From Dermatophagoides farinae (taxonomy: Eukaryota > Arthropoda > Arachnida > Sarcoptiformes > Pyroglyphidae), in contig NC_134681.1 in the NCBI RefSeq assembly GCF_024713945.1, forward strand, positions 1,054,001 through 1,118,000: a DNA stretch of 64,000 bases, given 5' to 3'. Positions 1 through 64,000 of this stretch are shown here, piece after piece. A program made the translations under genes and the position numbers. How positions within the stretch are numbered: the first letter of the stretch is position 1; every line of letters starts with the position of its first letter. The notes beneath the pieces are model-generated. The model ran no database searches, was not told where the DNA came from, and saw nothing but the letters and a program-made list of their open reading frames with translations.

Positions 1-1480
1 TCAATCAACAATCATGATAATCAATTCTGGATTTTCTTTTTTTTCTATTTTTTTTTTTTTTTTTTGATTGACATATGGATCTTAATCCAAACGTGTAACA
101 TTCCGGAAACATTATCCGATATAGAACATGTAGATAGATAGATTGAGGAGAACAAAAAAAAATGTCACTTTTCATGACATGGCTTGATCGATGATGATGA
201 ATTAAATGATGATCACAGTGAAATGAAGCCAATATGTTTAACATCCCCAAGAAAAAAAGTGTTAAATTCGACAGCAAGCGAATGATTTTGTATGTATGTG
301 TGTGTATTTGGCAATCATAAACTAGAGAAAAAAAAATAACGAAAGAAACAAGACTTTTCATTTCATTTTCAAACTGAAATTTTTTTTTTTATTTTTTTTT
401 TGGTGAAATTATTTCCTTGCAAACGTAATGATTTTTCCCTTCTTTCATTCACCATTATATTCTCTATTTTATATTGAATTTAAATTTCAATGTCTTTTGG
501 TGACATTTTTCTTTCTTTTTTTTCGCACATTTTTTTTTGTTTCTTTTGACGAATAGCATTTTTTTTTTGAACTTGCAATCATTTTCAACGGATTCTTATT
601 TGCATATTGCAAAATATATTCGTGTACAAAAAAAAATTCGTCATATATATGTTCATTATGATGAAAGATCATTTTTCATCAATTTTAGAAAAAAAAGCCG
701 GTTTGTTTTCACAATAATAATCACATATATAACAAATTGACATGATTTCATGGTTTTTGCCAAGAAATTTCTCTTATGGTCCTTTTTTTTTATTTTTTTT
801 TTTCATCTCCACTGATATTCATTTCAATAATCGTGATTTTCTCCTAATTTTGGTCGGTAAAAATAAAATATTGGGCAAAAAAAAAAAATTAAATTATCAC
901 TGAAATTAATTAATTGAACTACGGATATATCGATTCTCGTGGTTTCCCGTAATCGATCGTGATTGACGATCTTCGTGATCAACAATCATAATAATTAAAT
1001 ATATAAATATACAACCATATAATACGGAGAACGAGTAGTATTTTATTATTATTATCGATTGATTGATAATATTAGCCACTATTGAAGTATTGATAAATTG
1101 ATTGAGCATATTGAAAATAACAAAAATTCAGAGTGAATGAAATTAGAGAAATAATTTTATCCAGACTAAATTGAAAACAATTTTCCGCTTCCTTTCAACG
1201 GAAAATTGAATAAATAAATCGGATAGACATACAAATAGATTGCAACATCTCAAATAACAAACAAACGTAAATTGTGGACAAAATGAGACAACGGAGAGAG
1301 GGAGAGAGAATGAAAAAAAAAACAACAGATTATGCTAATCAAATCATTGATGTTATATGATGTAATGTTGAACAAATGAAATTCGAACATTGAATAGCCA
1401 GATGTTCAGAATTTGATGCAAAGTTTTTTTGTTTCAAGCTTAAAATTGTGATTGGCAAATGAGAAATTCAATTTTCTGTA

Positions 1481-1513
<33 letters not shown>

Positions 1514-3694
1514 ATTTTGTTGAAAACTTTTTTTTTCTGTTTCATCATCCCAAATGGGAGAATATTCACACACACACAAATAGCAATCACAATAATTGTA
1601 TCACACCATTATTGTCCATAATGATAATTATACACACTCACACACACACAATTTTTATGATTTTGATAATGAATAAAAAATCCAGAATCCAGAATTGTGA
1701 ATTGTTGCCCACTTTTAATCTTTTTCTTCCCTTCTCCTCCCCCAAAAAAAAATTTATGGAATGACAAACAAATAGAAAGTAAAAATAGATTATGATGAAA
1801 TGATAATTTAACATGACCAGAAACAATCATATAACAAACGAATGGAAACGGAAAAAAAGACATTTATTTGTTTTTCACGAATTAAATATTCCAAATATTG
1901 GAAAAAAACCAATGCTGGTGGAATGTTTAAACTAAAAATTTTGCATTTTTTTCCATTTTTTTTGCTTGATCATCCAGCTGTTGTCTAATGTGTGTGTGTG
2001 TGTGTTATTCTAATGGTTGACTGGCTGGTGAACATGAAAAATTGATCCAGGTAGAATCAACTATTCACACACACACATATTATATAGCTCAAAAAATGAG
2101 TCATGACATCCAATTATACAAATAGAATGAAAGTCAAAACGATTGAGATTGAGATTGGGTGGATTTTTTTACTTGATCTTTTTTTTACGAAAAAAAAATA
2201 ACAAGAATCGTTTCATCATCTTTATAATATGATGATACAGAGAGTCATTAATGTTAATGATGATGATGATGATGATGATGGATTCTTTTCAAACCTGAAT
2301 TCAACAGCGACAACCATGTTCTGCAACAACAACAACAACAACAAAATCATTTCATTTTAGTTGGACTATATGGCCGGATATTTTTGGTTGTTGTTGTTGT
2401 TGAAACTAACAAAAATATAATAATAATGCAAGGCCTACTGAATGGCTGACATTACTCGACTAAACTCAACTCACCAGAAAAAAAATAGTTCAACTTGTGA
2501 TTAAATCAAATTATTTCTATTTTCTTGGATTCACCAATAGACATTTATACCGGAATATTTTTTGTTTGTTTGTTTCACTTTTGCGTCCAGAATGTTTACA
2601 AAAGTAGTCCCTTGAGAATATAGTTTTATGTTGTTTTTTTTTTTGATTTCTCAATTACAAAATTTGTCCATATCACACCCACCATACCATACCGATACAA
2701 CTGACCGGTTATTATACCTTAAAATCACGACTAAAAGACGCAACTGGCGAACCGCAGATATTTTTTTTTCTTCCATAATGTAACCATTAAAAATAAGACA
2801 ATTTTTTGTATAAGAAGCGTCTTATATCCGCGATTTTGGGGTAATTTTTGTTTACGACCAAAAAAAGAAAAAAGAACGGTATTTTTTCCATTACAATGAT
2901 CTCAAAACAGTATGATTGATAAAATTCAAAATTAAAACTGAAAACTACTACACCATCATCATCAATATACCGTTTAGTGAAAGGAAAGAATCGTATAAAT
3001 GAAAAATGACAACCTAGCCAAACAAACAAACAGAAAAAAACCTGGCCAGTAAATCATGTATTTATTCTTCTCCATCATATTGAACCACAAAATGATCATC
3101 ATCATTGAATAGAAGTAAATTATATGAACAGAATTTTTATTTTTGTTGGTTAGTTGGTGGAAAACAGAAACTATAAACACATTCTGGTTTGTCATTATTC
3201 ATTTATATTAAATTCGATAAATAAATGTTATGAATTCTGTCATTTTAAAATCAGCGTATGTGTGTGTGTATGCATGTTGGCTGATGAAAAATCTATGCCT
3301 TAACCTACAAAAAACGACATTTGGTATTGAATTCATCATAATGATAGTGAAAAATGAAAAAAAAATTAATAAAATTCAAGTTTATCGAGCGTACGAATCA
3401 TTTTTGTGTAAAAAAATCTTTGGACTGAAACAAAACAAAACAAAAAAAATGCGTTGGAAGATTTGTCCATTTATGTGTGATCATCTAAATTTGGTCATTT
3501 CACATTGATGCAATAATAATGTTTTTTCAATGTTGCCATAAATTTTCATTCAATAATGGTGGCCATATGCAATTTATGCAAATAATTAATCAAATAAATT
3601 TTTTATCATTCTTCGACAATTATGAATCAATCAATGTGAGGAAATGGGGGCCATATTTAACAACAACAATTATACTATTGTAAATGGCAACAAC

Positions 3695-3726
<32 letters not shown>

Positions 3727-6700
3727 GAGCAACAACAAGAACGAAAATAAAAATATGGAAAACAATGTGTAGGTGGTTGAAATGTAAAAAAAGCAAAAAA
3801 ATTTTTTTTTTTACAATTGTAGGCGTCAATTACATTGAACAAACTTATTTCATTCATGGAAAAGTTTTGTCTTGTTGTTTCCATGTTTCTATTTCCGGCG
3901 AAAAAAAAATAAAATTTTTTCTCTTTCAATGATTGATAGATGAACAACTTCCGGTGTGAATGGATACGATTTCATGCAATCGAAAAAAAAAGAATAAGAA
4001 GGAGAAAAGAAAAGAAAAACGTTTTTAAACACACACACACACACTGAAAAAAGCATCAAATTTCAATCATAAGATTTTATATTTAATTATTCCTTTTGGA
4101 ACAATATAACTCTTTCATTCCTCTGTTTTTTTTGGTTGAAGTAAAAAAAAACAAAAATGTCACATGAAAGGTGACACCACCTACACTCAACAAATCATCA
4201 TCATCATCATCATCATATCTCCAAAGACGACAATGGTTATCAAATCAAATGTCAAAAAAAAAAGGAAAAAGAAATGAATTGAATTTGACGAAAAAAACAA
4301 CAATAACAACAACAACAACAACAACGGAAAATAACACCCATTTCAGAATGATGATGATGATGATAATTCAAGCAAGCGAGTAAAGACAAATCTAGCTGTT
4401 TATTTTTTCAAAGATTCATTCATTCATTCAACACAAATGATGATGACATGTTCATTATCATCAAAATCATTTAAAAAACCACCGCCGCCACCACATTACA
4501 TTCAATTCGTTGACAAGTTGATTTTTTTTTCATTCACTTTGACAAATTTTTTAAAAAAAAATTTCAATTAGAAATTCAACAAAAAAAAAACAACAACGAA
4601 ATTAAAATCCCAGAATAGAATCGTTTAATATATAGCAAAATTAACTCTTTCCTTTTTGTTGTTGTTGTTTATTCGTTCTAAGAATTGTCGTAAAAACCAA
4701 GTAAAATAGTGAGATTTAAGAAGGAAATGAATATTTCTAGATGACATATTTCCATTGTTGTTGTTGTTTTTTTCACATTTAATGTGAATTCTTTCCATTC
4801 TGTAGAAATTGTTTGAATGTTTAAAAACTACCACAATAATCATCAACAAAATGGAAAGAAATCTGGTAAACCATTGTCGTTGTTGGTCAATATGTGTGTG
4901 TGAATGCTGTATGTTTGATAAGAAAATGAAAATAGAAAATTTTTCTATTTGATCAAATGTACAGAGATACAATTCCTTCGAGATGTGGATACATATATAC
5001 AGTTTTATTTTCTTACAAAGACAAAGCAAAAAAAAAAAGAAAAATTCTTTATTCATTTTGTTTACGAATGAATGAACATTGTTTTTAAATGAATATATAT
5101 ATATTTTTTTTTGTTTGTCTATTCTACACTTACAAATATTATGTTGTAATAATAATTTGACCATAATAATAACGAAATGAAGAATTTTTCTTTTTGTTTG
5201 TTTGTTTGTTTGGATTCTCCATGCATCAGAGAGCGAGAGCGAGAGAGAGAGAGAGAGAGGTCATTATTGTCATTTGGCCATCACAAAATGATGATCATAA
5301 TGACGTCAAGCAAGCAAACAAAAAAAAAATTAAATAAAAATGTAAAACAACATCCCTGAAATTCTTGATTTTGACCAAGAATTCATGTCATCATCATCAT
5401 CACCATTCTTGTCATTTCAAACAAACAAACAAAAAAAACGTTCGTTAATGATGAAACATAGTATCAAACAGAAAAAAAAGCTTATAATTCTAGTCTGAAT
5501 GAATTGGACAGATTAATTTTCAAAATATACACAGTTATTATTGTTGAATTTAACTTGTTTGGTCAGGTTTTGTCATATAATCCAAACTTTTTTTTGTTTC
5601 ATTTCTAATTCCCAGAAAAGTTCATTACTTATTTTTGTACTATTTCATTCTCTATATACCGTATTACGTTTGTGTGTCTGTGTACCGATTTTAAGATAAT
5701 AACAACAATAATGATGATGTGTTTTTGATGTTGCATGTTGATTCAGCAGAAAAAAATGATTTTTTTTCGGTCGTTCATTCAATTATTGAATTCTATTCTA
5801 GATTTGGGAAACAATGAAAAAAAACAACAATTGCAACCCATATACAATGACAACAACAACTTGGATTTTGTTGAAGTTTGAAAAAAAAACAAACCATCAT
5901 CATCATCATCATTTATTCTTCATGTATTCTGCTTTTTTTTCAAAATAAAATTCTCATTTCATGAAAGAAAAAATTCATCATCATCACCATCATCACATTA
6001 CCCTGAATCGATCGTGTTGATCGGGTTATCTTCCTGTAGCGAGATATTTTTCTTTGCTGAATAAGGCTAAAAAAAACAATAAAGTCAAGACAATAATCTT
6101 AATGGTGTGAAATTTGAATCCATTATCAGTATGAAGAAAAATGAGGTAGTCAACAACAAACAAAAAGCCAGCCACTAGTTCATAGTGTGAGTGGTCAGGT
6201 AATGCAGGAAATTTTAAATTTTTACCATGAATTTCGGTTCATTTCATTTTGAAATTGACAATTGAATTTTTTTTTTCATCTCTACAAACTTTTAGATATA
6301 TTCATTATATATGAGAAATTAAACCAAACACACAACGATATATAATTGACGTATACGTGAATGGAAATGTAAAATGACAAATTGGTTTGTCATGTCAACC
6401 ATTATAATGATGATGATGATGATGAAGATGATTACGCAAAATAAAAAAAACCAAATAAATCAAATGACAAAAAACGGATAAAGTAAATGAATGAGTGAAA
6501 AAAAATCAAATCAAGAATATGAATAAAGAATAAAATAAACAAAAAATTCAAACACACACACACTGGAAATTTTCAAATTTTTTTTTTCAGTTTTCATCGC
6601 CGTCGTCGTCGTCGTCGTCGCAGTTTTTCACATTTTTAAATGTACTCATAGTGAAAGAAAGAACAAAAAAATTTCCATCATCTTGTCGAACAGAAAACTT

Positions 6701-9239
6701 TCATTTTCTTTCTCACCACACATTAGCTTTTCTTTTGTTTTTGTTGTTGTTGTTCATTGGTTCAATTTATTTGTTGAATATTACATAAATAATATAAAGC
6801 TGGGTTGAATGTAACGAATAATTCATGTTTATCATGATGAATGGCATGAGAAAACAGCGAGAAATAAAAGTTCCTTTAGTTCCTAAAACTTTTTTTTTTT
6901 TTTTTGCTTTCTAAAACCAGCTAACCCTTTTTTTTCCTATTCCGATTGAATAAATGTGTCATAATTTGTATTTTTTTTTTTGGTTTTGAATTTTTCTCTC
7001 GTTCACTTTTTTTTTACACTAGCGTTACTCAATATGTGTGTATGTGTGTTTATTATAAGCTCAATTTGCTGATTTTTTTTTCTCAATTCATATTTTTTGC
7101 TTACTAATTAAAAATTATTATCATCATTATTAACAAGAACTCTATTTATAAAATAATAAAATTCAATGAATCATCATCATGTAGACAGAATTAAAAATCC
7201 GGAATTTATTATTTATAACAATGAAATTACAGGCAAAGCAAATATTTCATCATCATCATCATTAATCGAATCAATTATAACAATCGTGTTTCTTACGTGA
7301 TCATTGTGTTAAAAAAAACGTAGCGTTTTCATTTTAAAAATTCATTTTTTTTCAAAAATCGAGAGCAAAAAAACCTCTGACATTTGCTTCATTTATTTGA
7401 TTTGCTTTTTTTTCGTTACATCAACAGTAGCTGTGTGTGTGTGTGTGTGTGTGTGTGTATCAAACAACAATCAACTCATTGTTGTTGTTGTTGTTGTTTG
7501 ATATGTGTTATTATTATAATAACCGAATGTAGAGGAGAAAAAAAAAGTTTGAAAATGACAAGAAAAGTGAAAAAAGCAAAAGCAAAAAAAAAATTGTTGA
7601 CATTTATTTCATGCACGCACATTTACAAAATACAAACAAACAAAAAAAATGACATCAACAACAACCAAAATTCGTTAAAATAGTCATGGCTTATACATCA
7701 CTAACATTATTATTGTTTTGATTTCGTGAAAAAAATGGATGAATGAATGAATGAATGAAATATCCATGTTTTGAATTTTTCGAAAATTTAAAATTCAAAA
7801 AAACAAATTTCTTTGCCACCATAAATTGCTATATCATCATGGGAGAAATAAATATGAAAAACAAAACAAAAAATCATCAAAACAAAACAAAACAAAACAA
7901 GCTGTCGACTTTGAAGTTTTTTTTTCTTTCTAGTCCGGATATATATGATGAATATATTATTAATAATATCAGAAGGTAGAAGATTCATAGAATTCAAATG
8001 GAACGAAATAAAGAAAAGAATTAAATTCCTGTTTTGGTTATGGAAGAGAAATAAAGAAAAAAAAAACGAATCCTTTCGTTCAATTCTTTAGTTTGTGAGT
8101 GAATGAATAATTTTGAATTCAAAAAAAAAATCATCATATAGTGACGGAAAAAAAATTGAAATTGGAAAATTCAAAAAAAAAAACGAAACAAAACAAAACA
8201 AAACAAACAATTCATTTTAAAATTATTTCCTTCCTCATTTTGAATTCTAAAGAATCAAGAATCATACATATGGGAAATCGGTTAATATTCTATCCAATCA
8301 ATCCTTTGCATTCATCATCATATTCCACTTTTACAATAGGAAAAAAAATGAAAAATTCTGTTCATTAAAAGTAGAAAATAAAAATAATAATCAAGAAATA
8401 ATCCACGATATATAGATATATTCTGGTAATTAGTTGAATCTCATGAGATACTTATTCTTGAGTATATTTTTTTCATCATTTCTCTCTCTCTCTCTATTTT
8501 TCAAGTTTTATTCTCTATATCATCGTTATTATTATTATTATTGGTCACACTTAAGATAATTGAATGTCATTGAATGCATTCTTTCACAGTGGTAAGATTC
8601 CATAATAATTTCGATATATTCCATAATACAGAATGAACAACGAGAAAACAATATCATATTCTTATCATGTGATGAGTGAATAGAGAATACACTTGAATAA
8701 ATATATAAAAGCAAAGAAAAAAAAAACAATAATGAAATATGAAAATAAAAATGAACATTTTCATCATCATCATCATCTCATTGTCGTCATCATCATCATT
8801 TTTGTTTATTATTTACGGTGAAAAGTTAGTAGCATGAAAAAGTGAAATAGAAAATGTCACAGAATATACATTTTAAAAGCGATGTGATCATGTAATTTGA
8901 ATGAAATATATATATGTGAGTGAGTGTTTGATTGCAAAACAAACGATGATGATGATGATGATGATGAATCATGATGATGGTTGGTCTGTTTGTTTGCATG
9001 CTTGCATTATGATTATTCCGAATAAGTTTTTTGTTTCTGTTACTGGTCACTATTGTCACATTACCAAGAAAAAAAAACTCGACCGTAAATTCCGGAAGTT
9101 TTTTTTTCATTCTTTCTTCTTTTTTTTTGAATATTTTCATTTGAAAATTCTGTTGTCAAAAATACATTCGTTCTTATCATCATCGTTATTCTTTTTCTTG
9201 ATTTGAAATCATAAAAACAAAACATACTCATCAATCGAT
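1..9239. other. Gene-free microsatellite-rich DNA, probably intron
   Basis: No reading frame here looks like protein: the longer open stretches are translations of A/T runs or of (CA)n, (ATG)n and (AAC)n repeats. The stretch lies downstream, on the minus strand, of the Quaking-like exon that ends in a splice donor at 13638, so it is probably part of that gene's first intron. This is inference, because the next exon was not found. Simple repeats include a GT run at 7432-7458 and several ATG/CAT runs. Confidence 0.5.
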
Positions 9240-9840
9240 GTGTGATGAAAAATTCTCATTGACAAGAAGGAGAGCAAAAAAAAGTTAACAAGTTTTTGTT
9301 TCGGTCTGTTTGTTTGTTTGTTAGGTTTGAATTTAGTTTTTCATTTTTTTCTTTCATTTGTTTGTCCAAAAAATCAAGTTTTTTTTTAGTTGACTTTGTT
9401 TATTCAAATCATTATGATCATGATGATGATGATGATGGTAATCATCAACGTTCATTCAATTTTTGTTGTTTGTTTGTTTATCAAAATCTCACCATTTTTT
9501 TTTGACAGTCAAATTAAGATGGATGAAAAATTTTCGAATGAATTTTTTTCCTCTTTTTCCTTCAATTGTCTTTGTTTACATTATCATCATCATCATCATC
9601 ATCATCAAAAATCATTGGAAACGAATGTCAATAAAAAATAAAACTGATGAGAGGAGATTAGAAAAAAAAGAAACCTGTTGCCACTGTTTATTTGATCGAT
9701 CAATGTTGAAATATTTAGCAAGAGGCTTGGAAGTATAAGATTCAATAGTTAGCAGTTGATGAATATTTTTTTTTGAATACTGGTTAACAAACTCATATTA
9801 TACAATATTTACACTGTTGTACTAATTAAACATACTCAAC
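9240..9840. repeat. Diverged dispersed repeat, copy A
   Basis: This copy shares ordered blocks with 9940-10770. Shared blocks are GTGATGAAAAATTCT near the start, a TTTGTTTCG...CTGTTTGTTTGTT..GGTTTGAATT block at about 9296-9340, a TTTGTTTGTCCAAAA block, AATGTTGAAA.ATTTAGCAA at about 9700, and GCAGTTGATGAATAT...CTGGTTAA.AAACTCAT...TACACTGTT at the end. The order is conserved but the sequence has drifted and simple repeats have expanded inside. No terminal structure was found, so the kind of repeat is unknown. Confidence 0.5.
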
Positions 9841-9929
9841 AGTTTATTCAACAATCATCGTTATTTCTTTTAACAATTGATGTTGAAATAAATATTGAAA
9901 TCACAAAAACATCATAACAAAACGACGGC

Positions 9930-10757
9930 CATCACTTGCTCATGTCGTGATGAAAAATTCTGCCAAAACATATTGACATTGATGAATCCTTTACCATTAC
10001 AGATCGTCTTTTTCATGAAAATTCGAACTTCCTTTTTCTTCATATCTCTTGTTCTTTGCACAAACTAAATAACTTTTGTTTCGATTTTCTGTTAGTTTGT
10101 TTGTTCGGTTTGAATTCACAACTGTTTTTCAAATTTTTTTGCCTTCGATTTGTTTGTCCAAAATCACCATCAAACCGTTTTGATCACATGCCAAAATTTT
10201 CAGATGATATTTTCCATTGACGAAGATTCAAATCCGCTAACATTATGATGATGATGATGAAAATTCCATGATTTTCGTATGTATCGTCACCAAAATCTTA
10301 AATCAACGTCTGCAAAGACATACTCTGAAATGCTCTTTTTCTCTTGATTCCAGTTTACCATCCAATCTACGAAATGCTAAGCATCCATTCCACGTTTTTT
10401 TGACAGACTTCCTGTAGATTTGCTTGAGCTTTCGCTATGGAATGAAACAATCTTTCCATCTGAATGACATTCTCACAGCCGGATAAACGATAAGAATTTC
10501 CTCATCGACTGCTTGAACAACGAATCACTTCAACTAATCGAATCTTTTGTGCTTCCAAAGCACTCTGCTTTCCAACGTTAACATGATCACCATCATAGAT
10601 GAAAAATTTGTATCGAAAAATACAAATGTTGACATCTCTTGCGTGGATGGACCCATAATGTTGAAAATTTAGCAAAAAGTAAAGATTCTGTTGCAGTTGA
10701 TGAATATGTGTTTTAATCATAATAAATAACTGGTTAAGAAACTCATGTATATACACT
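9930..10757 (-). pseudogene. Decayed coding-like repeat, copy B, identity unknown
   Basis: This is copy B of the repeat at 9240-9840. Read on the minus strand from 10756 downwards there is an 84-codon open frame. After one TGA it continues in the same frame for about 40 codons (for example CENVIQMERLFHSIAKAQAN), and further broken pieces such as GKYHLKILACDQNGLMVILD lie nearer 10150. Composition is less repetitive than the flanks and resembles protein-coding DNA, but stops and frameshifts make it non-functional. I do not recognise the family. It could be a dead transposon gene or a retrocopy. Confidence 0.35.
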
Positions 10758-10770
10758 GTTTATTTGATCG

Positions 10771-13637
10771 ATCAATCAATCAATCAATCAATCAACCTAT
10801 CAAACAAACAATCGATCAATTTTATCGATTAACCCCTTTGTACAAGGCATCTTGCCATTATAAAACATTGATAAAATTGAATGTAAATTTTTTTTTCTTT
10901 AAATTGATGAAATAATGAGAGAAAAAACCGGAAAGCAGTTAGTGAAAAGAAAAACTAGATCAAACTTATCGACAACAACACTTGTTGATATTTAAACAAA
11001 CAAAAAAAAAAAAAAAAAAAAAGATTTGCATCGACATTCATATGATGTACGCATGTTTCCACACATTTTTTTTTATATATACACATGTGGCATCAATCAT
11101 CATCATCATTTATATTGTATTATCTTCATTGCCCATCATTATTATCAAGATCAAAATCAGAATCAATCAATTTATATATTTCTTCATTCTGTTCTTTCGA
11201 TATAGTTAATGTTTTGCACTTAAAAAAAAATGAGAAAAAATTTCAAAAAAAAAATCATCACCATATGAAATGAACAACAACAACAACACATGTCACATGA
11301 CATACACACATGTGTGTGCATGTGTGTGTTTGTTTGACAAATTTAAAAAGAGGCTCCTTTTTCCTTAACATTGAATGAAATGATTTTAAAGTGAAGTAAA
11401 TCTTAAGCTGATGACAGATTCCATAATTCACAATGATGACGATGATGCTGATAAGTCAGCGAATATCCGTTGTTGTTGTTGTTGTTATTATTATTATTAT
11501 TCAACAACCAAACGGATTTGTATGGATTTCTTATTCTGTGTTTTATTTATTGTTACATGTGGTTTATGTTTTTTTTTCTTTTACTTTAAATGTCAGTTTT
11601 TTTTTGGTTCTACCCACATAATATTTTTTTTTTATATTTGAAATTTGAATTTTGTTGTTGTTGTTGTTGTTGTTGTTGTTGCAATAGAAATTGAAAGGAG
11701 GCTCTCCAAATGAAAACAACAACAACAACAACGACAAAATTCACACATTTTACAAGAGGCCTCCTGATTTAGATTATTCTTTCCATTTCAACTGCTACTA
11801 TTTTGTTTCTGGCCTGAAAAAAAAAATTTACAAAAAAACAAAGATTTATTCATAATGATAATTTCTGATTTCACATTGAATTTGTGGAACAAAACAAAAC
11901 ATTCAAGCCAGATATAGTCAAAAAAAAAAAAAAAAAAAAAAATTTTCTTCTGTCGAATGGCGAAAAAAATAAAATAAAAAAAAAATCTACACACAAATAC
12001 AAAAAGCTTAATATGGTTTGGCAATCTAGATTTCTATTTTGGTAATTTTTTTTTCCTTCAAACACACGTGGTATGGTTGAATGAATTTTCAACGACAACA
12101 ACATCAGTTTAAAAAAAACGATTGGCTTTTCATATCATCATATGAAAATGCAAACATCACTGTTTGCATTTTGATTGCTGGTTGTTGTTGTTGTTGTTGT
12201 TGTTGTCATCGTTCTCGTGTTGATGGTCATCAGACAATAATTTTTGTTTTCTTCTCAATCTCAAACATTTTTCTTTCCACATAACTTTCAACTTATAGTA
12301 AAAAAATGTGGAACCATTATAATAAGATCAGGATTACAAATTGGCTTAATCTAATTTGATTCGATTCGATTCGATCTGATCCGATTCAATTGAATTGAAA
12401 ATGTTTTCAAACAAACAAATCTCTATGCCATTTTCTCAATGAAAACAACAACAACGACAGCAGCAGCAATAATCGAATAATGTGTGATATGAATGTGCTA
12501 AATTGACCATTTTATTTATTGAAAGACACACACACAAACGAAAGAGAAATAAAAACAGAAAAATTCCAGGAATTAGAATAACAGTAGTAAACATTCTATA
12601 AATGGAATTTTGTCCTTGTTCAAGAGAGAAAAAAAATTAGCCAAAGAAAAAAAAATGTCATTCATTGTTGTTGTTTTGAATCATTATTTGATGATTCTTT
12701 ATAACAATAACAAGAATCATAGCTTGTAACAAGAATAATGCTGAAAACTTGTATACGTGGTCAAATGAATGGAATATAAAATAAAATAAAACTTTGAAAA
12801 CTTTTTGTTAAGAATAATTCCATCAAAAGAAAGATTAGAATCTATTTTTAGTCATTTTTTTTTTTTGTTCAAATGAATGCAAAATTTTGATTGTCAGTAT
12901 GTATGCAAATGAAGCGGAGGCAAAAAAAAAGAAAAACGGAAAAACGGAAAAAACTACTGCTGTTGATGTATGAATTTTTTCAACAACAAAAAAAAGTCAA
13001 GTAAGACACGTGCATCCCACTGCAGAAGCACCAGCACCAGCACCATTAACAACAACAACAAAGTCAGAAATTGTTGAAAACAAAATGCAACAAATTGAAC
13101 AACAAGCATGTCTCATTGATTGAATGAATTTCAAAAACAAAAACAAAAAGGACAACCATTATCGAGTGGGTGTATTTATATACTTGACAATTATAATAAA
13201 AACTTTTAGAATTATAAAACAAGAACAACAAAAACAACAATATTTACCATTGTTGTCAAGTTTATAATAATTGTGTGTTGTATAATCAACAACAACAACA
13301 ACAACAACAATTTCGAGTGTTGGAAGGAAGAAACTTTTTCTATTTGTTTCGGTGTGTGTGTGTGTGTGTGTTCAATTCGATCAATCAACACTGAAATGAA
13401 ATTTGTGACATGTGACATTTCAATCATAAACGAAAAGAAAACGGTGACACTTGATTTGATTAATCTAAATTGATCAATCATAACTAAACAAAAAACAAAA
13501 AAAAAATGCTATGCACACGTGCAATATCGCGTATGTGTGATAAAAATAGAATGGATCAAAAATGAAAAAAAATTGCCACAACTCATCAATGATGCCAAAA
13601 AAAAAAAAAAAAACAAAACAAAAAAAAATGAACTTAC
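10771..13637. other. Non-coding, putative first intron adjoining the Quaking-like exon
   Basis: No coding signal was seen. The stretch contains (GTT)n at 11652-11682, poly-A/T runs and AAC/GTT runs. It begins, on the minus strand, with the GTAAGT donor at 13637-13632. Confidence 0.45.
11652..11682. repeat. (GTT)n microsatellite
   Basis: About ten uninterrupted TTG/GTT units. Confidence 0.9.
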
Positions 13638-14436
13638 CAGCATCTATGAGTCGATCAATATGTAAAAAAGTACCGGGAAATGCTGCTAAACGTTGACGAT
13701 CTTTAAGCAATTGTTGTAGATATTCGGCCAATGAATGGACGGTTTGATTATCATTATTATTATGATTATTGCTATGATTATTATGATTCAATAATGATGA
13801 TGATGATGATGATGAAGATGATAATCTATTTTGGCCATTAAAATGTTGATTATTATTATTATTATTATGACCATAATTGGATGAGGATGATGAACTTTGT
13901 TGTGACATACAACTTGTAGCTGGACTATTTGGAATTTGATTACCATTTGACATTGGATTATGACAATCATCTGATTGATGATGTTGTTGTTGTTGTTGTT
14001 GTTGCTGTTGTGATTGTTGTAATTGTGGTTGCTGTTGCTGTTGCTGTTGATGATGATTATGATCATCATTTTTGTCATTTAAACCGATCATACCATCAAT
14101 ATTATTATTATTATTATCATTATCATTGGCCAATTGTAATGGCGATGATGATGATGATTCAACAATTGTAGCTTCGCCATACATTATTGCCATCGTGGTT
14201 GTTGTTGTTGTTGCTGCTGCTGCTGCTGTTGTTATTGTTGTTGTTGATGATGATGAGGATGATGATTCAGTGGTCATCATCGATGATGATGATGTATGAT
14301 TAAAATCATCATTTCTATTATTGGTCATATTTTCATCCAAATTGATATGGCCACTACCATTGCATAATGCTGTCGTTGATGATGATGATTCAATCATCAT
14401 ATCAAATATTTGTTTAGTTGCATTTTTTACCGGCAT
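13638..14436 (-). CDS. First coding exon of a STAR/Quaking-like (How) RNA-binding protein, partial
   Basis: This 799-nt exon encodes 266 residues plus one base. Residues 1-235 are low complexity: runs of Ser, Thr, Ala, Asn and Gln, with His-Asn stretches. The last 30 residues carry EYLQQLLKDRQRLAAFPGTF and HIDRLIDA, the start of the Qua1 dimerisation segment of Quaking/How/GLD-1 proteins. It ends at G|GTAAGT (13638|13637), the place after the RLLDE motif where vertebrate QKI also has an intron. The KH domain, which binds ACUAA-type RNA in this family, is not in the window; it must lie beyond position 1 or in exons too diverged to see. An in-frame stop upstream supports the ATG at 14436. How/Quaking proteins control splicing, stability and translation of mRNAs, for example in muscle and glia. 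The long disordered N-terminus is unusual for QKI. The Qua1 assignment is firm and the exact orthology less so. Confidence 0.8.
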
Positions 14437-15657
14437 ATGATGATTATTATTTATATTGGATTCATCTATTTATTGAATAAAATTGACCATCATCATCATT
14501 ATTATATTAATGTTATAATTATAATTATTGTTCTGACCATTGTTATTATTATTATTATTATTATTAATGGCACACGTCGACATTGATGCTTGTTGTTTGT
14601 TGTTGTTGATAATGATGTTGATGAACAGAGTGTATGAGATTCGTTGTTTATTGTTTATTTAACGTTTGTTATGAACAGCTTATCGATGAATTTTTCATAA
14701 TCTAAATTTCAATCATCAACAAAAATGATAATAATAGAAAAAAAAACTGAAAATTAGAAAAAAAAACATATTAAAAGGTTAAATCATTTTGAATACTAAT
14801 TAACACCCAATGCGCTCATGAATAAATAACGATCCAGAATCGTAGATCAAATTGGTTATAATGAAAAAATTCAACATACAAACACACACACACACACATA
14901 TGGGCAAACAGCAGGAAAAACTTTTACTTTTACTTTTACTTTTAGTTTGTTTTTTTTTATTCAAAGGTTCACATCAATATTGATTGAATTATTGATTTTT
15001 TTCTTCTCTTTCTCTCTCTCTCTCTTTGAGTTTTTTTTCAGAGATTTAGTAGTAGTAAAAAAAAAAAAAAAACAGCACACGCAAAAATTCAACACTAATT
15101 TATACTGGTTTTTTTTTTGACATCACTAAGAAGAAAATCAAACATTGAATTTGTTCACAATTCTTTTTTACAATGAACAAAGAAAAAAAAAGACGATCAA
15201 GAAAAAAAAATTCTATAGAATGGCACAAACACCGCTGACAATATTTAGTACGAAAAAAAAAATAGTGAAATCTATTGATTTAATCTTAATAATAAATAAT
15301 TCTCATCCATACACACACACACATGCAGAGACAGAGAGAGAGACACTATCCTGTCCTGTTGATTCGATTGGCTATGGTGTGAAGATGTTGGTTGCCGATG
15401 GTTGATGACGTTGGCGTCAAGGACATTGATATTCAATTTTTTTTTTTTGAAAAGGAAAATAATTTTTTTTTGTACTTTCCTTTTTAATAAACAAAACAAA
15501 ACAAAACAAAAAAATGAAAATGAAAATGAAAATGAAATGAAAATAGCAAAAATAATAATGATGATGAACAACGTATACGTGTTTACTTGTGTTTGTGAGT
15601 GTATGTCCAACATAAGTTTTAGTCGTATTGTAACTTCATGAAGAAAAGATATCTATG

Positions 15658-15682
<25 letters not shown>
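15658..15682. repeat. (CA)n microsatellite
   Basis: Uninterrupted CA dinucleotide run. Confidence 0.9.
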
Positions 15683-15690
<8 letters not shown>

Positions 15691-16911
15691 ATATGTTTAT
15701 TATGGAATGAAATGACGATGGATTTAAAAAAAAAGAGAATTCAAATCAATTTGAATGTTTTGATGTGTGTCTGTAAATTATGTGACGTTTCAACACTAAT
15801 GATGATAAATCTTTCTGTGACATTAACGAAATATAAAAAATAAAATTTGTAAAAAAAAAAAATGTTGAAACAAACAAAACAAAACACGAATGGAATGAAT
15901 GAATGAATGAAATTCCAATGACCATATTACAACAACAACAACAACAACAGAAAAAAAATTCATTGATCATAATCATAAATATATTGAAATGCTATGGATA
16001 ATGTTGAATGAAAAGAAAAAAAAATAAATTGTAAAAAAAACCGATAAATAAAATGTATTGATCATTATCAGAAGCAATATAACAGCAACAGAAACCGCAC
16101 ACACACATACACACACACGATACAAATATCAGGCAATCATATCATTAAAAAAAATTGATCGATTGATCGATTCATCATTCAAATATATATGAAAAAAAAA
16201 CATGACAAGAGAAAAAAAAATCCGTATGGAAACTATTTAAATTCAATGTGTAATGTGACAATGATGATGATGATGATGATATGACTTTGAGATGTTTTGT
16301 CTATCATGATTATCATCATGATGATGATGATGATGATGGTAGCAGCAATAATAATAAAATCAAACCCTATCGAATGAAAAATGGGCTGAATCATAATTCA
16401 GCAAAGCGCATCGCACACACACACACACGGACACAAACACAGACAAAATAATTCAAGATAACTGAATTTATATCAACAGATAATACTGGATGGATAAATG
16501 ATGAGTGGAAAAAACACAATTTTTTCCCATTTTGATGATGATATGATTTCAATGATAAACAGAAATTTTTTTTTTTTTTTTTTGACAAGCAATAACGACA
16601 GACAAAAAGAATCTGGTTCTAACCAACCATTAAAAAAAACGAACCGATCAAAACTCGATTATTATGGTGAAATCCATTCAAAATGAATGGATTTCTATGG
16701 CTAAAATATATTCTTTTTTAGTTTTGTATATATAAATTTTTTTTTTGATTGATTGATCGATTATAGATATTGGTAAGCTATTCAATAGCCAGGATTCGTT
16801 TTAGTTGTGCAAATGCTTAGCAGATTTGTTGTTGCTGTTGTTTACTCGTTCTATATATCGTACGAAGATAAAGATCGAAAATAGTAAATGATGAACAAAA
16901 TATTCGGATTA

Positions 16912-16937
<26 letters not shown>
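16912..16937. repeat. (TG)n microsatellite
   Basis: Uninterrupted TG dinucleotide run followed by GGTGG. Confidence 0.9.
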
Positions 16938-16942
<5 letters not shown>

Positions 16943-18611
16943 TCGGCCGATTACTATATTTGTCGATATTGACAATTTTTTCCAATAATGATGATGATTG
17001 ACATCATAATATACAAAAATGAATTGAATGATGAATAGTTGACTAATAGCTGACTAACTGATGTATTCCATTGTGGAATTTCATTTCAATTTTTTGTCTT
17101 TTTTTTTGATTTTTTGCTATATTTACAATTCATATGCATGCAAACAAACAAAAAGAAATTTCCATTGCATCACACAATATATGGGTAAAATGTTGTCGAA
17201 TTTCAATAATTTTCAATTTATCGATTTTCACTTCTTCTAACTGTTCACCACAGACAATTTGAGGATGGGCTCATCATTATTATCATAATCATAAGGATTT
17301 TGGTTGTTGCCAACAAGTGATTTTAGGTGTGTGTGTGTGTGTGTGTGTGTTTCAAAAAACATGTGTGAAACGTGAATAAATCAAAAAAAAAATTTTTTTT
17401 CTAAATCAAGAAAACAAAAATTTGCTTAAATTGAAAACAAATTATTAATGAAAATCGACATGTGTGTGTGTGTGTGTGTGTATGGATGACATGCATAAAA
17501 TATTTATATATGTATTGCCGATATAAAACACAAAACTTTTTTTTCTGTTTTGTTTTTTCATTATTATTTGTAGGTAGAATCATCAATGTTGTTGCTGTTT
17601 AATGAATGTGGCAAAGATATTGATGATGATGATGATGATGATGGTTATACATTTCAACCACATATATATACAATAACACCTTCGCTAAGTAGTAATGATA
17701 ATGTGTAGGTGTCTATCGTTAATATTGGTGACAATTTTTTTTTTCTCACTCATTATAATAGTTATAAAAATAACAAACTACTTGAACTTTCATTGACATC
17801 ATTAATATCAACACTAATGTGTGCATATAGTCGATTTCCGTTTTATGGAAAATAAAAATGACGACTACCAAACACACAAATGAATATTTGATATTGAATG
17901 AAAGAATCCAAATTTTATTTTGTTTTTTTTTTCTTTCACTTTTTTTTCTCTTATATTTCACGACTTCAGAATTGATATGATATATATATTAATAATAATA
18001 ATGCTGATAATATGAAATAAAATGAAATCATCATCATATCGTTCATATATTGAATGAATGGGGAAAAAAAATCGAGAATGTAATAAGAACATTCATTCGC
18101 ACACACACACACAGAGAACACACTAAAGAATAAAAAAAAAGGAAGACAGAACCTAGAAAAAAAACTATGTATCCATTTTGTACAAATAAAAAAAAAGGAA
18201 CAACCAGCAGCATACATCCCATAACCGTAGTTCCGATCATTGATGATGATGATGATGATGGAATGAAATCATTCGCATTCAACGATACATACACATACAT
18301 GAAAAGATTGTAAAAAAGAACGAAAAAAAAAGAAATTTCTGAATCAAAATGGCCGGTCATTTAATATATTGAAAATTCAATTTCCGCCACAAGATAAAAA
18401 AAAATATATTCCGCCATTTATTTGTTACTTTCACATATTGACCATATATTAATATACAAGGTGATGATCAAACATCACACCATCAATGAACAAGTAGATT
18501 GAAAAATTGTTATTCTTCAAAATACTGGAAAACACTAAAAGCATAAAAATGAAATTTTTTTTTTCTCTTCATCAGAAAAAGAATAAAATGAAATGAAATT
18601 GATTCAATGAT

Positions 18612-18703
18612 AAAGTTTCGGTGCAAATCTTATCTATTAGTTATGAACATTGGATACAAAGTTTCGGTGCAAATCTTATCTATTAGTTATGAACATTGGA
18701 TAC
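18612..18703. repeat. Perfect 46-bp tandem duplication
   Basis: The 46-bp unit starting AAAGTTTCGGTGCAAATCTT occurs at 18612-18657 and 18658-18703 with no difference. The unit is not low-complexity sequence, so the duplication is recent or an assembly artefact. Confidence 0.9.
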
Positions 18704-18780
18704 AGAAACTATAACAACAAATGAAATAAAAAAAATTCCAAATCAGAATCATGTTCAAAATGATCGTTTGTTTTTTGTTT

Positions 18781-18853
18781 TTTTTTTGGTGAAAAAAAAA
18801 TTGAAAAAAAACGAATTTTTTTTTTTTGGTGAAAAAAAAATTGAAAAAAAACG
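18781..18853. repeat. 33-bp direct repeat, two copies
   Basis: T7GGTGA9TTGA8CG occurs at 18781-18813 and 18821-18853, identical, separated by 7 bases. It lies only 80 bp from the 46-bp tandem duplication. Confidence 0.85.
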
Positions 18854-21800
18854 CAAATTAAATTACACACAAGTTTCAATTATTAGATTCAGTTTATTAT
18901 TACAATCACATTCGACACACATAGTGATGAAAGTGAAAGTGAAAGGTATTGAAAATTGGAAATAGACAACAACAACAGCAACAACAACAACAACAAAAAA
19001 CATTCAACACATTCATTCCAATAAACACATGTGCAATGCTATATTTGATGATTCCATTCCATTCATTTTAATTTTCTTTCCACAATGAGGGACTTTATCA
19101 TTTTCTCTTTCTCTCTCTCTCTCTTGTTCTCTCTATTCGATGATCAGATTTTGAAACCAACAGAATATATTTATTAATAAAGTGAAACGTAAAAAAAATG
19201 AACAAAAGTGTGACATTTTTTTTCTCTTTCTCTCGTCAGCAACAAAAAAAAAAAATAAAATAAAAACACACACACACACACACAGAACTTCCCTGTGGTG
19301 AAATGATATAAAAGTCTATGGGTTTAGTGTGTGTGTGTGTGCGTGTTATATAAGTATTGGAAATTCTGGTTTTTTTCTTTCTTTCTTTCTTTTTTTCTAT
19401 CAAACACTCGTATACCATCAATATGTTTTTTCATTTCTCTTTTTCATATCCAAATTCTAATCGCAATGAAAATTGGTGATAGTAATGAAGATGATGATAT
19501 AATGATAATGCAATCGACCATAAGGTTAAAAGAATCGAAAAAAAAAGAAAAAAAAATTTAATTAATTAAATCATCATCATCGAAAACTGGAAAATTAATG
19601 GATTTTTTTCTATATATGAAAACGAAAAGAAAAGGGAAAAAAATTTTCATTTTCAAAGCTCATTGTATTCATTCAATGATAATATTGATGATGATGATGA
19701 TGATGACGATGATGATGAAACAACAAAATTGATTTTTCCTTTTTGCCAGAAAAGAAAAAGAAAAAGAAAATTTAGAAAACAAAAAAAAAATTCTATAAGT
19801 ATTCATCGATGCGCAAACAATCCGAATGAATTTTTTCAGATTTTCTGTTCTGTTTTTTATTCGTGAAAAAAAAACGAAAATCAAAAATTATCATATTTGA
19901 TTATCGTGTTGTTACACACACACACACCAAACACACCAAACACATTAAAAAGCATCACATCAGTTTATATTTATGATGATTTCATATGAATTTCATCATT
20001 GTTTCGGGATGTTTGTTTTCATTTTCTCTCTCTCTCACCCTCTCATAAATTATTCAAATTTAAATTTAATAGAATCTACAACATCATCATGAATGAATTT
20101 AATTCAATTCGAAAATTTTTTTTGTTTGTTTGTTTGTTGTTGTCTACAGAAAAGATTTTGCTATTTAGACGTGTTCATTTGTTCTTTTTTTTTTCTCTGT
20201 TCACTCGCGTTGTTGTGTTGGAATGATGATGATGATGATTCAATTTTTAATTTTTGAAAAATCGAGACAATCAAAATGGAAACCAAAAAAAAAAAAGAAA
20301 AAAAGAATATTCTCATTTGATATAAATCGGAAAAAATGTGATTGCTGAAATAATGTCGTTCGCTCGGTCTCGTATTTTTGTTTCACTTTCCAGAATATAA
20401 AATGAATAATGTAACAATTTTTTTTCTCTCGCCATGATAAAACCAACGACCAAATCAACGGGGGGAAAAAAAATGATCAAACGAATAATGATGATGATGA
20501 TGATGATGTTGTGTATGAATGTATAGACATTTCATTTCCATTTCACTATGATGTTGATAATAATGGAATGGAATGATGAAATCATCGTTTTCATATACAA
20601 ATAATAATAATAATCATAATAATAGATATATAATGTACAACCATGTATACAGTAATAACGATAATTTTTTTTTTTTCGTCGTCGTCGTTGTTGTTGTTGT
20701 TCGGGTTTATTCCTTCGGGTATTACCAACACAATCGGTAGTTGTTTGTTGGTTGGTTGCTTTTTTTCCGCTCGCTCTCTCTCTCTTTCTCGCTTTTTAAG
20801 TCATCTTAATTTCTGTTTATTCAATACATAGAATATCATCATCACCATTTAATTCGGTAAAGAAGATGAAAAAAAAAAATAAATAACTAGTAAATTCTCA
20901 TAGAATCATCAAACTGTTTTTTTTTTTTTTGGTAAAGAATAAAAAATTTATTATTGAATTCATTTTTCACTTCATTGCAAATGAATTCTTATTCTTACAT
21001 TACTGTGTGTATGTATGTATGTGTGTGTGTTTGCGTGCATGTTGATGGGTGTGCCATATTGATCGTTTCTAATTAAAGTAATTGGATTCTTAGAAAAAAA
21101 AACACACATACACACTCACACACACACCTACATTCACCCACAATGACACCAATCATTTAATTCATTATGGTATATGCCAAACATATATCACACACACACA
21201 CATATAAAGACACAATATAAATAAACGACAACGATGTATGTATATATTGAATTGAATAACCACTACTATACAGATATAATATATATGTATTGATCAAAGA
21301 AATATGAATTATTCTTGGGATGGACGAAAGTAAAAAAAAAAAAAATACCAACCAAATTAATGTTAATGTCCAATGATGATAAACGAATTATCAATCGAGG
21401 ATAAAATAAAATAATTGTTATTGTGAATCTAGTGGAATAATCATTTCCGAGATGAGAAAAATGAGGAAAACTAAATTTGATTGTAATGGCCATTGATGTC
21501 CATTTGAATGAACAATTGAACAAAAAAAAAACAGAAAGAACGGTAGAATAGAATTTATTTATTTATTTTTTATTTGTACATGAAGAAAAATAATGATTTG
21601 GCAATGAAAACCACACACACACACACACGATGAAAAAAGCAAAGCCAAACCGAAATACGATCGTAGACGAAAAAAAAAGTTAAAGTGAAAATTCTAATTC
21701 AGATGAGTAGAGAAAAATTAGTGAAGCATAAAAATAAGCAAGAAATCCAGCGAAAAAAAACAGAATTTTTCGCTTCACATTTCCATCAGGCCAAAAAAAA

Positions 21801-23614
21801 CATGTTCCATGTATTTGTGTGTTTTCTTGGTATGAATAAAAGGAAATAAGAAAAAAAAATAATCGACAATAACCGAAATTGAAATCAGCCGTGCATCGCA
21901 GAAAATCAAACCAGATAATTTTGTTGTTGTTGTTGTTTCGATACAATTAGTAGTAAATGGTGAAAAATGAAGAAAAAAAATTTCATTTTATGTCAATTAA
22001 ATAAGCATCACATCCTGTTATTGGAAAAATTTAGGGTGGAAAAAAATGAAAATTTGTTTTTACAGAAAACAAATAATAATGTCTTACGGGTGAAAAATAG
22101 TCACACACACACACACACACATGTACACTGAATGTTTTTTATTCAGAATCCCTAGATGTGAACAAAAAAAATAACGTTAATAATACAATAACAACAACAA
22201 CAATTTGAAAAAAAACATATTTGCTGCCTTCAAGGGGTTTTTCTTGATATTTCAAATATTGGTTCATTCATGTAAGATGTATGGATCGCTATCTGATTGG
22301 CATAATAAAAAAAATGAAAAGAAAAGAAAAGATTTCTCTGAAAGAATTTTCAAACATTGATAACAACAAGAACAACAACAACAACAACATATGTTTTTTT
22401 TTATTACAAAACAGAATTTAAACTTTTTTGAATTTTTTTTTTCATTTCTGATCAGAAAAAAAGTGGAAAAAAACCATTAGTGTTTGAAATCAAATCCATG
22501 TACTCAATGTGTAATGATTATGATCGTTTTTTTGTTTTGTTTTCTTCTTGCTGATAATCCAGGTGTAAATGATGTTGTTTTTTTTTTGCTTGTCGAAAAT
22601 TCATATTCAAGAAACAAGAAACAAGAAATAAGCAAATCATCAAAATCATCTAGCGAAAGAGAAAAAGTTTTTTTTTTAATTTTCATTGCCATTAAATAAT
22701 CAAATATGGCGTATGGAAAATAAAAAGAAAAAACTCACAAACGACAGATTGATGACAGATTATAACTTTTTTTTTCTCTCACACTTTTTTTTCTGATTTT
22801 GATTTTGACACAAACAAACACTCGTTGGTAAAATGATACTTTTTTTCTACTACAATAATTGAGAAAAAAAACGGAAGCAAATACAGTGATAGAGAGAGAG
22901 AGGAAAAAAATTCCAGCATTAGTATTGTGTGATATATTGTAATGATGATTGATGGAATTTCAGCAGAAAAATCCGAAAAAAAAGATGATGATGAATGAAT
23001 TGTTTCAAATTCTTCATGCACATACACACACATATACACACCATAATGATTATCGGGTAAAGAAATTAATTAAAAGTGATGATATCAATTTATCGATACA
23101 AATCCTAATCGTTGTTGTTATGCAAATCATCATCATTACAGATTATATATGGATAAGGATTAGAAATTATTTTTTTTTTGTTGTTCGTTTCTGTTTTTTT
23201 TTCTACTAACGAACAAAAAATTAACATTCATATTCAATTGCTATTGCTGTTTTAAATCAACATCATCATCATCATCATCATCAATTTTAATAACGAACAA
23301 ACGAATGATGAAGAAGAAGAAGAAAAAGTAAAAAAAAAAGATGAAAATTGATGCGGCGGCCAATCTCACATGATCATCATCAACACATTTATTGCTGCTC
23401 ATATTCAATGATATGTGCTTGTGTGTGTGTGTGTGTGTATGATGTATGCGTTTAGATTGATTTTCAAATTGATGTCAAAATGGCAAAAAAAAATCCTCAA
23501 ATACATGGCCATCATCATCAAACTCACATCGTGCATGAATCTTGTTTTCATTTCATTTTTGCTGATTTTCGATTTCCTTAAGTCACAATATTTCTCTCTT
23601 TTTGTTTCCATATA

Positions 23615-23631
23615 CCCTGGTAGTGCGAAAA
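23615..23631 (+). repeat. Left terminal inverted repeat of the transposon
   Basis: CCCTGGTAGTGCGAAAA, identical over 17 bp to the reverse complement of 28463-28479. Beyond it the left subterminal region to about 23720 is rich in CTGAAA and GTCTGA motifs, resembling the right end without being an exact copy. Confidence 0.9.
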
Positions 23632-24002
23632 GGCTGAAAGTCTGAAAATCTTTCTGATAAACATCTTTTTTGGTTCTGAAAATGTCTGAGAACGTCAGAA
23701 ATTTTCTGAATCTGAAAATTGACAAAATAATTCTTAATCTCCTTATTATGGCTTAAAAAATCTGAACACACTTTGTATACAATTAATTATAATTATTTTT
23801 TTTATTAATTATAATGTTGCAAATTATCTTGAGACTAAATTAAATATATCATATTTGATCATATTTAATATATAATATATCATATATATATTTGGTTGTG
23901 TATTCAATTAGTGAATTAAAATTTATTGATATTGATTGATTATTTACAAAACAAAAAAACCGAATACTGAAACAAAAACATTATTATTTATGTGTTTAAT
24001 AA

Positions 24003-26597
24003 TTACAAATGTTTGTTGAAAATGTCAAATAAATAGTTGACGCCATTTACATTTGCATATGTTGCAAGCTCGAAAAAATCAGAACACTTTAATTTAACGG
24101 TCATCGTAGAAATCTTTGAAAATGTTTTGATGTATGAAAAATGCAAATTTTCTAATTTTCTTTCTGTTGTTCTCAGCAGTAATTTTTGGCAATTTAAAAA
24201 TTCATTACAAATCAAATAAGTTTCATTTCTATCGTTTTTGATGATTTTTTCCACGATATAATATTTTCCAATTTCTGTTTTGATGCAATGATTATTTGTC
24301 GATTTTGCTGCGGTTTGGTTGTAATTTCGTGTACAAACAATTTTTTCTTTGATACGTATTCGTTTTTGAGATTGAAATGTGCCTTGGCCAAGTAATTTAT
24401 TTTCTGCACCGATTGGTTTATACACTTCCTGGAAAACTTTGATGGGTGTGTTGTTTGGACACAGTTTCGGCATATAATTGTAGAGAGATTTTAGAAACAT
24501 TTCTGACATGTGAGATGTATTGTTTCGGCAAGACGAAATGATGGATTGGTAGGTCAGAAATTTTTTCATAACTTGTTGAGTTACGTTTGTCCCAGTCTTG
24601 ACGCGTTTTGCAATGAGCCCCATTGTGTTCTCGGTAAAATATGCGGTCTGAACCGGAAGGGGCCCATAATTTTTTACCATGTCCAGAAAGTGAGCGAGAA
24701 AATGGACGTTGATTTTCCACATGAATCTTTCCTTGCTTGAATATACTTGGTCGAATGATGTGAAAAATTTTGCAATTTCAGAATCAACATGGCGTAAATC
24801 CGTCATTTTTGATATCATACGTGATGATAATTTTGACAGAATAAATGCCAATTGTTTGAAATTTTCGCATCTTCCTCTTTCAACAATTCCTTCAAAACAT
24901 ATGAAACCATAAAATAGAAGAAGTTCATAGTCCATACTTTTTAAATTTCGTTTTTGCGACAATTGAGGCATCGCTTTCAGAACACCTTCAGGAAATTTAA
25001 TTGATGAAAGTCGTTCATCCACAATGCTCAATTGTGTTTTGTTTAATTTTGTTGTTTTCAATTCATTTTTTTTTTCGTTTGGTAATACTTGATACCATCT
25101 TTTCGTAGCCAAATCATCATCTAACCATCTATTGATGATACTCTTCACCGTACCCAAATATTGGGAATGCATTGCTTCCGGTGGACATATTATCGACATG
25201 TCAACGTAGGATAATTTCATAAGCTGGCAATTTCCTTTGATGCCCATAGTTGACTTTCCACGATTATTACTGGCAATGCTCCGCCAGCTTATATTTGTCC
25301 GAAGTTTGAAGTCAAATGATAAAGAATTGTCGTATTTTCTATTTGGTATATACAACATTGACTTGAAATCATTGTCATACGTGCCTTTAATCTCACAGCA
25401 TTGGCATCCGTAATAACCATTGAATTGTGTGCTGTTTAAAAGAACGGCTCGTGCTGGTGCATCTGCAATTGCTAGAAGAAGTTTAACAAAAAACTTTTTT
25501 TCATTACCATCAACATCGATAATTATTGGATCGGTGGACAATGAGACGAGTTCATCAACAAGTGGCTTTATAACGATATCAGAGGATGGCTTACAACTAC
25601 CAGAATGAAGTGCAATAAGCATAGGATTGTTTATACGTTCTTGAAAAGGAAGTTCATTTAAATAGGCGCAAAGTGGCCACATACTTTGAGAGCCATCGTT
25701 TGTGTAAGCTACACCGTCCCAAGTCAATGTCAAAGTTAGGGTAGGAATTGAACATGATGATGATGATGTTACGAGTTGGCGATATCGTTCTGAATTGGAT
25801 AAATCGTGGAAAAATTTACTTTCTTTCGGGCGTGTAATTCTCAATTTTGAATAATACAATGGAATTTGATGATGAAGCCACTTGGAGAGAGGGATGTAAC
25901 AAAAAAATGATGAAGAATCGCTTTTCATTTTTTGTGATGGAATAATTCGACAAGATTCATGACTGTAGCAACAAGTTGTTGGAATATTTAATTCGTTAAC
26001 TGGCCCAATGATATCTCCACATTGCGAATAAAAATATTTATAAATTGTAGGCGTAAACGAATTTGGGACTTTTGTAATTATGGTGTCCCAGTCCGAACAC
26101 GATACAATAGGTTCGCCACCAGTAGTGCAACAATGACGATATGCCATGTTGTTTAGAGATTTAGAAAAGATTTCAATCTCTTTGTTTGTGGTATTGAATC
26201 TTGCCTGATGCAACAGAATTATCATAATACGTTCCATTTCATTCATTTCGATTCTCCGAGAAAAATTTTCAAATTCAATGGTTGATTCTTGATGTACGAT
26301 TTCATCATCACCATCATCGCTATCAGATGCATATTTTTGAAGGTCATCATCATCATATATAATTCCAGGTTCAACGTGATATTTATTAATTATAGTTTCA
26401 GCAGAACTCCCAGCAGGAGATTCTGAATCCGAGACTTGTGCATTGCGATTCAAAACTTTATTGACAAAAGTTGAAAATTTTTCATTTCGTCTTTGAACTT
26501 TTTTCAAAAAAGATTCACTATGATAACTTTGGGAAAAGGATGGCATTTGTTGATCAGCCATTTCGTGTTGTTTTTCCGATTCATCAGATCGCTTCAT
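24003..26597 (-). CDS. Tnp2/DUF4218-type transposase of an EnSpm-like transposon
   Basis: A single open frame of 864 codons from ATG 26597; 33 more codons lie upstream in frame but encode a hydrophobic Cys/Phe-rich stretch unlikely to be translated. Residues 1-120 are acidic and Ser-rich. A Cys/His-rich stretch follows at about 155-220. The core has WDGVAYTNDG (about 293-302) then SMWPLCAYLNELP, matching the DG...S.WP....NELP signature of animal Tnp2-like transposases, then ADAPARA (about 378-384) and TQFNGYYGCQCC (about 392-401), the family's (D)SPARA and FNG.YGC..C motifs. Later come LKAMPQLSQKRNLKSMDYELLLFYG-like blocks and ENTMG. In this superfamily the protein cuts at the inverted repeats and moves the element through DNA. 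No stop or frameshift is seen, so it could be active. Family assignment is from motif memory and not from a search. Confidence 0.85.
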   Translation of the reverse strand: MKRSDESEKQHEMADQQMPSFSQSYHSESFLKKVQRRNEKFSTFVNKVLNRNAQVSDSESPAGSSAETIINKYHVEPGIIYDDDDLQKYASDSDDGDDEIVHQESTIEFENFSRRIEMNEMERIMIILLHQARFNTTNKEIEIFSKSLNNMAYRHCCTTGGEPIVSCSDWDTIITKVPNSFTPTIYKYFYSQCGDIIGPVNELNIPTTCCYSHESCRIIPSQKMKSDSSSFFCYIPLSKWLHHQIPLYYSKLRITRPKESKFFHDLSNSERYRQLVTSSSSCSIPTLTLTLTWDGVAYTNDGSQSMWPLCAYLNELPFQERINNPMLIALHSGSCKPSSDIVIKPLVDELVSLSTDPIIIDVDGNEKKFFVKLLLAIADAPARAVLLNSTQFNGYYGCQCCEIKGTYDNDFKSMLYIPNRKYDNSLSFDFKLRTNISWRSIASNNRGKSTMGIKGNCQLMKLSYVDMSIICPPEAMHSQYLGTVKSIINRWLDDDLATKRWYQVLPNEKKNELKTTKLNKTQLSIVDERLSSIKFPEGVLKAMPQLSQKRNLKSMDYELLLFYGFICFEGIVERGRCENFKQLAFILSKLSSRMISKMTDLRHVDSEIAKFFTSFDQVYSSKERFMWKINVHFLAHFLDMVKNYGPLPVQTAYFTENTMGLIAKRVKTGTNVTQQVMKKFLTYQSIISSCRNNTSHMSEMFLKSLYNYMPKLCPNNTPIKVFQEVYKPIGAENKLLGQGTFQSQKRIRIKEKIVCTRNYNQTAAKSTNNHCIKTEIGKYYIVEKIIKNDRNETYLICNEFLNCQKLLLRTTERKLENLHFSYIKTFSKISTMTVKLKCSDFFELATYANVNGVNYLFDIFNKHL

Positions 26598-27091
26598 GGT
26601 GATAAACGTGATAATTAAACAAAAATCAATCAAACAACAACAATCTCGAAACTCGAAGGAAGAGAAAAAAACAGGCAAGTGCAAAAAAATTGTCAATATA
26701 AAAATTGTCGATACTTGTTGAGTATTACGCTTTTGTGAAAGCGAAAAAATAACTGCAAAAAAATGATTTTGGTGTGCGCGTACTCATGTCAAAGCCCCAA
26801 ACATACATGAGTGTGAAAAAATGTGTATGTTTGTGCTTCGCGAAGACTAAATTTTTTCACACTACTGTCCAATGTGCGGAGGGTGTATGTTCAAAAAATG
26901 CTTCTTCTTATCAGTTATGAGCTGCACCGAATTCGATTTTTTTCTTTTTATTTTCGTGTAACATTGCGGTTTTTCTGCCATTGTTTCGCCGTTGTTTGAA
27001 TGGATTACTTCGTCATCATTTGAAAAAAGTATTTCGTCATCATTTGAAAAAATAATTTCGTCATTATTTGAAAAGATTTGTGTGGTCGAAT
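26598..27091. promoter_or_regulatory. Divergent promoter region between the two transposon genes
   Basis: A 494-bp spacer separates the ATG of the transposase (minus) from the ATG of the passenger gene (plus), so both must be started from here. The spacer contains a GTGTGAAAAA...TTTTTTCACAC pair at about 26810-26862 and a threefold TTCGTCATCATTTGAAAA-like repeat at about 27009-27075 just before the passenger gene ATG. These are seen directly; a regulatory role is inference. Confidence 0.5.
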
Positions 27092-28027
27092 ATGGTTTCC
27101 ATAATTAATTTTTGCAATTCAAGCGAGGAATATTCATCATTTATTAATTATATGCAGGGTGAGTATTCGGTTTTTGCTTTTGAGAATGTTTTGTTTTTTA
27201 CCTCATGTTCTTTTTCAGAAAATCAAATTAATACAGTAGATGAATTCAAAGATCATCTACAATACAATGTATTGTCGTTTTTGCGAGCATTCACTAATCT
27301 TAATTTTGGAAAACTTGAAACGGACCTTGCAGTTTTTGAAGAAAATGAAAATAAAAAGAATGAACGAAAAATTGATGAAGACGATGAAATTATTAATAAT
27401 ATTATTGATGATGAAGATTGCCAATGTGAAAATTTATGTTGTGCAAAATTAAGACAAAAATTGAATCATTTGTCCGAAAAAGTTGATACGATGGAAATAT
27501 GGATAAAAAATGAAATGAAAAAAATCGACAATCCATTAGTAATCAATAATTCTATGAAAAATGGAGATTTTTTATTGGAAGATAAATGGCTAGTCAAAGG
27601 CGAATTTTTACATATCGCCGCTAGAGATAGTGGCAATAGCGACCTGGCTAACCTTTTAGATTCGGTTTTTGGAAGAAAAATCTTACAAAAATACAAGTCG
27701 ATTAAAGATCTTCCAAACGAGCTTAAAAAAGCGATCGATTTATTAATTGGTAAGTCACTTCAATAAACTTTCTTCAACCAATATCATCGCAACATTTAGA
27801 GCATTATTCAAGGGCAAAAGTCGTTGAAAAAGGAGGAGAGTATAATAAAATAAAAAATAATGCTAAACAACGAATAAACAAACGTTTTGACAATTGGAAT
27901 CGGTACCAGTTGAAAAAAAGTAAGTCTTTTATATACATTATTATGTGATCGTACTTATATTTCATTTTGATTTTTTTACAAAACAGAATTGTCAGTCAAA
28001 TCACCATCCACATCAAATGATGATTAA
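27092..28027 (+). CDS. Transposon passenger gene, BEN-like domain protein, four exons
   Basis: Proposed exons are 27092-27158, 27219-27749, 27800-27919 and 27987-28027, all with GT...AG borders and matching phases, giving 252 residues. The first intron is 60 nt with no stop, so retaining it adds 20 residues in frame. Around residue 65-90 there is an acidic stretch, then a CQCENLCC cysteine cluster and a predicted coiled-coil segment. The C-terminal half has GEFLHIAARDSGNSDLANLL, DSVFGRKIL and a basic tail RINKRFDNWNRYQLKK. The pattern of a conserved W/L start, then LLDS.F.R..L, resembles BEN domains, which bind DNA or chromatin. Two-gene EnSpm-like elements often carry a second protein that helps bind the ends. 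The exon model is well supported, the BEN assignment moderately so. Confidence 0.65.
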
Positions 28028-28250
28028 TTAAATGTTGCAATATCATCATTTTTCGCTTATTTTTTTATTTTTTCCAGTCATTTTTTTAAATTTGTAATAA
28101 CCTATGTTTATATCTATGTTAATAATTAATTTTTGTTAATTTATTATCCTAATACAAATTAAAATATATATAATAAATAATATATAAAAAAAATTTCAGA
28201 AATCAAAATGAGTGAAATGAAAGAAAATTCCCGGGAAATCTATTGCCTAC

Positions 28251-28476
28251 AGTGGTGTCTGAATGTTGTCAGACTTAGCTAAATTCAGCATCAAAAAAGT
28301 ACCATAAACGACCCAGAATTCTGACGTCTGAAAGAAGTCTTTCAGACGTTTTCGCACTACCACTAGTGGTGTCTGAATGTTGTCAGACTTAGCTAACTTC
28401 AGCATTGAAAAATCACCATAAACGACCCAGAATTCTGACGTCTGAAAGAAGTCTTTCAGACGTTTTCGCACTACCA
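28251..28476 (+). repeat. Tandemly duplicated right end of the transposon
   Basis: A 112-bp unit starting AGTGGTGTCTGAATGTTGTC and ending TTTTCGCACTACCA is present at 28251-28362 and 28365-28476, differing at only a few bases around the middle. Each copy contains the inner part of the terminal inverted repeat and a perfect 12-bp palindrome arm pair (ACGTCTGAAAGA / TCTTTCAGACGT, 2-base spacer) at 28324-28349 and 28438-28463. The outermost copy alone has the terminal GGG. Confidence 0.95.
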
Positions 28477-28479
28477 GGG
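28463..28479 (-). repeat. Right terminal inverted repeat of the transposon
   Basis: TTTTCGCACTACCAGGG, exact reverse complement of 23615-23631, followed at once by the TATA target duplication at 28480-28483. Confidence 0.9.
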
Positions 28480-29844
28480 TATAAGCCAATATGAAGATTG
28501 AATTTGGATATACAACCGACAATGTATAATGTAAAATAAAAAATATTTGTATTCTTCCTGGATAAATCTTAAAGATAAATAATGATGATGATGATGAAAA
28601 TTTTTAGACATCAAAACATAATGATAATCACAATAAACATCCGATATCGATCTAATCGATTGATTGATTTTCAAATTCAAACATTGGATGTATTTTTTTC
28701 TACTGAATAAAAAATAGGATTAGAACAATCCGACCGTATGTTTTGGGTGCAAAGAAACAAAACAAAAAAAAAAAAACAAACTTTGTGATAGAAAATGGAA
28801 ATTTTTTTTCTTTTTTTTTTGAATTTTTTTTGATGAAATTCAGGTGTGCTCACAGCGTAACTGATTGATTGATGGATTATATTATTCCATTCGTTTCGTT
28901 ATTTGCCCTGTTGTCTGATTTAATTATCAAAAATAGAAAACAAAAATTTCCATTTTACATTCAAAAGAAAAGTGAAATTTTTGAAACCAGAAACAGAAAG
29001 ATTTCAATGAATAAATTGCATTAAATCACAATCAATGTAAACAAGCAAGTAAACAAGCAAGCAAGCAAAAAACAAATTCGTTTTTTTTCTTTTTCCAATA
29101 ATCAGGATAAATAAATTTCAGCAGGAAAACATGTAATCGCCACCTATTATAAACATTGGTGATCAATGAGTGAATAAAAAATGAATGAATGAATGAATGA
29201 ACAAACAAGCCTCAAATGGAGAATGAAAATGGAAAAAAAAGCTTTTTATATAATTGCTAATAATTTCTCATCAATTTTTTTTTCATTTGGATTTGCTCCA
29301 TATAATAGATTGATGATCAACTACTACCACCACCACCGTCACCACCAGCATCATCCAAAATACTGAGATCAATAATCAATTGTGAATGATAATAGAAAAA
29401 ACGAAAACGAAAACGAAAATAGCATAATAATGTACCGCATAAGAATTATGTTTTTGGAAACGGAGAAAAAGAAAAATGAAAAAAAAAACAATTTTCGTGA
29501 ATCAGGCAATTTTTGTTTTTCTTTCTTTTGAAAAAATAGTAAAAATATCCATAAATTAGCCAGGAGAACAGAAAAAAAATTGATCGAAACATTCGATGTA
29601 TTAATCGATTCGAATTTCAATTGATTTATCCGTATTTTATTATTATTATTACTTTTGATGTTTCTGTTGTTGTTGTTGTTGTTTGTTTCTTTTTTTCAAT
29701 TGAATTGTGTAACATTGGAAAACAAAACACAAACGATACAGGGCAACAACAACAACAACAATGGATTGTAATTGAAACTAATCATTCGAATTGTGATGTG
29801 AATAAGTTACCGTTTCATAAGTACGAAATTTGTTTTCACATTCA

Positions 29845-29846
<2 letters not shown>

Positions 29847-29878
<32 letters not shown>
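29847..29878. repeat. (GA)n microsatellite
   Basis: Uninterrupted GA run of about 16 units. A CT run follows at about 29941-29955, so the two could pair as a hairpin in RNA. Confidence 0.9.
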
Positions 29879-29879
<1 letters not shown>

Positions 29880-32800
29880 GAAAAAGCGAAAAGTTTTTCG
29901 CAATTTTCCGAAAAATAAAAATTTGCTTTTCAATCAATTTTCTCTCTCTCTCTCTTTCTCAATAAGAAATCAATTATTTTGTTTTGTTTATTAGCGAATT
30001 TATAAAATAAAGATTAACAGAAATAAAATTGCAAATCAATTGATTGTGTAATTGATTTCCATGTGGCTTATTTTTTTGTTTGTTTGTTTGTTGATTTTCA
30101 TTAATTTTGATTGACAGTAATCTGAAAGAATGAAACAATATTCATATTTGATTTGAGCAACAGAAACTAAAAAAAAAAAACAAATCATATTGCTGATGGA
30201 CAAGAGAAATGGAAAAAAAAATTTTTTTTTGTTTGTCATCATCATTGCACACAATAAAACAATGACAATTTTCAATTAGATTTCAATTCACATGGAATGA
30301 TCATTATCATCATCATGATCTGGAACAAATCGAACAACAACAACAAAAAAAAAACAAAACAAAATGATGGACAACACGTGCCAAATTCTAGAACAATAAT
30401 AATAATTCAAATATTTGTATGATAATGATGATGATTGAAAAGGAAATACATAAAAAAAAGCATAAAGTTTGATGATGACCTGATGTACATATGGAATATT
30501 GATTGTGTTTGCTTGCTTGCTTGCTTATAATCATCTCATCATCAGACTTTGGATCAAATCAATAAAGGTAACTATGAATGAATAAATGAATGAATGAATG
30601 GGCTACTTGAAAAAATATTTTCTTGATGTTGTCATGATCACCATCATGATGATGACGATGATGATGATGATCAACAATACAAAACATATCCACTTGACAT
30701 CCATTCATTCATTAATACATTGATGAATATATTGTCGAAAAAAAAAAATTTCCATCTACTTCAACAGAGTTTGAAATTACCATTTCTTCCGGTTATAATT
30801 TTTTTTTCTATTTTACCTCAGAATAAATTTTTTGATTTGAATTCTAATAATCACATAGGAAATTCATAGAGAAAGAATAATTAAAGCAAGAGAACAAAAA
30901 AATCTGGAAAAAAAACCTGAACGAGAAATAAAAATGAAAAAAAATTTAATTAAATTAAATTTGATTCAACTATTCATATGAATGGAGAAAATATTAACTG
31001 AAAAATCCATAATTCATGAACAAAACAAAAATACACATCATCATCATCATCATTTTTAACATGCAAAACATATATATAAAGGAATGAATAATCATCATCA
31101 CGATCATGATAGGAAGCCAGCATGGATGGATGGATGAAAACCCATATAAACAGAAATAAAAAAAAAAATTACGTAGCCAAACAACAACATTGTCTAGTCA
31201 TACACTTTAATTAGGGATCTTTCAGAACAGAAAAAAAACAAAAACAAAAAACACATGATGTCCAAAATAAAGAAATCCCGAGATATAATAATAATGATCA
31301 TCATAGTGAAAATGTGGTTAAAAAAAAATCCCTGTGTATTATGGTGGTTGGTATTCATTTATTTATACATATTACATTTATGGTCCAGAATCATAATGAT
31401 GATAATAATAAGAATGGAAGGTTAGTGTAAAGAAATTCTTGAAACTTTTGTTTGTTTGTTTGTTTTGTTTCTTGACACTAACATCCAATATCGACTACTA
31501 CTACTACTACTACTGGGAGAATATTCTACTAGAATTTATTGTTTATGTGTTCATCATCATCATCATCATTATCATTCAAATTAATTATTTATATATTGAC
31601 AATTGAGAATTCTTCATTTTATTTTTACAATCTTCTTACGTTTTTTTTTGAAAAACCAAATTTTATTTTGTTCACAGAAAATCATAAAAGTTATGTGCAA
31701 AAAAAAAGTGATGAATTTGATGATAAATTAATTATATGATGACAGAGAGAGAGAGAGAGAGAAAAAAAGGCAAGAATAAGAACAAAAAGTATTACGATGA
31801 AAAAGGAAATTCTTATTCCAATCACTAGTCTTGTGAGTTACATACCTTTTTTTGTGGTGAAAAAGTAGGAGAAGAAAAGGAGCGGAATAAAAACAAAATC
31901 AATGTGCAATGAGATGCGGAAAAAATTTTTTTTTCAAATCATAAAACAGACAAAAACAACAACAACAAGAAGAACAAGAACAAATAAAAACTGATTAGAT
32001 GAATGAATGAATGTCAATAGATGATGATAACAAACAACAACAACAACAAACATACAAAGAACGTAAACAAATTTATTTTAAAAAATTGATGATATACACA
32101 ACTATTCAATAGTAGTGATGGAAAAAATGTTTTTTTTTCTCTGTGTTGATGTTGTTAAACTTTTACATTTGAATATATATAATATATCTTTTTCATGTTC
32201 AAATATAGTGGATGAGATGATGAAAACAAAATTTAAATTTAAATAACACTTTTATCTCATCACCGGAATAATGAACAGTGAAAAAAAATCAAAAATTCAA
32301 AAATTCATACAATAATTTTCAAGTGGAAAAATTAAATGTCAAAAAATAAAATCGATGAAGAAAAATAAAAATGACTGGATGATTTGCTTCATGTGTGTGT
32401 GTATGTGCAAGTTGCTAAGGTAAATTCTTACTTATCGACGAATCAAGAACATTTACACGATGACGGCGACGACGACAACGATGATGATGATGATGATTAT
32501 CCATCCATGTGATGTGATGTGACTATATGTCTTGTCTATGTTTGTGTGTGTGGTTCTGACTGACTTGAATGATTCGATGCTTTTGAAAATCATATAATGA
32601 TTCACAAAGTGAAAAAAAAACATCAACATCAACAACGACAACGACAACGACAACAAAAATTTTCATCTTTCGGATTGAATTTTTTTTTTCGTTTGCTACA
32701 ACCACCCCAATTTTTTGGAAAGGAGAAGCAATGAAAATGTTATGTTTGTTCGTAATACTCTATGATTTTTGTTTTTCATTTCTGTACGAATCATGATCAT

Positions 32801-33624
32801 CATCATGATCATCATCATCATCATCGGATTGATAATTGGAAGCAGAAAAAAAAGCAGAAAAAGAAAATAATAAAGTAGCAGCTTAAATTTGTGAATGAAA
32901 ATTGAACAGTTTCAGTGATATTATATTTTATTATATATTATAGTTGATGATGATCAACAATAATACGATGAATATGAATGAATCTTGTGAATGTGAAGAA
33001 AGAAAGAAAGAAAAAAAAACGGAGAGCTAAGAAATGTGGAAAAAAAAGACTGTTGCATTGGATGCGGCTTGTAGGAGAACCGAAGAAAAGAAAAAAAAAT
33101 ACTTGCATCCATTCATACAAAATGGAAAAGATATTTTTGTATGAAAAAAAGAGAAAGAGAATGAGAGAGAAAGAGAAACACACACACACACACACACACG
33201 AACATTCAAACAAAATAAGAGGAATGAAAAGATGTTAGTTGTCGATTACGATTACGATGATGATGATGATGATGATGATGATGGACCCTGAACAAATTCA
33301 ATCAAAAGTTTTTGGCATTATTTTCTTGCAAAAAAAACAAGTGAGAGAGAAAGAGAGAGAGAGAGAGATAGATAAAGACGGAAATTGAAAAGATTATGGC
33401 AGAGTAATAATAATAATAAAGTAGAGAAGTAAAAAAGTAAAAAAAAAAAATGACGAGGAAATCCAAAAATGGCTAACGGGCAAAACAAAATGAAAAAAAA
33501 AGAAAAAATTTGCAGATTTTTTTCTTTATTCATTAGTAATAAATAAATGGACAAAATAGTAATAATTAAATTATTATTATTGATCAAGAAAAAAAAAATT
33601 TTTGGCGATTGAATTTTCTATTTC

Positions 33625-33696
33625 GTTGTTGTTGTTGTTGTTGTTGTTGTTGTTATAGTTGTTGTTGTTGTTATAGTTGTTGTTGTTGTTGTTGTT
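33625..33696. repeat. (GTT)n array with regular ATA interruptions
   Basis: GTT units are interrupted twice by ATAGTT, giving a higher-order unit (GTT)nATAGTT. Confidence 0.9.
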
Positions 33697-34799
33697 AATT
33701 ATTAATAAAATGTTTCCACATTTGATAAAAAAAAAATTTCATTAATGGGATTTAGTTATCGTTTTCGTAATAACCATATATTTATATTTATATTTGATTA
33801 GAATTCAGGATTTATGTTGTGAATTTATTTTCATTTTTGCATGTTTTGCATGTGTATGTGTGTGTTTGTTCGTGTATTTTGTATACGAAAATACGATATT
33901 GACTGGAGCATGGCCAGCCAACTAACTGATTTGAGAAAAAAAATTTTTTTTTCATTATATTCACTTTTTTATTTTTATTTTTTTTTTTGTTCACTAAACA
34001 GATTGGTTGATATATATGGTGAATATTGCCGTTATATGCATGTATGTAGACTGAACTTGAATTCTATACACGGATTCTTGCTATTCAAACTTTTTTTTCT
34101 TTTTTTGTTTGGATTCGATTGGTCTGCCGACGTATATAAATAAAAAAAAAAAAATGTTCTGTTTTGTTGTTGGAACAGAACATTTTTTTTTTAATTCAAA
34201 TGCGCGCGTCGAATTTTTTTTATTCTCTCGTTCATTGTCTCGTATAATGATTCCACATTTTTTCATCCATAAAGAATAAATTTTCAAACATTTAGTGTGT
34301 AAATATGAAAAAACTATGCGGCAAAAAAAAATAGAAGAAAATCAACAAAAATTTTTCGGTAGAAACGAGTTAAAACACACACACGACATAAATGTAACCA
34401 GCCATTTATGGTCCGTTTAATTCAATGGAAAATTTATTCGTATGAAAATCTTCCTACGTAAAATAATTATATGTACCACACACTACATTTGTCATACCTG
34501 AAGATGGAAATTTTTTTTTACTCCTTCGTCATTAAATGCCATCTATCGACTGTGATCAACATCAACAATGATTTGAGTTTGCTCTGTTTGCCTTTTTCAG
34601 ATTTGTTTTGTTTGTTTTTTTTTTTTTTTTGGAAAGAGGGGACTTTTGGTCCTTTAATCATCAACATTTTGGTTTGATTTGGTTGGCAACTTGACAATAC
34701 CATTCTATTCTATCAATATTATTGATCGAATTTTAATGTGGCAAGATTATAATCACAAAAATAATGGTAGACACCATCTATCCATGTTTAATTTCATTA

Positions 34800-34827
34800 C
34801 CAGCCCGGTACAGGCGCTTCGCGCCTG
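34800..34827 (-). other. Helitron 3' terminus: hairpin plus CTRR
   Basis: On the minus strand CAGGCGC-GAA-GCGCCTG (34827-34811) forms a 7-bp stem with a 3-base loop. It is followed by TACCGGG and CTGG (34803-34800), then T at 34799. Helitrons end in a hairpin about 10-12 bases before CTRR and insert before a host T. All three conditions are met. Confidence 0.8.
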
Positions 34828-34857
34828 CCCCAGGCTGGCCCTGCGGGGCTGACTCCT

Positions 34858-35022
34858 GACAGTCAATATAGCTGGATACCCGCAGGTGTGGCGGCTGCGC
34901 CGCCCCCCCTGCTTGGTACCCAGCCAAAGGTATCAATCCTTGACGGTCAATATAACTGGATACCCGCAGGTGGGGACGGCTGCGCCGCCCCCCCTGCTTG
35001 GCATCCAGCCAAAGGTGTCAAT
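34858..35022. repeat. GC-rich tandem repeat, period about 84 bp, two copies
   Basis: GAC.GTCAATATA.CTGGATA followed by CCCGCAGGTG, CGGCTGCGCCGCCCCCCCTG and CCAGCCAAAGGTRTCAAT occurs twice, from 34858 and from 34942. Each copy has a GGC.GCTGCGCCGCC inverted repeat. It lies inside the Helitron 3' region. Confidence 0.85.
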
Positions 35023-35149
35023 TTTAACGCTTCGTGCCTGACGGTGGATTTCTATGCACGGCGTTTTGCTTCCGGCCTTCGGTTTGGTACCGCAGGGTCA
35101 GCCATGTGTATTGCACCTGATACCTTTGAAAAAGTTGCGTAAACCGAAC

Positions 35150-35690
35150 AGCATACTTATTATTGCTAATCGATAAGTTGAAGAAATACGATATTTATAG
35201 ATACTGTATTCGTTGTTGATCTTTTCTTCAATTTCCTGAACAAAAATCTTCAGATTATTAGGATTTTTGCAGCGGCATAAATTATTCCATGTTGCAATAC
35301 TGGTGTAGGAAGGTACACACTTATTTTATCGAAAGATTGCCCTTAAAACAATAAGCCAATACGACAGGAAATTGTCCACGCACCAATTTAAATGGTAGCT
35401 TAGGATCTTGATCGTTTTGCTGCAAAATGAATCATAGCCTCCTTGTCAATATTCGAGCTTCAATGCTGCGTCTATTTACAAATAAACCCGTGCCATTGAG
35501 CAAACCACTTTGTGGTTCAATATTGCGGATGAACATGATAATCGATCCAATGTTTAATCCAAGTTTGTGTCTATAGATCCAAACAGATAGGATAACCTTG
35601 TGGGTTTATCGCATGAAGACACTCAACATTGAATCGTCAACCGCTGTGGCTTTCTGCAATATCGTAAATGGTCCATTTTCTTTATTTTAA
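35150..35690 (-). pseudogene. Decayed PIF1-type Helitron helicase, C-terminal part
   Basis: Minus-strand fragments in different frames line up in the right order with the helicase C-terminus. First comes LHAINPQGYPICLDL at about 35600-35560. Next is LGLNIGSIIMFIRNIEPQSG, continuing to LLNGTG, at about 35563-35490. Then come LPFKLVRGQFPVVLAYCF (about 35390-35346), VYLPTPVLQHGIIYAA (35317-35271) and RCKNPNNLKIFVQEI (about 35280-35230). These match the family's L..G..IMLIRN, LPF...R.QFPV.LAFA, G.YLP.PVF.HG..YVA.SR and N..V blocks. At least three frame changes and several stops break it, and the TINKSQGQ segment is lost. In live Helitrons this domain unwinds DNA for rolling-circle transfer. Confidence 0.8.
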
Positions 35691-36841
35691 ATGAAAAAAG
35701 TTATCAGGTATTTTAGGTGTAATCAGGTTAAATAACCGAAATAACTTACCAAACGATGAGTAGATCATAGATCATGGAAACAAAAACAGAAAAAATCATT
35801 CCAATAAATGCAGTCTGTCTTCAAGCAAGATTTCATCATCAAATACACACTCACACAGGCACACAAAATGAAAATCACGTGTGACACATGTATTATCACA
35901 ATAATCAATTCGAAAAATTCGAATTCGAACTCTTTCTATGTTCTATTGAATGACTGCACCATCTATTGGATGCAAAAGCTGCAGCAACGTGTGCTGAAGC
36001 TAGAACAATGAAAAAAAGCTTTGTCAAAGCTACATACCACAGAATGCGTTTCTTTGGAAGCGACTTCTACTTCTGAGCTGGACGAACTGTTCAGCGGCAT
36101 TCAAAAGTTTTTCCGCATGCTCAGACACACACACACAACACACACTGAGTAGCTCATACTAAATAGTTATGTTTGTACTGAAAATAATTAGGAATGTCCA
36201 GCTCGGCTTCCCCGCAACAAATGCCAAGTTAATACAGTTTTTTATACTTGCAGAGTGTAAAAATTGCAGTTTACAGTGGAAATTTAAGCGACATAGAATA
36301 GTAGATCATCAATAATAAGAATTCATTAAAATTGTTCTCAATTCGTATATACAAAAAATAAAATTGTTCCATCAACTCGACATAAATCTTATCTTATCAT
36401 ATCATTAATGTTTGTTTTATTGAATCGAACCATGAAAAACGCTATACGCTAACCAAATAATCTTTGATATATTTACAATAAAGAAAATATAAATCGAATG
36501 CAATAATATCGTAACTCTGAATATATTGACCATAATGTTTGGCCATAGGAGTTAAGAAAAAATGCTCAAATCAACAAACAAATAATGATTCATGGATCAA
36601 CACTAAATTGTATACAGAAAAAAAACACAATACAACAACCGAACGAAGAATACTCATTCGAATCACAGATCAAGATGTTACGAAGAAACTGAAGTACAAA
36701 TTTTACAAATGAAAACAAAACAAAACAAAACAAAAAAATTCCTAAAAATACTCGACAGAATTAACAAACTCAAATATTTTTAATTATTACAATCAATTCA
36801 TTGAAAATATTCTATGCAATAAAAACAAGAATCGATTTTCA
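35691..36841. other. Spacer between the Helitron remnant and the calpain gene
   Basis: No coding region recognised. 35760-36240 is less AT-rich than usual and may hold more of the Helitron, but no recognisable domain or 5' terminus was seen. The calpain-15 promoter and 5' UTR should lie at the right edge. Confidence 0.5.
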
Positions 36842-39800
36842 ATGAATGAGTCACAAAAGAATCCCGTTTCTGTAGCAGATATCCAATCGAAACATTTGCC
36901 AACCACAATCAGGTATGAATTTTTAATTTGATTGATATATAAAACTAATTTTGATTTATTTCCTATTGTTTAAGCCCATCAAAACGATTTCGACAATTGA
37001 AAAAAGATCATGTAATTTCGAATAAACAAAATAAACGAACCGATTATAGGCGTTTATTCGGATATTCAGATATTCACGCTGATGATAATGAAACTGATTG
37101 TTCATCATTATCTAATGATAGAATTATCAATAAAACATTGATCAAATGTATTGGAAAAAAACATACAAAATGGACATGTAAAAATTGTCATTTTCAACAG
37201 AATTTATCCACATATTCAGAATGTGCAAATTGTGGACGACAAAAATGTCATACTAATTCACATGAAGAATTCGAGAATAATAATCGTAATCGTAATACAG
37301 CAATAGGATCAAGAAATCATCAATTCGATTGTCTTGACAAACGATCACATGGTCATGCTAATGTACCAGTTATTAATCATAATAAAAAATGGCGTATACT
37401 TTTCCGTTTATTATCGGATGATTTAAATCTTCCTTCATCATCAACTGGTACAAATCCATTAAGTAATTTTGCAAGTATTCTTGTCGATATGGCTAAATCA
37501 ACTACTACAGCCAATAACAATGGTACCAACAATGGTAAACGTCATTCGGATACAAGTTCCAGTCATCGTCATATAGATCAAAATGATGGAAATAAACCTG
37601 AATATTATTATAGCCAAACTGATCTATATACCTACTTAAATACAACATTAGGTTGTGATGGCGGTGGTATAAGAATGATAAAAAATCGTCATACAGATAA
37701 ATATCGTCATTGGAAATGTGAAATTTGTCATCATCCATTCAATATAAACACTGCATTCTATTGTTATATTTGTGATCAACATCGTTTTGGTTTGAAAAAA
37801 CAATCAGCATCCAAACAATTATTACGACAAATGGTACAAAATTCAAAATTTTGGGCTAGAATGAATATTGAATCCACCGCAGCAAATGATACAAATGAAC
37901 AACAACAACAACAACAACAGTCTGATTTTTATTATGACGATAGTCTAGTATCGAAAAGCAGTACATTATGCTATAATATTAATCGTAGTCAAGATGAAGA
38001 TTTTCAAAACAATGATTCTGATGAATATAATCAGAATATTGAACGATTAGATAATGACGATGAAGACGATGATGAAGATGATGAAGATGATGATGATAAT
38101 TATGAAACTGATTCATCATCAACATTATCATCATTGACAATTTCATCGATAATATCCGAATCAATATCAGCTAATAATTTATATTTATGTATTGAAAATT
38201 TAAAACTAGAAGAATCCAACAATCGAAATGATAATAATAATATAGATAATCGACAAACATGGCAATGTATTAAATGTACATTGATCAATGGTGATGAACA
38301 ACAATCATGTGCTGTATGTGGTGGATCTCGATTGAATAGTGTAGAATCGGAATCGATAACAACGACGAACAATTTCATCAATTCAATTAATAATGATGAT
38401 AAACCGATTTTTGTAACAATAAATCCACAACAACAATGGACATGTATTAAATGTACATTACGTAATTCCATACATAATGATCCAATATGTGCCGCTTGTG
38501 GTTATCCACGACCACCACCATCCATACAAAATCCATCTTTACAATCATCACAATCACAAACACGTAGACGTGACCTGACTCGTCGTAATCGATCACATTG
38601 GGAATGTTCAGCATGTACATATCTTAATTCATCGGATAGATTTTCCTGTGAAATATGTCATCAAGGTCGATGTGTTTTAACATTGAAACCAGTAAATCTA
38701 TCGTCTACGAATGATAAATTATCATCAGAAATTGTAACCGAAAAATCGATACCGCAAGATGAAACACTTTGTCATGGAGAAAGTGAATTGATGGAAACAT
38801 TGCGTAGAATTGAAGAAAAGGAATCACGACGGCTATGGCATAATATCGTACAATTTTGTTCAAATAATCGTATGCAATTTGTTGATGATTCATTCCCACC
38901 ATCTGATCAATCACTTTATCATATACAATCAACTTTACAATCAACACCATCATCTGCAACAATCAATACATTACGATTGAATACCGGTCCTGTACAATGG
39001 TTAAGGCCACATCAAATTCAAAGCGATATAAGTAGCTCACAGGTACGTTGGGCTGTATTCCGTACACCATTACCATCGGATATTCTTCAAGGTGTACTCG
39101 GTAATTGTTGGTTCTTATCAGCATTGGCCGTACTAGCTGAACGTTCTGAATTAGTGGAACGTGTTATGATAACAAGAGAAATTTGTACACAAGGTGTCTA
39201 TCAAGTACGCCTTTGTAAAGATGGTCAATGGAAAACTGTATTAGTTGATGATTTATTACCTTGTAATCTGAAAGGTCAATTAGTTTATTCACAAGCAAAA
39301 CGAAATCAATTATGGATACCTTTGATTGAAAAAGCAATGGCCAAATTACATGGATGTTATGAAGCACTTGGTTCTGGAAGATCAATTGAAGGCCTGTCCA
39401 CATTAACTGGTGCTCCATGTGAAAGTATTTCATTACAAAGCCCGAAATCCGGTAATGGACAGCAACAATTACCACATAATGAACAGATAGATTATGATTT
39501 CATATGGGCACAATTACTTAGTTCAAGAGCAGCTGGTTTCCTAATGGGTGCATCATGTGGTGGTGGTAATATGCAGGTAAATGAATTAGAATATCATAAT
39601 GTTGGACTTCGACCACGACATGCCTATTCAGTATTGGATGTTCGAGATATCGATAGTTTACGTTTAGTTCGTTTACGTAATCCATGGGGACATTTTGCAT
39701 GGAATGGTGATTGGTCCGATCATTCATCATTATGGACAACGAAACTTCGTGAACAATTATTACCACATGGCGCAGCTGAAGGTGTATTCTGGATTGCTTA

Positions 39801-41022
39801 CAGTGATCTTCTTAAATATTTTGATAGTATTGATATATGCAAAATACGTAATGATTGGAATGAGATTCGTTTGCAAGGTGTGCTGCCACCAAATGCATTT
39901 GATATTGATAATATTCCTGTAGTTTTATTAACTGTTACTGAACCAACTGAAATTGAATTGAATCTATTTCAAGAAGGTCATCGACAATCACATCAACAAC
40001 AACAAGATTGGAAACGTGATACATCATCATCTGTACGTAATGCTCCATTAGATCTATGTGTAGTATTATTCAAACATAATGAACAACATCGATCCGATGA
40101 TATTGCATCAATGTTGATGGGTTCATTGGTTGCCCATAGTAAAAGACAAATTCGATGTTTTGTTGGTTGTCATGCTATATTAGAAAAAGGTGTCTATACG
40201 GTTATGTGTTTGGCATTCAATCATTGGAATACAAGTAAGTAATTATAATAATAATAAGTCAATATATATATGAATTTGAATTTAATTATAAATTTTCGTT
40301 TTTTTTTAAATTGCAACAAAAAAAATTTAGAGATTGTATCATTTAGTCATTATCCAAAATTTTTATTAGCCATACATAGTTCAAAACGTCTTTCGGTTGA
40401 AACAATTACTGGACCACCATTTGTATTGGCCGATACAATTATACGATTAACAATGGAACGTGGACAACGTCATGAGGTATTATTATACGATTCTTTTGTT
40501 TATTCATTGTTTTGCATGTTTATGGTCATCCTATAAATTGATTTGATTGAACCATGATAACCCCCCCAAAAAAAATATAAATATAGGGCCGTGAAGGTAT
40601 GACTGCATATTATCTAACAAAAGGTTGGGCAGGTTTAGTTGTTGTCGTCGAGAATCGTTTTGCTGATCGTTGTGTACAGGTTATTTGTGATTGTACAGAT
40701 AGTGTTAATGTTGTTTCTACGCGTTCCACATTACGTACGATTGATTCTATACCACCACAACATCGGTAAATAATGATGAACATGATGAAAAGAATGGTTA
40801 TTAATGATTAAAATGTCTATATATATTATGTATATTAAAAGGCAAGTGGTCATCGTTCTTACACAATTGGATGGAAGTGGTGGATTTTCTATTGCACATC
40901 GTCTTACACATCGTTTATCATATTCAAGTGGTCTACATGATTGGGGACCATTCGGTACAAATCATGTACCATCGATTGATCGTTTTATGTATGGATTGCA
41001 TGCACCACGTCCAATACCTTAA
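36842..41022 (+). CDS. sol: Calpain-15 / small optic lobes (SOL) family cysteine protease
   Basis: Exons 36842-36912, 36975-40234, 40331-40476, 40587-40765 and 40842-41022 keep phase throughout and give 1278 residues. The N-terminal half has five RanBP2-type zinc fingers (W.C..C...N......C..C): KWTCKNC at about 89-112, HWKCEIC, TWQCIKC, QWTCIKC and HWECSAC. Such fingers bind ubiquitin in this family. Between them are acidic, Asn-rich and Gln-rich stretches. The calpain core keeps all catalytic residues: Cys735 in [15 protein letters not shown], His906 in [10 protein letters not shown] and Asn926 in [15 protein letters not shown]. The C-terminal 250 residues form the SOL-homology domain ending [22 protein letters not shown]-type calpains lack the EF-hand domain. 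They are needed for optic-lobe and eye development in flies and mammals, notable here because these mites have no eyes. Family assignment is firm. Confidence 0.95.
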
Positions 41023-41617
41023 ATTTATAACAACAAATAATTTATTCTATTAGCTTGAATTGATCAATTGAAAATTTTATTTCAATTTTTAAATTTAAAC
41101 TTTCAACAACATCAACATTAACTGCCAACAACAATGATGGCTGCTGATTATCATTTCTACATATATATTATTATATTTAATGAAATTGAAGTTGATATTT
41201 TATTGAAATGCATGCATTAATTATTACATTTTCAATTCAATTCAATTTGTAAAATTATTTTTCAAAATTTTTAGAATTATACAAATTTTCAAAGACAACT
41301 GTGGCCAATGTTTATATTTTTTTGAAAACTATTTTCACTCAATGGGGACGACAACATGATGACATAAGCTAAATTGTTTTTATGCGCATTCGAAATTTTT
41401 TTTGTTTCTGTTTACCTTGTATGTAGAGAAAAAAAATGTAATCAATTAGCAATAAGAAGAGAGAGAATGTGTAATGATGAAACTCAATTGAAATTAAATT
41501 GATTGAAATTTTCTTCTTTTTTTTGTATATAAATAACTCAAATTTTCATTCACTGCCTATATTAATTTTTCTTTTTGGTTTTTGAAATTTTATTAAATTT
41601 TTTTTTCTATCGAAATC

Positions 41618-42474
41618 ATGGAATTTCCAGACCTTGGTAAACATTGTGCCCTCAAAGAATGTAATCGTCTTGGTGAGTCTATAAATTGTTTTTGTTTTCA
41701 ATTCTCACTCATATTGATTTGAATTTTTTTCTAGATTTTCTACCTATAAAATGTTCATCATGTGAAAAAATCTATTGTTCAGAACATTATATGTATCAGG
41801 CTCATCATTGTGAATCGAATCGAATTCAAGATCATCAGGTACCAATATGTCCAATGTGTAATTGTCCTGTGCCATTAAAATTTGGTGAATCATTGGATGA
41901 AAAAGTTGGCGAACATATTGATCGTAATTGTGATGGTAAATCAAATTCTAAGACGAAAGTATACAAAAATCGTTGCTCTGTTGATGGCTGCAAACAAAAA
42001 GAATTAATGGAACTTGAATGTGATAAATGTGGACTTAATCACTGTTTACGGCATCGTCATCCAGCCGACCATGATTGTCGTGGACGTAACAATAAAACAA
42101 AATCAATTCATCCATTGGTGGCTAAATATGATAAATCAAATAAACAAAATAATTCATCAATCACTGTTCCTATAAAATCACATACCATTCCACAATCATT
42201 GAATTCATTTACACAGAAAAGTCTGTCGACTATTGATCAATTTAAGACGAATGTTGTACGAACATTTCAAAGAAATACAGTCGGCTCCAATTCAATGATT
42301 CCAGCAAGTCATACAATCAATTCAAATATCAATCATTTACAAGGCGATCTTACAGAAGAAGAAGCATTGAACATTGCCATTGCTGAATCACTTTCAGTGA
42401 ATACTCAAAGTCAACAACAACAACAGTCTGTAAACAATCGTACAAATAATCAAGAAAATTGTCAAATTTTTTAA
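41618..42474 (+). CDS. AN1-type zinc finger protein, ZFAND2 (AIRAP) family
   Basis: Two exons, 41618-41672 and 41735-42474 (62-nt intron), encode 264 residues. Residues 1 to about 60 hold the first AN1 finger, starting MEFPDLGKHCALKECNRLDF with C..C, CSSCEKIYCSEH and H..HHC. A second AN1 finger follows at about 97-140 (CSVDGCKQKELMELECDKCG, then HCLRHRHPADHDC). A ubiquitin-interacting motif, LTEEEALNIAIAESLS, lies near the C-terminus. ZFAND2A/B bind the proteasome and p97/VCP and help clear misfolded proteins, ZFAND2A under arsenite stress. Only one clear UIM is visible, whereas ZFAND2B usually has two. No CAAX box for prenylation is seen; the protein ends NCQIF. It starts 596 bp after the calpain stop on the same strand. 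Confidence 0.92.
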
Positions 42475-42909
42475 TCCAATCATTATAAAGTTAAATCTTG
42501 GTAGGAAAATATGTTCATTGGCTTAAAATATTGTTGTGACGGCCGTGGCCATCATGTTATTTCAATTAATTAAGATTTTATTTATTTCCGCAACTATTAT
42601 TTAGAATTGAAATTCATTCTTTTGTGTTTATTTTTCATTAATGAATAATAATTATTTTTGAATTAAAAAAAAAATTCACAAATAAAAAATTCTAAAAAAT
42701 TATTCGATTCTTGTTTATAGGTTGAAAGTAGTTGTACTGTATGAATAGAGATTTCAGTAGCACGATTTTTTTTTTATTATTATTATGTGTCTGTGTTATT
42801 GGTCTCTCATGTGGTTTGAGTTCGATTTTCGATTTTTTTTTTCACTTTTGTTTTCAGATTTATTTTTCGATACTTTTGAATCACATTTTGTTTTTTTTCG
42901 CCATAAATA

Positions 42910-43980
42910 ATGCAACGAATCACTCAGATTCTACAATATAGTCCAAAAATAAGGATTCAATCAATGATTAGCATTGTATTGAATTCGAATCAATGCTTGA
43001 ACAATGAATCATCATCACAATCATTATTGAATTATAATAGTCGCCGTTTTGGTCGTCGATATCGACGTTGGTATCATTGGCCTAATGATTTTCTACCATT
43101 TCAATGGGAACGTGAAAAATTGGATCCACCATATCTACGTACGGGTGATGCAGTTCGTGATATTGGTTTTTGGGATCCACAGGACCTAATTCCCGGTGCA
43201 CAATATTCAAATGTATTGAAAGAGTAGGTTTTTATTTTCGTTATAACTAATAATAATGGAATTAAATTTAAAAAAAATCAATTTCTAATTGTTTATAGTG
43301 CACCAGAAATTGTTCGACGACAATTTTCTCTTGGATTTGCCGAACGTGTAAGTGTTGTTTTAATTCAAAATAAAAAAATGTTATAAACATATCCAATCTT
43401 AAATAATTAGGCAACAGTTGTCGCTCATCAACGTGATAAAATTCTTGATCTAGTTCGTCGTCATCCATTCGATAAAATGTCACCTGAAGTTAAAGGTAAT
43501 GAACCAATCTATTTTTTTCTGGTTTTAATTTTGAAATTGTATATTTTTCGCCTATAAATAGTTGCTGAATATACGGTGAACATTCGAAATAATTTACGTC
43601 ATTTCATAAAGATTGATAAATATGATGCAAAACGTAAAATACAACAAGAAACATTGAAAAATCGTCGTGCAAAATTGCTCAATGAAATTTACTATCAGGA
43701 TCGTGAACGCTATAATCGTTTGATTCGTTTATTGGGCATAACACATGTTGTACCAAAATTAGGTGAAATTACTCATAAACCAACACGTAAAGGTGAAATT
43801 CGTCGTTTAACACGTGAATATTGTGAACGTATTAAAGAACGAAAATTGGAAGAATATCATGCTGAATTGAAAGAAAAACAAACTACATTGGACGATGAAA
43901 AACGTCGTATTGATGAAATAATACAAAAAGATGGAAAATATTTAGGAATTGTTAATCAAGGACTAAACAACAACAAATAA
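42910..43980 (+). CDS. mRpS15: Mitochondrial small ribosomal subunit protein uS15m
   Basis: Four exons, 42910-43223, 43299-43347, 43411-43495 and 43562-43980, give 288 residues. The N-terminus MQRITQILQYSPKIRIQSM is basic and free of acidic residues, as expected for a mitochondrial import signal. The uS15 region is in exons 3-4, with VNIRNNLRHFIKIDKYDAKR, then LLNEIYYQDRERYNRLIRLLGI and a long basic C-terminal helix rich in Arg, Lys and Glu. It binds 12S rRNA in the mitoribosome. The W.WP.DF.PFQWEREKLD block upstream is typical of metazoan mS15 (Drosophila bonsai). The exon phases agree. A GTAG donor at 43224 precedes an in-frame stop that would otherwise end the protein at 105 residues. Confidence 0.88.
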
Positions 43981-44674
43981 TTTCAAAGAAAAAAAATATC
44001 CATTTTTGTAATAATATTCATCAACAGATGGAACATGATTTCAATTGTTTTTCAATTTTTTTTTTGAATCAACAATTACAACAAACAAAATTATAGGCTA
44101 AATCATGATTTTTTTTTGTAATAAACAAAACAATTTCATTTGACAATGTAAACGGTGTATATCTAATCCGTCATTTTTTTATCTTTATGTGTGTATGTCT
44201 TTAATCTCTAAACCATTGTCTTTACATTCTTCTTTTTCGATCATAACATTTCAAATGGATCATCATCATCAATATTGTTGTTGTTGTTGGTGCCCATTTT
44301 TAATACCTATACCTATATATACATATAAAATGATGATAATAATAAATATCTAGGTGTAATAAAACAAAAAAAAACTTTGCTAATTTTTGTTAATTTTACT
44401 GATTTGAAATAAATTTAGTAAAACCAGTCGGTTTTATGCATATTTGTTTGTAGACAAAGTTTTTTTTTTCATTGTCATCGAATCAATGTTGGTTAAACAA
44501 AAAAAAAAACAAAGTCATTGTTGTTTTACTTTTTCATCAAAAATTTTCTATATGACGATGACAATCTGATTCAATTGATCTGATTCAATGACGACTCATC
44601 ATCATCATCAACAACAACAACAACAACAACAGAAAAAAATCATCTAAAAATAAAGTTCAAATCATATAATAATC

Positions 44675-46664
44675 ATGATGAAGCAGCAATCAATAATCGA
44701 TGGCAGTATGATGACGATGATAAACAATAAAAATCATCGACGTTTTAGTTTTCATGATGAGATTCAAATTCAACGTGATTCGTTTCGTCTTTGTTTAAGG
44801 CAGCCGATAATTTTTCAATCATCAAACATTATGATGGATAATAATAAACGACGAGAAATACGCGCTGTTGTTGATGGTTCCAAGACCTTTAATAATAATA
44901 ATAATAATAATAATAACAACAATAACAACGATGGATTGGAAGTCAATCAATCACCCAAATTATCGGTATCTACCTATAATAATCGCCGTAAAAGTCATAA
45001 TCCAACCACTACATTTTATCTTCATCGTGGCCAAAATACGTCATCCTGTGGATCAAAAAGTGCTACAGAAATTCCGGATTCACCATCACAAACGAATGGT
45101 ATGGCTAAAAATGTTCGAAAACAAAGTGTACCTATTACAGCCATATCTACACCTAAAATTATTCCGAAAACAACCGCTAAATCCACATCGAATTTGATTC
45201 GTAGAAATTCTGCTCAACCAAAAATACAATTGAATGGCAGAAATTCTCAACAAGCTAAAATACAATCGTCATCCGTATCATCATCATCATTATCTTCAAG
45301 TAGAATTACTTCAAGAAGATCATTATCACCAGGAAAAAAATCAAATCAAACACCAAATCGTTCATCGAAATTAACAGATTCAAAACAAACAAAATCTGCA
45401 GAACCTATCAATAGATGGCGAAATCGGCAACCACAATCATCGCTTCTGAGTAGCAGAAATTCGAATCATCAAACGTCAACAACAGCTGCTAATGCTGCTG
45501 CCGCTTCCACAACAACGCCATCGACAACCAAAACAAAAAAGATTGGCCATCATCTTAGTGAATCTTCTGCTAAAGTTGTAATAGGTCAAGTAACCCAAAG
45601 AAGACAACGAATACCACAAACAACCATAATAAAAAACCAGTCAAAACAGCCAACAAAAGAAGAAAAAGACGAACAAAATCCAGTTGATGACGATTGCCGA
45701 AAAGATATTGATGTTGTTACTCCTAGAACAATTTCACCATCATCGTCATCTAAACTAATGTTGAACAATGAGAAAATATTATCCAATAATACAACCACTG
45801 TCGATGATGATGCTGATATCAATAAATCAATGAACAATAGCGAAATATTCATTGATAATGAATCCAATTGTATCGTGATCAATAAAAATGATAATAATAA
45901 TGATGATGATCGACACGTCTTTACTGAACAATTTTTGTATGATATCAAATTCAAACATTTAAAACATCAATCATTGTCAGCAACAAAAATATCTGGCATT
46001 AGTAATAATAATAACATTGTTGAAGACGACACGACAAGTGTTTCGATTTATGACAAATGTCGTAGCAAATGTCCTATTATTCAACATTATCATTGTGAAA
46101 ATTTTGATTTTTATCATCATCATCATTGTTGTTGGTGTTTGACTATATCGAATCTGCGACATGTTCAACATTTACCTGTAAATGAACGTCAATTTTTTAG
46201 AGATTTAAACAAATATGTTTGTTACTGTGAAAGTGTTGCTGATTTTTTCATTCCTTTTTCTGGGTCCAATATAAACAACAAAAAACGTTCTATTCATACG
46301 ATACGAATTGATGAACAAACAAAACGACGAAAATTAATACGATCATATTCCGAAGGATCTATTCATCAACGAATTTATTATCAAGAAAATTGTCATTTTT
46401 GTTTGAAAAACTATATAGAACCAATCATTGCAAAGGTATGTTTTTTTAAATGATGATAATTCTAGAAAAATTTTCTAAAAAATTGAAACTTGAAACAAAA
46501 AATCAAATATTGGATACGTTGTATGTTTTTTTTTCATTTTCTTTTTTTTTTTTTTGACCATATGAGTACAAGTGACAAAAAACATTCAATATTCAGTTAT
46601 GCAGTATGCTATAATGTAGGCGTGTATAGAAAGTTTACAAAAGTCATCAAAACCATTTGCTTAG
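44675..46664 (+). CDS. Unrecognised Ser/Asn-rich basic protein with Cys/His-rich C-terminus
   Basis: The main exon 44675-46435 encodes 587 residues and ends at G|GTATG. A proposed last exon, 46620-46664 after ATAATGTAG, keeps phase and adds ACIESLQKSSKPFA before a stop, for 601 residues. Residues 1-400 look disordered: Arg/Ser-rich blocks (SRRSLSPGKKS), an Asn run from AAT repeats, poly-Ala/Thr. The last 170 residues are different: CRSKCPIIQHYHC, HHHHCCWCL, NERQFFRDLNKYVCYCESV and CHFCLKNY, a Cys/His pattern that could bind metal. I do not recognise the family. The ordered C-terminal part suggests a real protein and not a chance frame. It sits between uS15m and the formin, both on the same strand. 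It could instead be an N-terminal part of the formin transcript, but the formin has its own MGN start. Confidence 0.65.
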
Positions 46665-47590
46665 TTACAGTCAATCCTTGCATTCCACGTGGGTTGTGGG
46701 TGAGCAAATAATTGTGGTGGCTATATGGTGGCTAGAAATAATAATTTTGAAACTATTATCGATGACCATGATGATTATAATGTTTGTTTATTGATTAAAT
46801 GCAAAATTCCACCCCCCATAACAAAAATCGCCGTATATATTGTTCAAGATATTCAGCTGGATCCAAATTGGGATAATGATGTTGATCAAAAGTAAAGTTT
46901 AAATGAAAATGAATAAGTGATTGAAATTGAATAATGATGATGACAATAATGATCAAACAATGAACACAGATGGTTGAGAGAAAAATAGAAAAATCGATTG
47001 ATCCAAAAAAAAGTAGTGTGTGTACATATATGTGTTTCGAAATCAATTTATCAATACACGAAAAGGTTAAGTAATTTTTTAATTGCTCTATCATTATAAT
47101 GCCATTTTTTTGTCGTAAATATAATTCAATGAATCACATTTGAAAAGCTTGTTTTTGTTATCATTGTCGTTGCTTAGACGAGTAAGCAGCGAAAAAAAAG
47201 AATCATTCATGCATCACAATTTTGAGAGATTGTTTGTGCATTCAATTTATTTAGTTTCTATTCGTTTTGTTTTGCTTCGTTTCACTTGTTCATCAGACAT
47301 TTTGTCAATGTTTATTTGTTTGTTATGGTTTTATTTGATCCATATTTTTTTGTCCAGAATAAAAATTTCCTTCATAGAATTTGTTTTCGACAGTTTTTCC
47401 ATTATAAAATGAGGACTACAATCATGAATTTGTAAAAGTTTTATGGTGGTTATAGTTTTTTTTTCTTTATTTGTGTGTGAGCAACATTGCTAAATAAAAA
47501 TGTCTTTTTATTGTTGTTTAAAATTTTTTTCTCTTCATCCATTCGATCAGTAGATCAATCTTATTTCAAAAATATAATCGATCAATAATA
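46665..47590. other. Spacer upstream of the formin gene
   Basis: No convincing exon. Short open stretches at 46795-47094 and 47140-47412 are hydrophobic and AT-driven. The formin promoter and 5' UTR should lie here. Confidence 0.5.
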
Positions 47591-50500
47591 ATGGGTAATA
47601 AGACATCATCATCATCATTGGATGATTCACACCGCAATAGTGGTGATGGTGTATCAGCGAAAAAATTGGCTAAAATTGTCAAAATTTCAAATGAAAATCC
47701 TACAAATCAACGACGATCATCATTATCGTCGTCATTACGAATTCCACAAATGAAGGTAATGAAAAAATCTATTCAAACCAAACGACAAGATCAAAAAAGT
47801 GAAAATTTTCGAAATTTATCATTGGATTTGGAATCCGAATCAAATCGATTGGATTATTCTACAACCGGCACTATTAGTAGTCGTGCAACAAGTCGTTCTG
47901 GATCGATTTATCATGATGCTCGATCACGACTTACATCACCTGAATTCGAAAATATCAATTTCATTAGTAACGCACAAACGGTAACCAAAATGGTTGCTGC
48001 AACCAGTTTACTGGATGAAATTCAATTAGAACTTGGTAGTCAGAAGAATTTGTTGGCGGTAAGATGTTCTATAGGCGTATGGCACACATTTACCACAAGA
48101 ATTTGTTCATTTATTTTGAAAGTTTTTTTTCTGATTTATTCCGCAAATTTTTCCGTTTGATTTTGGCCTTGTTTTGAAATGTTTTCGTTAATAAATCCTA
48201 TATACTATGCATTTTATTTCGTATTTTTCGTTTTTTGTTTTATTTTTTTTCGAAAGAAAACATTGCATTTATTTTGAAAATGATATTAATCGCTTTTTTC
48301 GTTATTATAGGCTTCTAATAATGACCAAAACGATGATGATGACCGAAAAGAAAACGTAAATTCAAATTGCCAGAAAATCGTAGATGATAATTTTTCACCT
48401 GGAAATGATAAAAAAACTGAAGAAAATATGCAACGAAGATCAACAACAACAACCACAACAGCTACACGACCATCTTTGGCGGTTGAATCAAGTAACGGTG
48501 GTAGCTTGATTTTTTCGAATTCTCTAACAACTACAGGAACAACGGTCACATCAAATTCTTCTGTAGCAGCAGTCAATTCGAATTCTCATTCACCGTTGAT
48601 TGCACAACCATATAAAAAAGTTGTCGTACCTGAAGTAACAACACCGGTCATATCATGGGAAGATCTTGGTACGATTGGCGGCAATTGGACTCAAATATTG
48701 CCACAAAGACCTATAAACAACCAGAACCTTCAGAATCAGGCATCATCTACACATGATCTTGCTGATCGTTCTATATCTTGTCCGGATGGAAATGTTTTAC
48801 GAAAGGTCGCATCCATTACCGCCGGATCATTAGGCATAAGAGCTATTAATTTTTCGAATGAAGCAAATTTCATAAATAACAATGAAAACAACAAGACTGA
48901 ACGAATAGAATTTAGATCCTTATTAGCTGGTACGAAATTCGATCTGAAACAAGTTGAAAAATTCGAAGGTATTTATAATCTATTTATTTGGAAAATATTC
49001 ATCCCTTAATCTTTTGTTTTTTCATGATTAATCAAGGTTCGATATTATATAATTGGTATTCTAGTTCGTTGTGGCCTTATTTCCAAATACTAGTCGATGA
49101 AATAAATGATAATGATGATCATCATCTTGATCAATTTCGTGATCTACAACGCAATATTTCATTAGAAATCTGTACATTTCTTCTTGTCAACGATGTGATT
49201 GAATATTGTTCATCATCCAATACGGAAGATGAACATCAATGTCAATCACAAGATATTGATAATGATACGATTAATAATAATAAGAAAAATGAATCTATTT
49301 TCAAAGTAAGAGTTTCGAAAATTTTTCAAAACAACCTTTAATTTACTCACTTTTTTGTTTTTTCGTGTAGCTTGATCGTTTTTATAAATGGCGTAAAAAA
49401 TTACCTACATGGAATGGCAATAATGTTCGATCTTCGATCGAACTACAAAATTCGATGCCTATAACGAAAAAAACTACTGTTGAAAATTCCGTTCAATGTA
49501 CGATTTTGCAGCCTTCAACTAAAGATGTGATGACCATGACTGAAGATGAAAAATCTGAAGAAATCCAAGAAGTTGTACAACCAACTGCGACCGCACCACC
49601 ACCACCGCCGCCACCACCGCCTGGGTTATTGGGACCTGTTTCTGTTAAATCTATTTCATCAGTTCCACCACCACCACCGCCGCCTCCTCCTCCTCCTGGA
49701 CTAATAGGAGGACCACCGCCACCACCACCACCTCCTCCTCCTCCAGGGCTAATGGGTGGACCACCGCCACCACCACCACCACCTCCTCCAGGTTCAGGAA
49801 ATCAACAACATCAAGGACCACAAGCATTTCCAGCACCACCAAATGGTGGTTGGAATGCCCTATATCAAACATGCAGAAAACCAGTCGTTCATCCAACATT
49901 ACCTATGAAGCCGCTATTCTGGCAACGAATACAAATGCCTGCAAAACAGCAACCACAATCGCAAATTTCTGAAAATGATTCAGAAACAGTCTCAGAAGAA
50001 CAAACTACATCATCACCAACGACTACGCCCGCAACTTTAAAATGTTTTTGGGAAAAAATTGAAGAAAAAGACGATTTAATTTGTCAAGAATTTTTGGATA
50101 CATTTTCAAGAAAAAGTACTTTTAGTACGTTGAAAAAAAATGCTCATAAAAATAGCAAAGATGATTCGAATCTCAAGACTGATAATGCAGCAACACGTGA
50201 AGATTCGAAAATATCATCAACACCGAAAAAAACAATGGAAACTGTACAGCTTCTGGAACAGAAACGTGCACATAATGTGGGCATTTTAATGACATCATTG
50301 AAGCTAAACATTTCGACTATTGAATCGGCATTGCTTAACTTTGATATATCTGCCATTGGTTCAGATAAATTGCAACAGATTCATGAAGTAGCCGCTACAC
50401 AAGAGGAAATACGTCTGATCGAACGCTATTTAACTCAGAATCCAAACGCAACTTTACGTAAAGCCGAAAAGTTTCTATATGACCTATCGTGTATTCCACA

Positions 50501-51640
50501 ATTTAATGAACGTGTCACATGTATGATGCATGAAAATCGTTTCACTGATCTATTGGATGGTATTGAAAATACTTTGCTGACTTTTAAATCCACTTGTCAT
50601 GCATTAACATCAAAAGTAGAGATACAAAATATCTTTGCCATCATTCTAACCTTGGGTAAGTTTAATTTTTCCTTTGGAATCCATTTTTTTATAGGCCTGA
50701 CAATTTATTATTTTACTATTTTTATCATCAAGGCAACTATATGAACGGTGGTAATCGTGATCGTGGACAAGCCGATGGTTTTGGTTTAGAAATCCTTAAC
50801 AAACTCAAAGATGTCAAAGGAAAAGATTCGGGTATAAATCTACTTGAGTTTGTTGTGAAAATGTATATAAAAAAATATCATCCTAATTTGGACTCTATTG
50901 ATAAAGTCAGCTTTCCATTAGTTGAACCGGCTGATATTGAAAAATGTTCATTGGTGGTATTTTCACAGATTGAAGAAGAATTATGTGAATTAGCCAAAAT
51001 GATTAAGAAAACCGAGAATCTAGTCGCATCTGTTATGGATCGTGATGATATTGTTACTATTGCTGGTGTTAATGATAATAATGGAGATAAAGTATTACAA
51101 AACGTTGATTATATGGAACATGTTAAAATATTTAAAGATAAAATTGATCGAGCAAAACAAAGAATGACAGAACAAGAAGAAAATCTTAAAGAATGTCGTA
51201 AAATGTAAGTGTTTCATTTTTTTTTTTTTTTTTTTTTGATTCGATGGAAATGAAATTAATTTTTTCAACTTTGACAAATTCACATACAGATTTCGTGATA
51301 CAATGAAATTTTTCATGTTCAAAACTAAATCAAAAGATGAAAATGAATGGGCCAAAGAATTTTTTGGACATTGGGTACAATTTACCAATGATTTTAAATT
51401 AATATTCAATCGTGAATTGCATCGTTCATTAAAACAAAAGTAAGTGATTGATTTTTGATACATATTTTTCAATCTTTAACTTTTCAAAATTTCTTTCTTT
51501 TTTTTTCTCTCAAAAGTATATTAAGTGCTCGATCTATAGTACGGAATATGATGAACAAGAATGAAATTAAACCACGAAAACGTCGTCCTGGTGGCCTTAA
51601 AGATTATATTCAATCCATAAGGAATAAAAATCAATCATAA
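47591..51640 (+). CDS. capu: Cappuccino/FMN2-type formin
   Basis: Seven exons, 47591-48058, 48311-48968, 49037-49305, 49371-50655, 50733-51204, 51290-51439 and 51517-51640, all in phase, give 1141 residues. It starts MGNK, as FMN-family formins start MGN, a possible myristoylation site. Residues 1 to about 370 are Ser/Thr-rich. FH1 (about 540-607) has three long proline runs separated by GLL/GLI/GLM, binding profilin. FH2 (about 644-1090) has MKPLFWQRIQ, CFWEKIEE, KRAHNVGILMTSL, GNYMNGGNRDRGQADGFGLE and LPKL-like NKLKDVKGKD, the FMN-type core that nucleates and elongates actin. The basic tail KPRKRRPGGLKDYI matches the FSI tail of Cappuccino/FMN2, which binds the Spire KIND domain. In flies and mice this pair builds the actin mesh of the oocyte. 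Similarity is closer to FMN than to FHOD, DAAM or Dia. Confidence 0.92.
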
Positions 51641-52688
51641 ATCATTCATCATGTAACCTATATATTAACCTAAACTGTAATAATTTCATTTATCAATACA
51701 TAATTGTTTTACAAAATTATTTTGTCATTCCAATTTATATTCATGATTAATTATAGTATATAGTAGTGATGTATAAATTTTTTGGAAAAAAAATAACTGT
51801 AATCATCATTCCACTTTATAATGACAAAGATATTTTTATTTTGTTTCGTTTGTTTCATTTGTTTCGTTTGTTTTTGGTTCAACAACAATAAACAAATTTA
51901 TTCTAATGTTAATTGAATTTGATTATAGTTTAAAAATGATGAGAATAAAAAAAAATTCGAATTTAAAATCTCTATCTCTATTTTTTTTAAATTTAATTTG
52001 CATAAATATAAAAATAAGAATTCGAAACAAATCATCAAAATATATCGACAATATATAAACAAGTCATCAATATTTGATGATGATCATAGTGTTGGTGCAG
52101 TGGTGCGCGCTCATAAGTTGGCCACTTTTATAGGAGGCGGAGTTAACCAACAACGATGACATTCATCGACAATTTGAAGCAACAACACAATTCCTAATCA
52201 CATGGCCATTACTGGACATGATGATGATGATGACGATTTTGAACTTTTCGTCGATATTTTTAAACGATGATGATGATGATGATGATAATATGATTGGCAG
52301 CAACAACAACAACAACAACAACAAAAAAAATGGATCGACATGATGGTGTATATAAAAACTGCCATTCAAAATCATTATATTGATCTTCAATTTCAAATTT
52401 ATTTATTGTGATTTTGTACATGGTGTGAACAACAACCAACACCACCACCACCACCACCAACGAAAAAAAAAATCATCGATGCCGATTTGTTTGATTTTAT
52501 TTTGGCTAATTTAACAAAATTTATCATCAATTTTTATAGTGTTTTTTTTGCTGTGAACTGTTGCTATTTGATATCGAACCACTTTTTCAGGTAATTTTTT
52601 TCTTTGTTTTTATATCTGATTTTTAATCATGAATTCTTCATGATAATTTAGGCACCACCACCAACAACAACAAAAAAAGGATTCGAAA

Positions 52689-53930
52689 ATGTTACAAGAT
52701 CCAACCATAACAAGTTCTATCAAGAATGATAATGAACTTCATCATTCATCTTCGTCCAATAGTCTGTTTACATCGATTAATAATAACAACGATGATAAAC
52801 ATGATATTACCGGTGAACAATATTCATTCAATTGTTTGACAATCGGTAATAATATGAATGTTGCTGGTTCTGCAAGACGTGGAATATTTAGTTTCGGTGA
52901 TGTTGATAGTACGGAAATTTTCGATCCAATTGGCAATTATGATCCGCTTAAATTTATTACTGACAATGAAAATCATCATCAGCCACATGATGATATGAAA
53001 TCAACAGAATCGGTATCTATTGATAATGGAAATTCCTTAGTAGTCAATGATGATAATCCAGCTAAAACTTTTATGCAAAAATTATTGGCTTTACAACATC
53101 AACAATCGCAGCAATTTATTGGTACTGAATTGAAAGTTAATCTGGATCCAATATCATCATCTGCATCATCATCATCGTTGGAAAATATCATATTGGAAAA
53201 TGATGATGGAATGAATTCATGTTCACAGCAAAGTATTAGCAATAGCAGCAGTAGCTGCAATGCAAGTATTGCATTTTCATCCATTTCACCGGATGGTGAT
53301 CTTGATATTGCAATTGATTTTGATGATATGTTAATGGCTACTCCATCAACATCATCGGCATCATCCGTAATTGATAATAATAATCGGCTACCATTACATA
53401 ATCGTAATTATCAAGAAGCACGTTATAAAACAGAATTATGTCTACATTATCGTGAACGAAATTTTTGTCCACATGGACAACGTTGTTTATTTGCACATGG
53501 TTTAGAAGAATTACGACCATATCGTGGCCGACATCCAAAACATAAAACACAACGTTGTAAAGCATTTCATGAACATGGCTTTTGTAATTATGGTTATCGT
53601 TGTTCCTATATTCATTCAGAATCACCACGTACAATTGAATATATAAAAAAATTGAATCATCGTGCACAGATTGTTAAACGTAATCGTATGAATCTACAGA
53701 TTCGTAATATGAGAAAACAGCCATCAAATCAACATTTGCAACAAGATAATCATTATAATAATAATCATCATCATCATCATCGCCATAACCATCATCATCA
53801 TCATCACCAACACCAACAATCACAACGACAAGAACAACATCAAAATCAATCGGTCAATCATCGTTTGGATGGTTCATTGCTTTCTGATGATTGGTCACGA
53901 TCATCAAATGCATCTTCGTTTTTACAATGA
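52689..53930 (+). CDS. Tis11: TIS11/ZFP36-type CCCH zinc finger mRNA-decay protein
   Basis: A single coding exon of 413 residues. It has two CCCH fingers with the family's exact spacing C-x8-C-x5-C-x3-H: Cys251, 260, 266, His270 led by RYKTEL, and Cys290, 299, 305, His309 led by KHKTQR. The 18 residues between the fingers also match the tristetraprolin family. These proteins bind UUAUUUAUU in 3' UTRs and recruit CCR4-NOT for deadenylation. The rest is low complexity: Ser-rich N-terminus, His/Gln run at about 355-390. The C-terminus ends DDWSRSSNASSFLQ and lacks an obvious copy of the vertebrate CNOT1-binding motif. The 5' UTR seems spliced, with TCAG|GTAATT at about 52590 and TTTAG|GCACC at 52652. 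The Arg-rich (not Glu/Ser) link in finger 1 (YRERNFCPHG) is slightly unusual. Confidence 0.93.
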   Translation: MLQDPTITSSIKNDNELHHSSSSNSLFTSINNNNDDKHDITGEQYSFNCLTIGNNMNVAGSARRGIFSFGDVDSTEIFDPIGNYDPLKFITDNENHHQPHDDMKSTESVSIDNGNSLVVNDDNPAKTFMQKLLALQHQQSQQFIGTELKVNLDPISSSASSSSLENIILENDDGMNSCSQQSISNSSSSCNASIAFSSISPDGDLDIAIDFDDMLMATPSTSSASSVIDNNNRLPLHNRNYQEARYKTELCLHYRERNFCPHGQRCLFAHGLEELRPYRGRHPKHKTQRCKAFHEHGFCNYGYRCSYIHSESPRTIEYIKKLNHRAQIVKRNRMNLQIRNMRKQPSNQHLQQDNHYNNNHHHHHRHNHHHHHHQHQQSQRQEQHQNQSVNHRLDGSLLSDDWSRSSNASSFLQ

Positions 53931-54229
53931 AAAAAAAATATTTATTCAAATCATATACTGGTTTAATCCTTCGTTTTCATTTTATTATTTATCATCATCT
54001 TTACACAAAACTGACAATCCAATTATCATTTATCGGTATCGTATTTATTCAAAGAAAAAAAAATAATCAAATTTTCACATTTGACATATAAAATTTGAAT
54101 ATATATTCTACTTGATGGTTATGTTATGTTTGATATCATATGATGGTAAGTGTAAATTGGAACAAAATTTATCCATTCTATATATGGCTTCGTGTTTGGT
54201 TATGATTACGATTTTCAACACACACATGC

Positions 54230-54252
54230 ACACACACACACACACACACACA
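54230..54252. repeat. (CA)n microsatellite
   Basis: Uninterrupted CA run downstream of the TIS11-like gene. Confidence 0.85.
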
Positions 54253-54836
54253 AAACAATTGTTTGAATCTATAACAAAATTCTTTAAATTTTTTTTCCTA
54301 AAAAATTTTGCCAATGGAATATTTATCCAGGTATTTATTAATTTTAAAAACACTGAATTAGTACCTATAATTTGTGATTTGATGAGAATGCTGATTGATA
54401 TTCTGTGTATCAAGTTTTATTTATATGGTGAATTTTTTTTTAATTTTATTTCATTTTAATCATTATTTTTTTTTAAAAAAAAAAACCTGACTGACCGATT
54501 GACAAAATAGAAAGAATAATGATGATCTCCATTTGTTTGTTTTTCCTTCAAAAAAAAAAATCCATTTCTGTTATCAATCATTTAAATAATTAAACTTGTT
54601 GCTAATTTTTAAATCATAAAATTAAAAAATTTTATCAAATTATTGATTTTTTTTTCTTTGTATTTTGATGCGTGCGCACCAATGAAATTTTCATTTTTCC
54701 AGCTCATTTGTACGTGATTTGTGTATTTGTAATGATGATGATATGATGTGTGATCACAAATCTATCAATCATTTGTTTATATATATATTTGTTTGTTTGT
54801 TTTCGTTGGTTTTTTGTTTTCGTTTTCATTGAAAAT

Positions 54837-55994
54837 ATGTCTTCGAAGAAAAAAATGATGATGATGACCAGTTTTTCTGATGATTATATTGATATTTTAG
54901 CGGCCGAAACAAATCAACGTAGCCATATTCAGCAGCAGCCACAGCGACGATCACAATCACAAGTTCAACCACCATATTCATCATCGCCGAAAAATCAACA
55001 ACATCATCGTCGAAATATTCATCGTGCACAAATTGCTCGACATTCACATTTTCCATCCTATTATACGTTGAATTCTTTGTATTCGAAACCAAATTTTCTG
55101 AGAGGTTACCTATATATTCGATCAATCATTTTCAATAAATCAATATGACTAACGTTTTTTTTCATCATTCCAATTTCAATATAGAGTTTGCTGATGTTCG
55201 TGAAACCGAACAAGGATTAACTGATTTACTAAACGATTTTCATGATGGAAAAATAAATGCATTTGGTGAGAATATAACATTGGAGAATATGATAAAAGTT
55301 CGTGAACAACAAGAGAATCTGGCACGATTACATTTCGAAATGAATAGTCAACAATCCAAGTATCCATTTTCGATTTGATTTTTTTGTGGAATTTTGATTT
55401 TTAATTTGATTTTTTTATCTAGCAAACAATCAACAATCGATGTTTCTGGTATGTGCAATACAAATGCATCATTATATCAATCTGGTGGTAGTCAACCATC
55501 AACACCATCATCATCATTAGATCAAAAAGAACAATCATATCAATCGGATAGTCAATTATCGAATGAACCTATGACTATGGTTTTCGCAAATATGAATGGT
55601 CAAACAACTACTTCAAGTGATAACAATAATAATAATAATAATGGAAATTCATCACCAAGAATTATCATATCGATGGAAGAAACATCGACAACATCATCAT
55701 CGCCACAGCCACAAACACCCGATCCAATGGTTATTTGTGGTAAACCATTTTCCAAAAGTAACATGATTAAATTGATACAGAATGTGAGTATCTTTAATGT
55801 GGCTACAGCGATTGATTTCAATTCAATTTATTATCGTTTTATTTTGTTTCTTAGTTACAAAATCTTTGTGAATCAATGTAAGTTATTATTTGATTGTTTC
55901 TGTAATGAATTTCACTAATTTGTCTTTTTTTTCATATTGTTATTTCAATTATAGTGAACTATTGCAATCAAAAAATCATAGTGCAATGGATTGA
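54837..55994 (+). CDS. CCDC28A/B-like coiled-coil protein
   Basis: Five exons, 54837-55104, 55185-55359, 55423-55783, 55855-55877 (only 23 nt) and 55955-55994, fit in phase and give 288 residues. Exon 2 carries the family core: FADVRETEQGLTDLLNDFHD, GKINAFGENITLENMIKVRE and QQENLARLHFEM, matching the EQGLL.LLNDFHSGKL.AFG and QEKLARLHFEL blocks of CCDC28. Before it is a His/Gln/Arg-rich region, and after it a Ser/Gln/Asn-rich region with a short Lys/Leu helix SNMIKLIQNLQNLCES at the end. CCDC28B modifies Bardet-Biedl syndrome, affects cilium length and binds SIN1 of mTORC2. The core assignment is strong. The last two small exons rest on splice signals and phase only. Confidence 0.82.
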
Positions 55995-57373
55995 AATCAT
56001 TTCATTCGTTTCAATGAAACTTTGTGCAATTTTATAACGTAATCCTATATATCTACTGTTCAAGTCATACGATTCTTGTTTCTTTTGTATATAATTTTCA
56101 ACAAATCAATTCGATAATAATCAATATAAATTTGAATTTGCAAAATTTAAATTCATTATTCACCGTTAATTTGATTCAAATTCAAGAAAAAATTCCCTAT
56201 TTACATCATCATCATATGATTTTGTTGATGTTTGAAACTCAACACAATGATGACCGTGATTGTTTCACAATTATTCTATCCAATACATACATCTTCATGT
56301 TCTTCGTCAAGTGCAACCATAATATTGATTAAACTCATCTACATTGAAAAAAATCCTAGCGGGAAAAAATGGCAAATTTTGTACAGCAACAGTAAGGAAG
56401 GGGATGGAAAAGTGTCCGTAAAATGCGTGGCTTACATAGACTTTTTTCCCCATTTTTTTCAATGTAGTCATCATCCAGATTTATATTTGAATTAATTTCT
56501 CATTCTATATCATGCATATAATCAACATCTCATCATCATCATCAAAAAAAAACTGAAAATTACTGTACAGAAGAATTCAAATTCACCATTTGAATCAGCA
56601 CAAACATTGAAATTCATTTCGAAACATAACTTATGTTTTCTCATCTGTATCTTCTATCTCTATATAAATTAAGTTTTCTATTTTCAAATTTTAATTCAAC
56701 AACATGACATCATAGTGCACAAAAGAACCATACCATGAAATCATTTCATCTGAAGATAATACAACTACTTTATTATTATTATATATCCAAGAAATTTTTT
56801 ATGGAACAATGAATCAATAACGAAAGAAGAAAAGTTTCCAGAAAACACCAGAAAGAAAAAATCCTTTTGACTGATACTATACTACGCATGTATAATGTGA
56901 TCATTTATTCTTAACCTATAATGGCTATTGGTTTTTGTGTGTTTGTGTGTGTGTGTGTGTGTTATGTGAGTATTGTATGTCCATACAACCGACACAACCA
57001 ACACACACACACACTCAATGATACATACTGGCTGCAACTTTTTTTTCGCTCATTTGCCACCATTTTTGTCGATCATTTTCATTTGGTGTGGTTTGTTTGA
57101 TTCGATTTGGTTTTTTATTTTTTTTTTATTTTTTTGTTCAATATGAATCGCCGAAATATATTCTCTTTATTCCCGTATCAAATGGAAAAAAATGTGATTT
57201 CTCGTCATCATTTCAATTTCGATTTAAACATATTAGGTAAGAACAAAAATATTTTCAATTTCTTTTTTGTAATTTCAATTTTTATTCACTCAACTTTTGT
57301 TCATGACATTATTATTATTATTATTCTGTTTATGAGAGTTTGCTGTGAGTGAGTTTTTTGTTTTGTTTTTTGT
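55995..57373. other. Spacer between convergent CCDC28-like and HSDL1-like genes
   Basis: 3' UTRs of two convergent genes are expected here. A (GT)n run lies at about 56939-56962. A short open stretch at 57145-57237 ends in a donor-like TTAG|GTAAGA, but no partner exon was found. Confidence 0.5.
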
Positions 57374-58581
57374 TTAGTTTGTTTTGTTCGTTTTAGATGA
57401 ATCAATTTGTTTAAGAAAATACCATGATATTGTACGATAGGCCCAATTTGGTATGAATAATTTTGTAAAGAAATGTGATAAATCATGAAACCAATAACCA
57501 GATGTTAAACGGCTACGTCCAATTGTGGCTATAGCGTTGGCTGTAAATGTTTCTGCATTCGGATACATTAATGATCGGGTTTGCAATAGGCTAGAGAAAC
57601 CAGTCATTTTCGTGCCAATATAATTTGGAATCAATGTTTGTACTTCGATATTCGATTCTCGATATTCAATTTCTAAACTTTGTGAAAACCATTCCACAAA
57701 TACCTATTGGAAAATAGATTGTTGTTAGTTTTGTATGGGTGAGTGTGTGTGTGTACTTCATCATGTTTCATTTAACCACAAAGATTTACCTTCGAAGCTG
57801 AATAAACTCCCATCAATGGTAATGGTTGATAACCGGCAATCGAAGCAACATTGATGACAAGACCACGTTTTCGTTTAACCATCGATGGTAATACTAAACG
57901 TGTCATCATAATAACGGCCAACATATTTACACGAACATGTTCCCAAAGTTTGGTTTCTGGTTGATCCAAAAATTTATTTGGTGAATCAAACATTACGCCA
58001 GCATTATTAACTAAAATGCCAATTTCACGATGTTCTGGATCGATTTCACGCCATATACGTTGATACATTTGTCTATCATCAGAATTCAAATCAGCTTGAA
58101 TACTAATGATTTGAATGTTACGTTCTCGATTCATTTCGATTAGCTGTGATCGTACCCGTGCTAATTTATCTGAATTACGGCCCAATAAAATGATATTCAA
58201 GCCACGTTCAGCAAATTGTTTTGCATATTCCAAGCCAATACCATCGGTTGCACCGGTAATTATTGCCCATTTTCCATATTTTGCATAGAAATTTGTACGG
58301 AACCATACACGTGGCCAAACATGGACATAGAATCCACTTAAAACTGATGATGCTATTGTCCATAAGAAACGTGTAGTATAAATAAAACCAATCAATGTAA
58401 ACGTATCGATCATAAGACGTAATTTTGGATCAATATCCCGTACAATTTGGAATAGATAGCCCATTGTTGAATAATAAACGTATAGTTTATTTCGTTTTCG
58501 TGGCACAGGGAACGGCAATTCGTTGTTGTTTACGTTGAAGTTGTTGATCGATTGTTGATTTGATGAATAATGTTGGTCCAT
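57374..58581 (-). CDS. HSDL1/HSD17B12-like short-chain dehydrogenase/reductase
   Basis: Two exons, 58581-57790 and 57703-57374 (86-nt intron, phase 0), give 373 residues. A hydrophobic segment at about 57-77 should anchor it in a membrane. The NAD(P)-binding TGATDGIG is at 109-116, NNAG at 192-195, the catalytic Asn in VNMLA at about 219, Ser247 in VASIAG, and Tyr260/Lys264 in VYSASK. All catalytic residues are present, whereas vertebrate HSDL1 has Phe in place of the Tyr. The C-terminus has IPNYIGTKMTG and GYWFHDLSHFFTKLFIPNWA, typical of the HSDL1/HSD17B3/B12 group. Likely reactions are 3-ketoacyl-CoA or 17-ketosteroid reduction with NADPH; the exact substrate is inference. The protein lacks a clear C-terminal KKXX retrieval signal (ends SSKTNKTN). 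Pyrimidine runs ending CAATACACAG at about 58606 suggest a spliced 5' UTR. Confidence 0.92.
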
Positions 58582-58606
58582 TCGAAGAAATGATGTTGAT
58601 GAAGAC

Positions 58607-59990
58607 TGTGTATTGAAAAAAAAAGAAGAAGAAGAAGAAAGATGGACAAAACCAAAAAGAAATGAAAAAAAATGATTTCTTTGCTTTCAATGCGGCAACA
58701 ACACAAAAAAAAAAAAATTTTTTTCTTGTTCAAGCAGACAATTGAATTGCTAAAATTTAAAAATAGCCGATAAAACAAGTTTTTTTTTCGATGTTCAACA
58801 CAACACAATAGCCGATGATGATGATGATCACGTCAAGTTGAAATTTTATTGTGTCAAGAAACAAAAATTTGTTTTTTTTTCTTTGTCATTTCATTATTCA
58901 TCACAGTCTTTCTATGGATGAACTGTCGGTCATTTGATGATCGATGGATGCACGATGAAGCCAGTATTTTTGTTTTTTTGAACATTAATTTGCAAACAAC
59001 AAAACAAATTGACTGAATAGTGAAAAACAGTTGTCACTATAGGAAACAGAAAATGAATATAAATAGTTGAATTGAATCCAATTGTAATCAGGTTGAGTAA
59101 ACAAGAAAAGTCGGTCAAAAGTTGTTGTTGTTGTTTTTTTACTCTTTCTATTTTGACATTTTACCGAATCAAATCCATACAGTGCATCATCACACGAATG
59201 AATGAATGAATGAATGTGAATCAATGATGATTGTGAAAGACGTAGAAAGAAATGAAACTTGTTTTTTTTGTATATATGTGTGTGTGCTTGGAGAAAATTT
59301 TCTTCATTCTCTTCTTGCCTTTCTCTCTCCCTCTCTCCCTCTTTATATTTCTATTTTACATACACAGATACTTGAAGATTTCTTTGTAATGATGATTATT
59401 ACCAGTTTTGGTTGTTTGATCACCAAAAATTTTCTGTTCCTATCCATAATGGATCTTAGATGGCGAAAAAATGAAATGAAATTTTTTTTGTTTCTATTAT
59501 CATTTTCGGGGAAATACTAGCGATAAAAAAATGGTATAGAAATGTATTGTTTGCATGATTGGTGGATTTTCTTCTTTTTTTTGCCAAAATTTAAATTTAA
59601 TAATAGATTCAATGATTAATCAATTAATGATTCATTGGTAGAATTTTCTTTATCATAGGATTTTGTAAAAGATTTTTTTTTCTGTTGTCTCTTTCCAATG
59701 CTTGATTGAATTTTGCTAATCTGTTTGATTTTATTTTCCAGGTTTTTTCCTGTCCATCCACAAAGGAAAAAAAATTTGTGTAAATTCAACCAAAAAAAAA
59801 TGGTAATTGTTTGATTGATTTTTGTCAATTTTTTAATTAATTTTTTCTCTTTTCTTTTCCATATATATGATAAAATAAACAGATTTGATAATTTAAAAAA
59901 AAAATATACGGCTGTTTGACCACAGTGGTGGCGTTACCTGGTGATGGAGAATTTCATTATTCGCTAATTGGCTCACCCTACGGTATGGAA
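58607..59990. other. Intergenic DNA between divergent HSDL1-like and ILF2-like genes
   Basis: No coding feature recognised. Simple repeats include GAA at about 58624-58640 and GAAT at about 59197-59216. It should hold the promoters of both neighbours. Confidence 0.55.
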
Positions 59991-60003
59991 AAAACTGGGA
60001 AAA

Positions 60004-60540
60004 AAACGACGAGCATGGAATTGTTTTGATGATGATACGTTATATGAAGGGTATTGCGAAATTAAATCGATTTCTAAATAATCTAATGAATCGATTAATT
60101 CAAACTTTGGCCAGATTCTTAATCAACACATTGAATTTGTCAGCAATCATATATTTTCAAGAATTTTTTATTCCCGTAAAATGGTTTGCGAATCATCTGA
60201 TCATTGGCCGTTCTCGATTTGGCCATATAGAATCTATGAAAAAGCAATGGACGTTTTGATGAATTTATCGGTTACGAATGGATAATATTTTAAACTGTCA
60301 GAATATTCTGTACAAGTAAAACATACTGAATTCAATGATATACAACATGACTGTATTGACCGTTGTCATTTGGATTTTCATTATGGGTCCGATGTTTGTT
60401 TTGGGTCAGAATATCATTTCTGCTCATTCGGGACAGTTGCTCATTGTTTTACATCATGCCCTGTTCAACCATGCTCTTTTCTTTTTCGAAAACACGTGCG
60501 AACGGGTCAAATTCGTGTCTCGAAAAAATTTACTGGCTGA
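60004..60540 (+). pseudogene. Coding-like stretch with two stops, Cys-rich end, identity unknown
   Basis: One frame runs from about 60004 to the TGA at 60538 with only two internal stops (TAA at 60079 and 60283), where AT-rich DNA would give many more. It reads like protein: WNCFDDDTLYEGYCEI, then SSDHWPFSIWPYRIYEKAMD, then after the second stop YFKLSEYSVQVKHTEF and a Cys-rich end HDCIDRCHLDFHYGSDVCFG. The last part overlaps, in another frame, the upstream extension of the ILF2-like frame. I do not recognise it. It may be a decayed gene, an exon joined by splicing I cannot place, or the 5' UTR of the ILF2-like gene. Confidence 0.3.
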
Positions 60541-60541
60541 A

Positions 60542-62112
60542 ATGAATACGGCCAGTAAATTTCGTTCGACGATAAAGGCAAAAAGAAACAAACGGCGTCG
60601 ATCAGCTGCTGTAGCAACAAATGTTTCGCAATCACAACAGCCATCGAATCATCAACATCAGAATTTAGTTTCGCCATCACATCAACAATCATCATCGAAG
60701 TCAAATTCATTCAATCAAATGCTCGAACCGGCAATCGATACGAATGCCATTGGTGAATCATTTGATCTGATGAAAATTCCTTATGCACCTATTCAGCCAA
60801 CATTTGATTATTATTTGGCGAATGATCATTTTCCAGCTGCCAATAGTTCCGATGATTTGGATGATTCAATCAAACAGGTATAGTTTATCAATCAATTTGT
60901 TTAATATCTAATTTTAGAATTTCGTTTTATTGATTTTCATAGGCGATCGATGAACGTTTACCGAAAATTATGCCAAGATCGGATGATATTACAAACCTAT
61001 CGCAAACTGTTTCAAAATTAATGCTCATATTGGATCGTTTAAAAGCATCGCCTGAACAAATTGACGCCTGTAAAATTGATTGTTTTTTTGTTGTTGGATC
61101 ATTACGGATGGGAACAATGGTTCGTGATCATCGTATAGCCGATATGGTCATAATATTGCAAACGCTTCCAGTAAAGGCGGCACTTTCAGCACTGGGAAAT
61201 AAATTACTAGAAGAATTACAGCGTATTGAGCCAACTAATCCATACCAGATTAATCTATGTGATGATAATCTCGAACTTACCAATCTTTTCAACAGAGATA
61301 TTATCCGTATATTGATTGCAACGACTACGGCCAATCTAAACAAATTGGATCGAGAAATCCATGTTCGTAAGAACGCCGTACAACGGCATCTAAAAGCGAC
61401 CGTTCATGCTCGTTGGTTCGAAGAAAATATAAAATGGAATGATGTAAGAGATTTTATCCGACTTTTCAAAGATGTATGCGGCCGTTTTAAAGAATTTTCC
61501 TATTTCTCACCATGGATGATCATCATTCTTTGTCATTATTCAATGACATGTACCAGTGGAACTAGTGGCGAAGATAATCTACCAATTCATTTGGCATTTA
61601 AAAGATTATTACAGCTACTATCATCGGGAATATTTTTACCTTATTCGGCCGGTATAACCGATCCATGTGAACCAAAAATGCCAATTCATGGAAAACTATC
61701 AGTTTATGATCAGGAAACCATTTCACGCCAAGCACAAACCTTATTACGATTACTCAACTATCACAATGGTTGTCGTTATGTATTTGGTTTAGAACGATTT
61801 ATCAATAATCATAATATTCAACATGATTCAGATAATGATAGTGATAATTCATCATCTTCATCATCAAAATTAACATCGCCATCAACATCGGCTACATCAA
61901 TGATGAAACGTTTAGATCTAATTGATAGAGATATTATTGATCATATACAATCGAATGAGGATATTAATTTTCGTAAATCTTATTCAGTGTTCGATTCCAA
62001 TGCATATGGGAATCATAAACATTGGAAACAATCATCATCATCATCACCACCACAACCACCTTCATCATCATCATTATCATTATCACCCACATCATCATCA
62101 TCATCATCGTAG
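60542..62112 (+). CDS. ILF2/NF45-like DZF-domain protein
   Basis: Exons 60542-60877 and 60943-62112 (65-nt intron, phase 0) give 501 residues. The frame stays open upstream to an ATG at 60335, which would add 69 residues beginning with a hydrophobic stretch unsuited to a nuclear protein, so I prefer 60542. Residues 1-75 are basic and Gln/Ser-rich. IPYAPIQPTFDYYL matches the HIPFDFYL start of NF45. The DZF fold follows: [58 protein letters not shown] and FLPYSAGITDPCEPK, aligned with [28 protein letters not shown] and FLPGSVGITDPCE of NF45. DZF proteins are catalytically dead nucleotidyltransferase-like proteins that pair with NF90 or ZFR on double-stranded RNA. The C-terminal 110 residues are Ser-rich. 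The sequence is diverged for NF45 and 110 residues longer than the human protein. Confidence 0.85.
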
Positions 62113-62514
62113 AAACTAAATAACTTTTTTTAACGAAAAAATTATTCACACATCTTATTTAATTATCTTATCAACTTGTTTGTTTTATTCCGGAAAAAAA
62201 CTCAATTTAAAAAATTTATTTAAATTTTAAAAAATCATATTGTTTGTAATTGTACACATTGTGATATAATTGAAATTAAAATTTTGTCTACTTTTTTTTC
62301 TCTTTTTTTAAAAATTCCACAATTTTATTTTATATAATTGATTAAGTAATTAAAATTCAATTAATTTCATTTCAATTAATTTCAATACATGGAATTTAAA
62401 ATTCTGCATTCTATTGTTATATATTGATCCACTGAGTTTGGGTAATATTTTGTGCCTGATTCAAATCATTATTGAAATATATATGGTAATAATCAAAAAT
62501 TCTGATTTGTTTTT
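62113..62514. other. Convergent 3' region
   Basis: AT-rich spacer between the stops of the ILF2-like and the secreted Cys-rich genes, holding both 3' UTRs. No gene seen. Confidence 0.6.
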
Positions 62515-63326
62515 TCAAGCAAGGATAACTTTTTTATATAAATCACGTAATGGATTGAAAATATTTTGATCTTTATATTCAGCTTCAGTAATAGCCGGTA
62601 CTTCAACATTTTCACATTGATCACGTTCAAAATCTGAACATACAACAGCCGTCATTTCTGCTTTAATATTTTGATGCATTTCACGGAAATAATCAATATT
62701 TTTGGCTGAACAGACAGCATTGCCTTTGGATTTCATTGCTTCACCAATGCATGGAGCCACTTTTCGGCTTTTGCTATTGTACCAAAAAAAGAAAAAAAAA
62801 ATTGATTTAAAATTTAAATTTTGTTTTTGTTGTTTGTTGTTTTTGTTCAATAAACTTACCAGCACAATATGCGCATAATTTTACTTTTATCGTTCAATTT
62901 ATTTGCAGCAAATACCAACATTCGATAATTTTTCAAACATAATTTAGTATCTTGTACAACTGAATTGGCGCAGCCAACATTTTGAAGTAATTGTTCTTTT
63001 TTACTTTGTGAACGACATAATCGTTTCAGTACACGTTGAATGCCATCCAATAATGAATCTAGTGATCGTTTTTCATAGCTAGTTTCCGTACAAGTATCAA
63101 TGAAATTTCGAGCACATGTTTCAGATTTTTTCAATTCTTCACAAGCACGATTTAAATCTTCAATTGAATCAGGAAATTGATTGATTTTCTGTCCATCGGA
63201 ATAACGGAGCAGGCCATTCTTGAGACATTCACGAATCGGTTTTTCAACATCACAATCTTTGGTTTTTTTCAATGCTAATGTTGTACCAATCAACAACAAT
63301 ACTACGATAGCGATTGATTGCTTCAT
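62515..63326 (-). CDS. Secreted Cys-rich protein, resembling 27-kDa haemolymph glycoprotein/DUF1397 family
   Basis: Two exons, 63326-62860 and 62773-62515 (86-nt intron, phase 2), give 241 residues. MKQSIAIVVLLLIGTTLA is a clear signal peptide; the in-frame ATG at 63365 would put 13 polar residues in front of it and is less likely. The mature protein is helical-looking with about a dozen cysteines in the pattern C...C (CDVEKPIRECLK), C...C...C (RACEELKKSETCARNFIDTC), C, C...C (VGCANSVVQDTKLCLKN), CC (exon junction), C...C and C...C. This spacing is like the arthropod 27-kDa glycoprotein family of secreted haemolymph and gut proteins of unknown role. It is probably disulfide-bonded and extracellular. 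Family assignment is from pattern only. Confidence 0.75.
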
Positions 63327-64000
63327 GTTTATGTTTATGTTTTTCTTGTTTTGTAGATTCTTCAATTTATGCTGCTGAATTCAATGATGATGATGATGGA
63401 ATATGAATAAAAATTCATTTCCTTTATATACTGATAACGATTATATTCACGAGATTGTGAACACACACACACACACACACGATTGCATCGTGTACGTACA
63501 AATCCTTAACATACATACACACACACACACGTTATTAGAAAAAAGAGAAAAAAACGTACATTTTTTCTTCTCATCATCTTTATCTTGCATATTCAAACGG
63601 ACATAATGACAATAGAAGTTAGTGAGGAATTTTTAATCTGGTTACATAGGTACCTTTAATTGACGGATTAGTTACTGGGTGGGGGGAAAAAGAAAAAAAA
63701 TTGGCTACCAATCATGATTACCTTACCGGTGATAATAATGAAGGGAAAAAAAAGAATTTTGTTTTTTTTTCTTACAAATTCAAATCAACGATTATGTTGT
63801 CCAGTAACGAAAAGAAAAAACGTTAACGTTAATATTCAATTATCTCTTCCATCCTTCGATAATCATCATCATGATCATCATCATCAAGTAATTAAGATGA
63901 TAATCTTTATTTTTTTTTATTTTTTTATTTTTTTGAATAAATAAAATTCATTAATAATGATCATGAAAACAAGCAACATTCATTTTTTTATTAAATAAGT
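63327..64000. other. Upstream region of the secreted Cys-rich gene
   Basis: No gene seen. It contains two CA arrays (about 63461-63480 and 63515-63530) and CAT/ATG runs near 63880. Confidence 0.55.

Follow-up and report, generated by a model that had tools for sequence, protein, structure and literature searches.

A transposon of the EnSpm/CACTA type, 4,865 bp long, occupies positions 23615-28479 of the window, a stretch of 64,000 nucleotides (C5:1054001-1118000) from the 62.4-Mb genome of the house dust mite Dermatophagoides farinae, which comprises 22 contigs. Judged by its ends, its transposase domain and its catalytic motifs, it is best read as an autonomous-looking cut-and-paste element related to the CACTA transposons of animals (TRC elements; EnSpm within the CMC group), to which we assign a probability of about 0.9. 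The original prediction regarded the ends and the target duplication as non-canonical, but CCC ends and 2-bp duplications have already been published for animal elements (PMC1636069, PMC4298943). A distinct mite lineage, proposed because the ends are CCC and the duplication is not 3 bp long, is therefore not supported, as animal TRCs share this pattern; the CACTA/CACTG ends and the 3-bp duplication are a plant yardstick.

As predicted, the element is bounded by a perfect 17-bp terminal inverted repeat. The left repeat (CCCTGGTAGTGCGAAAA, 23615-23631, plus strand), which forms an identical end in four copies by sequence comparison, pairs perfectly with the right repeat (28463-28479, minus strand). 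These ends are non-random, as three full-length copies are bounded identically and a truncated copy at C7:4523468 starts on the same base, and in all four the terminal repeats open with CCCTGG. The motif CACTA reported just inside the ends is present, as TAGTG/CACTA within the 17-bp repeat, but no copy ends there. The left subterminal region (23615-23734) carries three exact copies of TCTGAAA in its 120 bp, and the right side has a 112-bp direct repeat, the two copies of which (28251-28362 and 28365-28476, both plus strand) are 96% identical, with the second running into the right inverted repeat. Counted on either strand, TCTGAAA occurs seven times in the terminal 360 bp versus four times in the central 4,505 bp, a richness partly due to that direct repeat.

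The unbroken Tnp2-like transposase gene of the original prediction corresponds to a single open frame of 864 codons on the minus strand (24003-26597), whose product matches Transposase_21 in Pfam (PF02992) with 35.1 bits, above the cut-off of 28.6, and DUF4218 with a sub-threshold 16.2 bits (cut-off 27). The Transposase_21 match spans residues 288-423 (25329-25736, minus strand) and includes the proposed catalytic residues D294 and D379 as well as a CxxC motif (398-401), while an HFLAH motif (H632, H636) and the proposed catalytic E656 are encoded at 24630-24704 (minus strand), with the glutamate assigned by inspection and the motif positions read against the published CMC pattern (PMC12730594). 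The protein contains the CMC order D, D, C(2)C, H(3-4)H, E (D294, D379, CQCC at 398, HFLAH at 632 and E656), and this D-D-CxxC-HxxxH-E layout, described for CMC transposases (PMC12730594), together with the Pfam match bears out the assignment to the EnSpm/CACTA type. The strict forms of TRC motif I and of the animal/fungal motif A, as given in their published description (PMC1636069), were not found in the mite transposase; forms relaxed in one spacing (motif I) and in two residues (motif A) lie at residues 287 and 474 and were reached by 0 and 2 of 2000 shuffles, respectively. Motif I is itself described for most, not all, TRC elements (PMC1636069). No relatives of the transposase were found in viral_contigs or genome_contigs with a query of one protein, an approach limited to close relatives; none were found in phages or in the PDB, and the exact 17-bp end had no match in viral_contigs. 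Structure prediction from the single transposase sequence was uninformative (mean pLDDT 32.0).

A second gene had also been claimed, and it was found in divergent orientation to the transposase (27092-28027, plus strand), not as one frame but as four predicted exons split by introns (27092-27158, 27219-27749, 27800-27919 and 27987-28027; GT-AG splice reading) that together encode 252 aa. In older relatives of the element, the frames of this gene break near the predicted exon borders, as judged by eye. Over 168 codons aligned with a relative on C2, the matched stretch of which holds one stop, there are 56, 37 and 92 differences at first, second and third positions and 91 identical residues, and this third-position excess suggests that the second gene has been kept under selection. 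A BEN-type DNA-binding domain was considered for the second protein but is not claimed, since Pfam and the PDB returned neither BEN nor any other credible match. The exon-2 frame likewise yielded an uninformative single-sequence structure (mean pLDDT 35.6).

Comparison with published animal elements places these features in context. The TRC elements, described in 2006 as animal relatives of CACTA, have CCC ends in Schistosoma, Aedes and Tribolium and are further marked by 2-bp flanking repeats, Transposase_21 and CxxC (PMC1636069), although for SmTRC1 the 2-bp repeat is reported for 7 of 14 copies (PMC1636069). The described Tribolium TRC end (CCCTAGTAG) and the mite end (CCCTGGTAG) both open with CCC, and with the Tribolium end taken as CCCTAGTAGCACC the two agree in 8 of their first 9 bases, but in only 11 when the first 17 are compared; a match of 8 in 9 was reached by 9 of 100,000 random 9-mers of like composition. 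As far as the TRC description extends, Transposase_21 and CxxC are common to both, the pair of aspartates is 80 residues apart in TRC elements and has 84 residues between them in the mite protein, and the mite length of 4.9 kb compares with 4.5 kb for SmTRC1, 5.2 kb for Tribolium TRC and 9.2 kb for Aedes TRC. SmTRC1 has a 3' tandem repeat where the mite element has a subterminal direct repeat. The descriptions differ in the length of the inverted repeat (54 bp in SmTRC1, 27 in Tribolium TRC, 17 in the mite element) and in the additional proteins, which SmTRC1 produces by alternative splicing, whereas in the mite element the second protein has a gene of its own, in divergent orientation. Spongebob_HMa from Hydra likewise has CCC ends and is described with a 2-bp duplication, the two characters on which it was filed as a TRC within CACTA/EnSpm (PMC4298943), but the rest of its inverted repeat (CCCAGCCAACATTGAC) differs from that of the mite, and its authors did not identify the exact transposase, owing to stops or frameshifts (PMC4298943). 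Since CCC ends are shared by TRC elements of Schistosoma, Aedes and Tribolium and by Spongebob in Hydra, those of the mite are nothing unusual in an animal element of this kind.

Searched at the DNA level, the genome holds at least 23 matching stretches, among them three full-length copies (in the window, on C1 and on C9). Over all 4,865 bp, the copy on C1 (3950348-3955212) shows 0 differences from that in the window, and its flanks are different. The C9 copy (415777-420610) aligns with 9 substitutions over 4,810 bases and with 79 gap columns. In the C9 copy the transposase frame is broken: the longest frame free of stops has 700 codons, versus 926 in the intact copies, and a separate reading (open_frame 908) gave five in-frame stops. 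The fourth copy, on C7, retains only the left end and accounts for 3 of the at least 23 stretches; the remaining 17 are fragments with identities of 68-96%, suggesting a long residence of the family in the mite lineage. With up to two mismatches allowed, the 17-bp end matched the genome 13 times (7 exact matches and 6 with two mismatches) compared with 3 times for a reversed control pattern, and all seven exact matches fall in the four described copies. The search for further copies with the same ends, suggested with the original prediction, therefore recovered four copies that share them, three full and one truncated, and none ending elsewhere. No short nonautonomous copies with these ends were seen: five of the six two-mismatch sites were inspected by eye (C3:2124348 in part; C6:4614865 fell outside the inspection), and no second end was seen.

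The C1 copy sits inside a repeat for which ten other loci were listed. Two of these match only outside the insertion site; of the eight that were fetched, six extend across it, and each of the six has the element-free sequence GATGCTACTTTTC. As these six relatives are uninterrupted, the C1 copy inserted into the repeat. An identical copy at a second site whose relatives are empty supports recent mobility, in line with the earlier suggestion that the element may be active, and the identity of the copies indicates that it was probably active recently. It is very unlikely that the sequence is instead a dead relic or a segmental duplication: just three full copies were found, short copies with both ends were not, and the C9 transposase frame is broken, but two copies agree over their entire length within different flanks, and the repeat interrupted by the C1 copy is continuous at all six spanning loci.

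The flanks of the three full copies bear on the length of the target duplication. The window copy lies between TCCATATA and TATAAGCC, where the TATA of the original prediction is indeed found on both sides (23611-23614 and 28480-28483), and this site is compatible with a duplication of TA (23613-23614 and 28480-28481) or TATA, not of 5 bp. As a general target duplication, however, TATA is ruled out by its absence at C1 and C9, where the bases next to the CCC ends read GCTA and TATG, and TGTG and GATG, respectively; the lack of a TATA duplication in the empty-site comparison at C1 is among the outcomes that the original prediction had itself listed as contrary to it. The joined flanks of the window copy matched only their own locus in a search that skips simple repeats, so that an empty relative of this site was not found. 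The C1 copy, flanked by TGATGCTA and TATGCTAC, has TA as the sole direct repeat directly at its CCC ends. At the C9 copy, which lies between TATGTGTG and GATGGTCG, any duplication would be shorter than 2 bp, and the two flanks match a region of C8 in reverse order; this site therefore looks rearranged and is uninformative on the duplication. TA on both sides directly at the CCC ends is thus found in two of the three full copies and is the only match common to two, and a 3-bp flanking repeat is present in none of the three. At the base composition of the window, flanks would match by chance with a probability of about 0.085 for 2 bp, 0.007 for 4 bp and 0.002 for 5 bp.

The filled C1 site, compared with the empty loci, admits a different reading, in which a CMC element with the ends ACCCTGG...CCAGGGT generates a 5-bp target duplication and departs in earnest from the animal TRCs. 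ATGCT(A) is doubled there, which amounts to a duplication of 5-6 bp (ATGCT or ATGCTA), and an 18-bp symmetric repeat there is flanked on each side by ATGCT, which is single in the six spanning relatives, a match with the low chance expectation given above for 5 bp. We nevertheless consider this reading unlikely, as the window copy fits TA or TATA and fails for 5 bp, C9 fails as well, and the published animal relatives are described with 2 bp (PMC1636069, PMC4298943). Moreover, the C1 locus has at least one other private change, the loss of about 14 bp immediately to the right of the site, which are present in each of the six spanning relatives, and a tandem duplication before insertion is possible. 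In the broader CMC-Transib group, the ends are described as CA..TG in most cases and the duplications as 2 to 5 bp (PMC12730594), so that CCC is a minority form there, a point in favour of the original prediction, and even a 5-bp duplication stays within the range of the group. A dust-mite CMC lineage set apart from the published TRCs, with a duplication of no fixed length or one of 5 bp with ACCCTGG ends, is accordingly an improbable conclusion. The 2-bp TA is favoured because it is common to two copies and to the published relatives, and going by the flanks the target duplication is probably this 2-bp TA, with a tandem duplication at C1 before or during insertion.

TA duplications are also known from Mirage elements. 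The fungal ESTA elements are described as EnSpm-like, are defined by TA duplications and have, as Mirage does, the catalytic layout seen in the mite element (PMC12730594). The TA flanks of two of the three full copies and the catalytic motifs shared with both would suit a Mirage-type or ESTA-type element, but the mite ends begin with CCC, a published mark of TRC (PMC1636069), and Transposase_21 scores above the Pfam cut-off, and such an assignment appears highly improbable. Compared by description, ESTA also comes with a TET/JBP gene (PMC12730594), and no match of that kind was reported for the second mite protein. A literature search covering both EnSpm and Dermatophagoides yielded no earlier report of such an element in this mite; the paper that it gave, on the scabies mite, mentions EnSpm-related fragments in that species.

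Taken as an animal CACTA relative, the mite element would transpose by means of its Transposase_21 enzyme, which would cut the element out at its CCCTGG ends and insert it at a new site, where a brief stretch, most probably the 2 bp TA, would be duplicated. In plants, En/Spm combines a Transposase_21 enzyme, repeated subterminal motifs and two proteins, and TNPA of maize En/Spm binds the repeated subterminal motifs; by analogy, the second mite protein may help to bind those of the mite element. Plant CACTA elements have CACTA ends and 3-bp duplications, and from this plant type the mite element differs in its CCCTGG ends and its duplication of probably 2 bp.

The animal CACTA relatives thus gain an intact-looking member from a mite, one that has moved recently. 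Mechanistically it alters nothing already known. Its CCC ends and probable short TA duplication have counterparts already documented in animals. The piRNA pathway is reported to have been lost in house dust mites, which use Dicer-made siRNAs for transposon control (PMC5805368), and for that reason a DNA transposon that is low in copy number but was mobile recently could be a useful test case for this control in these mites.

Around the full-length copy of the element on contig C9, the genome is locally duplicated (flanks at locus L003, C9:413001-416000 and 420300-424000), and the duplicated region contains coding sequence that, judged by eye, resembles that of a reverse transcriptase. Directly to the left of the truncated copy on C7, which has kept only its left end, lies a sequence that by eye resembles a gene for tRNA-Ser interrupted by an intron-like insert (L013 1300-1450; C7, near 4,523,300). 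ARAGORN did not call this sequence when run on L013, and its sole call in that locus was a tRNA-Asn at 678-751.

Elsewhere in the genome, a rearranged relic on C1 (L055 4517-5023, near 7,830,000) combines part of the second gene with the N-terminal end of the transposase: the two share a strand and are read in a single open frame of 169 codons. A 170-codon frame on C7 (L057 5081-5593; C7:2798099-2798428) matches Transposase_21 weakly, at 20.8 bits against a cut-off of 28.6, and may be an old remnant of another lineage of the EnSpm-Mirage-Chapaev (CMC) group.

On contig C15, near 326,500, an MCM helicase frame runs for 760 codons without a break (L021 461-2743; Pfam MCM score 309.8 bits). The G+C content at this locus is 38.8%, the highest among the 71 loci fetched, with 28–37% in the remaining loci and 29.7% in the window. 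Contig C15 may derive from another organism in the culture.
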